This document shows, piece after piece, positions 1 to 54,500 of a stretch of 54,500 nucleotides of DNA (positions are counted from its first letter, which is position 1; every line of letters begins with the position of its first letter). The translations under genes were made by a program, and so were the position numbers. The stretch comes from a bacterium. Its GTDB lineage: Bacteria > CLD3 > SB21. Where the stretch lies: positions 1 through 54,500 of the forward strand of contig JAIBAF010000020.1 of the NCBI GenBank assembly GCA_019695335.1. Reading direction: 5' to 3'. Below the pieces are notes generated by a model. It was not told the origin of the DNA, searched no databases, and saw only the letters and a list, made by a program, of their open reading frames with translations.

Positions 1-119
1 GTCAAAAGTCCGCTAATATATATAGGAAAACCTCCCATTTCAACAATTAAATTCATCGAACCTGCTTCAAACCGTATTCAAAATTTATACAGTGAACAGC
101 CCCCATTTACAATAAAATA

Positions 120-135
120 ACCCAAACGGGTCATA
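120..135 (+). promoter_or_regulatory. Operator-like dyad copy 1
   Basis: The sequence ACCCAAACGGGTCATA contains the perfect dyad ACCC-AAAC-GGGT. It is directly followed by copy 2 in inverted orientation, so the two form a larger palindrome of about 30 bp. No regulator gene for it is recognisable nearby. Confidence 0.5.
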
Positions 136-150
136 CCTGTTTAGGGTATG
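135..150 (-). promoter_or_regulatory. Operator-like dyad copy 2 (inverted)
   Basis: Read on the minus strand this is CATACCCTAAACAGGT, the same element with one extra base in the centre. It abuts copy 1 head to head. Confidence 0.4.
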
Positions 151-198
151 AAATTTTTAATTTTATATTAAATGGGTTATATAGTTGTTATTGATTTG

Positions 199-210
199 AC
201 CCAAACAGGT
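199..210 (+). promoter_or_regulatory. Operator-like dyad copy 3
   Basis: ACCCAAACAGGT lies 9 bases upstream of the -35 hexamer of the receptor promoter. It differs from copy 1 at one position. A partial copy (GGGTTATAT, 174-182) lies between copies 2 and 3. Confidence 0.45.
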
Positions 211-219
211 AGAAAATGC

Positions 220-248
220 TTGACATTTGCACAAACGGGTCATATATT
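220..248 (+). promoter_or_regulatory. Promoter of the TonB receptor operon, with operator copy 4 in its spacer
   Basis: The -35 TTGACA (220-225) and the -10 TATATT (243-248) are separated by exactly 17 bases, a near-consensus sigma70-type promoter. Operator copy 4 (CACAAACGGGTCATAT, 230-245) fills the spacer and overlaps the -10, the classical position for a repressor site. Transcription would start near 255, giving a leader of about 300 nt. The promoter call rests on hexamer match and spacing only. Confidence 0.6.
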
Positions 249-557
249 GATCCCGCTAACACACAATATCGCAATATAGTTACCAATCAGCCGTCCTAGG
301 CTTTGAATATTGCAATAAGGGTAAAACAAACTCATTTCTTAAAAAAGACCATAAGCTGATCAAAATTTACACATGTTAAGTGTGTCAATTTCTTTCATTT
401 TAGTTTTTTCTCATCCTAGACAGTAAAGTTTCTTTCGCATTTAAAAAATTTGTTAGGCTTTAAACAAAAGTAAAGGAGGCAAAGACAGTAATTTGTTACG
501 ACTTCTTTTCCATTCCTATCTAATTAACTCTCGTCATCAAATCTAAGGAGGAACTCT

Positions 558-3512
558 ATGTTCACGAGTACATGCAGAAGACTACTATTGCTGTTGGCAG
601 TGGCAGTTTTTGTTCCTGTTCAATTGTTCGCCGGCACGAACGGTAAAATTACCGGGATGGTCAAGGACAAAGAAACGGGCGATGCCCTTCCGGGTGTGAA
701 TATCATTCTGGAAGGAACAACGATGGGTGCTGCGACCAACGCACAAGGCGAGTTTAGCATTATCAACGTGCCGGCGGGTGTTTATACCGTCAGTACGAGC
801 ATGATTGGTTATACAAAAGTTACTAAACAAAATGTCCGCGTATTACCGGACTTCACAACCCGTTTGGATTTCGATTTGAGCGCAACAGAGTTGGGCGGTG
901 AAGAAGTGGTGATCGTAGCGGAACGTCCACTGATCCAAAAAGATCAGACAATGACCATGACGGTAACATCATCCGAAGAAATCAAGAACCTGCCGGTCCG
1001 CGGTTTCCAGGCGGCAGCTAATCTCGGGGTTGGCATCACCATTCAATCCAATGTGAGAAATTTGGACGGTGGAACCGGTAACGTGAGCGTACGCGGTGGT
1101 CGTCCTAATGAAACCGGTGTTTATATGGACGGTTTCCAACAAAACAATCTTTTGACCGGCATTGCAAACGCGACTGTACCTAACGGTGCAGTGGAAGAAG
1201 TCTTAGTTATTACTGGTGGTTTCGATGCCGAATACGGCCGTAACCAGTCAGGAATTATCCAGGTAACGACTAAATCCGGCGGAACCCGTTATTCCGGTAA
1301 TGTCGAGTGGAATGGCGATCCGGGTGGATTAGGTGTTGCCGAATCATACGGCTACAATGTGTTCAGCGGCGGTATCGGTGGTCCGATCATTCCCGGTAAC
1401 AATAAGATTCGTTTTTATGTTTCAGCAGAAGGCCGCAATATTAAAGATGCGGAACCGAGTATTACTGGACATCCTGTTTTCGAGCTTTCTGATGTCGGAC
1501 TTGTCAACGAGCAAGCCGGAGCCATGGATACGGTATTATGGGATGTGAACAGCAACGGTAAAATCAAATTCAAACAAGGCGCTCGTCCTTCCCGAGGAGC
1601 CGGTATTGGCATGAACAGTGATCGCGGCTATAATCTTCAAGGTAAATTGACCTTTGATGTTATTGCCAATCGTCTTCGTGTGGATTTGTCAGGTAACTAT
1701 TCTCAAACTTATCGCCGAAGCTTTACAATGGCCCGCGTACTAAATCCGGATCAACAATTATTACGCGACATAAACAACTTGAATGTTGGCGGTATTGCCA
1801 CATACACAATTAACGACCGGAGTTTCTTAGATTTCGGTGTTAATGGATATGTCAGTAAACGCCGTCTTATGAATGACCGATTTAAATGGAGTGGTCTCGA
1901 ATTATATTCAAATGCTCAAACGGGTAATACAGGTTCTTCGTCATTTTATGGTGATAATTTGCTGAATGATATTGGCCGTGGAGCTTTGAATTATCGTTCG
2001 GATGAAGATAAGTATCTTGCATTTAAATCCAATTATACAAATCAGATCAATAAGAATCATCAGATCAAAGCCGGTGTCGATTATTTCTACCACTGGGTAA
2101 GATTACTGAATATTCTTGACGTTGATAATCCGATCGGTGGCTCGAATGACAATATTGGTTATATCGTAAATTCCAATTACAAACCGGTTAAGATCGGTAA
2201 AGACGATTTAGAAAATAAAATTCTCGGTCCGGCCAATCCAACCAGTTTTTCGGCCTATTTACAGGACAAATTAGAATATGAAGGACTGGTCATTCGCGGA
2301 GGACTTCGCTACGACTTATTTGATCCGGGAGCCAAACGGCTGAAAGATCAATCGGACCCGACGGGTCAGTATGATGCCAATCAAGCCGGTAAGTTTACCG
2401 ATAAAAACGGTATCAATGGTTATCAAGCCAATACGACTGACAGATTATGGGCTGGTAATTTAGGACCCGAGGATTATGAAAGTGCGGAAGTCGATCATAA
2501 GATCAGCCCTCGTTTCAGTGTCAGCTTCCCGGTGTCTGAAAAGACTCAGTTCCGTTTAAGCTACGGTAAATTCTTTCAACAACCGAATTTACAGAATTTG
2601 TATGTGAGCCCTGATTTCTTGGAAAGACAATCACTGGCTCCTCCTTTTGCAACCACAGTCGGCAATCCCAATCTGAAAGCTGAAAAGAGCACACAATACG
2701 AAGTGGGTGTGAGAAGGGCTTTGAGTGATAACGTCGCTATCGATGTTAATGCTTATTACAAAGATATTCAGGATCTGATCAATTCCAGAGCGATTTCGTC
2801 CAGGCCAAATGGTCTTATTATGAGCGGCAATACGGATGAAGGCGTTATTCAAGGTGTCAACATTGCTTTTGAAGTTCGTCGCGTATCGAAATTCTCCGGA
2901 CGCTTGAACTACACGTTCCAATCGGCTCGTGGTACAGGTTCAGGTGAAAACTCTGGTTTCCGTGCTTCCTGGCTGGGTTATTCGGATGCCAAATTCAACG
3001 CACCGCTTAATTTCGATCAAACGCATAACATCAATGCGACGCTTGATATCCGTAACTCCAAAGGCGAAGGTCCGGAATTGGGCGGTCAGAAGGTATTGGA
3101 GAATGCCGGCATTAATTTCTTAGTCAATGCCGGAAGCGGTTTGCCGTTTACTCCGACGGAAGTAGTGCCGGTTCAGGTTTTCGGTGTGCCCCAAGGTAAG
3201 GTGGTCGGCCGCCGTAATTCCCAGCGCCAGCCGTGGACATTCCGCATTGATATGAAAGCGGATAAGACGGTTTATTTTGGCAGTAACATGAGTATGAATG
3301 TGTATGTTCAAGTATTGAATCTGCTTGATCGTAAGAATATTCTGACGGTGTATACGGCTACAGGTTTGGCTGACGACAACGGTTTCTTGGATTCGCCGGG
3401 TGGACAGAATTTGAACCAACGCCAGTTGCTTGAGTATCAGGTCAATTTCCGTGATGGTTTAAGCTATGATACACCACGTCAGGCTCGCTTAGGAGTTATT
3501 TTCAATTTCTAA
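558..3512 (+). CDS. TonB-dependent outer-membrane receptor with carboxypeptidase-regulatory-like N-terminus
   Basis: This is a 984-aa outer-membrane transporter that would import a large or scarce substrate using TonB-ExbBD energy; the substrate is unknown. A signal peptide (residues 1 to about 25, ending LFAG) is followed by a carboxypeptidase regulatory-like beta-sandwich (about 28-105, with the GxVxDxxTGxxLPGVNI pattern), then a plug domain (about 115-240, with NVSVRGGRPNE and DAEYGRNQSG). A long beta-barrel follows and ends in the aromatic FNF typical of outer-membrane proteins. The start at 558 has an ideal AAGGAGGA site (545-552). It lacks a neighbouring SusD-type lipoprotein, so it is not a standard SusCD pair. 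The next two genes encode a giant secreted protein and a PorV-like protein, with gaps of 66 and about 80 bases, so the three are probably one operon. Confidence 0.93.
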   Translation: MFTSTCRRLLLLLAVAVFVPVQLFAGTNGKITGMVKDKETGDALPGVNIILEGTTMGAATNAQGEFSIINVPAGVYTVSTSMIGYTKVTKQNVRVLPDFTTRLDFDLSATELGGEEVVIVAERPLIQKDQTMTMTVTSSEEIKNLPVRGFQAAANLGVGITIQSNVRNLDGGTGNVSVRGGRPNETGVYMDGFQQNNLLTGIANATVPNGAVEEVLVITGGFDAEYGRNQSGIIQVTTKSGGTRYSGNVEWNGDPGGLGVAESYGYNVFSGGIGGPIIPGNNKIRFYVSAEGRNIKDAEPSITGHPVFELSDVGLVNEQAGAMDTVLWDVNSNGKIKFKQGARPSRGAGIGMNSDRGYNLQGKLTFDVIANRLRVDLSGNYSQTYRRSFTMARVLNPDQQLLRDINNLNVGGIATYTINDRSFLDFGVNGYVSKRRLMNDRFKWSGLELYSNAQTGNTGSSSFYGDNLLNDIGRGALNYRSDEDKYLAFKSNYTNQINKNHQIKAGVDYFYHWVRLLNILDVDNPIGGSNDNIGYIVNSNYKPVKIGKDDLENKILGPANPTSFSAYLQDKLEYEGLVIRGGLRYDLFDPGAKRLKDQSDPTGQYDANQAGKFTDKNGINGYQANTTDRLWAGNLGPEDYESAEVDHKISPRFSVSFPVSEKTQFRLSYGKFFQQPNLQNLYVSPDFLERQSLAPPFATTVGNPNLKAEKSTQYEVGVRRALSDNVAIDVNAYYKDIQDLINSRAISSRPNGLIMSGNTDEGVIQGVNIAFEVRRVSKFSGRLNYTFQSARGTGSGENSGFRASWLGYSDAKFNAPLNFDQTHNINATLDIRNSKGEGPELGGQKVLENAGINFLVNAGSGLPFTPTEVVPVQVFGVPQGKVVGRRNSQRQPWTFRIDMKADKTVYFGSNMSMNVYVQVLNLLDRKNILTVYTATGLADDNGFLDSPGGQNLNQRQLLEYQVNFRDGLSYDTPRQARLGVIFNF

Positions 3513-3578
3513 TTCCGGATGTAACCGGATTACTTAAGAAAAGAGACTTAAGGATAAATAAAACGGAGTTGTAATTAT

Positions 3579-6500
3579 ATGAATAAGAGAAAAATATTCG
3601 CTATCGCGGGTATCCTGACGGTCATGGCGATCAGCCTGATGTATATATCGTTGGGTGTAGCCCGTGAAGATTCGAAATCACGGCTGAAAGCCCGGATCAA
3701 AAAACCGGATATTGTAGATGCCTTATATGTAGGCTACAATAACTGGAGTTACGTGATGAGAAATCAAGGATCATATTTCTATGATTCTCCGGATTTGGAT
3801 GATAATAACAATAATGCCGGTGGAGAATTTCCACGCGGATCGGGCCGTACGATTGTGTATGCGGCCGGTTTGTATGTGGCGGCTCCTAAAAACGGCGTCA
3901 ATAAGGTTTGTAGTGAGGTTGAGTTCTCAGCCGAATATCAACCGGGTCATATTTTAAATTCGAATGTTCCGTTTGCTTCACTGCAGGCGGAAGATCCGGC
4001 GTTGCCGACCAATAAGGTGTATGTGATTGACAAGGACAACCAAGGCGAAGGTGAAGATGCCGCCCGTTTAGCGGACTGGACAGCCTGGCCGGGCCTTCGG
4101 GATGTCTCCAATACTCCTGCGCTCATTGCCGATGCTCAGACTTGGGCGGTGTTCAATGATCTGGATTTAGATCTGAGCCAGGAAGCAATTGCCACCAGTC
4201 CCGATCCGGGATTGGGCTTGGAAGTAACGTTAGAGTCGTATGCGATCAATGAAGGTTCGCTGGCAGATGTGGTGTTCATTAAAATGATCATCGCAAATAA
4301 GACTAATGTCAATTACGATAGTTCTTATATTGGTTTGTGGATGGATGCTGATGTCAATAATTCCGGTAATGATATTGTCGGTATAGATACCGTTGCCGGA
4401 CTCGGATTCGTCTATGATTCCGAAAACGAGCCTTTCCCGGCTGCAACGGGATTTGATTTCTTCCAGGGTCCCGTGGTCGATACGGCAGCCGTTTCAGTTG
4501 AATTACGTCAGAAGTTTGGTGCGAATAAGACGGTGCTGACTTATAATCCGGCAGTTAATCGTTATGAAGTGACGAATCTGCCCGGCAACCAGATATGGCT
4601 CGGTGCGACGTCATTTAACACGTATGCTAATGGAACCGATCCGCATGCCAATTTTGAGCGATATAATTTGCTGGCCGGTTTGACGAAAGCCGGAGCTCCT
4701 AAAACCGGAACAGGTGAAAACTATAAGTATGCCTTCCCCGGCAATCCTCTGACTCAACAAGGCACTGCCAATGTGGCCAGCGCACTGGATAGGAATGATC
4801 AGCGTATTCTGCACGGTTGCGGACCATTCAGAATTGAGGCCAATTCAGCTCAGACTATATGGGCAGGCGTGATCGGCGGAGAAGGTGCAAACCGTCTGGC
4901 GGCTTTTGCCGTAATGAAAACGGTAGACAGTTATGCGCAAACAATTTTCAACGCGGGCTTGGTATTCCCGCGAGCCCCGGCAGTGCCGGCTATGTCTGTG
5001 GCTGCAGGCGATGGCAAAGTCGATATATCCTGGAATAATGCTGCAGAATATTCTGTCGACAATTTCGGACAATTGGCCGGTTTATCGGGTCCTGCGTTCT
5101 CAGCCAATTATCGTTCGAATGATTTTCAAGGATATCGTGTTTACAAAAGTCTGACGGGACTCTCGGGCAGCTATGACATGATAGCTGAATATGATTTAAT
5201 TGACGGCCGGGTTAGCCAATCCAATGCATTCATTGATGATAACGGATATTTACGTATCGAAGAAGTGGTATTTGGCACAGACAACGGATTGAAATATAGC
5301 TATACCGATCATGATGTGGTGAATGGTCGCCGGTATTACTATGCCGTTACATCGTATGATGCACAGCCGTATATCGGTTCGACAGGAAGCCCAGTGGTCG
5401 GTCCCGGCGGTGCCGCCATTCCTGGCCCGCTCGGATTGCCGATTACATTGGAGACGGCTCAGAGTGCAAACGTCACTTCCGTTGTACCAAGTCCGGTTCG
5501 TACTTCGGTTGCTGAAGCCCAAGTGGATAGTTTTGTTCATGTGGCCGGCGGCAGCGACGGTTTGATCGAATATGAGATTGTTGATTATGGAGCTGTCACG
5601 AATACGGACATTACCATTGAATTTTACAAGATACCCGATTCAACACTCAGCGGAAAAGATCTTGTAGGTTATGGAGCCAGTACGACGGCATACCGTGTTA
5701 TCAAAAATGGTATTCAGGTTAAGTTTTCAAATAAGCTTGACAATCCCAGCACATTTTATGATGCCAATGGTGACGGTATTTTTAATGGCACGGATGAAGT
5801 TCTAGATGACAGTTATTTTGCAACAACCATTGCTGTCAAAGACAACGATCTGAGTGATGAACAGTTTTATATCATTGACGGGATAATGGTTAAGGTCTAT
5901 GCTCCGCCGGCTTTCTTCAAGTCGGTAGAATATCAGCCGGGTCCTCAATATACAGCTGCCAATATGGATACAGCATGGTTTACCGGCCATTGGGATGGTC
6001 AGTTTGGCGATCAGGAATATGAAGATCTCGGTATCGGAGATGCTGATCATGGTTTCACGCCATATGTAGTCAATTACGGCGGTCCACCGAACAATGCAGG
6101 TGGAGCGGAATTCAATCGTAATCTACGTATTGTGTTTAGCCGTAATTCTGCCGAGTGGTCATATTCATACAGTACCAGCGGCGGCAGCGGAAATATGGTT
6201 AACTATGTCCGTGTACCATTCCGGGTGTTTGAGGTAGATCCGTCGGATGGTAATGCAACGCCCAGACAATTGAATATCGTTACACGCGATCGGAATACGG
6301 CGGGTGCTAACTCGCGTGGATTTGGTTTGTATACCGGTGGATTTACCAATGATCCATTGGATGATGGATTAGGCCCTCAGACACGCGGTTATTTCTTCAT
6401 TGATACGACGACGTATGATTTAGGAGCCAAGACCGGTCATTATGGAGCATTGGCTGGTGGAGAAAAGTTGAACGGTGTGGGCTTATTTGCAGGCCATGTC

Positions 6501-7151
6501 TATGCTGTATGGACGCCGGCACCAAGAGTGATTTCGAGTCTGGCCTCTACCGCAATGGACGGCGTGGAGTGGAATGAATTCTGTCGCACTACGATAGTAG
6601 GAACGTCCTATGATGCCACGACACAGAATACAGTTTATACCCAATTGCCGGACGAGGGTACGATTGAGATGATCGTTAATCACCCGTACACATCGGTCGA
6701 TCGGTATACGTTGTATACGTCTGGAATGAATGCAGCGCCGAAGGCTACAGTGAAGAAATCGATGAAAGACATCAAAGTTGTTCCGAATCCGTATTATGCC
6801 CGTGCAACGACGTATCAGTCAAATTTATTCAACAAGACGATCAAGTTCATGAACCTACCGGATGTAGCGACGATCAAGGTTTTCACGGTTGCGGGAGACT
6901 TGGTGACGATTATTAATCACAATTCGACGTCGAATAATGACCGTCGTAACACCAATCCGCTGAATCTGGCTGGTACAGTATCGGCGGGATATACGTCAAC
7001 AGAGCAGTGGAACTTGAAGAACGAAGGTGGTAAATTCGTGGCGAGCGGTATGTATATTGCCTTGATCGAAGCGCCGGGCGTTGGCAAGACGACGGTGAAG
7101 TTTGCTGTGATACAGGAAGCCACTACAATTAACGGACCGGATGTACGATAA
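3579..7151 (+). CDS. Giant secreted surface protein with fibronectin III-like domain and FlgD-like C-terminus
   Basis: This is a 1,190-aa exported protein of unknown function. It has an N-terminal signal sequence (about residues 1-28) and a large beta-rich body. A fibronectin III-like segment lies near 460-620, and one loop (DANGDGIFNGTDE) resembles an EF-hand/dockerin calcium loop. The C-terminal domain carries VVPNPYY and ends in an FlgD-like fold (ASGMYIALIE then KTTVKFAVIQ), a cell-surface sorting type common in FCB-group secreted proteins. It differs from the FPNPFN domains found elsewhere in this window, and about ten residues follow the fold. It is paralogous over its whole length to the protein at 8468. 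GGAG (3565-3568) supports the start. It is likely co-transcribed with the upstream TonB receptor and the downstream PorV-like gene, which suggests a surface partner of the receptor. That role is inferred. Confidence 0.85.
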   Translation: MNKRKIFAIAGILTVMAISLMYISLGVAREDSKSRLKARIKKPDIVDALYVGYNNWSYVMRNQGSYFYDSPDLDDNNNNAGGEFPRGSGRTIVYAAGLYVAAPKNGVNKVCSEVEFSAEYQPGHILNSNVPFASLQAEDPALPTNKVYVIDKDNQGEGEDAARLADWTAWPGLRDVSNTPALIADAQTWAVFNDLDLDLSQEAIATSPDPGLGLEVTLESYAINEGSLADVVFIKMIIANKTNVNYDSSYIGLWMDADVNNSGNDIVGIDTVAGLGFVYDSENEPFPAATGFDFFQGPVVDTAAVSVELRQKFGANKTVLTYNPAVNRYEVTNLPGNQIWLGATSFNTYANGTDPHANFERYNLLAGLTKAGAPKTGTGENYKYAFPGNPLTQQGTANVASALDRNDQRILHGCGPFRIEANSAQTIWAGVIGGEGANRLAAFAVMKTVDSYAQTIFNAGLVFPRAPAVPAMSVAAGDGKVDISWNNAAEYSVDNFGQLAGLSGPAFSANYRSNDFQGYRVYKSLTGLSGSYDMIAEYDLIDGRVSQSNAFIDDNGYLRIEEVVFGTDNGLKYSYTDHDVVNGRRYYYAVTSYDAQPYIGSTGSPVVGPGGAAIPGPLGLPITLETAQSANVTSVVPSPVRTSVAEAQVDSFVHVAGGSDGLIEYEIVDYGAVTNTDITIEFYKIPDSTLSGKDLVGYGASTTAYRVIKNGIQVKFSNKLDNPSTFYDANGDGIFNGTDEVLDDSYFATTIAVKDNDLSDEQFYIIDGIMVKVYAPPAFFKSVEYQPGPQYTAANMDTAWFTGHWDGQFGDQEYEDLGIGDADHGFTPYVVNYGGPPNNAGGAEFNRNLRIVFSRNSAEWSYSYSTSGGSGNMVNYVRVPFRVFEVDPSDGNATPRQLNIVTRDRNTAGANSRGFGLYTGGFTNDPLDDGLGPQTRGYFFIDTTTYDLGAKTGHYGALAGGEKLNGVGLFAGHVYAVWTPAPRVISSLASTAMDGVEWNEFCRTTIVGTSYDATTQNTVYTQLPDEGTIEMIVNHPYTSVDRYTLYTSGMNAAPKATVKKSMKDIKVVPNPYYARATTYQSNLFNKTIKFMNLPDVATIKVFTVAGDLVTIINHNSTSNNDRRNTNPLNLAGTVSAGYTSTEQWNLKNEGGKFVASGMYIALIEAPGVGKTTVKFAVIQEATTINGPDVR

Positions 7152-7166
7152 AATTAAGTCGATAGC

Positions 7167-7194
7167 CGGGGAGCTTTTTTAGAAAGGCTCCCCG
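7167..7194 (+). other. Intergenic stem-loop between the giant protein gene and the PorV-like gene
   Basis: CGGGGAGC (7167-7174) pairs perfectly with GCTCCCCG (7187-7194) over a 12-nt loop. It is not followed by a T-run, so it is more likely an mRNA stabiliser or processing stem than a full terminator. Confidence 0.5.
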
Positions 7195-7230
7195 ATGGTA
7201 TCGCATAAAATTTTTCAAGGAGACAATCAT

Positions 7231-8250
7231 ATGAGAAAGATCTTATCCATACTGATGATAGCGTTATATGCTATCACTGTACAGGCCGGTGAAGAGAAAC
7301 GCGGAGAGGCCGGCTTCATGTTTTTGAAGGTTCCGATGGGCGCCCGGGAGGTTGGTATGGGCATGAACGGTCTGACGACGACCAGTGGCGCTAATGCGAT
7401 ATACTGGAACCCGGCGAATATATCGTCGGCGGATCGGGCAACGTTTTCGTTTTCGTATTTGAATCACTTTGCTGGTATCAGCTCAAACTATGCTGCGGTG
7501 TCGTTTCCGTATGCGGAAGCGGGCGTGTTTGCGATATCGTTCAACTACTTGAGTTACGGAGATATCGAAAAGACAACGGAAGCGAGTCCGGGAGGGAATA
7601 TCGGATTTTATTCACCGTATGAACTGGCGTTAGGTTTTTCGTATTCGAAACAGATCACGGACCGTGTGAGCGGTGGTTTGACGGTGAAGTTCATCAATTC
7701 GAAGATCGACCTGGTATCGGCCAGTGGAGTGAGCTTCGATTTTGGTTTTACGTATAACACGGGTTACCGTGGACTGAAGCTGGGCTTTGCGGCGACGAAT
7801 ATCGGTCCGCAGGCCAAGTATGATGGCGACGGTCTTACGCGCGAAATCGTTGATGCTTCAGGTTCGACGTCCTTTTTAAAATTCGATTCTGAGCCGTTTG
7901 AATTACCGGCGGCGGTGAATTTTGGAGCGAGCATGGAGTTGTATCGCAATGAACAGAATTCGATCACAGGTTTACTGGAGCAGAACATCAACAGCTTCCA
8001 GGCGAGTCGTACGAATCTGGGCTTTGAGTATGGGTTCCAGAACATGGTGTTTGCCCGTATGGGATACACGTCGACGTTGAAGAAAGACCGGGATTACAAG
8101 ACAGGTAAAGCATCGACGGCGGGCTTGACGTTCGGCGGCGGTATTGACTATAAGTTCAATGACAATCTCGGTGTCACGGTTGATTACGGTTATCTTGATA
8201 TGGGGCAACTTGATGCAACCCATCGTTTTACAGTTGGTATTAAATTCTAA
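7231..8250 (+). CDS. PorV/PorQ-family outer-membrane protein
   Basis: This is a 339-aa outer-membrane beta-barrel of the FadL-like PorV/PorQ family. In T9SS organisms PorV takes cargo from the translocon to the attachment complex. A signal peptide (MRKILSILMIALYAITVQAG) is followed by the family hallmark GAREVGMGMNGLTTTSGANA and YWNPANI, then repeated amphipathic strands ending in VGIKF. I chose the ATG at 7231 because AAGGAGA (7217-7223) lies just before it; an in-frame start at 7195 would put 12 extra residues before the signal peptide and overlap the stem-loop. Its place after a TonB receptor and a secreted giant suggests a dedicated secretion partner for this locus, but the family also includes proteins with no proven T9SS role. 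No other T9SS machinery gene is visible in the window. Confidence 0.88.
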   Translation: MRKILSILMIALYAITVQAGEEKRGEAGFMFLKVPMGAREVGMGMNGLTTTSGANAIYWNPANISSADRATFSFSYLNHFAGISSNYAAVSFPYAEAGVFAISFNYLSYGDIEKTTEASPGGNIGFYSPYELALGFSYSKQITDRVSGGLTVKFINSKIDLVSASGVSFDFGFTYNTGYRGLKLGFAATNIGPQAKYDGDGLTREIVDASGSTSFLKFDSEPFELPAAVNFGASMELYRNEQNSITGLLEQNINSFQASRTNLGFEYGFQNMVFARMGYTSTLKKDRDYKTGKASTAGLTFGGGIDYKFNDNLGVTVDYGYLDMGQLDATHRFTVGIKF

Positions 8251-8280
8251 AATGCTGTGAAGTTGCTTGCTTGATTATGA

Positions 8281-8310
8281 AGCCCGCTCTTTAGAGCGGG
8301 CTTTTTTTTT
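8281..8310 (+). terminator. Rho-independent terminator of the receptor operon
   Basis: The stem AGCCCGCTC / GAGCGGGCT closes on a short loop and is followed by nine or more T residues. It separates the first three genes from the paralogue at 8468, which therefore needs its own promoter. Confidence 0.9.
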
Positions 8311-8467
8311 AAAAAAAATATATTTAAACTCCATCTCAAATAACTTACACTTTTTCATGTAATTTTTTACAGGTTGAAAAGTACTATTTCAATATATTCT
8401 ATATACAGCAAGCCGAATGCTGAGATCTGAATTGCTTGCGACCGTTCCACATAAGATCGGAGGGGAT

Positions 8468-11400
8468 ATGAAATCAGTTTTACGAACATTAATATGGGTG
8501 GCAGCAATTAGCTTACTTGCTGCATGGCTTATTTCTCAAAGCGAGGCAAAAGAAGATGGAAGAATTAAGCTCAAAGCGAGACTCAGAAAGCCGGATATTG
8601 TCGAGACGATATGGATTGGATATAATAATTGGAATTATGTAATGCGAAATACAGGTCAGTATTTCTATAACTATAATGGTGCTGAACCATCAGGGGGTAA
8701 CAGTGCCGGCAGTGAATTTCCACGAGGAACAGGCAGGACACTTGTTTACGCGGCTGGGTTTTATTTTGCAACTATCAAGGACGGCATTAAAGTTTGTAGC
8801 GAAGTTGAATATTCTTCAGAATATCAGCCTGGTAGAATTGTAAATTCCAATGTTCCGTTCAGTTCACTGCAGGCTGAAAATCCCGCCGCCGCGCCCAACA
8901 AAGTTTATTTCATCAACAAATATAATCAAGGAGAGGGTGACGATTCGGCCAGCGTGGCCGATTGGACAAGCTGGCCAGGTCAGAGGACTGCTTCAAATCA
9001 GCCTTCCCTTATTGCGGATGCTCAGACATGGGTGGTATTTAATGATCTGGATACAACGAGGAGCCAGGAAAAGTCTGGGACGAGCCCGAATCCCGGATTG
9101 GGAGTGGAAGTAGTTTTAGAGTCGTTTGTATTTGACGAGCCTTTGTTATCCGATGTGGTGTTTTTAAAATTCACGATCACAAATAAAACCAATGTCGACT
9201 ATACTGATTCGTATTTTGGAATATATGCTGATTCGGATGTCAATAATTCGTTTAATGATATTGTAGGATCCGATTCAATTCTTGGAATTGGATTCGCTTA
9301 TGATTCCGAAGACGAGCCATTTCCTGCGGCAGTCGGATTTGATTTTTTTCAGGGACCTATAGCAGATACTTCGGAAATTTTAATAGATGCTTATCTAAAA
9401 TTCAGCGGGAATACTCATAGGCTGTACTATAATTCGTCGGGCAATAACTATGAGCAAAAACTGTTAAATGGTGATAGCGTATGGCTTGGCGCTATTTCAA
9501 CTGCTTCTTATGACCATGGGACCGATCCTCACGCCAATAATGAGCGGTATAACCTGCTGGCAGGTTTAAATAGAAGCGGAATTGCTAAAACAGATAATGG
9601 CAGAGGTTATAAATATATATTTCCTGGCAATCCACTTACACAACAGGGGTCACCGGATGTTGCGTCGGAACGGGATGGAAATGACTGGCGAATTTTGAAC
9701 AGCACCGGTCCTTTCACGTTAAGATCGGGAGATAATCAGGAGATATGGGCAGGAGTGATCGGAGGCGAAGGCGCGAACCGGTTAGCGGCATTTGCAAAGA
9801 TGAAACAAACGGATTTGTACGCTCAAATGGTATTGAGTTCAGGCTTTGCTCGTCCCGAGCCGCCCGAAGTACCAAAAATCGCAGTAGCCGGGATGGATAA
9901 AGCCGTATTCATTTCGTGGGGCAATGCGGCAGAATATACGGTGGATGAGTTTGGCCAGAAAGCCGGAATCACGACACCGCTGTATACCGCGGATTATGTG
10001 ATGTATGATTTTCAAGGTTACCGGGTGTATAAAAGCCTGACAGGTTTGGAAGGGAGTTACGAAAAGATAGCTGAGTTTGACAAGATAGACGGAAAGAGAG
10101 TTGAGATTACGGTATATGTTGATGAACGCGGTTTGCTTAGGATTGAACCTGTAGAGATCGGTACTGATAATGGGTTGAAGTATGTATATGTTGATCGGGA
10201 GGTGGTGAACGGAAGAAAGTATTATTATGCAGTATGTTCGTATGATGCGCAGCCGTATATCGGATATACAGGCAGTGCAGCAGCGTCACCGGATGGAGCG
10301 GCCATAGCCAGTCCGGTGGGACTGCCGATCACGCTAGAATCGTCCAAGATGGCCAATGCAGTGGCAGTGGTGCCGGATAAAGACCGACCGGGCGTAGAAG
10401 GCGTGGAAGTGAGTGCGGTTGAGCATTCCGCGGGCTATTCAGATGCTTCGTTAGAAGTGAATGTAATTGATCCGTCAAAAATAACCGGCAATGCATATAC
10501 AATAGAATTTTTTCAAATTCCAGGTAGTCAAGGTGGAGATACATTGCAAGGGCTTACGCCGAATATCATGGCGTATCGGATTTTTCGTGAAGGGATACTA
10601 ATTCCGTTTTCGAATAAAGCGGACGATCCTTCGACGTATCGTGACGTGAATAGGAATGGAATCTATGACGGAGGGGATCAGGAAGTCGATGACCGTTATT
10701 TTTCAACGATCATCGCATCAAAGGATGAGGATGAGAAGGATGAGTTGTTTAGTATCGTGGATGGAGTATTGATCAAAGTATATGGTCCTCCTGTCGGATA
10801 TTTTAAATCGGTTACCTATACTCCAGGGCCACAGTTTACAAGCATAGGCTTTACGCAGGCATGGTTCCGCGGGGCGTGGAATGGTAATAGGCTTACCATT
10901 CCCGAATTCAATACATGGGGTCTCTCCAGTCCGTCCGGTATTTTTTCTCCCAATTCAGATTTAGTCGGCGGAGTTTTTAGAAATGCCAATGGATCGTTTG
11001 CATCTACCGAAATAGAAGCCGAAACAGTTACGACAGCCAACAAGGATTTCGAGATCCAGTTCAGCCGTGATTCGACGAAGTGGAGTTATGCGTATTGTAC
11101 CAACGGTGGTACATTAGGATTAGTTAATTATCTGCGTGTGCCGTTTAAAGTATTTGAAATCGATCCGTCGGATGGAGTAACAGTTGCACGTCAGATCAAT
11201 ACGACGTTACGCAATAGTCATTATGATACCGGCGGACCGAATGCATTGTGGTCGCTTGAAAGTATTGGATTAAGTGCTATTGCTGCGGATGACGGTTTTG
11301 GACCTGAACGTCGAAGTACGATGGGTTTTGATACAAGTTCGTATGATCTGAGTGCTTTGACAGGACATTTTGGAGTGATGCCGTTCAATGGGCGGCCGCT

Positions 11401-12097
11401 GGAACCTAATGTGACATTGTATGGCATTGGAACAGCTAATTATGCGGCTTGGTTTCCGACTTATCGTGATAATGAGGATGATAATTCGGCAGAAGGGCGT
11501 TTTGATGGAATAGCATACCGTGATTTCATCCGTACGCAAATGGGATATGATTCTATGGCGGATGATTATGCGATTGATATGGTAACCCGAGGTTTACAAG
11601 GATTGATTTACCGTAATATTCCTGATGAAGGAATCCTAACAGCGAGAGTGTATCATCTAATCACTCCGAATGATCGTTATACATTTACAACCAAAGCGCT
11701 AACCAAAGCGGAGAATAAGACGATACGCCGGTCATTGAAGGACATAAAGGTGGTACCGAATCCTTATTATGGGCAGGCGTATAGAGATCAAGTATTGCAA
11801 GGGGAAAAGCTGTTAAAGTTTATGAATTTACCGGATGTGGTGACGATCAAGGTGTTTACGGTATCGGGGGATTTGGTGAAGATTATACAACATAATGCGA
11901 CATCGAATAATGAACGTTTGGACACGGAGCCTTACACGAAGGGAGAACCGGAGTCAGGATATACGGGGATGGAGATATGGGATTTGAGGAATGAGCGAGG
12001 GCGATTCATTGCGAGCGGGATGTACATTGCATTGATCGAAGTCCCGAAGATCGGAAAAACGACGGTGAAGTTTGCTGTCATTCAGCAAGAAGAGTAG
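8468..12097 (+). CDS. Second giant secreted surface protein, paralogue of the 3579 gene product
   Basis: This 1,209-aa exported protein of unknown function matches the 1,190-aa protein block for block: signal segment, the KPDIVxxxxxGYNNWxYVMRN start, the same central GNPLTQQG and EGANRLAAFA stretches, a fibronectin III-like region, a calcium-loop-like DVNRNGIYDGGDQ, and a VVPNPYY/FlgD-like C-terminus ending KFAVIQQEE. The ATG at 8468 is preferred because GGAGGGG (8459-8465) precedes it and it opens directly on the signal peptide; an in-frame start at 8417 lies further upstream. It follows a strong terminator, so it is separately transcribed. Its codon choice (more AGA, GGA, GGG) looks less like that of highly expressed genes than its paralogue's, hinting at a silent or conditional copy. 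Its last 20 bases overlap the convergent gene. Confidence 0.85.
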   Translation: MKSVLRTLIWVAAISLLAAWLISQSEAKEDGRIKLKARLRKPDIVETIWIGYNNWNYVMRNTGQYFYNYNGAEPSGGNSAGSEFPRGTGRTLVYAAGFYFATIKDGIKVCSEVEYSSEYQPGRIVNSNVPFSSLQAENPAAAPNKVYFINKYNQGEGDDSASVADWTSWPGQRTASNQPSLIADAQTWVVFNDLDTTRSQEKSGTSPNPGLGVEVVLESFVFDEPLLSDVVFLKFTITNKTNVDYTDSYFGIYADSDVNNSFNDIVGSDSILGIGFAYDSEDEPFPAAVGFDFFQGPIADTSEILIDAYLKFSGNTHRLYYNSSGNNYEQKLLNGDSVWLGAISTASYDHGTDPHANNERYNLLAGLNRSGIAKTDNGRGYKYIFPGNPLTQQGSPDVASERDGNDWRILNSTGPFTLRSGDNQEIWAGVIGGEGANRLAAFAKMKQTDLYAQMVLSSGFARPEPPEVPKIAVAGMDKAVFISWGNAAEYTVDEFGQKAGITTPLYTADYVMYDFQGYRVYKSLTGLEGSYEKIAEFDKIDGKRVEITVYVDERGLLRIEPVEIGTDNGLKYVYVDREVVNGRKYYYAVCSYDAQPYIGYTGSAAASPDGAAIASPVGLPITLESSKMANAVAVVPDKDRPGVEGVEVSAVEHSAGYSDASLEVNVIDPSKITGNAYTIEFFQIPGSQGGDTLQGLTPNIMAYRIFREGILIPFSNKADDPSTYRDVNRNGIYDGGDQEVDDRYFSTIIASKDEDEKDELFSIVDGVLIKVYGPPVGYFKSVTYTPGPQFTSIGFTQAWFRGAWNGNRLTIPEFNTWGLSSPSGIFSPNSDLVGGVFRNANGSFASTEIEAETVTTANKDFEIQFSRDSTKWSYAYCTNGGTLGLVNYLRVPFKVFEIDPSDGVTVARQINTTLRNSHYDTGGPNALWSLESIGLSAIAADDGFGPERRSTMGFDTSSYDLSALTGHFGVMPFNGRPLEPNVTLYGIGTANYAAWFPTYRDNEDDNSAEGRFDGIAYRDFIRTQMGYDSMADDYAIDMVTRGLQGLIYRNIPDEGILTARVYHLITPNDRYTFTTKALTKAENKTIRRSLKDIKVVPNPYYGQAYRDQVLQGEKLLKFMNLPDVVTIKVFTVSGDLVKIIQHNATSNNERLDTEPYTKGEPESGYTGMEIWDLRNERGRFIASGMYIALIEVPKIGKTTVKFAVIQQEE

Positions 12098-13058
12098 TTT
12101 TTTTTCTTTCTTTACCCAACAACGCGAGATACCAAATTAAAAAACATACGTTGGCAACGATAAAAGTCATCTTAAATTGGATAGTCATGTCCATGCGCGT
12201 GACAAAACCTTCGATCAATCCGGCAATAATCAATAACGGCGCAGCGCCCAGGATCAATTTAATCGAGTCGAATCCGTAAATTTTTAATGCCTCGCGACGG
12301 CTGTAAGATTCAGGAAAAACCAGCGCCTTACCGATTAGTAATCCGGCTCCGCCGGCAATAAAAATACACGTTAATTCGATGGTACCGTGCAACATCACCG
12401 TGGCTACGGATTCTGTCAATAGATTGTGCTCAAAAAAAACAAAGAAAAAAACACCAAGCATTAATCCATTGTAGAACATAACGTAGATCGTTCCCACGCC
12501 GGCCAAAATCCCCATTCCATACGCAAAAAAAGTGACTTTAATATTGTTGGTCATGATGAAGCTTGACATCACAGGACTGTCCGCTTGTTTATATACAGCA
12601 AAAGGGTCGTTCTTTTGTATATTTTCAAGCGTCATGTTAACATAATAATCACCGAGGATATATTGCGGCAATTGCGGATTGGATAGACTACCGATAAAAG
12701 CAAAAATGGCTGCAACTAAAAAGATCAGGAAAGCGCATAGTGAAAATCGGAAATGGTGTCTGAACATGTTAGGAAATTCAGAAAAGAAAAAATCTGAAAG
12801 TTTTTTCCAGCGGAATGGTTGCGAGCCATAAATAACCGCGTGAGCTTTGCCCATCAGTGTATTGAGCTCGATGACGACGCGGTCATAAGGGTAATTGGCT
12901 TTAGCATAGGCATAATCCGCGGATATTGAACGGTAAAGACGCACCATTTCAGACAGATCTTCCTCCCGTTTACTGGATGCGCCGCTGTTCGCTTCGATCA
13001 AGGCATTCAGGCGATTCCAGGTATCTTTTTTTTGTTTGACAAACGTTTCAAATTTCAA
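12078..13058 (-). CDS. SpoIIM-like (DUF95) integral membrane protein
   Basis: This 326-aa membrane protein belongs to the stage II sporulation protein M-like family. A soluble N-terminus of about 100 residues is followed by a first membrane helix (FSLCAFLIFLVAAIFAFIG) and then several more with the conserved family signature around GTIELTCIFIAGGAGLLIGKA. In non-sporulating bacteria these proteins are common and their role is poorly known. It is the last gene of a four-gene operon (kinase, HAD phosphatase, nucleotidyltransferase, SpoIIM) and overlaps the nucleotidyltransferase gene by 11 bases. In Firmicutes SpoIIM works with peptidoglycan hydrolases during engulfment, so a cell-wall link would fit the operon, but that is inference. 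Its 3' end overlaps the convergent giant-protein gene by 20 bases. Confidence 0.85.
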   Translation of the reverse strand: MKFETFVKQKKDTWNRLNALIEANSGASSKREEDLSEMVRLYRSISADYAYAKANYPYDRVVIELNTLMGKAHAVIYGSQPFRWKKLSDFFFSEFPNMFRHHFRFSLCAFLIFLVAAIFAFIGSLSNPQLPQYILGDYYVNMTLENIQKNDPFAVYKQADSPVMSSFIMTNNIKVTFFAYGMGILAGVGTIYVMFYNGLMLGVFFFVFFEHNLLTESVATVMLHGTIELTCIFIAGGAGLLIGKALVFPESYSRREALKIYGFDSIKLILGAAPLLIIAGLIEGFVTRMDMTIQFKMTFIVANVCFLIWYLALLGKERKKTTLLAE

Positions 13059-13758
13059 ACGGTAAATCCTCTGAATTAATGCGTTGCAGGCTTTCTTTGG
13101 TTCCTACGTCACACCAAAAACCGTTGAAATCGTAGGCTGCAATATAACGTTGTTCATGTAAAGCGGGTTGATAAAACGTGGTAATCACGGATGAGAACTC
13201 GTGCTTTAAGTATTGGAATGCAACTGGGCTTAAAATATGAATGCCCGTAAACATACGAGCAATGTAAATCTTCGGCGGTGTTGGAACATCATTGATCGAA
13301 ACCACATTGAAATCATTGTTCAGTTTGATTTCATCGAAGTTGGGCACTTGCGGATCATGCCGGACTACCATTGTCGCATCGCTTTTGCACTTCATGTGAT
13401 AGTGAATGACGTCAGCCAGATTAATATCACAAACTATATCACTATTGATCACGACAAAAATTTCATCGCCCAACAACGCTTCAGCATTTTTAATCCCGCC
13501 GCCGGTTCCAAGAATGGTTTTTTCTTCAGAATAATGGATGATCATATCCAACGATCGTCCATCGCCCAGAACATTTTTTATTTTGTCTCCATGATGATGA
13601 ACGTTAATAATAACGTCACGTATTCCCGCCTTTTTTAAAACGGAAAGCGGATAATAAATCAAAGGTCGTCCGTGCACTTCGATCAGCGGTTTGGGAAGTG
13701 TGGCCGTAATCTCCTGAAGGCGCGTACCGTAGCCGGCCGCCAATAGCATCGCCTTCAT
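13048..13758 (-). CDS. MurU-like sugar-1-phosphate nucleotidyltransferase
   Basis: This 236-aa enzyme would join a sugar 1-phosphate to a nucleotide and release pyrophosphate. The N-terminal signature LAAGYGTRL (residues 6-14) with a following PKPLI lysine is the nucleotide-binding loop of the family; GTGGGIKNA and NSDIV (metal-binding Asp) follow in order. Length and motifs fit short stand-alone members such as MurU (UDP-MurNAc formation) or mannose-1-phosphate guanylyltransferases; the left-handed beta-helix acyltransferase domain of GlmU is absent. It overlaps the upstream HAD gene by 4 bases (ATGA), and the first gene of the operon is an AmgK-like kinase, the usual MurU partner. That context favours MurNAc 1-phosphate as substrate, though a heptose or mannose route is not excluded. 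Confidence 0.85.
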   Translation of the reverse strand: MKAMLLAAGYGTRLQEITATLPKPLIEVHGRPLIYYPLSVLKKAGIRDVIINVHHHGDKIKNVLGDGRSLDMIIHYSEEKTILGTGGGIKNAEALLGDEIFVVINSDIVCDINLADVIHYHMKCKSDATMVVRHDPQVPNFDEIKLNNDFNVVSINDVPTPPKIYIARMFTGIHILSPVAFQYLKHEFSSVITTFYQPALHEQRYIAAYDFNGFWCDVGTKESLQRINSEDLPFEI

Positions 13759-14534
13759 ACAGATCCGAGCTTTTGAATAACGGAGGGTAAATCAATGACT
13801 TTCTCAACGACGGCATCGGCGGCTTCACTGGGGCTATTAGGTTCAATTTGCCAGTTTTTGATACGATCAAGAGACGCGAGATAGAGCTCTTGTTTTTTAT
13901 TTTTTGTCGTAAAGCCTTTACGATAAGTATTCCAATGAACCTGAATGGTCATCATATCGAGTTGTTTGGCCGGAAAAATGTCCCGGTCGATGCGATCGCC
14001 GATCATAACGGCCTGATCAAAACTGCATCCGGCATGATTCACAGCCCATTCAAAGATTTTCTTACGCGGTTTGTTCATGTTTAACAAACCACTGATGGCA
14101 AATATTTTGAAATACTCTTCGATGCCGTTTTTCTTCAGAAATTGCATAATCTCGTGAGGCTGGTCTGCAATGATTCCAAGCGAATAGATTTTACTTAGCT
14201 TTTTTAATACTTTATCCATTCCCGGAACAAGGATCAGGTCACGTGTCAGATGTTTGTGAATATAGGTTTTGATGGAATCATGCCATTGATCATAGGCCGC
14301 TTTATCCAGATACATTTTAGCAATGGTGTAGTGCGGCGACTCATCGGCATGACCTAAGATCAGATCTTCACGGCATGCAATAATGTCCTGAAAAGTGAGA
14401 TCGATTTTATGTTCGCGTAAACTGGATTCGAGGATTTTGTAAATGTTAAAGCGGAGCTTGTCTTCATTCGCAACGACGTCTCCGATATCGAAGAACAGCC
14501 ATTGCACGCGGCGATTTCTAACTGCGGTTGCCAT
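13755..14534 (-). CDS. HAD-superfamily phosphatase, candidate MurNAc-6-phosphate phosphatase by context
   Basis: This 259-aa haloacid dehalogenase-type hydrolase has motif I as FFDIGDVV (nucleophile Asp16), with Gly in place of the usual second Asp, as in YihX-type sugar phosphatases. Motif II is IIADQP, with Ala where Ser/Thr is normal. A lysine follows in NMNKPRKK, and motif IV is MIGDRIDRD. A helical cap lies between motifs I and II. It sits between an AmgK-like kinase (17-base overlap) and a MurU-like transferase (4-base overlap). In Pseudomonas the phosphatase MupP, also of the HAD superfamily, acts just before AmgK and MurU, so this protein may fill that step. The atypical motifs I and II leave activity and substrate open. 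Confidence 0.75.
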   Translation of the reverse strand: MATAVRNRRVQWLFFDIGDVVANEDKLRFNIYKILESSLREHKIDLTFQDIIACREDLILGHADESPHYTIAKMYLDKAAYDQWHDSIKTYIHKHLTRDLILVPGMDKVLKKLSKIYSLGIIADQPHEIMQFLKKNGIEEYFKIFAISGLLNMNKPRKKIFEWAVNHAGCSFDQAVMIGDRIDRDIFPAKQLDMMTIQVHWNTYRKGFTTKNKKQELYLASLDRIKNWQIEPNSPSEAADAVVEKVIDLPSVIQKLGSV

Positions 14535-15510
14535 AAGCCACTATCCGGTTTAGTAATTCATAAGTTTCACCGAAAACTTCGTACCGTTTCATGGATTGAA
14601 GAACGTGATGAACCACATTGGAAATGTACGGTAAATACTTTTTATTTCCAAAATGTTTATAAGCGTAGACAAAAGCTCCCGCATCATGCAATTTGCGTTG
14701 AATCAAAGTCCAGTCATAAATTCGATCAAAACTGTCCGGATTAAATAAATCCAGTTTTACTGTTCTATTGAAGTAATATCTGATTAATTCACGCTTAAAA
14801 TCAGGATCCAACGGTACGTAGACGTCTTCAATAAGGGAAACGAGATCGTATTGAGCTGGTCCCCACCGCGCATCTTGAAAATCTACCAAATACAATCGGT
14901 CAAATGAAAGCAACAAATTGGAAGATTGAAAATCACGGTGAGTAAAAACGCGTGGTTGTAAGGAAATTTCCGTAGCAAGCAGCCGGTGAAAATCGTCAAG
15001 AATTTTTTCTTCCTGTTCATTTAATGTATACTGAAAATGATTTTTTAGTAATTGTTCTTGGATATGGAATTGATATTCAAAAGTAAATTTTTCGTAATCA
15101 AAGACACGATGTGCCGCCACGGACGAAACGAATCCCGGAATAATTTGCAGCCGTATCAACAGATCGATGGCTTGAAAATAAAGATTTCGATTTTGGAGAT
15201 AATTATCACAAATGCGGTTTTCAAGCGTATGGTCACCCAAGTCTTCGACCAGCAGGAAATTAAATTCTGTGTTTTTATAAAAAATCTTTGGCGATGGAAT
15301 AGACTGTGATTCAAAAACGCGTTGAATTTCAATGTAATCCTTGAGTGACTCGGGTTTATCGGCCATCGATTGCAGCAACAGCGATGGCTGCTTCCACTTG
15401 TCCGCCAGCGATCCGGTTATTCGGAAAAATTTTTTCGAAGATGCTCCCGAGCTTACTGGCGTAAGCGTGAATGGTTGCTGAGGAAACAATTTGTTTAAAA
15501 CGTGATTCAT
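14518..15510 (-). CDS. AmgK-like aminoglycoside phosphotransferase-family sugar kinase
   Basis: This 330-aa kinase has the aminoglycoside phosphotransferase/choline kinase fold. Visible motifs are VEDLGD (88-93, hinge), the catalytic loop HRDFQSSN (191-198; catalytic Asp193, Asn198) and the metal-binding LVDFQDARWGPAQYDLVSL (from about 208). The FQDA.WGP.xYDLVSL pattern is characteristic of AmgK, the anomeric MurNAc/GlcNAc kinase of the cell-wall recycling bypass, which makes MurNAc 1-phosphate for MurU. It is the first gene of a fully overlapping operon that includes a MurU-like enzyme. No clear Shine-Dalgarno precedes the ATG. True antibiotic phosphotransferases have a different loop context, so a resistance role is unlikely. 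Confidence 0.82.
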   Translation of the reverse strand: MNHVLNKLFPQQPFTLTPVSSGASSKKFFRITGSLADKWKQPSLLLQSMADKPESLKDYIEIQRVFESQSIPSPKIFYKNTEFNFLLVEDLGDHTLENRICDNYLQNRNLYFQAIDLLIRLQIIPGFVSSVAAHRVFDYEKFTFEYQFHIQEQLLKNHFQYTLNEQEEKILDDFHRLLATEISLQPRVFTHRDFQSSNLLLSFDRLYLVDFQDARWGPAQYDLVSLIEDVYVPLDPDFKRELIRYYFNRTVKLDLFNPDSFDRIYDWTLIQRKLHDAGAFVYAYKHFGNKKYLPYISNVVHHVLQSMKRYEVFGETYELLNRIVAYGNRS

Positions 15511-15557
15511 ATTTATGTACGCTAATCTACAATTAAAATACTCAATCCGATTGTTTT

Positions 15558-15577
15558 TGTGAAATATTATTTCTTAT
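15558..15577 (+). promoter_or_regulatory. Possible Rex-type half site between divergent genes
   Basis: TTGTGAAATATT matches the left half of the Rex operator (TTGTGAAATATTTCACAA), but the right half is degenerate (ATTTCTTA). It lies between the AmgK-like operon and the Rieske gene. A rex gene is present at 36065. Confidence 0.25.
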
Positions 15578-15639
15578 ATTAAAAAAGTAATTTTTCCAAT
15601 CGCTATCATTGACCTTTAATTTAATGCAAGGAGCGAGGC

Positions 15640-16062
15640 ATGTCTGAGAAAAATTTTTCCCGGCGAAATTTTATCAAATCATCCGTATTAGGAATTATCG
15701 GGAGCGTTGTGGCGGGAAAGGCAATTCAAGCTGCTGCCGGCGATTATACGATCAATGTTGATGATTTTGAGCCCTTGCAGGCGGTCGGTGGATCGGTTTT
15801 GATCAAAGATGTTACAGTAGGGGCTGATAAAGATAATCTAATCGTCGTACGAACCGGCGAAAAGGAATTCGTTGTTTTTTCAGCGATCTGCCGTCACAAA
15901 AAATGTAACGTAAAGTACAAGCACGATAAGAATGCTTTTGTGTGTCCTTGTCATGGCAGTACTTATGATATGACCGGACAAGTTACAAAAGGTCCTTCCA
16001 AGGATAATATTATTCAATACAAAGTAAAACTTACCGGTAATCAATTAACGGTGACGGTGTAA
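15640..16062 (+). CDS. Tat-exported Rieske [2Fe-2S] protein
   Basis: This 140-aa exported iron-sulfur protein has an N-terminus (SRRNFIKSS, residues 7-15) that is a twin-arginine signal followed by a hydrophobic helix, so the folded protein would be carried across or anchored in the inner membrane. The Rieske ligands are all present: CRH (Cys84, His86) and CPCH (Cys102, His105), along with the disulfide pair Cys89 and Cys104. It is the size of a bc1-type Rieske subunit or a small stand-alone electron carrier. No cytochrome b gene lies next to it. AAGGAGCGAGGC precedes the ATG. It ends one base before the convergent GNAT gene, with no terminator between them. Confidence 0.9.
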   Translation: MSEKNFSRRNFIKSSVLGIIGSVVAGKAIQAAAGDYTINVDDFEPLQAVGGSVLIKDVTVGADKDNLIVVRTGEKEFVVFSAICRHKKCNVKYKHDKNAFVCPCHGSTYDMTGQVTKGPSKDNIIQYKVKLTGNQLTVTV

Positions 16063-17133
16063 TCACAAATCATCGGAATCAATCCACATCAGGTGCCAGT
16101 CTTTTTCATTGAACAGCTTTGTGTCATCAAGCTGATCGTTTAATTTTTTGATGATCAATGAAAAAGCATAGGGTGATTGCATAAATCCAAGCTTCCACAA
16201 ACTGTACCGTTCCGCCCAATACGGACTCATCATTGTTACGACGGCTTCAGCATTGTAATGATTGACGAGTCTTCGCAAAGCGCGGTTGAGAGTAAACCGG
16301 GCGGCATCTTTTCCTTCCAAAATCATCCAATCCAAAATGGCTACACAAGGTATCCGTTCAAGCACCGTAAAACGAGTAAGGCAAAAACCGATTAATTCGG
16401 ATTGATCACGAAGTAAAATGACTTTGTATTCCGCTCCGGGAGCTTGTGTGCGCCAATATAAAAAATCCGGTGTTTTAAGCAGCGCATTCGGAATATTCTT
16501 TTTCCATTTTTCAAAAAATTCTGTATAACCGGGTATGTCATGAATTTGGCGCTGGTCAATAATTTCGAATTCGCCGACGGTTTTTTTCTCAAATATTTTA
16601 AGTAAAAGCCGCCAGCATGCCATGACGATGTTGGCAAAGGGAGAAAACAATGAAAGCTTTTTACTTTTTAAAACGGTATTAAAACGATAGAACTGGATAT
16701 ACAGAGGTAATTTAAAAGCAATTTTCCATCCTACTTTTAAATGTCCCGGAATGACTTCGGGACGAATCGGGTAGCCGGAAGTAAAATCAATTCCGAGATG
16801 TTTCAGTTGATCCGTTGAATAATGACCGATCTTGGTAAAGACACCTTTACCACGCATCTTAGGATGCGTCATAACATCGCATACCATCCCGCATAACTTT
16901 TCTTCGCCATGAATGGAATAACGGTAAGGCAGAGCGGCGTAGTAGCTGACCATTTCACCTTGATCATAGCCGCAAAACTCATAAGAATGAGGCTTTGCCG
17001 GGAAAGTGTGAAATTTCCATTGGTAGTGTTCTTTGGATACGATCGGAGTATTTTGATTCTCCGGAAAACAAGCGACAAAAAGCCTGCGTTGTTCGTCGAG
17101 GTTTTTTGATGCATCGAAAGATTGAAAATCCAT
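16063..17133 (-). CDS. GNAT-family N-acyltransferase
   Basis: This 356-aa protein has a GNAT fold in its N-terminal half: CDVMTHPKMRGKGVFTKIG (about residues 83-105) is the acyl-CoA pyrophosphate-binding motif A (R-G-x-G-V/A). The C-terminal half may be a second, degenerate GNAT-like domain, as in other long family members. The substrate is unknown. Its start codon overlaps the stop of the SDR gene by one base (TAATG), so the two are translationally coupled. Together with the deacetylase upstream, this suggests modification of an acylated sugar or surface polymer, but the sequence does not prove it. Confidence 0.75.
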   Translation of the reverse strand: MDFQSFDASKNLDEQRRLFVACFPENQNTPIVSKEHYQWKFHTFPAKPHSYEFCGYDQGEMVSYYAALPYRYSIHGEEKLCGMVCDVMTHPKMRGKGVFTKIGHYSTDQLKHLGIDFTSGYPIRPEVIPGHLKVGWKIAFKLPLYIQFYRFNTVLKSKKLSLFSPFANIVMACWRLLLKIFEKKTVGEFEIIDQRQIHDIPGYTEFFEKWKKNIPNALLKTPDFLYWRTQAPGAEYKVILLRDQSELIGFCLTRFTVLERIPCVAILDWMILEGKDAARFTLNRALRRLVNHYNAEAVVTMMSPYWAERYSLWKLGFMQSPYAFSLIIKKLNDQLDDTKLFNEKDWHLMWIDSDDL

Positions 17134-17867
17134 TAGTACAATCCGCCGTTGATATGGAGGACCTGGCCGGTTGTAAACGCGCCATCATCGCTGATGAGAA
17201 ACCGGATCATACCGCCGATTTCATTGGCAAGTCCGAGGCGTTTGAGCGGCACTCGCGCTTTGATTTCGTTTAACATTGCATCCGGAACGTCTTTGATGAG
17301 GCCGTAGTCAAAATATCCCAATGCGAGCGCATTGACTGTGATATTTTTTGATGAAAGCTCTTGAGCCATGGATTTGGTCAACCCGACGATGGCCGCTTTA
17401 GCTGCCGCGTAATGCGAAGCGCCGGCGATGCCGGTAAAGGCAACCACACTGGAAATATTGACCAGGCGTCCGCCGCCGGTTTCACGCATTCCGGGAATAA
17501 ATTCTTTGGATGTTAAAAAAGTCGTTAAGAGATTGGCCTGCATGATTCTCACAAATTCGTCTTTTGATAATTTCCAACTCATAGCATTAGTTGAAGCGCC
17601 GGCCAGATTGATCAGCGCCCACGGCTGACCGAAATTTTTCCGGGTAAATTCTCCAAATTGATGAACATCATTTTCGTCGGTCAGATCGGCATGAAATGAA
17701 TGCCGATGCTCATCGAGGCCATGTTTGCGTAATACTTCGAATAGCGCTTCGTCGTGGGTTTTATATTGGCATACAAGGTTTGTGAGTTTATTTTCCAGAA
17801 AATATTCCGTTAAGGCTCGTCCGATGCCGCCGCTGGCTCCGGTTAAAACAATGGTGTGTGAAGACAT
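17133..17867 (-). CDS. FabG-like short-chain dehydrogenase/reductase
   Basis: This 244-aa NAD(P)-dependent oxidoreductase resembles 3-oxoacyl-ACP reductases. The cofactor motif TGASGGIG (residues 9-16), NLAG (87-90) and the catalytic Ser139 or Ser140, Tyr153 and Lys157 (Y-x3-K) are all in place. It ends GQVLHINGGLY, the usual C-terminal signature. It lies 15 bases after the polysaccharide deacetylase gene and overlaps the GNAT gene by one base. The pathway partner (acyl carrier or free metabolite) cannot be read from the sequence; fatty-acid synthesis genes are not adjacent, so a specialised acyl or sugar reductase is as likely as housekeeping FabG. Confidence 0.85.
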   Translation of the reverse strand: MSSHTIVLTGASGGIGRALTEYFLENKLTNLVCQYKTHDEALFEVLRKHGLDEHRHSFHADLTDENDVHQFGEFTRKNFGQPWALINLAGASTNAMSWKLSKDEFVRIMQANLLTTFLTSKEFIPGMRETGGGRLVNISSVVAFTGIAGASHYAAAKAAIVGLTKSMAQELSSKNITVNALALGYFDYGLIKDVPDAMLNEIKARVPLKRLGLANEIGGMIRFLISDDGAFTTGQVLHINGGLY

Positions 17868-17882
17868 AATTTCTAATCCGGT

Positions 17883-18707
17883 TTAATGGTAGTGTTGTTG
17901 GATGAAATCGACGTAGGGGATGATGTTCCAACCGCGTTTTAAAATAGATTCTAGTTTTGGAAAAACAGATCGTCGATTATAATACATCAGAAAATTAAAA
18001 AAACGATTGTTGTGAATTCCGGGATGCATAAAATGTTCTTGTTCCGTATCGATATCGTAAGGATGAAAATACCCCAATACGGCATGACCGCACCGGTGAT
18101 GGCGTTTAAAAGCACCTAAGGTGTACCACAATGGCAATGCACGAAAATATGTCCCGCCTGCAAATGGAAGGGGATATAAACCTGAAGACAGCGTCATTGG
18201 CAACTCTAAAATTCCGTCGATCGATCTCGGGCTGTGTCCGAATTCCGGCCACCCGTACAAAGGATTCCGCGCGGGAAGAACGGAGCTCGAATAGGTAAAT
18301 CCAAGTTTTGCGAGAACGCCGTATGCCCATTGTGTTTGGTCGGTCAGCGATAGGATAGGAGCTCGAAAACCCTTGATGGTTTGGGCGCCGGCATTTTGCA
18401 AGTGGCTGATATTTTTTTCCAGGTCGTCCTGAAAAGAACGTTCGTTCAGATTTTCCAGCGTAATATGTTTATTGCTGTGGCAGGCGATTTCGTGACCATC
18501 TTTGACGATTTGTTGGATCAACTCGGGATATTTCCTGGCAACATCTCCGACAACAAAAAAGGTGCATCGGAGTTTCCACTCACGTAAAAAAGTAAGATAA
18601 CGCTCAGTCATGACCGGTACTCGTTCGCGATAACGATCGCCGTCCGCCATAAAATCTCTAACGTCTTCCAGGTCGATGCTAAATAAATATGTTCCGGAGG
18701 ACGTCAT
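17883..18707 (-). CDS. Polysaccharide deacetylase (NodB-type, carbohydrate esterase 4)
   Basis: This 274-aa enzyme removes acyl groups from amino sugars or polysaccharides. Motif 1 is SIDLED (Asp12, Glu14, Asp15), motif 2 is H77-S-N-K-H81, which with Asp binds the metal, and motif 3 is FRAP near residue 114. The SIDxED form resembles deacetylases from exopolysaccharide and exosortase-linked loci rather than the TFDDGP form of peptidoglycan deacetylases. No signal peptide is seen, which suggests action in the cytoplasm. Its ATG overlaps the ftcD stop (ATGA). It belongs to the ftcD-deacetylase-SDR-GNAT run. Confidence 0.87.
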   Translation of the reverse strand: MTSSGTYLFSIDLEDVRDFMADGDRYRERVPVMTERYLTFLREWKLRCTFFVVGDVARKYPELIQQIVKDGHEIACHSNKHITLENLNERSFQDDLEKNISHLQNAGAQTIKGFRAPILSLTDQTQWAYGVLAKLGFTYSSSVLPARNPLYGWPEFGHSPRSIDGILELPMTLSSGLYPLPFAGGTYFRALPLWYTLGAFKRHHRCGHAVLGYFHPYDIDTEQEHFMHPGIHNNRFFNFLMYYNRRSVFPKLESILKRGWNIIPYVDFIQQHYH

Positions 18708-19747
18708 TGCAACATGTATTCAATGATTTTTTTGTTGGCTTCGAAAGGCGCAAGCTGACTGAGACCTAATTGCTCGATGGCGCATTGAATAAGGTCATTA
18801 TCGTCATGCAAATTGAGTTTTAATTTATCCGAATAAAATTTTCCAGCCATAACAATAGAATCTTTCGGAACGAGTCCTACAATTTCGCTGCCGGTGACTT
18901 TAGTGCCGAGTGCTTGCGCTTCTTTCTTACATTCTTCGAAAGCCGTATGAATGGATGTGATCAGATAATTCAGCAGGTTCATTGACACCTGCGTAATGTG
19001 ATGCGCTTCCATATAGATGCCTTTGCCTTGGGTTTCCCGCAGCGAACCGGCGATACGTATCGTTTTGCCGGATTCATCTTTCATCACATTTCCTTGCGCA
19101 TCTTTCTTAGGACGACCGCTTTCGCGGATACGGCCGGCAATTTCGTCGGCGACCGATACTTCGTGAGTCTCAAGATTGACATTGTATGCAATCAGAAAAA
19201 ACCGTGCGCCCGTTGCCGTAGCACCAGATCGGACAACGCGGTCAGTGTATTCATTCGGTCCGAAATCGGGTTTCCAATTAGGATCTTGTAATTTCGGAGC
19301 AAGCATTTCGTATTCGCCTTTTCGAATGTCGGGTAATTTTTTTCGTTCAGGTTTTCGTGCGGCTTGAGCATAGAGGTAAATAGGTAACCCTAATTGTGCC
19401 GCGGCTCGCTCACCGAATTGATTGGCCAACGCAACGCATTCATCCATGGTGATGTTGCTGATAGGGACGAAAGGCACGACGTCGGTAGCTCCCATGCGGG
19501 GGTGTTCGCCCTGATGGCGTCGCATGTCGATCATTTCACACGCCACACCTGTGGCGGCCAAAGCCGCGTCTACGGCGGCTTGAGGATCACCGGCAAACGT
19601 TACAACTACGCGGTTGTAATCTTTGTCAGGTTCGAGGTTGAGCAATTTGACGCCTTTAATTTTTTCGATCGCGTCAGCAATGGCTTGGATAATTTTGGTA
19701 TCCCGGCCTTCGCTGAAATTAGGAACACATTCGACAATTTTATTCAT
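18704..19747 (-). CDS. ftcD: Glutamate formimidoyltransferase
   Basis: This 347-aa enzyme transfers the formimino group of N-formimino-L-glutamate to tetrahydrofolate, the last step of one histidine degradation route. The start ECVPNFSEGRD is the family signature, followed by GEHPRMGATDVVPFVPI and the folate-binding region VSVADEIAGRIRESG. It has an extra charged loop near residue 220 (DAQGNVMKDESGK) and is slightly longer than the stand-alone formyltransferase part of mammalian FTCD. No cyclodeaminase domain is fused and no other hut gene is next to it. It overlaps the downstream polysaccharide deacetylase gene by 4 bases, which is an unexpected partnership. Confidence 0.95.
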   Translation of the reverse strand: MNKIVECVPNFSEGRDTKIIQAIADAIEKIKGVKLLNLEPDKDYNRVVVTFAGDPQAAVDAALAATGVACEMIDMRRHQGEHPRMGATDVVPFVPISNITMDECVALANQFGERAAAQLGLPIYLYAQAARKPERKKLPDIRKGEYEMLAPKLQDPNWKPDFGPNEYTDRVVRSGATATGARFFLIAYNVNLETHEVSVADEIAGRIRESGRPKKDAQGNVMKDESGKTIRIAGSLRETQGKGIYMEAHHITQVSMNLLNYLITSIHTAFEECKKEAQALGTKVTGSEIVGLVPKDSIVMAGKFYSDKLKLNLHDDNDLIQCAIEQLGLSQLAPFEANKKIIEYMLQ

Positions 19748-19793
19748 TGTTTTTTCGGATTAAGTTAAGATGGCAGGACGATTCGAAGACGGA

Positions 19794-20270
19794 CTATTTT
19801 TTTTCAATATTTTTATAGAACTTCATGTATTCATCCGGTTGCAGATATTCGATCCGTCCGAGTTTTGAGAATTTTTTCTTATAACGTTGAGCGTTCCAGG
19901 AAACAACCAACCGGAGACCTTTCTGCTTGACCAGCATAAAAATGAGACTGTCCATCAGATTGCCTGTGTACTGTGTCGTATGCAGTATTTCTCCGAAATA
20001 GTGATCGAGAAAATATTCCGTGGAAAGATCGTAGGTGGACGGATACATGATTTCGACATTATACGTGCGGTCAAAATTTTCAAAAAAACCAAGCAACTCT
20101 TTTTCATTGCAATGAGGCGCGATCAGGCTGCACACTTCAAGTAAGTTAAAGATCGTTGTAAAATTTTTAGTGCCTTGCATACGATGCAAAAAAAGGCTGT
20201 TGACTTCGTACCGCGGGTCGGAGGTGTAAAAGTTATCCATGATGAATACGTCGCTGTCAATCATTATCAT
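19794..20270 (-). CDS. PIN-domain protein, probable VapC-type toxin
   Basis: This 158-aa protein has a PIN-like nuclease layout: MIDSDVFIMDN at the start (first acidic residues), LLEVCS near residue 44 (second acidic site) and LMDSLIF near 106 (third acidic site). The strand LRLVVSWNAQRYKK follows, where many PIN toxins have T-x-D or TWN. It would cut RNA when free of its antitoxin. Its start overlaps the end of the small upstream gene by 8 to 14 bases (two in-frame ATGs, at 20270 and 20264), the typical arrangement of a vapBC pair. The target RNA is unknown. Confidence 0.68.
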   Translation of the reverse strand: MIMIDSDVFIMDNFYTSDPRYEVNSLFLHRMQGTKNFTTIFNLLEVCSLIAPHCNEKELLGFFENFDRTYNVEIMYPSTYDLSTEYFLDHYFGEILHTTQYTGNLMDSLIFMLVKQKGLRLVVSWNAQRYKKKFSKLGRIEYLQPDEYMKFYKNIEKK

Positions 20271-20571
20271 CGGCGTATCTCCTCAGGCTTTGCGTGGCTT
20301 CATCTACAGTAGAGAAGGGAAGTTTACCGTCGAGTTGCGCCGCAATTTGTTTGAGCTTTTCACGAGACTTAACCTGTTGATCGGAGGATACTTCGGCTTT
20401 GGTTCGGCGGCGTATCTTTTCGAGGACGGAAACGCCTTCAAGATTTGGGGCGACGTCGTCTGAAATTTTTTCATCGGTTAGTACGATCAGCAATTTGGTG
20501 TTGTTCTCCGCCTGGAATTCTTCCAGCGCTTCGATTTTACCATTGCGATAGACGCCTTGAACAGTTTTCAT
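20257..20571 (-). CDS. Small antitoxin-like protein paired with the PIN protein
   Basis: This 104-aa protein starts MKTVQGVYRNGKIEALEEF, the beta-hairpin start seen in DUF104/DUF2281-like antitoxins, and then has a charged, probably flexible or helical C-terminus that could wrap the toxin. It overlaps the PIN gene and lies 13 bases after the phosphohexomutase gene, so it could be transcribed from that gene's promoter. Autoregulation is usual for such pairs, but no operator is visible in the 13-base gap. Confidence 0.65.
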   Translation of the reverse strand: MKTVQGVYRNGKIEALEEFQAENNTKLLIVLTDEKISDDVAPNLEGVSVLEKIRRRTKAEVSSDQQVKSREKLKQIAAQLDGKLPFSTVDEATQSLRRYADDND

Positions 20572-20584
20572 GGGCGGCCTTTGG

Positions 20585-22189
20585 TTAGTAAATTTTCAGT
20601 TCTTTGTCGTCGATAGTGACGGACGGATACTCGCGCAGTTTGGCGATCATTTCATCCATGATTTGATGCAAACGGTTTTCTGATTTTGCTTCGAAACGTA
20701 CTACGAGAACAGGCTGTGTGTTCGAAGCGCGTACCAGCCCCCAGCCGTCGCCGTATAAAACGCGTACGCCGTCTACGTCGATGATTGAATATTTTGACCG
20801 GAAATATTCACGGACCTCATCTACGATTCTGAATTTGTCCTCTTCCGTTGTGTCGACACGGATTTCAGGCGTAGAATAAAAATGAGGAAAACTATCGGCT
20901 AATTCAGACAATTTTTTAGGCTGACGCGATAGCAATTGCACCAAACGGCACGCGACGTAAATGGCATCATCGTATCCAAAGAAATCATCGGCAAAAAATA
21001 TGTGACCGCTCATTTCACCGGCCAACGGGCTGTGCATTTCTTTCATTTTGGCTTTGAGAAGCGAGTGACCGGTTTTCCACATAAACGGTTTTCCGCCGTG
21101 CGCTTCGATGTCTTCAATAAGGCCTTGGGAACATTTGACGTCAAAAAGAATTTGAGATCCCGGTTTTTTTTGATTGATCTCGCGGGCCAACAGCGCCAGT
21201 AACTTATCCGCCCATACAATGCGGCCTTTTTCATCGATCGCGCCGACCCGGTCGGAATCTCCGTCAAATCCGAGGCCGATATCGGCTCCATGTTCAACAA
21301 CCAATTTTCGTAAATCTTCCACGTATTCTAATTTAGTAGGGTCAGGCAAGTGATTTGGAAAATTGCCGTCCGGTTCGCAATACAGTTCGATCACTTCGCA
21401 GCCAAGGTCACGGAAAATTTTCGGGGCGATCACTCCGGCAGTGCCGTTACCGGAATCGATGACGATCTTGAATTTCCGGTTCAGGTGAATTTTGGAAGCA
21501 ATCATATCGAAATAATGTGCTACAATCGGTTTTTCTTCCACTTGTCCACGACCGGTTTTGAAATCCCCGGTATCGATCATATGTTTCAGTTCTTGAATTT
21601 GTGCGCCATAAATCGGAGCGAGCCCCAAGCACATTTTGAATCCATTGTATTCACGGGGATTATGACTACCGGTAACCATAATGCCGCCGTCCGTTTTATA
21701 ATATTCGATCGAGTAGTATAATACCGGCGTCGGAATTTCGCCCACATCGATGACGTTCATGCCGGTTGATAGCATTCCGCGCACCAGTGCGTTTTTAAGA
21801 CTGAGTGAAGTCGTCCGTACGTCGCGCCCGACAGTAATTTTTTTTGCGCCTTTTTTGATCATGAACGACGCGTAAGCTTTGCCGAGCAATTCGACAACGC
21901 CGGGTTTCAGATCATCGACGACGATACCGCGAATATCGTATTCCCTGAAAATGTTCGGATTAACGTATACTGTCTGAGAAGGCTTGGCTGGCGAGGTTTT
22001 ACCGGCAGGTTTTTTATTATTGGTTTTGGATTTCGAAGTTTTACTTTTTTTTGACGCACTTTTTTTAATAACTTTTTTCGACACTTTCCCGGTCGTTTTG
22101 ACTTTCTTTCCCGCGCCCAGCTTTTTTTTTGATTTTTTTCTTAAAGTTTTCTTACTTGTTTTTTTTACACGCTTGATTGTCTTGGCCAT
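20585..22189 (-). CDS. Phosphomannomutase/phosphoglucomutase with lysine-rich N-terminal tail
   Basis: This 534-aa enzyme interconverts hexose 6- and 1-phosphates. The catalytic domain begins near residue 75 (FREYDIRGI), with the active-site phosphoserine Ser175 in TGSHNPREYNGFK, the metal loop GFDGDSDR, the sugar loop GEMSGH and the phosphate-binding RASNTQPVLVVRFEA. The domain is AlgC/ManB-like. The first 70 residues are unusual: 28 are lysine, mixed with Ser, Thr, Ala and Pro, like histone H1 or HU-tail sequences. The tail is in frame with a good start (AAAGGAAG upstream), so it is probably real. It may bind nucleic acid or anionic polymers. A PIN toxin-antitoxin pair follows 13 bases downstream. 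Confidence 0.9.
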   Translation of the reverse strand: MAKTIKRVKKTSKKTLRKKSKKKLGAGKKVKTTGKVSKKVIKKSASKKSKTSKSKTNNKKPAGKTSPAKPSQTVYVNPNIFREYDIRGIVVDDLKPGVVELLGKAYASFMIKKGAKKITVGRDVRTTSLSLKNALVRGMLSTGMNVIDVGEIPTPVLYYSIEYYKTDGGIMVTGSHNPREYNGFKMCLGLAPIYGAQIQELKHMIDTGDFKTGRGQVEEKPIVAHYFDMIASKIHLNRKFKIVIDSGNGTAGVIAPKIFRDLGCEVIELYCEPDGNFPNHLPDPTKLEYVEDLRKLVVEHGADIGLGFDGDSDRVGAIDEKGRIVWADKLLALLAREINQKKPGSQILFDVKCSQGLIEDIEAHGGKPFMWKTGHSLLKAKMKEMHSPLAGEMSGHIFFADDFFGYDDAIYVACRLVQLLSRQPKKLSELADSFPHFYSTPEIRVDTTEEDKFRIVDEVREYFRSKYSIIDVDGVRVLYGDGWGLVRASNTQPVLVVRFEAKSENRLHQIMDEMIAKLREYPSVTIDDKELKIY

Positions 22190-22402
22190 AAACAGTGATC
22201 TTCCTTTAAAAAGTTTATTTGAAATTAGAAATTGTAAACGGTATGTTGTAATCGTCTGAAAAGACGGCTCAATTTAAGAGCAATTCGTACCTTTTGCAAG
22301 AATAAAAACCGGGTAAAATAAGCGTTTTACTCTGCAGAAAACGAGTTGTTAATGCCAGAATTAATGTTGCATCTCGACACCTTGGCGTAACCATTGATTA
22401 TC

Positions 22403-23386
22403 ATGAACCTCATAGAAATTAAAAATCTCAAAGCTTACTTCGAAAAAAACGGCAAAATTTCTAAAGCCGTCGATGATGTGAGCTTTGCACTTAAAAAAGG
22501 CGAAATCTTGGGGCTGGTTGGCGAATCGGGGTGTGGGAAAAGCGTAACGGCTTTATCGATTTTGCGATTGATTAGGGAGCCGGGAAATATCGTCGGAGGC
22601 GAAATTGTTTTTGAAGAACATGATCTTTTGACGTTAGATTCGGATAAGATGCGTGCTATCAGAGGCAATCAGATTGCCATGATTTTTCAAGAGCCGATGA
22701 CGTCGCTCAATCCGGTTTTTACGTGCGGCGATCAAGTGTCGGAAGCATTGTTGGCGCACAAAAATATTACAGACGGCGAAGCCCGGTCGCAGACAATCGA
22801 ATTGTTTCGCGAAGTCGGTTTAGCCGATCCGGAACGAACATTCAAAACTTATCCGCATGAACTTTCCGGCGGCATGCGGCAGCGGGTGATGATCGCGATG
22901 GCGCTGGCGTGCGGGCCGTCAGTGCTGATTGCGGATGAACCCACGACGGCGTTGGATGTAACCGTGCAGGCGCAAATTTTGGAGTTGATCAAGCAGTTCC
23001 AGAAAGAGCGCGGTATGAGCGTCATCTTAATCACACATGATTTCGGAGTTGTAGCCGAAATGTGTGATCGGGTAGCGGTCATGTATGCTTCAAAAATTGT
23101 CGAATCCGCCGACGTCAAAACGATTTTTAAAAACCCGCGTCATCCGTATACCGTCGGTTTACTCAATTCGATCCCAAAAATCGATTCAGTTCAACAAACG
23201 CTCAGCACTATTCCCGGAATCGTTCCTGATGCCTCGCATTATCCTGTTGGATGCCATTTCCATCGGCGATGCTCATTGGCTACCGAGCGCTGCAAAAATG
23301 AAAAACCGGATTTGATAGAAATCGAATCCGGCCATACAGTTGCGTGCTGGGAATGGGAAAACGTTATTCACACCAGAGAACGCTGA
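22403..23386 (+). CDS. Oligopeptide/dipeptide ABC transporter ATP-binding protein (OppD/DppD type)
   Basis: This 327-aa ATPase would energise uptake of peptides or similar solutes through an inner-membrane permease. It has Walker A GESGCGKS, Q-loop FQEPM, signature LSGGMRQRV, Walker B VLIADEP and the H-loop ITHD. The C-terminal Opp/Dpp extension is present, with cysteines in GCHFHRRCSLATERC and a later AC, which in some family members hold an iron-sulfur cluster. I start at the ATG 22403 because family members begin MxLxExKNLK; a TTG at 22394 is possible. No permease or OppF partner adjoins it, so it is an orphan here; partners must lie elsewhere. Confidence 0.92.
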   Translation: MNLIEIKNLKAYFEKNGKISKAVDDVSFALKKGEILGLVGESGCGKSVTALSILRLIREPGNIVGGEIVFEEHDLLTLDSDKMRAIRGNQIAMIFQEPMTSLNPVFTCGDQVSEALLAHKNITDGEARSQTIELFREVGLADPERTFKTYPHELSGGMRQRVMIAMALACGPSVLIADEPTTALDVTVQAQILELIKQFQKERGMSVILITHDFGVVAEMCDRVAVMYASKIVESADVKTIFKNPRHPYTVGLLNSIPKIDSVQQTLSTIPGIVPDASHYPVGCHFHRRCSLATERCKNEKPDLIEIESGHTVACWEWENVIHTRER

Positions 23387-23459
23387 GAAAAATTGCCGCA
23401 AAAAAGCACAAAAGAATGGAGTTTAATAATTAGTATATTTCGCGTGATTCGCGGGGACA

Positions 23460-24044
23460 TTAATGTACAATTTTTGCAATCACGTAGCCTGTTACCAATC
23501 CGGACAAAAAAACGATCACTAATAAACGGTAATTCAACACGGCCTTACCGTGTCCGGCTTTGATCGCGATGACAGAAACGAAGTAGCCGAGCCCGTTGAT
23601 AACCCATAGGACAGATGAACTAAGAATCGTGACCAGCAAGGGGCCGATAAATGGTACCAAACCGATCACACTCAAAATACCTGCGCCCAACCAGGAGAAC
23701 GCGCTGGAAACAATTCCGACCAGCAATAATGTACCGCCGACAATTTCTTTATCCCATTCGAGATACAATCCCAGAGCAACAATCGCCAGCAATACAATCC
23801 AGACGGCGACCATTTTTTTCCAATCCATGAAAAACTCGGCCGTACGCGAGACGATGATTTTGCGCCGAAGGTGCAAGCGCTTCCAAAAACCCTTTTGGCG
23901 CAATTTTTCTGGCACAATCTTTTCAAATTCACCTTCAGGCTTTTCTTGTTCCTCGATTTTCAGGTGAATGTACGCGCCTAACTCGTCTTCGTATTTTTTC
24001 TCTGGTTTTTCCGAATCGGCAGATTTTGTCGGTTGTTCACTCAT
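23460..24044 (-). CDS. Small multi-pass membrane protein of unknown family
   Basis: This 194-aa protein has a charged, Glu/Lys-rich cytoplasmic N-terminus (about 75 residues) and then about four hydrophobic segments, starting at MVAVWIVLLAIVALGLYLEW and ending FLSGLVTGYVIAKIVH. I do not recognise the family. It starts 6 bases after the stop of the SDR gene, so the two are probably co-transcribed. It converges on the ABC ATPase gene with a 73-base gap and no clear terminator. Confidence 0.7.
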   Translation of the reverse strand: MSEQPTKSADSEKPEKKYEDELGAYIHLKIEEQEKPEGEFEKIVPEKLRQKGFWKRLHLRRKIIVSRTAEFFMDWKKMVAVWIVLLAIVALGLYLEWDKEIVGGTLLLVGIVSSAFSWLGAGILSVIGLVPFIGPLLVTILSSSVLWVINGLGYFVSVIAIKAGHGKAVLNYRLLVIVFLSGLVTGYVIAKIVH

Positions 24045-24050
24045 TGAAAA

Positions 24051-24851
24051 TTACCCGCCGAACCGAAATTCCGGATACAGGCACATACCTCCGTCGACAT
24101 AGAGAGTGGTACCGGTGATGTAATCGGCTTCATCGGAACATAAAAACGCTACGGCGGCGGCCACGTCTTCGACTTCGCCGATGCGCCCGTACGGCATTTT
24201 CGTCATCAGATCAGCCATGCCTTTAGGATCGCTCCAAACGTTTTGATTGATCGGTGTTTTGATGGCGCCCGGCGCAACGCTGTTGATCCGGATTTTTTTC
24301 TCAGCGTATTCCTGCGCAACGGATTGAGCAAAAAGATTGATCCCTGCTTTGGTGGCACAATACGATGCAAATCCGGCCCACATAATGACCTGATGAACGG
24401 ATGAAATGTTTACAATTTTTCCACGCGAGCGCGATTTCGGACGGTTTTCGTTTTTCAGAAATTGTCTCACCGCGGCACGCGAACATAAAAAATTACCGGT
24501 TAAATTAACGCCGATCACTTTATCCCATTCCGCCTTCGTCACGTTCTCAAGAAAGTTGTGAATTTCAATTCCGGCATTATTTACCAGAATGTCGATCGTT
24601 CCGAAAGACTTGAACATTTGTGCGAACATAGTATTGACTTGTTCTTCATTGGACACGTCCGCTTTGATCCCGATGGCATTGCCGCCTTTAGATTTGATTT
24701 TTGCAATCAGTGCGTTCGTCGCGTCTTCGTTGGCGATATAATTGATAACAACTTCAGCGCCTTCCGTGGCAAGGCGTTCGGCAATCGCCGCTCCAATGCC
24801 TGAATTCGCACCGGTGACCAGCGCTTTTTGGCCTTCAAGTCTTTTTTCCAT
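24051..24851 (-). CDS. Glucose 1-dehydrogenase-like short-chain dehydrogenase
   Basis: This 266-aa SDR has the cofactor motif TGANSGIG (13-20), the NNAG motif, catalytic Ser in NISSVHQ, and Tyr/Lys in SYCATK. The C-terminus VDGGMCLYPEF is close to that of Bacillus-type glucose 1-dehydrogenases, so oxidation of a sugar or related alcohol with NAD(P) is the best guess. The start is supported by a GAGGAG-like site just upstream. It leads a two-gene operon with the small membrane protein. Confidence 0.85.
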   Translation of the reverse strand: MEKRLEGQKALVTGANSGIGAAIAERLATEGAEVVINYIANEDATNALIAKIKSKGGNAIGIKADVSNEEQVNTMFAQMFKSFGTIDILVNNAGIEIHNFLENVTKAEWDKVIGVNLTGNFLCSRAAVRQFLKNENRPKSRSRGKIVNISSVHQVIMWAGFASYCATKAGINLFAQSVAQEYAEKKIRINSVAPGAIKTPINQNVWSDPKGMADLMTKMPYGRIGEVEDVAAAVAFLCSDEADYITGTTLYVDGGMCLYPEFRFGG

Positions 24852-25078
24852 AAAAACTCCTCAATTTGGATTGGATGGAACGTAAAGATGATACGTAAAT
24901 TGACAAAAAAATTTTGAGGTTGGTAACTGATATAAGTTTAAAAATTTTGCGCAAGAAAGACAAGAAGGATTCGTTCTACATCAAGATCTTGCGGTAAAAT
25001 TTTAATAATCCTGAAAATAATTTGCAGAAATAAAGCAGAAAAATATGCACAGCGAATTCGATGCGTTCCGGTATGGAA

Positions 25079-27169
25079 TTAATATTTGGAAAGAAAAGTA
25101 ATCAACGTCATGGAAAAGTTTTGTTTTCCAATTTTTCGCTGATTAAGACGCCATACGAAATCGATGCGTGCCAAACGAAAAATATCGCCGATACCGAAAC
25201 CGATTTCATAAATCGGCTTGGTCAGGCTTTGAACCGGATACACAAGATTCAATTCTTCCTTCTTTGACATATCAATATATCCGACGCTGAAACTCGGGAT
25301 CAAGTCGATGTAACCGTTTCTGAGGAGAGGCAAACCGGTACGCTCGAGCCATTCGCCGCCAAAATTGTGTTCAATCGTCATCGCCGCCATGTAGTTGCCC
25401 TGGAATTCACCGATGCCAATGGTTTTCAAAACGTAAGGCGTAGTGCCGCCGTATAGATCGAACAGATATTGCTGGGGCAGCGAATGTTTGCCAAAACCAA
25501 AATAGGCTTTTCCGTCAAAAGAACCGCGCCGTGTTGTAGGGATATGAAACCGGCTCGTGAAATAATATTTAACAAAGTTGTAATCGCTTTTCAACCAGTC
25601 GTCGTTTGAATATTCAACAGTGGACTCAAGATTCCAATAAGGATTGCGCGGTGCAATACCTTCGCCTTCGCCAAATTGAAGATTCATTCCGAGCGAAAGG
25701 CGCCGAAGATGTCCTTCATTGATTGGAATAACGGGATCGAATTTGTAGTAGCTTTTTATAATGGCGTAATCTGTATTTTTTTCAGCACTACGGTCGTCGC
25801 GGTCGGTATATTTGGCGTCAAATTTTAAATTAAATTTCGGCTGCCAGATGGCAAACGCATCGTAACCTTTGACATAAAAGAAATTGAATTTGTCGTAACG
25901 GTAAGTCAAAGCTGTCAACGAGTTCATCCACAAGTTACCGGCAATCGGCAATTCACGATGATCGAGATCGTCATAATACCGAGCTCCGAACGTGTAGCGT
26001 TTTTCAGAAAAACTTTTACTCAATTCCACGGAATATTTGTGCTGATCATCCGAGAAGCCATAACCGTACTTAGTTTTAAGCGTGACGTCCCGAATGGCTT
26101 TTTTAAAAGCCATGTCTTTGAATTCGACCTGACCGCCGAGAAAAAGCCCTTCGACGCGGTTATACCGCCCGTCCGGAAGCGGCTTGAATCCAAGATGGAT
26201 ATTTTCCTGACGTTGTTCTTTCTCAAATTTTTCAATATCCGGAGCGATGATTTTTTTGTTTTTGGGAAGTGCGGCGAGCTTATGAAACCCGATCTCCTCT
26301 TTGTCTGAAAGCGGAATAATGCCGTTGTTTTTCCAAAATATGGAATCTTTAAAGGCCGCTTCGGGTTTTCTTTCCCATGACTTCCCGTCAAAAATTTTGT
26401 CTTGGATGTCAGGATTAACTTCGCTGTCGTATACCTGTGAAACAGCATGCCAATTGGCTTTGCCTTTACGTCCGAGAAAATTGGTCTCAATTCGCAGCAT
26501 CCATTCCAATTCATCTGGCAGCCAAAATTGCCCGTCATAGAGTGCAAACTTCTGTTTCAGACGGATCTCTTCTGGTTTCGGTAGAAACTTTACAGCTTCG
26601 TTAAATGTAAGTTCAACGCCAACCAACTGGTAAGAATCGTTGGCAATAAAAATCAATCCGTCGACTAAAGGCTCATGTTTCGTTTTAGGTTTGACACGAA
26701 TTTGATATACTTCGATTTGATTGAAAGTAACGGATCCCTCCAGCGTGTAATCATAATAAGTCTCAGAATTTTTTGAAAGCGGTCCGATCACCGAAACATT
26801 GCCAACGGGGATGTCCTCCCGGCCAAAATCGTCGATGAGGCCGAATCCGTAGATCTCTACTTTAGCCCATGACGGAAAAGCATCAAGGTGACGACGAGCC
26901 GTTTCGATTTCTTTCAATTGGTCCGGCGCTTTCCAGTAAACCTCGGAGTGAACCTGCGTCAGCGCGTAAGGCTCCAATTCTTTTGTTTTACGGTTGTACG
27001 CTTCGAAAAAAGCTTTGGAATAGAGTTTGAGTTTATAGCTTTTCAGCGCTTTACGATTGGCTTCACGAGCTTCTTTGGCGCGTTGCATGATGGTTTCGAC
27101 GGTTAAATCGTCTGCACGTACGACAGAAACGCTCAACAAACACATTGCGAGAACGGATAATTTGATCAT
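25079..27169 (-). CDS. DUF5686-type outer-membrane protein
   Basis: This protein of about 696 aa has a signal peptide (MIKLSVLAMCLLSVSVVRAD). An alpha/beta N-terminal part contains KAREANRKALKSYKLKLYSKAF, then YWKAPDQLKE and a GLIDDFGRE-like segment, typical of the DUF5686 family of FCB bacteria; the C-terminal half is a beta-barrel-like run of amphipathic strands ending TLITFLSKY. Many relatives carry an N-terminal carboxypeptidase regulatory domain, which this one lacks. The function of the family is unknown. I start at the ATG 27169, which opens on the signal peptide. It lies one base after the stop of the hydrolase gene (TAG-C-ATG), so its translation is coupled to that gene. Confidence 0.8.
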   Translation of the reverse strand: MIKLSVLAMCLLSVSVVRADDLTVETIMQRAKEAREANRKALKSYKLKLYSKAFFEAYNRKTKELEPYALTQVHSEVYWKAPDQLKEIETARRHLDAFPSWAKVEIYGFGLIDDFGREDIPVGNVSVIGPLSKNSETYYDYTLEGSVTFNQIEVYQIRVKPKTKHEPLVDGLIFIANDSYQLVGVELTFNEAVKFLPKPEEIRLKQKFALYDGQFWLPDELEWMLRIETNFLGRKGKANWHAVSQVYDSEVNPDIQDKIFDGKSWERKPEAAFKDSIFWKNNGIIPLSDKEEIGFHKLAALPKNKKIIAPDIEKFEKEQRQENIHLGFKPLPDGRYNRVEGLFLGGQVEFKDMAFKKAIRDVTLKTKYGYGFSDDQHKYSVELSKSFSEKRYTFGARYYDDLDHRELPIAGNLWMNSLTALTYRYDKFNFFYVKGYDAFAIWQPKFNLKFDAKYTDRDDRSAEKNTDYAIIKSYYKFDPVIPINEGHLRRLSLGMNLQFGEGEGIAPRNPYWNLESTVEYSNDDWLKSDYNFVKYYFTSRFHIPTTRRGSFDGKAYFGFGKHSLPQQYLFDLYGGTTPYVLKTIGIGEFQGNYMAAMTIEHNFGGEWLERTGLPLLRNGYIDLIPSFSVGYIDMSKKEELNLVYPVQSLTKPIYEIGFGIGDIFRLARIDFVWRLNQRKIGKQNFSMTLITFLSKY

Positions 27170-27170
27170 G

Positions 27171-27965
27171 CTATAATGTAAGGTTAGTTGCAAATCTTCG
27201 AATCGTATCTAAATAAGGTTTACCGCCGATTTGTAAATAATCATTGTGATCGGCGCCGGTAATCGTATAAAAAAATTTAGGTTCGCGTGCCGATTCGAAC
27301 AATAACCGGCCTTGCCCATAGGGAATAATCCGGTCGCGATCACCGTGGGCTATCAGCACAGGACACTTTAATGATCCAATTTTTTCAAGAGAATTAAATT
27401 GTTCATAACTCAACCAGGCTATCGGGATAAAAGGAAACACGACTTTGGCCATGCCAAATTTCGATGTGAATGAACTTTCGACGACTAACGCGCGTACAGG
27501 CTGACGCATGGCCAAGTCGACCGCCACCGAACCGCCAAGGGATGTTCCAATCAGAATAATCTGATCGGGAGTATATTTTTTCTCCTCCGTCAGCCAGCGG
27601 TAAACCGTTTCAGCATCGTTATACAATCCGTCTTCCGTTGGCCGGCCGGTACTTTTGCCATACCCGCGATAATCGAAGATCGCTACCGCAAAACCCAATT
27701 CGTGCAACGATTTCATTTGAAACTGTCTATATGAATTATTGCCCGCATTGCCATGGCACAGCAGGAAAACAAAACGCGCCGTATCGTTAGGCATCAACCA
27801 GACATTAATGGATTCGCCGTCTTGAGTATGAATCATCGCGTCTTCGAACCGAATACCGAGAGAAATCCACTCACTTCGCGGATGGTACAAATTCATCCTC
27901 TCAAATCCCTGCAGCCCGAGAACTATGAAACCGTAAATAATAATGATCGTTGAAATTTTTTTCAC
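27171..27965 (-). CDS. Membrane-anchored alpha/beta hydrolase
   Basis: This is a serine hydrolase with the nucleophile elbow GTSLGGS, the oxyanion-loop region LLCHGNAGN, the acidic residue in HGDRD and the catalytic His in GADHND. It resembles ABHD13/BEM46-like hydrolases, which have an N-terminal membrane anchor (here KKISTIIIIYGFIVLGLQGF). I place the start at a GTG (27965) that opens on the anchor. The reading frame extends to a TTG at 28037, but that adds an unlikely 24-residue head and runs into the divergent methyltransferase frame. Neither start has a clear Shine-Dalgarno. The substrate is unknown. It is coupled to the DUF5686 gene downstream. Confidence 0.82.
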   Translation of the reverse strand: MKKISTIIIIYGFIVLGLQGFERMNLYHPRSEWISLGIRFEDAMIHTQDGESINVWLMPNDTARFVFLLCHGNAGNNSYRQFQMKSLHELGFAVAIFDYRGYGKSTGRPTEDGLYNDAETVYRWLTEEKKYTPDQIILIGTSLGGSVAVDLAMRQPVRALVVESSFTSKFGMAKVVFPFIPIAWLSYEQFNSLEKIGSLKCPVLIAHGDRDRIIPYGQGRLLFESAREPKFFYTITGADHNDYLQIGGKPYLDTIRRFATNLTL

Positions 27966-28091
27966 ATTAGTAATAGGAAAAAGACAAAGAACTAATCTTG
28001 CGCCAGTCAATTTATGGCAATATATTATTGCAGTCAATATTACAATAAGTTAAATAACTCTGAGTTCTCCGCAAAACTCCGGTGTGAAAAG

Positions 28092-28838
28092 ATGGAATAT
28101 CCTGATTTTGTCGCGCGATTTTATGACGTGATTTATGCTAAAATCCGAACGAGCGTTGACCACGATTATTATCTCAAAAAAACATTGGAAACGAACGGAC
28201 CGGTGTTGGAAGTTGGCGTCGGAACCGGAAGACTTTTTACGGAAGCTTTGGAAAAAGGCGCAGACGTGTATGGTGTTGATCTGAGTCCGGAAATGATCCG
28301 CACTTTGCAATCAAAATTAAGCCCTGAAAACTGCTCTCGCGTGCAAGTCGGCGATGTTCGGCAATTCAAACTGGAAAAAAAATTCAAGCTGATTGTTGCG
28401 CCATTTCGTGTATTTTCGCATTTGACGACTATTGAAGAGCAACTAAATGCGTTAAATACGATTGCGGATCACCTGACGCCAGACGGTAAATTTATTTTCG
28501 ATCTGTTTGTTCCCAACCCGGTTTTGTGTTCGGAAGGGATGCCGCCGACGGTTGATTTTGAGGGTGAATGGTCGTCCGGTCATTCGTTGAAACGCATTAC
28601 ATCCGTCATTCCGGATCGAATACATCAAACCAATCATGTTACCATGCGTCACATCTGGGAAGAAAACGGAATAACGATGGATAAAACATGGACATTTCCG
28701 ATGCGGTATTTTTTTAGGTATGAATTGGAGCATTTGATCTCGTTATCGGATTTGAGGTTATCGGCTATATATGGAAATTTTAACGAAGGGGATCTAACGG
28801 ATCAATCGGTTGATTTTGTAATCGTGTGTAACCGTTAG
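28092..28838 (+). CDS. Class I SAM-dependent methyltransferase
   Basis: This protein of about 248 aa is a Rossmann-type methyltransferase. The SAM-binding motif LEVGVGTGRLF comes after a short N-terminus, followed by GVDLSPEM (acidic end of strand 2) and VQVGDVRQF. The substrate is unknown; the type resembles small-molecule or lipid methyltransferases. I use the ATG at 28092; an in-frame start at 28014 would overlap the divergent hydrolase frame. It is the last gene before the replication block, separated from dnaN by a 250-base gap. Confidence 0.83.
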   Translation: MEYPDFVARFYDVIYAKIRTSVDHDYYLKKTLETNGPVLEVGVGTGRLFTEALEKGADVYGVDLSPEMIRTLQSKLSPENCSRVQVGDVRQFKLEKKFKLIVAPFRVFSHLTTIEEQLNALNTIADHLTPDGKFIFDLFVPNPVLCSEGMPPTVDFEGEWSSGHSLKRITSVIPDRIHQTNHVTMRHIWEENGITMDKTWTFPMRYFFRYELEHLISLSDLRLSAIYGNFNEGDLTDQSVDFVIVCNR

Positions 28839-28842
28839 TGAC

Positions 28843-28871
28843 GGCGTGTTTATGCCCTTCTTGCGCACGCC
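28843..28871 (+). other. Weak stem-loop after the methyltransferase gene
   Basis: GGCGTG (28843-28848) can pair with CACGCC (28866-28871), just after the methyltransferase stop. There is no T-run, so terminator activity is doubtful. Confidence 0.3.
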
Positions 28872-29088
28872 ATGTACCTAATTTTCACTTGAATTTCATA
28901 CAAATATTGTCTATTCTTTTGCCCTCTGATAGGCATTTCCGATTGAGAATTTCATTGTTTCCGATTAATATAAAACATGAGTTTAACTTACAAAATCAAG
29001 GCGCATTCTACGTGCGGCGATCAGTAGTCATTGTAAAAATTTTTTAGATAAAAATATCCGCAAAGAGCAATTATAGGAGCCTTTCATT

Positions 29089-30201
29089 ATGAAATTCATC
29101 GTCACTCAGGCTGATTTGAGCAAAGCGCTCGTCAAAGTCATAAGTGTTGTTCCCGCCAAAACAACATTACCGGTGCTCGGAAATATTCTCATTACGGCGA
29201 AAGAAGGTTTTTTGAATTTAACGGCTACCGATCTCGACGTTTCCATTACCACAAAAATATCCGTCGACGTCAAAGAACCGGGCGGCATTACCGTGCCGTC
29301 GAAACAATTCAATGAATTGATCAAAAATTTACCGAATATTCCCCTGGAAATTTCTTCCGATGCGCAATTTAAGCTTTTAGTGAAATGCGATAAAGGCGAT
29401 TACCGGTTGTCCGGTGAAACGGATGACGATTATCCGGCGTTACCGGTCGTCGATGAAAAAGGAAAATTGAAAATCGATGCAAAAGTATTGTCCCGCATGA
29501 TCGGCAAAACGTCGTTCTCGGTTTCGAGCGATCCTTTGCGTCCGGCGCTCACGGGCGTGCTCTTCCAGGTGATGGGCAGCGAATTGCGGTTGGTTGCGAC
29601 CGACGGCCATCGCCTCGCCAAAATGACGTACACGAAATTCGAGTCGAACATCAAAGACGCGCTGAATGTGATCGTTCCGACCAAAGCGCTCAGCGAAGTG
29701 GCCAAGGAAAACAAAGATGTGACGTCGATCAATTTCGGCCAAAACCACATTCGGTTCGACATGGGCGACACGCAGGTGTACAGCCGGATATTGGAAGAAA
29801 CATATCCTGATTACGAACGCGTCATTCCATCCAATAACGATAAACAAATGACGGCTGAAACCCATATGCTGGCGGATGCATTCAAACGCGTGTCGATTTT
29901 TGCCAACCCGATCACGCATCAGGTGCGAATGGGGATGAGTAAAAAAGATCTTACGATCACAGCGGAGGATATGGACGGAGGCAACAAAGGCACTGAAAAA
30001 TTGAAAGTTCAGTTCGAAGGCGACGATATCCAGATCGGCTACAATGCGCACCTGCTGATGTCAGCACTAAACAATATCGACACAAGCGAAGTGCATATGC
30101 ATTTCAAAGGCCCTACGAGCGCAGGTATCATCACGCCGTCGCACCAGGTGGAAAATGAACACCAAATGATGTTGGTGATGCCGGTGCGGTTGAATGACTG
30201 A
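29089..30201 (+). CDS. dnaN: DNA polymerase III beta subunit (sliding clamp)
   Basis: This 370-aa sliding clamp holds the replicative polymerase on DNA as a ring-shaped dimer. Three clamp domains of about 120 residues follow one another. Diagnostic stretches are KTTLPVLGNILI near the start, LRPALTGVLF, LVATDGHRLA and the C-terminal MMLVMPVRL, which forms part of the partner-binding pocket. TAGGAG (29074-29079) supports the start. dnaA is not upstream; instead there is a methyltransferase and a 250-base gap in which I see no DnaA boxes. dnaN begins the replication run. Confidence 0.97.
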   Translation: MKFIVTQADLSKALVKVISVVPAKTTLPVLGNILITAKEGFLNLTATDLDVSITTKISVDVKEPGGITVPSKQFNELIKNLPNIPLEISSDAQFKLLVKCDKGDYRLSGETDDDYPALPVVDEKGKLKIDAKVLSRMIGKTSFSVSSDPLRPALTGVLFQVMGSELRLVATDGHRLAKMTYTKFESNIKDALNVIVPTKALSEVAKENKDVTSINFGQNHIRFDMGDTQVYSRILEETYPDYERVIPSNNDKQMTAETHMLADAFKRVSIFANPITHQVRMGMSKKDLTITAEDMDGGNKGTEKLKVQFEGDDIQIGYNAHLLMSALNNIDTSEVHMHFKGPTSAGIITPSHQVENEHQMMLVMPVRLND

Positions 30202-30227
30202 TGGCTGCATGAACGAAATACCTTTAC

Positions 30228-31334
30228 ATGGTCATTGCTCATTTACGACTTAAAGATTTTAGAAATTACGAATCGGTTGGGATCGATTTTTCTGACGGTT
30301 TGAATATCATTCTTGGCAATAACGGGCAGGGAAAAACATCGATTCTTGAAGCGATTTATTTTTTGTGTCTTTCCAAAAGTTTTAAAACTCCCGATGATGC
30401 AGCGGCATTGCGATTTGAACAGCCGTTTTTTGAAGCGGAGGGACGATTCTGTTCTTTGGCAAATGGTGCGCAAAACGTGCGCGTGGTTTTTCAGCGCGGT
30501 GAAGGCAAATCCGTTTTAATTGATAAAAAACGATTGGATAAGTTTTCCGAGCTGATCGGGAAATTTCCGGTTGCGATTTCGGCGCCCGAAGATGTTGCCA
30601 TCGTATCCGGTTCGCCCGGCGAACGCCGCCGATGGATGGACATTGCGCTCTCGCAAATGCAGGTTTTGTATCTCAAAGATCTGCAGGATTACCGGCAGGC
30701 GTTACGCCAACGTAATGCACTTTTGAATGCCGAACCCCAGCGATTAGAGAGTCTGGATTCATGGGATGGAGCGCTGGCAGCCAACGGTGCGCGGATTCTC
30801 AAACGGCGATTCGAATTTGTTCAGGAATTCAGGCCGCTCGTTTGTAAGGTATATGCGGCGATTGCGTCGCAGGCCGAATCCGTTGACTTGGAATACAAAA
30901 GCACGATAGCCGATATCGCGGAAGCCGATGAAACATTCATTCGCGATCAATTCATAAAAACTTTGCGTGACGGCCGAATGAAGGAATGCCAGCGCCGAAC
31001 GTCGCTTTTCGGTCCGCATAAAGATGAAATACGGTTTTCGATCAACGGTGTCAATATCCGGGATTACGGTTCCCAAGGTCAATTTAAAACATTCGCTTTG
31101 GCTTTAAAATTTGCTGAGTTTCTATTTCTCAAAGAACGGCTCGAACAGACGCCGATATTACTTTTGGATGATGTCTTTTCAGAACTCGACCGGGCACGCC
31201 GCGAGCAGCTTTTGCGGTATTTAGAAAATGCCGGCCAGGTTTTTTTGACGACGGCCGAACGGACGTTTGATTATTCGGTTGAAAAACCATTGAAGTTTTA
31301 TACGGTAGAAAAGGGCGTAGTAAGCATTGAATAA
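30228..31334 (+). CDS. recF: DNA replication and repair protein RecF
   Basis: This 368-aa SMC-like ATPase helps load RecA at single-strand gaps with RecO and RecR. It has Walker A GNNGQGKTS, the signature region around YGSQGQFKTFALALK and Walker B LLLDDVFSELD. The N-terminus (LRLKDFRNYES) is typical of the family. It lies 26 bases after dnaN and overlaps the DUF721 gene by 8 bases. Confidence 0.96.
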   Translation: MVIAHLRLKDFRNYESVGIDFSDGLNIILGNNGQGKTSILEAIYFLCLSKSFKTPDDAAALRFEQPFFEAEGRFCSLANGAQNVRVVFQRGEGKSVLIDKKRLDKFSELIGKFPVAISAPEDVAIVSGSPGERRRWMDIALSQMQVLYLKDLQDYRQALRQRNALLNAEPQRLESLDSWDGALAANGARILKRRFEFVQEFRPLVCKVYAAIASQAESVDLEYKSTIADIAEADETFIRDQFIKTLRDGRMKECQRRTSLFGPHKDEIRFSINGVNIRDYGSQGQFKTFALALKFAEFLFLKERLEQTPILLLDDVFSELDRARREQLLRYLENAGQVFLTTAERTFDYSVEKPLKFYTVEKGVVSIE

Positions 31335-31617
31335 AAAAAACGCTCAAACCGTCGGCACGGCGCTCGATCAATTGTTAAAAAATCTTGGCATCGACCGGCG
31401 CGTTCATGAACAAAAAGTTGTTCTCGAGTTTGAAAAAGCCATGGGCTCTGAGTTCTGTAAACGCGCACGTGCGGTGAAAATTGAAAATGGAGTTTTATTT
31501 CTCGAAGTCATTAACAGCGTATGGCGGCAGGAATTATTTTATCAGAAAGATTCCATTCGCCAACGCTTGAATGCATATTTTGGCGATTATACGATCAAAG
31601 AGATTATTTTCAGATAA
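31327..31617 (+). CDS. DUF721/DciA-like protein, candidate replicative helicase loader
   Basis: This 96-aa DUF721 protein begins at a TTG that overlaps the end of recF, so it is translationally coupled. The KH-like core is visible: VLEFEKAMGSEFCKRARAVKIENGVLFLEV then WRQELFYQKDSIRQRLN. DUF721 includes DciA, the ancestral loader of the DnaB helicase in bacteria that lack DnaC or DnaI. The position between recF and gyrB is a common one for the family. The role in helicase loading is inferred from the family. Confidence 0.85.
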   Translation: MNKKNAQTVGTALDQLLKNLGIDRRVHEQKVVLEFEKAMGSEFCKRARAVKIENGVLFLEVINSVWRQELFYQKDSIRQRLNAYFGDYTIKEIIFR

Positions 31618-31628
31618 AAACCAACTAA

Positions 31629-33581
<1,953 letters not shown>

Positions 33582-33620
33582 AAATTTAATCATCAGAATC
33601 ATTTAGGAGTTAGCAACTGA

Positions 33621-36065
33621 ATGTCAACTATAGAAAAAATCGTTCCGAAGAATATTGAAGACGAAATGCGTGAGTGTTACATCGACTATTCCATGTCGGT
33701 TATCGTCTCCCGTGCCATTCCTGACGTCCGTGACGGATTGAAGCCAGTTCATCGTCGTGTGCTTTTCGGCATGAATGAACTTAGCATGTCTTACAACAAA
33801 CCGTACAAAAAATCCGCGCGTATCGTCGGTGAAGTGCTCGGCAAGTACCATCCGCACGGCGATACAGCCGTGTATGACACGATCGTGCGTATGGCCCAAC
33901 CCTTCTCGTTGCGCTATATGCTCGTTGACGGTCAGGGTAATTTCGGTTCCATCGACGGCGATTCGCCGGCGGCCATGCGTTATACCGAGTGTCGGCTTTC
34001 GCGCATTGCCGAAGAAATGTTACGCGACCTGGAAAAAAACACGGTCAACTTTGTTCCCAATTTCGACGATACTCTCCAAATGCCAGAAGTTTTGCCGGCG
34101 GTTATCCCCAATCTTTTGATCAATGGTTCGACGGGTATCGCCGTAGGTATGGCTACCAATATTCCACCGCACAATCTCTCGGAAGTCATCGACGCCGTTT
34201 CGGCTGTAATCGACGACGAAAACATTTCGGTCAAAGATTTGATGAAGCACGTCAAAGGTCCGGACTTTCCTACCGGCGGTATCATCAACGGCACCAACGG
34301 CATCAAGGAGGCTTACGAAACCGGTCGCGGTAAACTGACCATTCGTGCGCGTGCCAGCATTGAAACGGCTAAAAATGGCCGGCAGAGTATCATCGTTACC
34401 GAGCTGCCCTATATGGTTAACAAGGCCAATCTTGTTGAAAAAATTTCGGAATTGAACCGCGACAAAAAGGTTGAAGACATCAGCGCGCTTCGCGACGAGT
34501 CCGACCGTGACGGTATCCGTGTGGTGATCGAACTGAAACGTGACGCCAATGCTCAGGTTGTGATGAACAACCTGTTCAAACATACTCAGATGCAGACGAC
34601 GTTCGGCATTATTATGCTGGCTTTGGTCGACGGCCGTCCGATGGTGCTCAATCTCCGCCAGGCATTGCAGCATTTTGTTGATCACCGGCATGAAGTGGTC
34701 AATCGTCGTACAAAATTCGAACTCGATGCCGCCGAAAAACGCGCCCACATCCTCGAAGGCTTAAAGATTGCCTTGGAAAATATCGACGCCGTCATCGCAC
34801 TGATCAAAAAAGCAAAAGACCCTCAGACCGCGAAAGACGGTTTGATGAAAAAATTCAAGCTGTCCGAGATACAGGCACTCGAAATTCTCAAAATGCAACT
34901 CCAACGGTTGACCAATCTTGAAGTGGAGAAAATCGAAAACGAGTACAAAGAAATTATCAAACTCATTGAGAAGCTCAGAGGCATTTTGGCCAGCAAAGCC
35001 AAGCGGATGAATATCATCAAGGAGGAGCTTGCGGAAATCAAAAAAACATTCGGTGACGATCGCCGTACGGAAATTCTGAAGAAAGAAGTGGAGGAGATCG
35101 ACTTCGAAGACACCATTGCCGAAGAAGAAATGGTCGTGACGATTTCCCACCAAGGTTATATCAAACGTTTCCCGGTCAGCGGTTATCGACGTCAAGGACG
35201 CGGAGGAACGGGCGTTTCCGGCGGTACGACGAAAGACGACGATTACATCGAACATCTGTTTGTCGCGTCGACGCACGATTATATTTTATTCTTTACCAAC
35301 AAAGGACGTTGTTACTGGCTCAAGGTATATGAAGTTCCACAAGTAGGCAAAACGGCTCGCGGCAAACACATCACCAATGTGATCGAGCAACAAAGCGACG
35401 AACAAATCCGTGCCTTCATCAATGTCAAAGAATTTGATGAGAAATACTCTGCGGTCATGGTAACCAAGTTCGGTGTGATCAAGAAGACGAATTTGTCGGA
35501 ATTCAGTAATCCGCGCAAAGGCGGAATTATAGCGATTACTATCGAAGATAAAGACGATTTGGTCGACGTCAAACTTACTGACGGAAAGCAAGACATTATC
35601 CTCGGAACGAAAGATGGGATTGCGATCCGGTTTAAAAACGATGACGTGCGGGAGATGGGCCGTTCGGCTCGCGGCGTAACCGGCATCACGTTGGAGAAAA
35701 AAGATTTCGTCGTCGGCATGGTGACGCTCAAACGTGAAAACGGAACCATTCTGGTCGTTTCTGATCTCGGTTACGGCAAACGCAGCGATGTCGGCGATTA
35801 CCGGATCACACGCCGCGGCGGTAAAGGCATTATCACCATGAAGTCCACCGACAAAACCGGCAATATGATTGCAATCAGGGAAGTGGTTGATAATGAAGAT
35901 CTCATGATCATTACTCAAAACGGAATGGTCATTCGTCTGAAGATGGCTGATATTCGTACGATGGGTCGTAATACGCAAGGCGTACGGTTAGTCAAACTGA
36001 AAGAGGATGATACCATTTCTGATATTACCAGTATTCAGGAAGACGAAGAAGGCGCAGAAGAATAA
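33621..36065 (+). CDS. gyrA: DNA gyrase subunit A
   Basis: This 814-aa breakage-reunion subunit carries the catalytic Tyr in [10 protein letters not shown] and the quinolone-determining region [10 protein letters not shown], in which Thr stands where E. coli GyrA has Ser83. A coiled-coil region follows (about 430-490), then a C-terminal beta-pinwheel with the GyrA-box QGRGGTG, which marks gyrase rather than topoisomerase IV. AGGAG (33605-33609) precedes the ATG. The stop overlaps the rex start by one base (TAATG). Confidence 0.97.
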
Positions 36066-36739
36066 TGAACAATAATCGATCTGATAAGTCCAAACAAAGC
36101 CCCGGGAAGGTATCGCTTTCCACGGTACGGCGGCTTTCCAAATATTACCGCACGCTAACGGAATTGATCAAAGACGGTGTGGAGTATGTGTCTTCGGATG
36201 AACTCGCACGTATCGAGGGACTGACGTCGGCGCAGGTGCGAAAAGACTTTTCATTCTTTGGTAATTTTGGCAAACGAGGATTGGGATACACGACGCTCGA
36301 TCTGAAACAAAACATTGCCGAAATTCTCGGATTAGATCGTCAGTGGAACGTAGCGATTATCGGTGCGGGTAATATTGGAACGGCGCTCATCGATTATAAA
36401 GAATTTGCCGCTCACGGATTTCATCTAAAATTGATTTTTGACAATGATCCGTCCAAGATCGGTAAAAAAATCAAGTCACTGTTCGTGAAAAATATGGAAA
36501 CAATGAGCGATGAATTTGAAAAAGAAAAAATCGACATTGCAATTCTTGCTGTGCCTGCTGAAGCGGCTCAACAGGCTGCCGATCGTATCGTAAAAACCGG
36601 AGTCAAAGCCATTCTGAATTTTGCTCCGCGAAGTCTGAATGTTCCTGAAGGAACGGCCGTACGGCAGGAAAATACCGCGATGGAGTTGGAAGCACTTTCC
36701 TATTTTATTACGAGTAAACAGAAGAAAGAGGCTTCATGA
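36065..36739 (+). CDS. rex: Redox-sensing transcriptional repressor Rex
   Basis: This 224-aa repressor senses the NADH/NAD+ ratio and controls fermentation and respiration genes. The N-terminal winged helix (STVRRLSKYYRTL, SAQVRKDFSFFGNFGKRGLGY) and the Rossmann NADH domain (IIGAGNIGTAL) are complete, and the domain-swap helix at the C-terminus is present. It starts inside the stop of gyrA (TAATG) and overlaps the next gene by 4 bases, so it is translationally coupled to gyrase, an unusual arrangement. A half-conserved Rex box is seen at 15558. Confidence 0.93.
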   Translation: MNNNRSDKSKQSPGKVSLSTVRRLSKYYRTLTELIKDGVEYVSSDELARIEGLTSAQVRKDFSFFGNFGKRGLGYTTLDLKQNIAEILGLDRQWNVAIIGAGNIGTALIDYKEFAAHGFHLKLIFDNDPSKIGKKIKSLFVKNMETMSDEFEKEKIDIAILAVPAEAAQQAADRIVKTGVKAILNFAPRSLNVPEGTAVRQENTAMELEALSYFITSKQKKEAS

Positions 36740-38139
36740 GCTTAGCGCTTTTTGACAAAATTGTTGAAACCGTGTACGCACAGCTCGAAATGAAATTGAG
36801 CTCGTCAAAAACGCATCGTTCGTATTACGAATTGACGAAAGATACGGATGAAGTCATACGTAAAATCTTTCAAATGCGGTATGAAGATATTTTTTTGCAG
36901 GAGAAACAGCGCATCGGTTCGGCTCCTGTTCACGCATCCTTAAATTACGCTTCAGAACCGTTATCCAAAAGTCTTACGTCGCTCATTGATGACCACAAAA
37001 AAAACTTCCTGATTTCAAAAGATGAAGTCGAGAAAGCGGTCAAGGAAACGCTTTTTTTGCGCATCCGGTACATTGTCATGCCGCTTGCAACTCTAGAAGA
37101 CGTGTTGTTTTCGACGTCGGCCACGCGCCCGGTTAACGAAATCATCGTCAAGATGCGCGAATTTGAAAAATACCGCTATTATACCGACGCACTCGAAAAA
37201 TATGCCCAAGCCAAAAGCATTGCCTATCTCACCAAAGGGCAGTTCCGCTTGCTCCTGACTGAAATCAATCAGAGTTTGTTCAGCCGGGACGGGTTGGAAA
37301 ACGTATTGAAGGTGAGCGGGCTCATCATGAAGGAACTCAACGACCTTCAAGCCCGTACGTCCAATAGTATTGAAATCGATATTTTGATGAAAGCGTTTGA
37401 AGACCGATCGCTGAGGGATTTTGAAGTGGCGTTGAATATTGAGAAAGAATTGGGCAGCGATCAGATCAATCTTTACGGCTTGCGTCAGGTACTAAATCGT
37501 TTTACGATTCTCAAAGCCAATAAAGCTGTACCCGAACTTCCAAAGCCGTACGATGCTTCCGTTAAAACCGTTGAAACAAAACCGAAAGATACGACGGGCG
37601 TCATCATCAATGAAACATTGAAAAAAGACGAAAGCGGCGAGCTGATTGACATTAAAGAAATTTTAGAAAAAAAGAATCAGCCGAAAGAATCTACCGACAG
37701 CCACAAAAAACAGATTTTGCAAACCGGGGCAAGCGATCAATCCGGAGAAACTGCCGTACGATCCACGGGCGCTCCTTTAACGATTGAGCCGGCCGATGTC
37801 ACCGGTGAATTTATTAAAGAGGAATTGGTTGAAAGTTTTTCGGATGATACCAGCGCGATCAAATTATCGGCTTTGAAAGAATCCGATCGATTGGTTTTAA
37901 TGGAATCGTTGATCAATGAAAAAGATGAAAAAATAATTTTGAAAAGTATTTTTAACGACGACCGTGAAGATTACCGTGAATTTATGCACGGAGTGAATCG
38001 CTCCAAAACGTGGAAAGAAGCGATCGGCGTTCTGGACGATAAACTCGTCGCCAATAAAGTCGATCCTTACAGCAAAGAAGCGATTCGCCTCAGCGATATT
38101 GTTTATACGCGTTATTATCCACCCGAACAAAATAATTGA
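36736..38139 (+). CDS. Conserved-looking soluble protein of unknown function in the gyrase-rex operon
   Basis: This 467-aa protein is not recognised. The N-terminal part (1 to about 270) is mainly helical and charged. It is joined by a low-complexity linker (about 275-370, rich in Lys, Glu, Thr and Ser) to a helical C-terminal domain (about 375-467, with LVLMESLINEKDEKIILKSI and FMHGVNRSKTWKEA). No signal peptide or membrane helix is seen, so it should be cytoplasmic. Its start overlaps the rex stop by 4 bases (ATGA), tying it to the replication operon. A role in DNA or division biology is only a guess. Confidence 0.75.
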   Translation: MSLALFDKIVETVYAQLEMKLSSSKTHRSYYELTKDTDEVIRKIFQMRYEDIFLQEKQRIGSAPVHASLNYASEPLSKSLTSLIDDHKKNFLISKDEVEKAVKETLFLRIRYIVMPLATLEDVLFSTSATRPVNEIIVKMREFEKYRYYTDALEKYAQAKSIAYLTKGQFRLLLTEINQSLFSRDGLENVLKVSGLIMKELNDLQARTSNSIEIDILMKAFEDRSLRDFEVALNIEKELGSDQINLYGLRQVLNRFTILKANKAVPELPKPYDASVKTVETKPKDTTGVIINETLKKDESGELIDIKEILEKKNQPKESTDSHKKQILQTGASDQSGETAVRSTGAPLTIEPADVTGEFIKEELVESFSDDTSAIKLSALKESDRLVLMESLINEKDEKIILKSIFNDDREDYREFMHGVNRSKTWKEAIGVLDDKLVANKVDPYSKEAIRLSDIVYTRYYPPEQNN

Positions 38140-38182
38140 TCAGATGAGATCGGAATGTTACTGGAATTAATCGGAGAGTGAT

Positions 38183-38332
38183 ATGGAAAATTTGTCTTAT
38201 CTTTTTGCCGCTTTTACATTCGTATGGCTGATCATTTACTTTCTTATCTATCGTATGTCCAAAAGACAAAAAGAACTGTTGCAGGAAATACAGCAGGTCA
38301 AACGTATGCTGGATGAAAAAGGAAAAAAATAA
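38183..38332 (+). CDS. CcmD-like small membrane protein
   Basis: This is a 49-aa gene. CGGAGAGTG precedes the ATG. One membrane helix (YLFAAFTFVWLIIYFLIY) is followed by a basic, helical cytoplasmic tail (KRQKELLQEIQQVKRMLDEK). This plan and the YLFAAFxxxWLxxxxYxxxxSxRQ pattern match CcmD, a small subunit of the heme exporter used in cytochrome c maturation. No ccmABC genes adjoin it, so it would be an isolated or co-opted CcmD-like protein at the end of the replication operon. Confidence 0.72.
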   Translation: MENLSYLFAAFTFVWLIIYFLIYRMSKRQKELLQEIQQVKRMLDEKGKK

Positions 38333-38342
38333 GGATAGAGAG

Positions 38343-39092
38343 TTAATCCGACTCCGTGAGGCCGTCGACAAAAATACAGATGGCTGTAAGATTATCCATG
38401 GCGCCGCCGGTATATGCAATTTCTTTAATCGTTTGGCAAATTTCTTCAGGATTTTTCCCGCTTTTACTCAACTCGGCAATCATATCCATCGTTACATATT
38501 CAGAAACGCCATCCGAACACAATAAATAAAAATCGCCTTCTTGCATTTCGATTTCTTTGGTGTAAACATCGATATCCGGTTTGTGCGCGATACAACTAAT
38601 CAGAACATTACGCATAGGGTGCCGGCGAGCCTGTTCCGGCGTGATAACGCCTTTGTCGATCATCTGCTGGACGATGCTCTGGTCCTTGCTTAACTGATCC
38701 ACTTTACCATTTCGCGAACGGTAAATTTTACTGTCGCCCACGTGACCCACCAGCGCACGGTTCATGTAAAAATACAAAACCGATAATGTCGATCCCATGT
38801 TTTTATATTCAGGTTTTTGCGCTTCCTGATAAACAAGGTAATTGACTTTTTTGATGACCCGCTCGATGACCGATAATTCGCTCCGTGAAGACAAACCGTT
38901 TTCACGGGTAGCATCTCTAAAGAAGTCATTGAATTTTTCAACGGTCATGTGACTGGCTACTTCGCCGGCAAGTTCGCCGCCCAACCCGTCCGCAACAATA
39001 AAGAGGGGTTCAGCCACCAGAAATGAATCTTCATTATGATGGCGATTGGGGTTGAGTCCGCGATCCGTAATACTCGCGAAACGTAAAATCAT
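38343..39092 (-). CDS. PP2C-family serine/threonine protein phosphatase
   Basis: This 249-aa metal-dependent phosphatase resembles bacterial Stp1/PrpC. Conserved acidic metal sites are visible in HHNEDSF, VADGLGGELAGEVAS, GHVGDSKIYR, LCSDGVSEY and DNLTAIC, in the family order. It would reverse phosphorylation by Hanks-type kinases; no kinase gene lies in the window. It is transcribed toward the CcmD-like gene and ends 10 bases from it. Confidence 0.92.
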   Translation of the reverse strand: MILRFASITDRGLNPNRHHNEDSFLVAEPLFIVADGLGGELAGEVASHMTVEKFNDFFRDATRENGLSSRSELSVIERVIKKVNYLVYQEAQKPEYKNMGSTLSVLYFYMNRALVGHVGDSKIYRSRNGKVDQLSKDQSIVQQMIDKGVITPEQARRHPMRNVLISCIAHKPDIDVYTKEIEMQEGDFYLLCSDGVSEYVTMDMIAELSKSGKNPEEICQTIKEIAYTGGAMDNLTAICIFVDGLTESD

Positions 39093-39263
39093 TCAGTGAA
39101 TTCTCCGAAAATGAAATGTCAATAGAGGTTCGTAGAGCTATGTTATAAAAATTATTCGGATAAATCAAGCGGCAAAAAATGCTATAATCGTTTTTAAAAT
39201 TTGACTTTCAATGCCGGGCGATTTACATTTATATAATTCCAAAATTTACCAGGGAGGCTTTTC

Positions 39264-39653
39264 ATGACACGCGTGATTGTAACTGCTTTATTACTTTTAA
39301 GCGCCGTATCGGCTTTTGCACAGGATTCTCAATACAGTTCCGATGATTTGAAGAAACGGAAAAAAATTTCGGAAAGCGAATGGAATACCATGCAAGAACG
39401 TACACAAAACCGGAGCCAGCAGTTTGTTTCAACGAATAGCGGCGATGCGTCTGTATGGGGACAGCAGGGTTATACGGTTTTGAAAATCAATCAATCGCTC
39501 GATTTGAAAAGTGAAGTGAATGCCGTATTTGAAAGCATGGCCTCGGCCGGTCAGAAAACCGATGGTGCAAAAGCTGATCGCAAACGTTATGCGTTTAAAA
39601 TAGGTCCCGGAAAATTTGAAATCAAAGATGGGGTCGTCAAACGCGTTCAATAA
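39264..39653 (+). CDS. Small exported protein of unknown function
   Basis: This 129-aa protein has a clear signal peptide (MTRVIVTALLLLSAVSAFAQ). The mature part is hydrophilic, with a charged helix (DDLKKRKKISESEWNTMQERTQNR) and a C-terminus (KIGPGKFEIKDGVVKRVQ) that could be a small beta unit. No family is recognised. AGGGAGG lies just before the ATG. It stands alone between a divergent phosphatase gene and a convergent surface-protein gene. Confidence 0.72.
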   Translation: MTRVIVTALLLLSAVSAFAQDSQYSSDDLKKRKKISESEWNTMQERTQNRSQQFVSTNSGDASVWGQQGYTVLKINQSLDLKSEVNAVFESMASAGQKTDGAKADRKRYAFKIGPGKFEIKDGVVKRVQ

Positions 39654-39694
39654 AAAGCAGAAATTTAAAAAAGCAATTACTCGCTTACGCGCAT

Positions 39695-42385
39695 CTATTT
39701 TATGAAAAGCATTTTTCTGGTTTTTGTAAAATTTTTTGTTATCATGCGATAAATGTATAGACCGCTCGCAACTTCTTTCCCTGATTCGTCTTTGCCATCC
39801 CACGTTACGAAGGAATAACCTGTCTCGGAACCGGCCGGTTTAAGCGTTCTGATTTTTTGGCCCAATACATTGTAAATTACAATCCGTACGGATTCCTGTT
39901 CAGGAAGATAAAACTCAATGGTCGTGGAACCGTTGAACGGATTGGGAAAATTCTGTTCAAGTGAAAAAGTCGGGATGATGCCGGGCGGCGGCAATTCAAT
40001 AGCATTGAAGATCGAAATTTTGTAAGCGCCGCGTCCATACGTTGCGGCGTACAGATTACCGCTGGCGTAGTGTGGAACGAGCCGTAAAACAAAAGCGCCC
40101 GATGGGAATCCGTTATTGAACGGAGCCCATGAAGTCCCGCCGTCCGTCGTACGGAAGACTCCTACATCCGTACCGATAATCAAATGAAGCGTATCGTTCG
40201 GATCGGCGATGATCGCATTGACGGGGATATCGGGCAAATTGCCGGTGATATTGGCCCATGTGTGGCCGCGGTTATTGGTCTTCCAGATATGGCCTTTGTT
40301 ATCGCCGGGCGTTCCCTGCAACACTTCATCCGAAAATCCCTGAAATGCAATGTACATCGTTTCGTCATTAAATAATCTGAATGCAATGTCACCCACCGGC
40401 CGTTGCGGCAGAGCGGACACGGAGATCATCGCCCATTGAGTGCCGGCATCGACGGACAGCCATATCCGGCCTTCGGTTGTTCCGGCTGCAATGGAATTGG
40501 GCTGAGTCCTCGATACTTTGAGTATACTGATCGTGTGGCCCTCGCCGGAAGTCAGTTGGGTACTCACGGGAAACCAATTGTCGCCGGCATTGGTTGTTTT
40601 ATAAATTCTCGTTGTACCGAGATACAGCCGTGCCGGGAGCGATTCATCCAACGTATAGGGAACATAAAATTGCGAATTATCGTCAGTGTTTAAGCCGCTA
40701 TTGATGGACATTACAGACGACCAGCGGTTACGCGTACGAATTTGTGTAAAAGCATCCCCTTGAGTCCGGTTGCGTTGGGCGTACTGGGTATTATTATTGG
40801 TCGGATCGATAAAGGAAAAACCGCCATCGCCTGAGACAACATACGACCAATCATTGGAGTTTTCCGTTCTTAATTCTGTTCCGTTATCCTGCGATCCGCC
40901 GAGGATCATATTCGTATCATCGGCCGCGACGGCAAGACCGACGAGTTGCGTAATCTGAAGATTGGAATTCAAATCGGTCAGTGCATGATTCGAAAGATCG
41001 TTACCGCCATTATACGATTTTTTTATGCCGCCGTCTCCGGCCAGGTAGATGGTATTGGGATTGAGCGGATTAAATGCAAAGGCCTGCTGGTCGGGATGAA
41101 AATTGCGTATCGTATAACCGTTACTGATATTCTTCCACTGATTGCCGCCGTTAAGAGAACGAAAAACATCAATGCCGCCGGTGTAGACGATGTTCGAATC
41201 GCCGGGATGCGCCGCCACATAGATATCATAAAATCCCTGTCCGTTAAAAAATCCTGTCCCGCCGGCTACGGAAGCTGAAGAAGAATCCGGCAAATTCGTT
41301 TTACTCCATGAAATTCCTCCATCGCGGCTTTTGTATAAACCGAGTAATTGGCTGTCATCGCCTTTGCTGAAAATGGCATAAAGATATCCCGGGTAATTTT
41401 GGCACACCGACAAAGAAGATTTACCGGCCAGCGACATATCGGGTAAACCTTGAGCCGATCCGGATGCGATCATAAACCATGTCGCGCCGGCGTCGGTCGA
41501 TTTCCAAATTCCGTTTTGATTGGGCGCGACGGTTCGTCCGAGCACCGTCCACAACGTGTCATTATTGACGGGATGTTCGGCCAGAGAACACGGGCGAAAT
41601 TGCGTACCAAGAAGACTGGAAGGCAACCATGACAGGCCGCCGTCAGTCGATCGGTAAATACCGTTGGCCTCGTTATCTTTGTCGTTGTAATAATTGGCCG
41701 CGACGATAACATTGGGATTATTTTTATTGACGCTGATGCCGGCGATATGGGTCAGGGAAAACGAAAATGACCCGGCAATAAACCAGCTATCACCGCCATC
41801 CGTAGATTTTAAAATGCCGATGCCGCTGATCGCATCGGCGTTGAAACTCGGTTCGCCAGTACCTGCATATATGATATCGGGATCAGACGGATGACGCGCA
41901 AAACAACTGACGGCGAGCGATCCCAGTTCATCGGATTTGGGCGACCAGTTATGTCCGCCGTCGGTGCTCTTCCAGATCCCGCCGCTTGCCGCGCCGATGA
42001 TGACGATATTGGTATCAAACGGACTGACGTTGACGGCGATGACGCGCCCGGAATATTTATGATCGCCCGTATTGACGATGGCGGCAGGACCGACCGGAAC
42101 CCACGTTTGGGATTGAGTCGATTTATTCAAACGTTGCTTTTCAGCGACGAATTGATTGACTTTCATGTAATGCATTTGTGGGAAAAAACCGTGAATGCTT
42201 CGTGGTGCGAGAAACCATTGCTGGCGAAGCCTGATCATGACTGTATTATCGTAAACCGGATAGCGGCTTGGTTCGTTTTTCATGGCGTCCAGAGCACGGT
42301 CTGTTTTTTGGGAAGGTTTGACAGATGGAAATTGCGCGAAGAGAAGATTAAAACCCATCAGAAGCAGAAGGAACAAAAATTTCAT
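39695..42385 (-). CDS. T9SS-secreted protein with Asp-box (BNR/sortilin-like) repeats
   Basis: This 896-aa exported protein has a signal peptide (MKFLFLLLLMGFNLLFAQ) and then a large beta-propeller region with about nine Asp-boxes of the S/T-x-D-x-G-x-x-W type (STDGGHNW, STDGGDSW, SRDGGISW, TTDGGTSW and others), as in sialidase-like and sortilin/VPS10 propellers. The C-terminal type A sorting domain (about 805-896) carries NFPNPFNGSTTIEFYLP, VYNVLGQ-like and SGLYIYRM blocks and the end KMLFIK. No catalytic sialidase arginine triad could be identified, so binding or adhesion is as likely as enzymatic activity. It is a paralogue in design of the protein at 43141. Confidence 0.88.
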   Translation of the reverse strand: MKFLFLLLLMGFNLLFAQFPSVKPSQKTDRALDAMKNEPSRYPVYDNTVMIRLRQQWFLAPRSIHGFFPQMHYMKVNQFVAEKQRLNKSTQSQTWVPVGPAAIVNTGDHKYSGRVIAVNVSPFDTNIVIIGAASGGIWKSTDGGHNWSPKSDELGSLAVSCFARHPSDPDIIYAGTGEPSFNADAISGIGILKSTDGGDSWFIAGSFSFSLTHIAGISVNKNNPNVIVAANYYNDKDNEANGIYRSTDGGLSWLPSSLLGTQFRPCSLAEHPVNNDTLWTVLGRTVAPNQNGIWKSTDAGATWFMIASGSAQGLPDMSLAGKSSLSVCQNYPGYLYAIFSKGDDSQLLGLYKSRDGGISWSKTNLPDSSSASVAGGTGFFNGQGFYDIYVAAHPGDSNIVYTGGIDVFRSLNGGNQWKNISNGYTIRNFHPDQQAFAFNPLNPNTIYLAGDGGIKKSYNGGNDLSNHALTDLNSNLQITQLVGLAVAADDTNMILGGSQDNGTELRTENSNDWSYVVSGDGGFSFIDPTNNNTQYAQRNRTQGDAFTQIRTRNRWSSVMSINSGLNTDDNSQFYVPYTLDESLPARLYLGTTRIYKTTNAGDNWFPVSTQLTSGEGHTISILKVSRTQPNSIAAGTTEGRIWLSVDAGTQWAMISVSALPQRPVGDIAFRLFNDETMYIAFQGFSDEVLQGTPGDNKGHIWKTNNRGHTWANITGNLPDIPVNAIIADPNDTLHLIIGTDVGVFRTTDGGTSWAPFNNGFPSGAFVLRLVPHYASGNLYAATYGRGAYKISIFNAIELPPPGIIPTFSLEQNFPNPFNGSTTIEFYLPEQESVRIVIYNVLGQKIRTLKPAGSETGYSFVTWDGKDESGKEVASGLYIYRMITKNFTKTRKMLFIK

Positions 42386-42472
42386 AAGACTATCACAATG
42401 TAAGAGCTTGAAATCAGGAATTTGAATTAAAATAAAGTAGTCAGGCTGTGTTTGCCGATCAATGGAAAAATA

Positions 42473-42508
42473 AAAAGAGACCGTTTCTGTTTAGAAACAG
42501 TCTCTTTT
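42473..42508 (-). terminator. Terminator-like hairpin after the glycine-rich lipoprotein gene
   Basis: AAAAGAGAC and GTTTCT pair with AGAAAC and GTCTCTTTT around a 4-nt loop, with a single C-A mismatch. It lies just after the lipoprotein stop (42532), ends in a T-run on both strands, and separates this operon from the 896-aa gene. Confidence 0.85.
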
Positions 42509-42531
42509 GACTTGAATGATTTTCTAAGATA

Positions 42532-43110
42532 TTAGATTTGAGATGCCGATCCTAGAGACGTCAATTTTTGAAGTAGTAAATCTTCGATGTTAGGATCACT
42601 CAAATTCACAGTGTACGAAGAATCGAGAGCTTTGATTTTATCATAGCACGATGAATAATCTTCAAGTTGAAGGTAGCTGGCAGCCTGAATCCATATTAGT
42701 TCGTCGGCGGTTATGTCCGTATCGAGGCTAAAGATATAACTGGGAGATTTTGTCAAAACAAAATCGGCTTTGTCAATGGCTTCCTGAGGATTGTTTTGCG
42801 CCCATAAAACAAAGCTCCATCCTGCATATCCGTCTATCAAAGAATCGGCAGCTGCATCGGAGAAGTAAGTTGCTGCCGAAGTAATATCTTTCAGCCGAAT
42901 TTGACACCATCCAGCGCCCACTCTTGCAGGGCTTCCTTCGCTAGCAATTAAATTAACGTACGCTTGCAAGGCGATGGCATAATTGCCTGAATTGAATTGA
43001 TTGTTGGCGTCATCGATGGGGGTTGAATCCGAACCACCACCGCCGCCACCGCAACTTAGTAAGCTCCATACAACCATCAAGGTCATGCTGAGATATTTGA
43101 TTTTGTTCAT
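42532..43110 (-). CDS. Glycine-rich lipoprotein with TPR-like helices
   Basis: This protein of about 192 aa has a lipoprotein signal (lipobox LLSC) followed by six glycines, a common spacer after the lipid-bearing Cys. The body has tetratricopeptide-like pairs (ANNQFNSGNYAIALQAYVNL, then ARVGAGWCQIRLKDITSAATYF). It would sit on the membrane and scaffold other proteins. I use the ATG at 43110 because the GGAGAC Shine-Dalgarno lies just upstream; an in-frame TTG at 43122 overlaps that site. It follows the 1,569-aa T9SS cargo gene by about 30 bases in the same operon, so it may be its surface partner. Confidence 0.78.
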   Translation of the reverse strand: MNKIKYLSMTLMVVWSLLSCGGGGGGSDSTPIDDANNQFNSGNYAIALQAYVNLIASEGSPARVGAGWCQIRLKDITSAATYFSDAAADSLIDGYAGWSFVLWAQNNPQEAIDKADFVLTKSPSYIFSLDTDITADELIWIQAASYLQLEDYSSCYDKIKALDSSYTVNLSDPNIEDLLLQKLTSLGSASQI

Positions 43111-43140
43111 AATAGTCTCCAATATTTTTTTTAACGCATT

Positions 43141-46100
43141 TTATTTGATAAAAAGCATTTTCTGAGCTTTGTTGAATTGGCCGGCTTCCATGCGGTAGAT
43201 GTATACGCCGCTTGCAACGCTCTGACCTGCATTATTCCTTCCATCCCATGCCACTTCAAATTTACCAGCCGGTTTGACATCATTGACCAGAGTACGGACT
43301 TCCTGACCAAGCATATTGTATACTTTAATGACAACTCTGTTTTCAGCCGGAACGGAGTAACGGATATTCGTTGTTGGATTGAATGGATTCGGATAATTTC
43401 TTTCCAACGCAAAGTCCTTAGGTGTTGCATCAAAATCCGGATTGTAAAATACGGCGATCTGATTCGATGTTACAGCAGCGGCAACTTTTCCTTTGTCGCC
43501 CATTCCGCCGGCATATTGCCATGTACCGTTGGTATATTGATATAATCCAATTTTAGCTTCATCGAAATCCGTATACTCTATACGCACCGTACCTGCGTCA
43601 TAGGAAAATTCCGCTTTCAAGTCAGCATAACTTCCCGTTACAGCGACGTCCACAGGCAATCCGATTAACCTTAAGTTTGGCGGGACATTCAGTGCCATGG
43701 ATTGGCCTAATAAAATGTATCCGTTACCTTTTCCACTGAATGAATAGTTATGATATGAAGTGGATTTGGACAATTGCGAAATTGTATACGAACGTGAAAA
43801 ACTGGATGGATTAAGCGTCGAATCCGTGGCTGAAACTGTCGTGTTGAGGCTGCCGACAGTCGTAATCGTATAATTTCCAAAATATAAGTTACCTTGTTTT
43901 GTCAAAGTAATCGAAGTGGAATTAACCGATAAGGCAACGGAAATAATGCTTTCATCGGCTCCCACGGCAAAACGAATCACATTGACAACTGGTGAGGCCA
44001 GAACTCCCAATACGAGGCTGGGTGAAGTCTGATCACCATTGATATTGAGATTGTCGATGGCCCATCCCCATCCATTAGTGGCTTCATCGGCAAACAGACG
44101 AAAACGAATAAAAATTGGCGTTCCCGCAGAAAATTTGCTTAATAAATTAATTTCATGTCGGCGGAAAAGCGAAGGCGTTCCGTTTGCGTTGTTATTGAAA
44201 GCTGTTACCCAGACTGATTGGAGGCGTGCATCCCACCCGTTTTCTAGAGGTATCCATGTAATACCGTCTGCTGTACCTTCCACAATGACGTAATCCCAAA
44301 AATTAGGATCCCCGAAAACAGTCCCTGGATCACCAGGTTCCACTAACGCAATTTCATCGAAGACTAATTTAGATGTTCCCGTTGCAACAATTACAGGGAC
44401 GTTCAATTGGTAAATAAGTTCGTGATTGTCGCTATAGGGATGAGCTGTGTGAATAGCCGGATTAGAAAATCCTGAGGGTGCTGTGATGGAAAAACCATTA
44501 CCGGTAAAATCACTGCTGGCGGAATTGAAGTTGTTGACATATTTTGTTTGAGGAGCATTGGCTTGAATGATTTGGATAGTTTGCGCATAAGATTTGTAAG
44601 TATTTCCGTTCTTATAGGATACAATCTGGACCGGTACATTGCCGGAGATCAGAGTTGTTACTTCCAAAGCAGTGTCCTTGACTGTATTAGTGCCGATGGT
44701 TGCTATTTTAACCTGATTAATTATGACCGATGTTGAATCGTATGCCGAGCGCAAACTGACATTGACTGCTACTTTTCCGTTCGGATTTTGGCCCGATGAA
44801 TTGATTCGTGGCGCTAAAGTGGCTACCGGTAATGTCGGGATATCGGGTATATTCACTGACCAAACTCCGCGGCCAAATGTTGCAGCGACTACATCATCAT
44901 CGACTATATTGAGTTGCCAGATCGAGACTGGCGGAAGTCCATTGTTGGCAAAAGCCCACGTTGCACCATTGTCTGTCGATATGAATAATCCGATTTCTGT
45001 TCCCACCCAGATTTCATTCAAGTTATGCGGCATAACTTGCAAGCAATACACAGCTACATTTGGGAACCCATTGCTACTTGATGAATTAGCGCCAAATCCG
45101 GAAATGTCTTCCCACGTTTGTCCGAGATTGGTTGTTCGCAATACTTTCGGAGAATTGGCAAAAGAAAATAGAGCAAACGCAGTTGAATCTTCTGTCGGAT
45201 GTGTCGCTAACCCTGATAGCCGGCCCAAGGTTGCAGTCGTATAATTATTAGTGGCTGTAAAAGTAAGTCCACCGTCGATTGATACCTGAATTTTTCCTGA
45301 CGCGGACATACGTCCACCTGCCCAGACAATTTGGGGATTTTTCTGTCCGATCTTTACAAAATGAATACTCCCGTTAAAACCCCAATTAGCGGTGCTGACG
45401 GTACTCAGTTTCCACGTATTCGCAAAATCGTCTGATCTCCACACGCCGCTGGCTCCGGCGGCAAAGATAAGGTCGGGATCTTGTTTCGAACGGCCAATTT
45501 GTGTAACAAAAGGTCCGAGATTATCCTGATCCGTCAGGCCACTGGTGGCGTCGAACCAAGATGTTCCGTTGTCAGTTGATTTATAAATTGCATTATTATA
45601 GATCGTTCCCAAAACTTCATTGGTTCGTACGGGATTCCACGCTACGTCAAATCCGTCACCGCCTAATTCTCGAGTCCACGAAGACGTATTTGTAGAGGTT
45701 GACCCTGCAGGCGATTTCCATGTACCATTGTCCTGAGTACCACCAATAAATTCATACGCTCCCGTCTTCTTATCGACTCCGTAGAACTGAGTCGTATTAT
45801 ATCCAATAACGGTCGTCTGATCGATTGTCCATGTTTTACCGCTATTGGTAGAAGCAGCAATTCCACCGTCGCTGGTATTGACGATTTTGAAACTATTGGT
45901 TGCCTGATCGACGGGTATAACAGCCAAATTATGGTGATCGACGTGAACATTTCCATTTATAAAACCATATTTAGTATTATAAGGTGGAAAATTATAGGGA
46001 TTGGATACTGTAATGTTTGTTCTGTTTCGTGATGCTGTACTCTTGAGTGCAGTAAAGATTATTTTTGAATTTGGCAAACTATTTGGATTCCAAGGAGTTG

Positions 46101-47850
46101 TATCTGTAGGCGGCCGAGGGCCAAATTCGCAAACTTCTTTGTATTTGATGCCTCCGGTAACAGCTATATTAGGATCTGCAACCGATGAACTATAAGTGAC
46201 GGCATGAATGAAAGTGTATTCTCTAAATGTTGATGAGATTGAGTCAATAGATGAGGGACTTAAATCCCATGCTCCATCACGTTTTTCATCGCGGAATGAA
46301 ATCATTAACTGCCTGTTATTTGTAATATCCCATGCCTGAAATGGAACGTCAACATAATCCAGATAACTGTATTGGGCGGTTGTTTGTCCGGCTCCTTTGC
46401 TTTGAGTCATAAAACGATGTGCTTTTTGAGTAATTCCAGATCCGAAACGAATTTCTACATCAAACGTTGTATCAGCCGCAGCCAAATTTGTAGGGTTAGT
46501 GCTTCCGAAACCGCCAAATCCTGTTCCCATACCGCCGTTTAGATGTCCCAGCCCGAAATTAGTAAATGTCAGGAATGATGATGTACCAATTGTATCGGCC
46601 GTTCGTACAAGTACCGTATCAATGACAGGCGTTAAACCAATTTTCAGCATTACAACACCGCCAACAAAAACAGTATCCTTTGAATAGGGGTGAACGACAA
46701 TTGTGTTATCGTAATCACCTTGGGCTTCTAACCAATTTTTGCCATCAGTACTCTTGGCGAGTAGCCAAGTGGATGCACGATCATCACTCACATATAAATC
46801 ACAAGTACTGTTACTGACTTCAGCAGCGGCAAAAACTCGATTAGTATCTAGAGCAGTAATGGCCAATTCAAGTCGGCTTACTCCCCCAATACCGGTTTTG
46901 GCACTGGCCCAGGTTTGACCACCGTCAAATGAACGCACGACGCCAAAACCATTGACCGATGCATATTGTGTATTGAAATTTAACGGATTGGCGATGATAT
47001 GTTGAACTGAATTGGAACTGGAATAAACTTGATCCCAGTTATCGCCACCGTCAATCGAGCGGTAAATGCCGTCTGTGGTGCAAGCCAATACTAAATCTTC
47101 ATCTGTTGGGCTTACGATGACACGGTTAACATATTTGAAATGAGAATTGCCGGCCGTGTTGGCTAATTGAAACCATGTTTCGCCGTGATCTGTCGATTTA
47201 AAAATGCCGTCGCCGGAATTATAGGTATAAAAGTCACCTTTTCCATTTCCGGTAAACGCTTCGCCGCTACCCATATAAATCACATCGTGATTGGATGCAG
47301 CCATCGCCAGAGAAGTGGCCGATAAATTAGGCAGATTAGGAGCTTTGGCTTCCCACGATGCACCGGAATTGGTAGTTTTCCAAACACCGCCAGAAACGGA
47401 TCCCGTAAACCATGTGTTACCCGTCGCATCATCCGGATCGATAATCAGTCCGCGCGTACGGCCGGCCACATTAGCCGGGCCTCTCTCCACCCAAGGCAAC
47501 GCATCGAAACTTTTCAACAATTTTCTCGATGTTTGGCTTGAAGCATCAGAACTTAAGATTCCCGCTTTGATCATTTCTTTGATTCTATAATTGGATATGT
47601 ATGCGGGCGTCGATTGTCCGTCTTTGGTTCGGATATCATGCTGAAATTGGACAAATCCTTCGGGATTGTCACTTTCATGATTTTCTTGTTTATGTTTTTG
47701 AACCCGCTTTTTTGTTGGCAATAAATTGTTTGGTATGAAAGCCATCGGTGTATTGTTCGGCATCGGCTTTTCGATCACACCAACAAGACCGACACACAGT
47801 ACAATTCCGGTCAATAATAGTCCGGTTGACCATAGAAAACGTTGTCTCAT
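43141..47850 (-). CDS. Giant T9SS-secreted Asp-box protein
   Basis: This 1,569-aa exported protein begins with a signal segment (FLWSTGLLLTGIVLCVGLVG). Two propeller-like regions follow, with about ten Asp-boxes (TTNSGASW, STDHGETW, SIDGGDNW, SFDGGQTW, STDNGTSW, TTNLGQTW, STDNGATW), split by an insert near residues 400-640. A jelly-roll segment (about 1180-1340, with WAIDNLNI) resembles the MAM or immune-inhibitor-like type. The type A sorting domain at the end holds NYPNPFNPTTNIRYSVP, VYNMLGQEVRTL, ASGVYIYRM and the tail KMLFIK. GGAGAG precedes the start. Size and design suggest adhesion or a surface structure; no catalytic motif is evident. Confidence 0.88.
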   Translation of the reverse strand: MRQRFLWSTGLLLTGIVLCVGLVGVIEKPMPNNTPMAFIPNNLLPTKKRVQKHKQENHESDNPEGFVQFQHDIRTKDGQSTPAYISNYRIKEMIKAGILSSDASSQTSRKLLKSFDALPWVERGPANVAGRTRGLIIDPDDATGNTWFTGSVSGGVWKTTNSGASWEAKAPNLPNLSATSLAMAASNHDVIYMGSGEAFTGNGKGDFYTYNSGDGIFKSTDHGETWFQLANTAGNSHFKYVNRVIVSPTDEDLVLACTTDGIYRSIDGGDNWDQVYSSSNSVQHIIANPLNFNTQYASVNGFGVVRSFDGGQTWASAKTGIGGVSRLELAITALDTNRVFAAAEVSNSTCDLYVSDDRASTWLLAKSTDGKNWLEAQGDYDNTIVVHPYSKDTVFVGGVVMLKIGLTPVIDTVLVRTADTIGTSSFLTFTNFGLGHLNGGMGTGFGGFGSTNPTNLAAADTTFDVEIRFGSGITQKAHRFMTQSKGAGQTTAQYSYLDYVDVPFQAWDITNNRQLMISFRDEKRDGAWDLSPSSIDSISSTFREYTFIHAVTYSSSVADPNIAVTGGIKYKEVCEFGPRPPTDTTPWNPNSLPNSKIIFTALKSTASRNRTNITVSNPYNFPPYNTKYGFINGNVHVDHHNLAVIPVDQATNSFKIVNTSDGGIAASTNSGKTWTIDQTTVIGYNTTQFYGVDKKTGAYEFIGGTQDNGTWKSPAGSTSTNTSSWTRELGGDGFDVAWNPVRTNEVLGTIYNNAIYKSTDNGTSWFDATSGLTDQDNLGPFVTQIGRSKQDPDLIFAAGASGVWRSDDFANTWKLSTVSTANWGFNGSIHFVKIGQKNPQIVWAGGRMSASGKIQVSIDGGLTFTATNNYTTATLGRLSGLATHPTEDSTAFALFSFANSPKVLRTTNLGQTWEDISGFGANSSSSNGFPNVAVYCLQVMPHNLNEIWVGTEIGLFISTDNGATWAFANNGLPPVSIWQLNIVDDDVVAATFGRGVWSVNIPDIPTLPVATLAPRINSSGQNPNGKVAVNVSLRSAYDSTSVIINQVKIATIGTNTVKDTALEVTTLISGNVPVQIVSYKNGNTYKSYAQTIQIIQANAPQTKYVNNFNSASSDFTGNGFSITAPSGFSNPAIHTAHPYSDNHELIYQLNVPVIVATGTSKLVFDEIALVEPGDPGTVFGDPNFWDYVIVEGTADGITWIPLENGWDARLQSVWVTAFNNNANGTPSLFRRHEINLLSKFSAGTPIFIRFRLFADEATNGWGWAIDNLNINGDQTSPSLVLGVLASPVVNVIRFAVGADESIISVALSVNSTSITLTKQGNLYFGNYTITTVGSLNTTVSATDSTLNPSSFSRSYTISQLSKSTSYHNYSFSGKGNGYILLGQSMALNVPPNLRLIGLPVDVAVTGSYADLKAEFSYDAGTVRIEYTDFDEAKIGLYQYTNGTWQYAGGMGDKGKVAAAVTSNQIAVFYNPDFDATPKDFALERNYPNPFNPTTNIRYSVPAENRVVIKVYNMLGQEVRTLVNDVKPAGKFEVAWDGRNNAGQSVASGVYIYRMEAGQFNKAQKMLFIK

Positions 47851-47890
47851 AACTCTCTCCTTTATTCAGTGATTAGGATGCTATGAATAC

Positions 47891-48337
47891 TTATTGATCG
47901 CGCGAATTTTGATCTATTTGCTTTTTAGTATGATGAGATACGTTGAAAATAAATAGGTGGACTCCGGATTCGTTCTCCGATGTCATGTGCCCGGTTTTTG
48001 AAAGTATTTCGACTTCGTTATGACTTGTCCAACGCACACTTCCGTCGGCAATGGATTCTTCATAGACTATCTTTTTTTCAGACAAGCTATAAATAAAAAA
48101 ACTGACACTTTTCTTGGGATTTAAAGCGGTAGGTTTTGATGAATGGCTGCAAAGGACATAGGTGGAGTCGCTATTAAACAATACGTCAAATTGTCCTTGA
48201 AATTTTGAAGTCGCTAAGGTTCTGTAATCACTTTCATTCTGGAATGTTTTCGTTGAATGACTTGAGGTGCAAGTCGTGATTACAAAAGAAATGAAAAAAA
48301 GAAAATAACGGATCAAGGAAAGAATTAAATTATTCAT
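47891..48337 (-). CDS. Small lipoprotein-like protein of unknown function
   Basis: This 148-aa protein has an N-terminal hydrophobic segment (LIRYFLFFISFVITTC) that ends in a cysteine with Ser/Thr following, a weak lipobox. The rest is beta-rich (FDVLFNSDSTYVLCSHSS, SFFIYSLSEKKIVYEES). No family is recognised. AAGGAATA precedes the ATG. It lies 40 bases before the giant cargo gene and is the first gene of the operon, whose promoter region carries the same dyad as the receptor at 558. Confidence 0.68.
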   Translation of the reverse strand: MNNLILSLIRYFLFFISFVITTCTSSHSTKTFQNESDYRTLATSKFQGQFDVLFNSDSTYVLCSHSSKPTALNPKKSVSFFIYSLSEKKIVYEESIADGSVRWTSHNEVEILSKTGHMTSENESGVHLFIFNVSHHTKKQIDQNSRDQ

Positions 48338-48360
48338 ATTATTCCTTGAAAGTTAATTCA

Positions 48361-48392
48361 TTTCATCCAACGGATACTTGTGTTAGATGAAA
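48361..48392 (-). other. Leader stem-loop of the lipoprotein operon
   Basis: TTTCATC and AAC pair with GTT and GATGAAA, with one C-A mismatch and a 10-nt loop. It lies between the predicted promoter and the ATG at 48337, so it would form in the mRNA leader. Confidence 0.4.
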
Positions 48393-48434
48393 GGTGTTTT
48401 TTAAAAAATTAATGAATGTAGGAAAGCAAAGATA

Positions 48435-48450
48435 GGTAGTTTTAACTACC
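48435..48450. repeat. Perfect 16-bp palindrome next to an operator-like dyad
   Basis: GGTAGTTTTAACTACC reads the same on both strands. It directly abuts the dyad ACCCAAACGGGGT (48448-48460, minus strand), with a three-base shared edge, and lies immediately upstream of the TATCTTTG element. Confidence 0.5.
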
Positions 48451-48460
48451 CCGTTTGGGT
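48448..48460 (-). promoter_or_regulatory. Operator-like dyad copy 5, distant from the other copies
   Basis: On the minus strand this reads ACCCAAACGGGGT, matching the copies at 120-245 with one extra G. It lies upstream of another surface-protein operon, suggesting a shared regulator. Confidence 0.4.
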
Positions 48461-48673
48461 CTGAATTTGGTTATAACGACTGCTTTTCAGTTGTTATTGA
48501 CCTAATTGTGTCATCGAAATGTTAAAAATTAATTATCTAATAGTCAATATTTTATTTTATAAAAAAACCTTAAGTTTATTAACTTTCAAATCAGTTATTT
48601 CAATATTAGCCGGGTACGTTATTGGGAAAATACCTTAGTTTTAGAGAGCTGTAATGAGATTTGTCGATAAAAG

Positions 48674-48747
48674 TAGGCCCGACAGGACTCGAACCTGTGA
48701 CCCTCTGCTTAGAAGGCAGATGCTCTATCCAGCTGAGCTACGGAATT
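48674..48747 (-). tRNA. tRNA-Arg(TCT) with disrupted 5' acceptor strand (probable attachment-site copy)
   Basis: The D-arm, anticodon arm (stem TCTGC/GCAGA, loop CTTCTAA, anticodon TCT), variable loop and T-arm (ACAGG/CCTGT around TTCGAGT) are all normal. The acceptor stem is not: the 3' strand is CGGGCCT but the 5' strand is AATTCCG, giving two mismatches and a G-U where AGGCCCG would pair fully. The last three pairs nearest the D-arm are intact. The break falls on the side facing the putative mobile element. This is what a tRNA-integrated element leaves: a 3' portion of the tRNA next to the chromosome. A functional copy would lie at the other end, outside the window. No CCA is encoded. Confidence 0.75.
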
Positions 48748-49188
48748 TATTAAACCTACGGTCAAGCTCTTACCCTTTGCGGCACTAAATGGGGCACTGT
48801 GACTTGATATTTTACCTTTGTAAAATGAAAAAACCGCTGACAACGTGCAAGACCTTCCACAGCCGCTAATCGCCAACGGTTTCTTAATAAAGTTTTTTTT
48901 GACGTGGAAGTTTAGCACATTCTAAGATAAGGTTTGAAGATTACGAGAGCAAGTTCAAACTGAAAGCAAATATTAATTTTTTGAGTCCAGAAAAAAGGGG
49001 AGTTACGATAGTTTTTATGGCGGCGGAAAACTCACTTTTTAACCTTGAAAGCATACTACTTTAAACTACTTTATGGGTTTATCGACCAATACCACACGAA
49101 ACAGAAATGCACAAATCTGAACGAATGATACGGGATTTATAAGGGTTACTCCTTTTTTAGAAATATTAAAGTAGATTAGAACCATAGG
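48748..49188. other. Left end of the putative integrated element, no clear gene
   Basis: No convincing gene is found in this 440-base stretch between the tRNA and the first unknown gene. A short plus-strand reading frame near 48790 ends GTKWGTVT-stop, which might be a scrap of a longer gene but is too short to name. The region is AT-rich. No integrase is visible here. Confidence 0.4.
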
Positions 49189-49992
49189 CTATTTCTCCCG
49201 TACGCGCGTATTGCGCAAAAAATCCTTTTTGGAGCACCGAATAGGCGATGAAAAAAACTTAGTTGGCCGTTCAAACTTGAATGAATCGCTCAGATTAAGA
49301 AAATATTGCCCGTCTTTATAAACTATCCGGCTTCCCAATTGGTGAAAAGCGCGAAGGCCTGTAACAATTCGGTTATCCGAACAATCAATTTTTATCTGAT
49401 TATGAGCGTAATTCAAAAGACTACAATTTGATGCTTTCAGTTTCCTGTTGTGGATGGTCGAAGCCGATATATTGAACATCTTCTGTAAATAGCGGACGGA
49501 GAGCATATCAGGCGTATAGTGAGGCTCAAGCGCGTCAACGCTTAAGCTATCCCGTTTATTGAAGGACTGGCGCAAAGTATAAAACCTCGCGCCGTGTGTG
49601 CCCTTGCCATGATGATGCCTCCGCCACTTTACTAAATGCTCAATATTGACCGAAAAAAATATCTCTTTCATGAGAGGCAAATCCTCCACGTTGAAATTGA
49701 AGCAGGAAGCAGATTCAATGGAAAAATCATACAAAAGCCTCTGATAGCTCGTAAAGTAATAACAGCCAGCAGAATCGACGGGGCGAACCCAATGCAATGA
49801 TTTCGCCATTGCCAGATACTTTCTGACTGTTCTTTCCTTCCGATTCATTAGTTGCCCCATAGTGTTCATATTGGTAAAGCTGGGAGTAAATTTTCCGATT
49901 GGAAATAAGTATCGGGCAGCTATCCAAAAGCTAAATGGTTTATAAAGCTTTTGTTTGATTATTTCCTTTGACAGTTCAACGTGAATCCGCAT
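49189..49992 (-). CDS. Unrecognised protein with two helix-turn-helix-like segments
   Basis: This 267-aa basic protein is not placed in a family. A winged-helix-like stretch lies at about 43-72 (NTMGQLMNRKERTVRKYLAM then HWVRPV) and a second HTH-like stretch at 164-187 (LSVRYLQKMFNISASTIHNR). The C-terminus is rich in Arg and Lys. This could be a replication initiator or a regulator of the element; nothing decides between them. It starts 3 bases from the stop of the 140-aa gene, so it is translationally coupled. Confidence 0.65.
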   Translation of the reverse strand: MRIHVELSKEIIKQKLYKPFSFWIAARYLFPIGKFTPSFTNMNTMGQLMNRKERTVRKYLAMAKSLHWVRPVDSAGCYYFTSYQRLLYDFSIESASCFNFNVEDLPLMKEIFFSVNIEHLVKWRRHHHGKGTHGARFYTLRQSFNKRDSLSVDALEPHYTPDMLSVRYLQKMFNISASTIHNRKLKASNCSLLNYAHNQIKIDCSDNRIVTGLRAFHQLGSRIVYKDGQYFLNLSDSFKFERPTKFFSSPIRCSKKDFLRNTRVREK

Positions 49993-49995
49993 TTC

Positions 49996-50418
49996 TTAAA
50001 ATATCTCTAATTGAGATGACATGACTATTTCTGAAGGTACTTCCTTATCAATTCCGAAGTCGTTAACTTTCAAAAAAATCTGCTTTTCAAAACCGGAAAA
50101 CTGCATAAAAAACCCTTTGCGGAGGACAGTCTCTCGACTTGTTTGAAGGAACTTACCAAAGGGTAGGTGGATTATGATTGTTGTAAATGAACTGCCTTTG
50201 AGTAGCTCGTAATTGAAGCCGTAGGCATTGGATTTTCTGTGGAGATGTTTTGTCGGAAGGCGTTCGCAGTGAAATGTTGTTCCAATTATCCAGCCGATAT
50301 TACGGGATTGTTTGCCGTCATGCCAATTAACAATTCCTGAACTCGTAATTTCAATCTGAGACCGATTTGAAAATGACTCTTGCATCAGTCCCATTTTTGG
50401 CGTAGAATATGTGCGCAT
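49996..50418 (-). CDS. Unrecognised small protein of the island
   Basis: This 140-aa protein has no recognised family, signal peptide or membrane helix. It is moderately basic, with predicted beta-rich stretches (FTTIIIHLPFG, GFFMQFSGFEKQIFLKV). The Shine-Dalgarno AGAAAGAG lies directly after a terminator-like hairpin (50433-50468), so expression should depend on read-through from the excisionase-like gene. It is coupled to the 267-aa gene. Confidence 0.6.
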   Translation of the reverse strand: MRTYSTPKMGLMQESFSNRSQIEITSSGIVNWHDGKQSRNIGWIIGTTFHCERLPTKHLHRKSNAYGFNYELLKGSSFTTIIIHLPFGKFLQTSRETVLRKGFFMQFSGFEKQIFLKVNDFGIDKEVPSEIVMSSQLEIF

Positions 50419-50432
50419 TTGGTACTCTTTCT

Positions 50433-50468
50433 AAAAAGCGGAACTCACTGATACTGAGGCCGCTTTTT
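50433..50468 (-). terminator. Terminator-like hairpin abutting the Shine-Dalgarno of the 140-aa gene
   Basis: AAAAAGCGG (50433-50441) pairs with CCGCTTTTT (50460-50468), with a CTCA/TGAG inner stem. It begins about 5 bases after the excisionase-like stop. On the minus strand it ends in five U residues and the next gene's AGAAAGAG follows at once, leaving no room for a promoter. Confidence 0.75.
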
Positions 50469-50472
50469 TTAT

Positions 50473-50676
50473 TTAGTTATATTTTGATTTTAAAACGTCA
50501 ATTGGTAAATATTTTACCTCAAGGAATCTATCCAAGTCTTCTTGAAGAAATCTTATAAATCGCTTGCCTTTGTAATATTTAATCCGGCGATTACGCGTAA
50601 GGTCGTAAATAGTCCATTTTGAGTAGCCTAAGTAACTCGCAGCCTCGCTGACACTAAGAAATTTACATTTATCCAT
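50473..50676 (-). CDS. Excisionase-like helix-turn-helix protein
   Basis: This 67-aa DNA-binding protein has a MerR/Xis-type fold: FLSVSEAASYLGYSKWTIYDL (helix-turn-helix) and then a wing with IKYYKGKRFIRFLQEDLDRFLE. Such proteins bend DNA at att sites to direct excision, or act as small transcription factors. AAGGAG precedes the ATG. A strong terminator-like hairpin stands just upstream of that site, so the gene may need antitermination or read-through to be expressed. Confidence 0.82.
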   Translation of the reverse strand: MDKCKFLSVSEAASYLGYSKWTIYDLTRNRRIKYYKGKRFIRFLQEDLDRFLEVKYLPIDVLKSKYN

Positions 50677-50687
50677 TTTTTCTCCTT

Positions 50688-50737
50688 AAAAAAAAAAGGT
50701 GAAAAAGAGTCTATACAACTCTTCTGCACCTTTTTTT
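50688..50737 (-). terminator. Terminator-like hairpin abutting the Shine-Dalgarno of the excisionase-like gene
   Basis: AAAAAAAGGTG (50691-50701) pairs with CACCTTTTTTT (50727-50737), with an inner AAGAGT/ACTCTT stem and a 7-nt loop. Read on the minus strand it ends in a run of ten U residues directly before AAGGAG and the ATG at 50676. It could also end plus-strand transcripts. Confidence 0.8.
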
Positions 50738-50875
50738 ATTGTTATTTTTTAAATTACTAAGTAGTCACCTTTGTTCTCTGAATAAAAATACAAAAGATAG
50801 GCAAGACCTCATATCTCCCATTTCTCACTCCATCCCTGTATTTCAAAGAACAACACGGTGTTTATCAATTAATAC

Positions 50876-50925
50876 AAACAAATACTGTTCAGTCTTGAAT
50901 AAGATAAACAAATATCGTTCAGTCT
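50876..50925. repeat. Two tandem 20-bp repeats (iteron-like), 30 bp apart
   Basis: AAACAAATACTGTTCAGTCT (50876-50895) and AAACAAATATCGTTCAGTCT (50906-50925) differ at two adjacent bases. The start-to-start distance of 30 bp is about three helical turns, so a protein would bind both on one face. They could be iterons for a replication protein or operators. Confidence 0.65.
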
Positions 50926-51135
50926 CAAAGCCTTTTTTTCAAAGCGTTTTTTTAGTGCAAATTAATACAAGCTACCTTTTGTAAGTGTAATTATATTGGG
51001 AGTTGCGTAGGATTTTCGAATGATAATGGAATGTTATGAGATAAAACTGGATTTACCTTATACATACAAAATAAAGAAGTCTTCATGGATTTTGTCACTC
51101 AAGCCTATTAGCGAAATCTTTGCCAAGAGAATTTT

Positions 51136-54108
51136 TTACTTCGTATTAAACCTCTCGTAAATCTTCTTGAGCATAACGTCAGCTACGGTTTCTTTGATAG
51201 AAGTGTTCTCCATGATTCGCTGAAAAATATCTTGGTTATCTTCCATGCGGTCAATAAGCGTCGAAATGAGTTTGTCTTCAAATCCGAATTTAAAATTCTC
51301 AATTGAATTGGTCTGAGCCTGCTTCATGAGAGTTTCGTCTTTTAGTAATTCCGTCTCAATTTGGTCAAAAAATAACTTGTCCGCTTCGTCCAGTTCCATT
51401 CCAAAACGGTCATTCAATACTTCAATAATTTGTGATAACTTTGCTTTTTCTTCTTTATCCCTTGAAATTCCGGCTTCGGTCATAGGCTTAAGATTGTATT
51501 CACCCATCTTTTCCATGACTAAACCACCCTCGCTTATTTTCTGCAAGCGATAATATTGCAACGTCACATCATTATCTAATTTTAGCCGTTCGCTTGCATC
51601 AGTCTTGGGCAGGCGATTCAATAATAAACGTCCATACGAGTAGAATTTTTCTAATTCCACATCTTGGAAAGGCATGATTTGAGACAAGAAAGAATAAAGC
51701 CTTACAAATGAAATCAAGGATTTCTTGAAACTATCTTTCAACTCCTCAGTTTTTAAATTTGAAAAACGGTCTTTCGCCGGACTTGTCAATGCGTAAAGCT
51801 TCGCTTGGTCTTTGGTAGGGGAAGCATCCCGTTTAAAAAAGACTGATGCGAATGCGTCTATTTCTGATTGAAAATAGACTTGAGCGGCATCGAGTTTATT
51901 TTTTAAGTCATACAAATGATTCGGGTCGGTAGTCTCTGCCAAGCCAGTCTGTTCGTAGTATTGCTGAAATGCCTCGATTATCGTATCAGTATCGTTTACA
52001 AAATCTAAAATGAATGTATCTTCTTTTCCCATGCAAGTCCGGTTAAGCCTTGAAAGCGTTTGCACGGCCTTTACACCGGAAAGTTTCTTATCCACGTACA
52101 TAGTATGCAAGAGGGGCTGGTCAAATCCCGTTTGATATTTATCGGCTACCAACAAAACTTGATATTCACTGGTATTAAATTTGTCAGGCAATTCCTTTTC
52201 GCCGAATCCGTTGAGTTCAGATTCCGACACGCCTTCCGTATAGCCTTCATCAATGACCTTGCCTGAAAAAGCAACCAAAGCTTTTATATGCGAATAATTC
52301 TTTTCTTTGATATAGTTTTTGAATTCCAAGTAATAACGCAGAGCGTGAAGTCGTGAACTGGTCACGACCATTGCTTTGGCCTTACCGCCAATTTTTTTCG
52401 ATGTCACTTGCCGGAAATGTTCAACCATTACTTCTGTTTTTTGGGACAGATTATGCGGGTGCAGAGAGACAAAACGCGCAATTGCCCGGCTGGCTTTTTT
52501 CTTATTCAGTTCAGGGTCGTCTTCGATGGCCTTCGAGAGTTTAAAATATGTTTTATAGCTTACATAGTTCTGCAATACGTCCAGAATGAATTTTTCTTCA
52601 ATAGCTTGCCGCATGGAATAGAGATGAAACGGCTCCGGTTTTCCGTTGTTATTCTTCGCTCCGAAAACCTCCAGCGTTTTGTTTTTGGGTGTAGCTGTAA
52701 AAGCAAAGAAACTAAGGTTCGGTTGTTTGCCCCTCGCTATCATAGATTTACGAATTTCATCTTCGCCGTCTTCCATTTCTATTCCATCTTCAACCTCCGC
52801 GTCTTCCAAAGACTTTGCAGACAAAACCTCTTTCATCTTTTTGCTGGCTTCGCCGCCTTGCGAACTGTGGGCTTCGTCAACGATTATGGCGTAATTCCGC
52901 TTTGGCAGGTCTTTAATTTTGTCGAGCGTAAACGGAAATTTCTGCAATGTTGTAATGACAATGCTTGTCCCTGCGGTAATAGCTTCCGCTAATTGTTTTG
53001 AATCTTCCTTGATGCACTGAACAACGCCTGTTTTGTGTTCAAATTGATAAATCGTGTTTTGCAATTGCTGGTCTAAGACATTCCGGTCGCTCACGACAAT
53101 GACCGAATCAAAAACGCGTTTATCTTCTTTATTGTGGAGGCTCGATAAATGATACGCCAGCCATGCAATCGTATTGCTTTTACCGCTTCCGGCTGAGTGT
53201 TGTATTAAATAATTTTTTCCTACGCCGTATATTTTGGCATCGGCTGTCATTTTCCGTACAGATTCCAACTGGTGGAAACGCGGAAATATCATAGTTTCTT
53301 TTTTAAATTTTTTTCCATCTACGGTAATTTCTTCCACTTGTAAATGAAGGAAACGGGCGATAATATCCATCCAGCTGTCTTTTTGCCAGATTTCTTGCCA
53401 CAAATAGGCCGTCTTGTAGCCGTCAGGGTTCGGCGGATTGCCCGCGCCGTTATTAAAGCCTTTATTAAAAGGAAGGAAACGGGTACGCTCGCTTTCCAAT
53501 TTTGTGGTCAGATAAACTTGGTCGGGGTCAACAGAAAAATGAACTAACGCGCGTTTTTTGAATTGAAACAGCAATTCGCGCGGGTCGCGGTCATACATAT
53601 ATTGCTTTTCAGCATTCGTCACGTCTTGCCCGGTGAATGGATTCTTTAGCTCGACGGTCGCAACGGGCAAGCCGTTCAAACTCAAAAGCAAGTCAATGGA
53701 GTTTTCATTTTTGGTGCTGTAGTGAACTTGCCGGGTAACGATAAGGCGGTTTTTATTGTACAGCGCAATCGTTTCGGGATTCAGCCCGCTTTCAGGTCTG
53801 AAATAGGCCATCTTGAAGCGCACGCCACTATCGGTGAAACCATTGCGAATGACATCAAGCGAGCCACGTAATTCCAATTCTTTGCAAAGGCGGTAAATGA
53901 CTTTTGCGGAGGTATCGGCTTGATAGAGTTTTTTAATATTTTCCCATGCTTTCGGCTGTGAATCTTGGAGAAAAGCCAAAACATTCTTTTCATCCAGAGC
54001 GGTTTCCCGATTAAAGTCCTCCGCGCGACCTGAAAGCCAATCGCATTTGGTCAGGTAATCTACTATGGCGGTTTCGAATGTTACTTCTGTGTGAATTGGT
54101 CGGGCCAT
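51136..54108 (-). CDS. hsdR: Type I restriction-modification system endonuclease subunit HsdR
   Basis: This 990-aa restriction and translocation subunit joins HsdM and HsdS to cut unmodified DNA. The N-terminal PD-(D/E)xK nuclease is visible (Asp139, Glu153-Leu-Lys155 in VELKNP). The helicase motor follows, with Walker A QHSAGSGKS (about residue 305), a DEAH-type box IVDEAHSSQGG, motif III FFAFTATPKNK and motif VI QTLSRLNRT, and a helical C-terminus that binds the methylase. The frame is intact. A 125-aa gene precedes it by 2 bases; hsdS and hsdM are not in the window and should lie beyond 54500. Confidence 0.96.
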   Translation of the reverse strand: MARPIHTEVTFETAIVDYLTKCDWLSGRAEDFNRETALDEKNVLAFLQDSQPKAWENIKKLYQADTSAKVIYRLCKELELRGSLDVIRNGFTDSGVRFKMAYFRPESGLNPETIALYNKNRLIVTRQVHYSTKNENSIDLLLSLNGLPVATVELKNPFTGQDVTNAEKQYMYDRDPRELLFQFKKRALVHFSVDPDQVYLTTKLESERTRFLPFNKGFNNGAGNPPNPDGYKTAYLWQEIWQKDSWMDIIARFLHLQVEEITVDGKKFKKETMIFPRFHQLESVRKMTADAKIYGVGKNYLIQHSAGSGKSNTIAWLAYHLSSLHNKEDKRVFDSVIVVSDRNVLDQQLQNTIYQFEHKTGVVQCIKEDSKQLAEAITAGTSIVITTLQKFPFTLDKIKDLPKRNYAIIVDEAHSSQGGEASKKMKEVLSAKSLEDAEVEDGIEMEDGEDEIRKSMIARGKQPNLSFFAFTATPKNKTLEVFGAKNNNGKPEPFHLYSMRQAIEEKFILDVLQNYVSYKTYFKLSKAIEDDPELNKKKASRAIARFVSLHPHNLSQKTEVMVEHFRQVTSKKIGGKAKAMVVTSSRLHALRYYLEFKNYIKEKNYSHIKALVAFSGKVIDEGYTEGVSESELNGFGEKELPDKFNTSEYQVLLVADKYQTGFDQPLLHTMYVDKKLSGVKAVQTLSRLNRTCMGKEDTFILDFVNDTDTIIEAFQQYYEQTGLAETTDPNHLYDLKNKLDAAQVYFQSEIDAFASVFFKRDASPTKDQAKLYALTSPAKDRFSNLKTEELKDSFKKSLISFVRLYSFLSQIMPFQDVELEKFYSYGRLLLNRLPKTDASERLKLDNDVTLQYYRLQKISEGGLVMEKMGEYNLKPMTEAGISRDKEEKAKLSQIIEVLNDRFGMELDEADKLFFDQIETELLKDETLMKQAQTNSIENFKFGFEDKLISTLIDRMEDNQDIFQRIMENTSIKETVADVMLKKIYERFNTK

Positions 54109-54110
54109 TA

Positions 54111-54482
54111 CTATTTTATTTTTTCAAAGAGTAAATCACATTCGTTTTCAAGTTGAATTAAAGTTGGAATGAGTTCCAAAGAGCCTGATTCTCTAAGCCA
54201 CATTTTTGGGTTTTCCCAAAATCTCGCCTTATGGTACAAAGAATCAGGGAACTCACTTTCAGAATAAATACCTGCCTTTTTAATCTTGCCAAAAGCATCC
54301 AGCCAAAGCATGCTTAAATCAGTGTTTGGCTCATAGCCGCTTTCTGCTATAAATTTTCTTGTTTCTCTAATTGCATTTCGTAAGCTCACCAACGCATCAA
54401 CCGCCTTTTCTTTTTTTTTGCCAAATAGTAATAAAATTTCGGGTATTAATTTTATAATGTCTATGAAGGTTTGCAATGCCAT
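54111..54482 (-). CDS. Unrecognised small protein in the hsd operon
   Basis: This protein of 123 aa (ATG at 54482; a TTG lies two codons upstream) is mainly helical (FIDIIKLIPEILLLFGKKKEKAVDALVSLRNAIRETRKFI) and acidic at its C-terminus. No family is recognised. It ends 2 bases before the hsdR start and has AAAGGTAA upstream, so it is likely co-translated with hsdR. Extra small genes inside type I loci can be regulators, antirestriction proteins or added defence genes. The start region touches the window edge but appears complete. Confidence 0.65.
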   Translation of the reverse strand: MALQTFIDIIKLIPEILLLFGKKKEKAVDALVSLRNAIRETRKFIAESGYEPNTDLSMLWLDAFGKIKKAGIYSESEFPDSLYHKARFWENPKMWLRESGSLELIPTLIQLENECDLLFEKIK

Positions 54483-54500
54483 TTTCAAATTACCTTTATT

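Follow-up and report, generated by a model that had tools for sequence, protein, structure and literature searches.

A conserved 16-bp dyad ahead of TonB-receptor operons and its probable NarL/FixJ-type regulator

The analyzed window is the whole of contig C20 (54,500 bp), one of the 130 contigs that make up a 3.76-Mb assembly. An operon near its start encodes a TonB-dependent receptor, a 1190-aa protein and a PorV/PorQ-family protein, and is preceded by a promoter and several dyads. A second operon, on the opposite strand, encodes a predicted lipoprotein and a large protein with a sorting domain of the type IX secretion system (T9SS) (Table 1). The weak match to PorZ makes the 1190-aa protein a possible T9SS cargo. 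The contig starts inside an ORF (window 1-120), whose stop codon overlaps operator site 1 and whose last 39 residues have no relative in the family. The first 560 bp of the contig occur once in the genome (next match E 0.08), so the contig does not begin with a mobile or repeated element. Toward the other end, positions 51136-54108 encode a Type I restriction R-subunit-like protein, and the neighboring ORFs at 49189-50418 have no Pfam match. A tRNA was the sole match in an RNA-family search.

Table 1 Features of the receptor operon, its upstream region and the second operon; operator sites are predictions
Feature	Position	Strand	Details
Operator site 1 (predicted), TAACCCAAACGGGTCA	118..133		Full 16-bp dyad TNACCY-N4-RGGTNA; top score of 54.5 kb with outside-trained matrix
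5-bp-spacer dyad ATACCTGTTTAGGGTAT	133..149		Variant operator or terminator hairpin of truncated upstream ORF
Operator site 2 (predicted), TGACCCAAACAGGTAG	197..212		Ends 7 bp upstream of -35; 16.4 bits, rank 3 in window
Promoter of receptor operon, TTGACA-N17-TATATT	220..248	+	TTGACA 220-225, TATATT 243-248; 11/12 consensus positions
Half-site GGGTCA in promoter spacer	237..242		Abuts -10; 18-mer 226-243 scores 11.9 bits, ~1 expected per window
TonB-dependent receptor, 984 aa	558..3512	+	Carboxypeptidase-regulatory-like N-terminus; Pfam PF00593, PF07715, PF13715
1190-aa protein	3579..7151	+	No Pfam match; weak match to PorZ C-terminal part
PorV/PorQ-family outer-membrane protein	7195..8250	+	NCBIfam NF033709, 202 bits against cut-off 90
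1569-aa protein, T9SS-type C-terminal sorting domain	43141..47850	-	FlgD_ig above cut-off; Por_Secre_tail below cut-off
148-aa predicted lipoprotein	47891..48337	-	Lipobox-like ITTC; first gene of second operon
Weak dyad CTACCCCGTTTGGGTCT, proposed earlier as fifth copy	48446..48462		5-bp spacer; 5.4 bits with outside-trained matrix; among 27 genome N5 sites
Candidate operator TGACCTAATTGTGTCA	48498..48513		One mismatch; 16.95 bits, rank 2 of window, 0.05 expected

A sequence-only reading of the window had proposed that four copies of an ACCC-N4-GGGT dyad, one inverted and one overlapping the -10 element, lie at a textbook promoter ahead of the TonB receptor operon, and that a fifth copy and a shared 12-mer place the second operon under the same regulator. 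The promoter is present as described, and its identical hexamers and spacing also occur upstream of the relatives' receptors G2_C408 and G3_C16. Two of the copies are likewise found (ACCCAAACGGGT at 120-131 and ACCCAAACAGGT at 199-210), and so is the 12-mer AGTTGTTATTGA, at 183-194 and 48489-48500. The literal consensus is off, however, as the conserved unit is the 16-bp dyad TNACCY-N4-RGGTNA. The literal motif is not enriched. Allowing up to one mismatch, ACCCNNNNGGGT matches the window 10 times where 10.24 matches are expected, and ACCCAAACRGGT has 21 genome sites, fewer than the 37 of its reversed control; ACCCAAACRGGT was dropped as an operator definition on the latter count. The inverted copy exists, at 133-149, but its spacer is 5 bp long and it also scores like a terminator hairpin. 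Patterns with this N5 spacer are not enriched (27 genome sites against 66 in the control), which ruled them out as a second class of operator. What had been read as a copy across the -10 element (230-240) is a half-site that abuts it, with no full dyad.

The strict dyad TDACCYNNNNRGGTHA has five sites in the genome, against eight for the control, and all five lie upstream of three TonB-receptor paralogues (window 118-133, three on contig 11 and one on contig 56); part of the tuning of the search pattern used sites that the search afterwards recovered. Across the family set of seven genomes there are 41 strict sites against 55 in the control, again no excess, and the one-mismatch dyad in the window's own genome, at 92 against 242, shows none either. 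The strict dyad is therefore rare and well placed rather than abundant. Intergenic positions hold 29 of the 41 family sites, compared with 27 of 166 permuted palindromes (P 1e-14); the 29 comprise 19/31 in fetched loci, 5/5 in L085, L086 and L090, and 5/5 in the window, G001:C152 and G002:C263. One-mismatch sites taken unselected fell within open frames in nine of ten cases. Twelve others, picked by hand, included seven intergenic ones beside unrelated genes (DnaA, peptidase S41, Fer2, beta-lactamase fold and others), and a wider regulon built on such sites was rejected for want of any theme of surface genes. In this genome the strict sites point to three operons and do not amount to a broad regulon of surface proteins.

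Matrices trained on one set of sites recovered the other. A matrix built from six non-window sites in receptor upstream regions ranked 117-134 first in the 54.5 kb (21.5 bits, a score absent from a 3-Mb simulation), followed by 48497-48514 (16.95 bits, 0.05 expected per 54.5 kb), 196-213 (16.4 bits, 0.07 expected) and 226-243 (11.9 bits, about 1 expected). The reciprocal matrix drew on 117-134, 196-213 and the weak dyad first read as the fifth copy, all three in the window. With it, the promoter sites took the top three ranks both on contig 11 (20 kb) and in L072, and the promoter site came first on contig 56 (20 kb), in L087 and in L090. Chance palindromes favored by AT-rich intergenic DNA would suit the absence of enrichment for the literal motif and for loose patterns, but they sit badly with the five-of-five placement of strict sites, with the reciprocal matrices and with arms that are conserved while spacers change between species. 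Chance is the explanation that we hold least probable, and for sites 1 and 2 it is largely refuted; that refutation does not extend to 48446, 48498 or 237-242.

Two paralogues of the window receptor occur in the same genome, one 87% identical (contig 56) and one 64% identical (contig 11); G001, G002 and G003 have orthologues. The contig 56 receptor is followed by a 1189-aa copy of the 1190-aa protein (75% identical). Of the eight receptor upstream regions compared outside the window (contigs 11 and 56 and genomes G001, G002 and G003), five carry the dyad. Its offsets from the receptor start are -405, -272 and -244 on contig 11 and -403, -270 and -242 in G001:C152, while single dyads lie at -352 on contig 56, -356 in G001:C100 and -325 in G002:C263. 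The expected conservation ahead of orthologous receptors was borne out for G001:C152, G001:C100 and G002:C263 and failed for G001:C208, G002:C408 and G003:C16, where no dyad is present. The distant receptors of genus g4 in L048 and L049 also have no dyad, L049 with almost no upstream sequence. The window dyads are not a leftover of duplication, because the 560 bp ahead of the receptor are unique although the receptor itself and its contig 56 paralogue share 87% identity. On contig 11 the promoter of the receptor operon was not identified.

A conserved regulator next to the operon in relatives, which the earlier reading had suggested looking for, occurs at three loci, namely contig 11, G001:C152 and G002:C263. 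At each of them it is the gene immediately upstream, and a dyad lies just past its stop codon. The contig 11 gene (24283-24897) encodes a 205-aa response regulator of the NarL/FixJ type, with a receiver domain (PF00072, 7e-22) and a GerE-type domain (PF00196, 5.6e-20). Its score of 118.9 bits against an equivalog cut-off of 250 does not identify it as an orthologue of the nitrate regulator NarL. Next to it is the gene for a 1033-aa sensor kinase (L085:10924-14025) with Reg_prop, Y_Y_Y, HisKA_3 and HATPase_c domains, which, going by adjacency, would serve this regulator. Orthologues of the regulator (61-98% identical) are found in six of the seven family genomes, across three genera, and are absent from two other members of the class. 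All five orthologues in the alignment have the recognition helix SEETVRRHLK, whereas the seven paralogues in it have other sequences there. In G003 the best match is 51% identical, too distant for a close orthologue, and no dyad precedes the receptor orthologue of that genome; the G1_C208 and G2_C408 receptors have no dyads although the G001 and G002 genomes hold the regulator.

No orthologous regulator adjoins the window operon, where the contig breaks off on the upstream side. Among the 31 window proteins included in the Pfam scan none matched a response-regulator or GerE domain, and the regulator would therefore act on the window in trans. The contig 56 operon also has no orthologous regulator beside it and is adjoined instead by a paralogous one, 45% identical. 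Two dyads of the form ACTATCC-N4-RGGTAGT lie on contig 56 between the PorV-family gene and this regulator gene (L086:15202-15219 and 15276-15293; gene start 15375), and ACTAYCYNNNNRGRTAGT has four genome sites against none in the control.

Such a paralogous NarL-type regulator (for example L086:15375-16013), or cross-acting paralogues, might act on the window sites instead. Both contig 56 dyads lie within about 175 bp upstream of that gene, and the AGGTAG half of window site 2 and CTACCC in 48446 resemble this variant. Against this, the TNACCY form tracks the SEETVRRHLK orthologue over three genera, and the exact ACTAYCY-N4-RGRTAGT is absent from the window; we consider control by a paralogue unlikely.

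In genus g4 the orthologous regulators are 72-73% identical, and a HisKA_3 kinase is again the neighbor. In all three genomes (G004, G005 and G006) a dyad lies 53-58 bp before the start of the kinase-regulator operon, with a second one 48 bp further up. These score 19.7-21.5 and 16.5 bits, and the next best sites 8.0 or less. Dyads thus stand upstream of several operons and are kept in relatives (three operons of the own genome, the G001 and G002 receptor operons and the g4 kinase-regulator operon), without a genome-wide excess over chance. Other g4 dyads lie between genes and persist from species to species, mostly with altered spacers; they precede DUF2911 proteins and a tricorn-like protease, adjoin a CAP-domain protein and are present at two further places. 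By themselves they say little, because their flanks are conserved as well (66-80% identity). The dyad ahead of a DUF2911-type gene is conserved across the three g4 genomes (L121, L128 and L138), and L121 contains three consecutive DUF2911 genes.

All 13 sites compared, which were chosen by that form, are hexamer-4-hexamer (7-2-7) inverted repeats. Within this selection ACC/GGT is invariant in 13 of 13, and the two arms change independently at positions 2 and 6, with pairing kept in six and four of the 13 sites, respectively. This pattern suits half-sites that are read by a protein dimer and does not suit an RNA stem. RNA hairpins, terminators or attenuators would account for the terminator-like scores of 131-151, which covers the dyad at 133-149, and of 117-134 on the minus strand, for the overlap of site 1 with the ORF stop codon, and for the contig 11 dyad that lies beside a clear terminator. 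Set against the loss of pairing, these points leave the RNA reading very unlikely. At the receptor operon the dyads are very likely real regulatory sites, of an ordinary kind.

At the second operon, the proposed fifth copy exists as the N5 variant at 48446-48462 and is weak; the dyad at 48498-48513 is a better one, with about 0.0016 such scores expected per 435 bp. Within 48434-48462 a near-perfect palindrome (AGGTAGTTTTAACTACC) borders the weak dyad and, on the minus strand, resembles a terminator. The receptor half of the claim that one regulator serves both loci is well supported by the paralogous and orthologous sites and the adjacent regulator; for the lipoprotein/T9SS operon the link is weakly supported. 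In favor are the 16.95-bit dyad, the N5 dyad nearby and the 12-mer common to both loci. The better dyad, however, has a mismatch, and near-identical copies of it (TGACCTRATYGTGTCA) lie at G000:C4:79720-79735 (intergenic) and G000:C11:41583-41598 (coding), so that the three sequences are possibly a separate operator. The orthologous locus of the sister species G001, with the same tRNA-Arg, has a 3-bp-spacer dyad (TTGACCTGAAAGGTCAA) and no 4-bp-spacer dyad, and no score exceeds 10.6 bits at the five other orthologues. Control of the 48.4-kb operon by the same regulator is thus a tentative suggestion, and we lean against it.

The observed sites, with their positions and conservation, the linkage to the regulator and the common recognition helix suggest that the window dyads are probably operators of the contig 11 NarL/FixJ regulator, part of a two-component switch for receptor operons. 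A dimer would sit on each 16-bp inverted repeat, with one GerE domain per TNACCY hexamer. Encoded in trans, it would use the dyads at 118-133 and 197-212, helped by the half-site at 237-242, and would control the paralogous operons for a TonB receptor, a large protein and a PorV-family protein in the window and on contigs 11 and 56; in a sister genus its target would be the operon that encodes the regulator itself and the kinase. Binding itself, its dependence on phosphorylation and a ligand are what we infer. The center of site 2, about 50 bp before a predicted start, is an activator-like placement, and the near-consensus promoter with its spacer half-site would also suit repression.

Similar sites are known from other lineages. 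PMC4797271 gives the ComA box of Bacillus subtilis as TTGCGG-N4-CCGCAA, with a 4-bp spacer best and 5 bp tolerated. ComA, too, is a response regulator with a tetrahelical helix-turn-helix that reads two inverted hexamers, with extra half-sites near the promoter, whereas the hexamer here is TNACCY, the lineage is another one, the targets are receptor and PorV-family genes, and the sites are predicted. For Escherichia coli NarL, PMC4549865 describes an engineered 7-2-7 site, TACCCCTAAAGGGGTA, along with single heptamer sites. It is the same 16-bp inverted repeat with a C-rich left and a G-rich right arm, but the half-site here is TAACCC rather than TACCCC, and nothing points to a role for nitrate.

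In Bacteroidota, polysaccharide-utilization loci have regulators with Reg_prop/Y_Y_Y sensors, among them hybrids that carry an AraC-type output in the same chain. The sensor kinase described here resembles them in combining a propeller with Y_Y_Y and in adjoining TonB-receptor operons, but the regulator is a separate NarL-type protein, and a scan of operon proteins turned up no SusD. PorX/PorY provides two-component control of type IX secretion. Por-family genes would be under two-component control here as well, in this case through a GerE output and with PorV/PorQ-like paralogues beside TonB receptors as targets. A literature search, with subscription journals mostly outside its coverage, returned no title or abstract opening that describes this operator or system.

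It is conceivable, though we would put it below even odds, that this is a lineage-specific propeller-sensor system that coordinates duplicated TonB-receptor/PorV-like modules through a dedicated 16-bp operator. Paralogues would have split operator variants (TNACCY and ACTAYCY), and the regulon would have moved from receptor operons in genus g1 to autoregulation and other envelope and protease genes in g4. If so, changes in recognition helix and operator could be traced together over genera. Apart from this wider scenario, the probable link to the contig 11 regulator offers a testable regulator-operator pair for a lineage represented here by metagenome assemblies only, and connects surface operons of the TonB/PorV-family kind with a propeller-type sensor. 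Because the operator tracks one recognition helix over three genera and the paralogues differ, it is also a usable case for reading NarL-type specificity from sequence.

Follow-up and report, generated by a model that had tools for sequence, protein, structure and literature searches.

Four overlapping genes occupy positions 15510 to 12078 on the minus strand of the window (the whole stretch of 54,500 nucleotides analysed here), and the head-to-tail arrangement that a first, sequence-only reading had proposed for them was confirmed. The series begins with an AmgK-type kinase of the APH fold (14518..15510; 330 aa; Pfam APH, 89.8 bits, E-value 3e-25), followed by a HAD phosphatase-like protein with a DxG motif I and an AxQP motif II (13755..14534; 259 aa; HAD_2, 4e-16), a MurU-type uridylyltransferase (13048..13758; NTP_transferase, 2e-34), and a SpoIIM-family membrane protein with a TTG start (12078..13058; 326 aa; SpoIIM, 132.6 bits, 2e-38). 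The overlaps at the three junctions are, in that order, 17, 4, and 11 nt, and the Pfam matches of all four ORFs exceed the curated cut-offs. Since homologs of the four ORFs occur in unchanged order in three other genomes (G001, G004, and G006), the arrangement is not due to chance. An intergenic stretch (15511..15639) separates amgK from a divergent Rieske gene, and it is here that the first three genes, hereafter the trio, are missing in genome G003. At the other end, spoIIM lies tail-to-tail, with a 20-nt overlap, with a plus-strand ORF of 1226 aa (8417-12097) that has no Pfam match, is located downstream of a PorV-like gene (7195-8250), and may encode a secreted surface protein.

Identity of the kinase and the transferase

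Among NCBIfam models, the kinase best matched AmgK (NF045759; 142 bits, with a cut-off of 550), and a second AmgK model together with all other models scored at most 46 bits, giving AmgK a lead of nearly 100 bits. Its APH catalytic loop, HRDFQSSN, conforms to the HxDxxxxN pattern and is followed downstream by VDFQDAR. For the transferase, MurU (NF045761) was the top model with 179 bits (cut-off 250), 77 bits above the next one (102 bits); mannose-1-phosphate guanylyltransferase and HddC models were also matched, but less well. This single-domain protein of 236 aa carries the MurU signature LAAGxGTRL...PKPL (LAAGYGTRLQEITATLPKPL), and its best PDB match was 4y7t, the entry named MurU (8hhd) being matched as well. 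The equivalog cut-offs appear to be simply strict, since unrelated, non-proteobacterial AmgK and MurU sequences fall equally far below them: an AmgK encoded near MurU in a deltaproteobacterial MAG reached 152 bits, and MurUs with an AmgK nearby, one from the same MAG and one from a Nitrospira MAG, reached 172 and 170 bits.

Across 80 MurU loci from public genomes, amgK commonly adjoins murU, and neither a HAD of the window type nor SpoIIM was found in these loci. Other arrangements were also encountered. MurU and AmgK share one ORF in a Desulfobacterales MAG (L034:6001-7872), and AmgK open frames of 624-687 aa in G142, G144, G156, G189, and G386 suggest further fusions. In several other lineages (L226:2480-3307, L220:2539-3369, L223, L227, and L229), amgK stands beside a gene for a xylose-isomerase-like TIM barrel or for a metallo-beta-lactamase fold, and either kind of neighbour is possibly a further part of a MurNAc pathway. 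MurU is also encoded in MAGs whose records bear the title Klebsiella pneumoniae or Bordetella parapertussis (L027, L055, L089, and L053), with amgK recognised beside it in L027 only; as E. coli and related enterobacteria are, according to the literature, devoid of the AmgK-MurU route, the Klebsiella titles are probably wrong.

The HAD protein and its association with AmgK

The two unusual motifs that the sequence-only reading had pointed out in the HAD protein are both real. Motif I (FFDIGDVV) carries Gly18 at the site of the second Asp, after the nucleophile D16, and motif II (GIIADQP) carries Ala123 at the Ser/Thr site. The other catalytic positions are intact, with K155 and a GDRIDRD motif (179-185) that provides the acids D180, D183, and D185. 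The AlphaFold (AF2) model displays a HAD fold (pLDDT 87), for which Foldseek returned 2hoq as the nearest PDB fold. Fold, nucleophile, K155, and motif IV acids are together those of a C1-cap HAD phosphatase. Gly18 and Ala123 are fixed across all relatives carrying the block, and most of the wider HAD branch, including members without AmgK linkage, likewise has Gly at Asp+2 and Ala in motif II; both substitutions are traits of the subfamily and no peculiarity of the window protein.

The protein had initially been assigned to the MupP step. Its occurrence with AmgK and MurU in one operon stands, but it is not a MupP ortholog. The MupP model NF009696 did not match it at an E-value of 0.01, whereas the retrieved MupP sequences used as references (L152 and L153) matched that model with 244 and 192 bits; the best model for the window HAD was TIGR02253 (88 bits; cut-off 169.75). 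In a tree whose long branches make its support values indicative only, the MupPs clustered with HADs of the Gph/PpaX type and away from the window branch, and orthology is also ruled out by the motifs (DxG and not DxD, Ala and not Ser/Thr). No MupP ortholog is present in the window genome (G000). A canonical, Gph-like HAD encoded on contig C7 of this genome scores as a phosphoglycolate phosphatase, and it is also found in a MurQ-type genome (G008).

With a profile built for the HAD, 386 genomes were searched, and the presence of AmgK in them was scored as well. Beyond the window family, the branch of the window HAD was identified in G233 and G092 (family f75), G300 (f219), and G123 (f106). The HAD gene lies directly after amgK and overlaps it in G233 and G092 (L203 and L204), and the same overlap, with the HAD gene directly downstream, is found in the f75 genomes G421 and G420; murU is absent beside amgK and the HAD gene at the f75 loci. 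The gene order in G300 is murU-amgK-HAD (L206), and in G123 the amgK gene lies at a different place in the genome from that of the HAD. The branch adjoins amgK in three families (f1, f75, and f219), and chance would hardly produce an immediate, same-strand overlap of the two genes in as many families. AmgK itself was found in 114 of the genomes searched (about 30%), and was present in 9/9 genomes with the window HAD branch versus 0/7 with sister branches, counts that are not phylogenetically independent. Ten AmgK-adjacent HADs and that of G123 fell on one side of a branch with a support of 91/94. The HAD-linked AmgKs have a catalytic loop, HRD[FY]Q[SA]SN, seen only in AmgKs of HAD-carrying genomes; the other AmgK loci examined mostly displayed HRD[FY]HSRN, and none had the former. 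Sister HADs with the same DxG/ANQP motifs were observed in genomes without AmgK (L138:7877-8647, L202:6271-7077, L205:6348-7130, and L209:6288-7085), and the one in L138 adjoins a CofH/MqnC-like radical SAM gene.

Within the operon, the HAD gene is under the strongest purifying selection, with a dN/dS of 0.03-0.05, about a quarter of the AmgK and MurU values and equal to that of the neighbouring FTCD gene. With the exception of the G420 protein, the HADs that are linked to AmgK or come from an AmgK genome, ten in number, all retain the nucleophile Asp, the motif III Lys, and at least two motif IV acids; among them is the G300 protein, which has Asn at the first motif IV Asp site (GNR). The HAD of G420, a single fragmented MAG, is encoded by a full-length ORF (L246:3904-4635, plus strand) overlapping an amgK with an intact loop, and it shows replacement of the nucleophile Asp by Glu (FIEPVDVL) and of the first motif IV Asp by Ser (GSR); it is a candidate natural pseudophosphatase. 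In MupP, the predicted catalytic mutant D12A was inactive in vivo (PMC5371409).

AnmK, MurQ, and SpoIIM around the trio

The pattern of AnmK and MurQ was established from nine genomes of the window's class. The sequence-only reading had advised looking for either enzyme in the window genome, which is 100% complete: AnmK is encoded on contig C4 (347 bits) and MurQ is absent, matches to MurQ models being weak and partial and fitting other SIS-domain proteins. The trio is associated with AnmK and the absence of MurQ in five of the nine genomes (G000, G001, G004, G005, and G006). Both AnmK and a true MurQ are encoded by G007 and G008, which belong to a sister family and in which neither a HAD nor an AmgK of the window kind was found. 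G003, a 100% complete genome of the same family as the window genome, is devoid of AnmK, MurQ, the HAD, AmgK, and a close MurU; at the syntenic site, its SpoIIM gene stands directly beside the divergent Rieske gene, with FTCD next. This site is a naturally occurring minus-trio locus, in a genome that has lost the upstream enzyme as well. G002 (85% complete) was left out of the evidence on absence, as its contig ends where amgK would start. A phosphohexomutase encoded in the window (20585-22189) was considered as a bypass and rejected: it occurs in G003 and G002 too, and is thus not linked to the trio.

SpoIIM had been put forward as a new membrane partner of the pathway, with the suggestion to examine whether the operon is conserved with it. 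Conservation was observed in G001, G004, and G006, where the SpoIIM gene adjoins murU, but two genomes separate it from the trio: the gene is kept in G003, where the trio is missing, and in G005, which carries the trio, the next conserved gene comes straight after murU and a search of the genome found no SpoIIM. The loci of f75 and f219 do not have SpoIIM either, and a Foldseek search with the window protein returned nothing significant. On the grounds of this two-way dissociation, SpoIIM was rejected as a partner; it is a lineage-specific neighbour of the trio, not a demonstrated partner. That it might still act as a functional membrane partner in the window lineage, for instance as an importer or as a scaffold where the wall is being turned over, is suggested by its overlap with murU and its retention after that gene in three genomes, but is highly improbable in view of the same dissociation and of the f75 and f219 loci.

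Proposed pathway and known systems

Our preferred reading, to which we give a probability of roughly 0.6, is that the trio forms an anabolic MurNAc recycling cassette in which the HAD is a non-orthologous replacement of MupP. AnmK, encoded elsewhere in the genome, would convert anhydroMurNAc into MurNAc-6P, from which the HAD would remove the 6-phosphate; AmgK would then convert MurNAc into MurNAc-alpha-1-P, and MurU would turn the latter into UDP-MurNAc, bypassing MurA/MurB. What the analysis demonstrates is the identity of the genes, their order and overlap, and their joint occurrence and loss; the substrates and activities of the enzymes, those of the HAD above all, are inferred. MurNAc as the substrate is supported by the presence of AnmK and the absence of MurQ in genomes with the trio, as well as by the co-loss with AnmK in G003. 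An operon that combines AmgK, MurU, and a HAD, in a genome that encodes AnmK and not MurQ, agrees with an anabolic route of the Pseudomonas type; to that extent the MurNAc route envisaged by the sequence-only reading is supported, and it has to be amended as to MupP. The HAD would have come from a DxG/AxQP branch of C1-cap HADs, with its translation coupled to that of AmgK. For a broader proposal the odds seem even, namely that MurNAc-6P phosphatases include a second family of independent recruitment, the AmgK-coupled DxG/AxQP HADs, which would complete the MurU pathway where MupP is lacking, would work without the usual second Asp as general acid/base, and would have an AmgK partner with a co-evolved, distinct catalytic loop.

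The trio might act on another sugar, such as a heptose, mannose, or a hexosamine for surface glycans. The scores of AmgK and MurU below equivalog cut-offs, the additional matches of MurU to mannose-1-phosphate guanylyltransferase and HddC models, and the unusual catalytic loop of the HAD-linked AmgKs are compatible with this idea, which we nevertheless regard as unlikely: the MurU and AmgK models clearly lead, MurNAc is indicated by the co-loss with AnmK in G003 and by the mutual exclusion of the trio and MurQ, and contig C23 carries a separate cluster of a sugar nucleotidyltransferase and a GmhA-like SIS protein, a better heptose locus that led us to reject the operon in this role. A different question is whether the HAD is catalytic at all. 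It could be a pseudophosphatase that binds the phosphosugar and regulates or stabilises AmgK, another HAD (e.g., the one on contig C7) performing the MurNAc-6P step. The window protein has neither the general acid/base at Asp+2 nor the motif II Ser/Thr, a canonical HAD is encoded elsewhere in the genome, and the HAD persistently overlaps amgK alone in f75; moreover, the G420 HAD has lost catalytic Asp residues while keeping a full ORF and the overlap with an intact amgK, so a non-catalytic role has to be considered. It seems rather unlikely, as the other ten HADs keep their nucleophile, Lys, and acids, E. coli YihX illustrates that a phosphatase can have Gly at Asp+2, and G420 is one fragmented MAG.

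HADs are often promiscuous, and an operon indicates association, not substrate; the protein could then be a housekeeping phosphatase for a side product of the pathway, such as GlcNAc-6P or a stray sugar 1-phosphate. We consider this very unlikely: without MurQ, a phosphatase is required before the MurNAc-6P from AnmK can enter the AmgK step, and, MupP being absent, it is the window HAD that accompanies AmgK.

The MurNAc recycling route as such is already known (PMC5371407, PMC5371409; PMC13046382 for Caulobacter), and the first two of these papers describe MupP only for Proteobacteria. No paper on a MupP replacement of this kind was found in the open-licence literature searched, and the new element is most likely that MupP is replaced by a protein of a different HAD branch, which is coupled to AmgK in a number of lineages. 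This branch may provide a specific candidate for the removal of the 6-phosphate outside MupP-bearing Proteobacteria, and comes with a natural minus-locus (G003) and a natural degenerate mutant (G420). If this is true, the salvage of UDP-MurNAc, which bypasses the fosfomycin target MurA, would extend to uncultured phyla.

Compared with characterized proteins, the window HAD shares with MupP (NF009696) the HAD_2 family and the proposed MurNAc-6P phosphatase step, but differs by its DxG motif, its motif II Ala, and its separate branch. TIGR02253 or PH1655-like HADs (2hoq) are nearest in model, PDB fold, and sequence, but have DLDD instead of DIGD in motif I, and the window score is under their cut-off. 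YihX, considered here from PDB chains and named there as a glucose-1-phosphate phosphatase, displays DLGN, with Gly at Asp+2 as in the window HAD, but represents another HAD subfamily with Ser in motif II and a different substrate. The window SpoIIM has the Pfam SpoIIM domain in common with SpoIIM of the DMP engulfment complex, whose other members are SpoIID and SpoIIP, and differs by an N-terminal extension of ~100 residues before the domain and by being separable from the trio. With the Pseudomonas AnmK-MupP-AmgK-MurU route, the window genome shares the presence of AnmK, the absence of MurQ, an available HAD phosphatase-like protein, and AmgK and MurU homologs that are adjacent or nearly so; in P. 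putida, amgK (PP_0405) adjoins murU (PP_0406), and mupP (PP_1764) is located elsewhere (PMC5371407). In contrast, the HAD gene of the window lies inside the operon, overlaps amgK, and belongs to another branch of the HADs.
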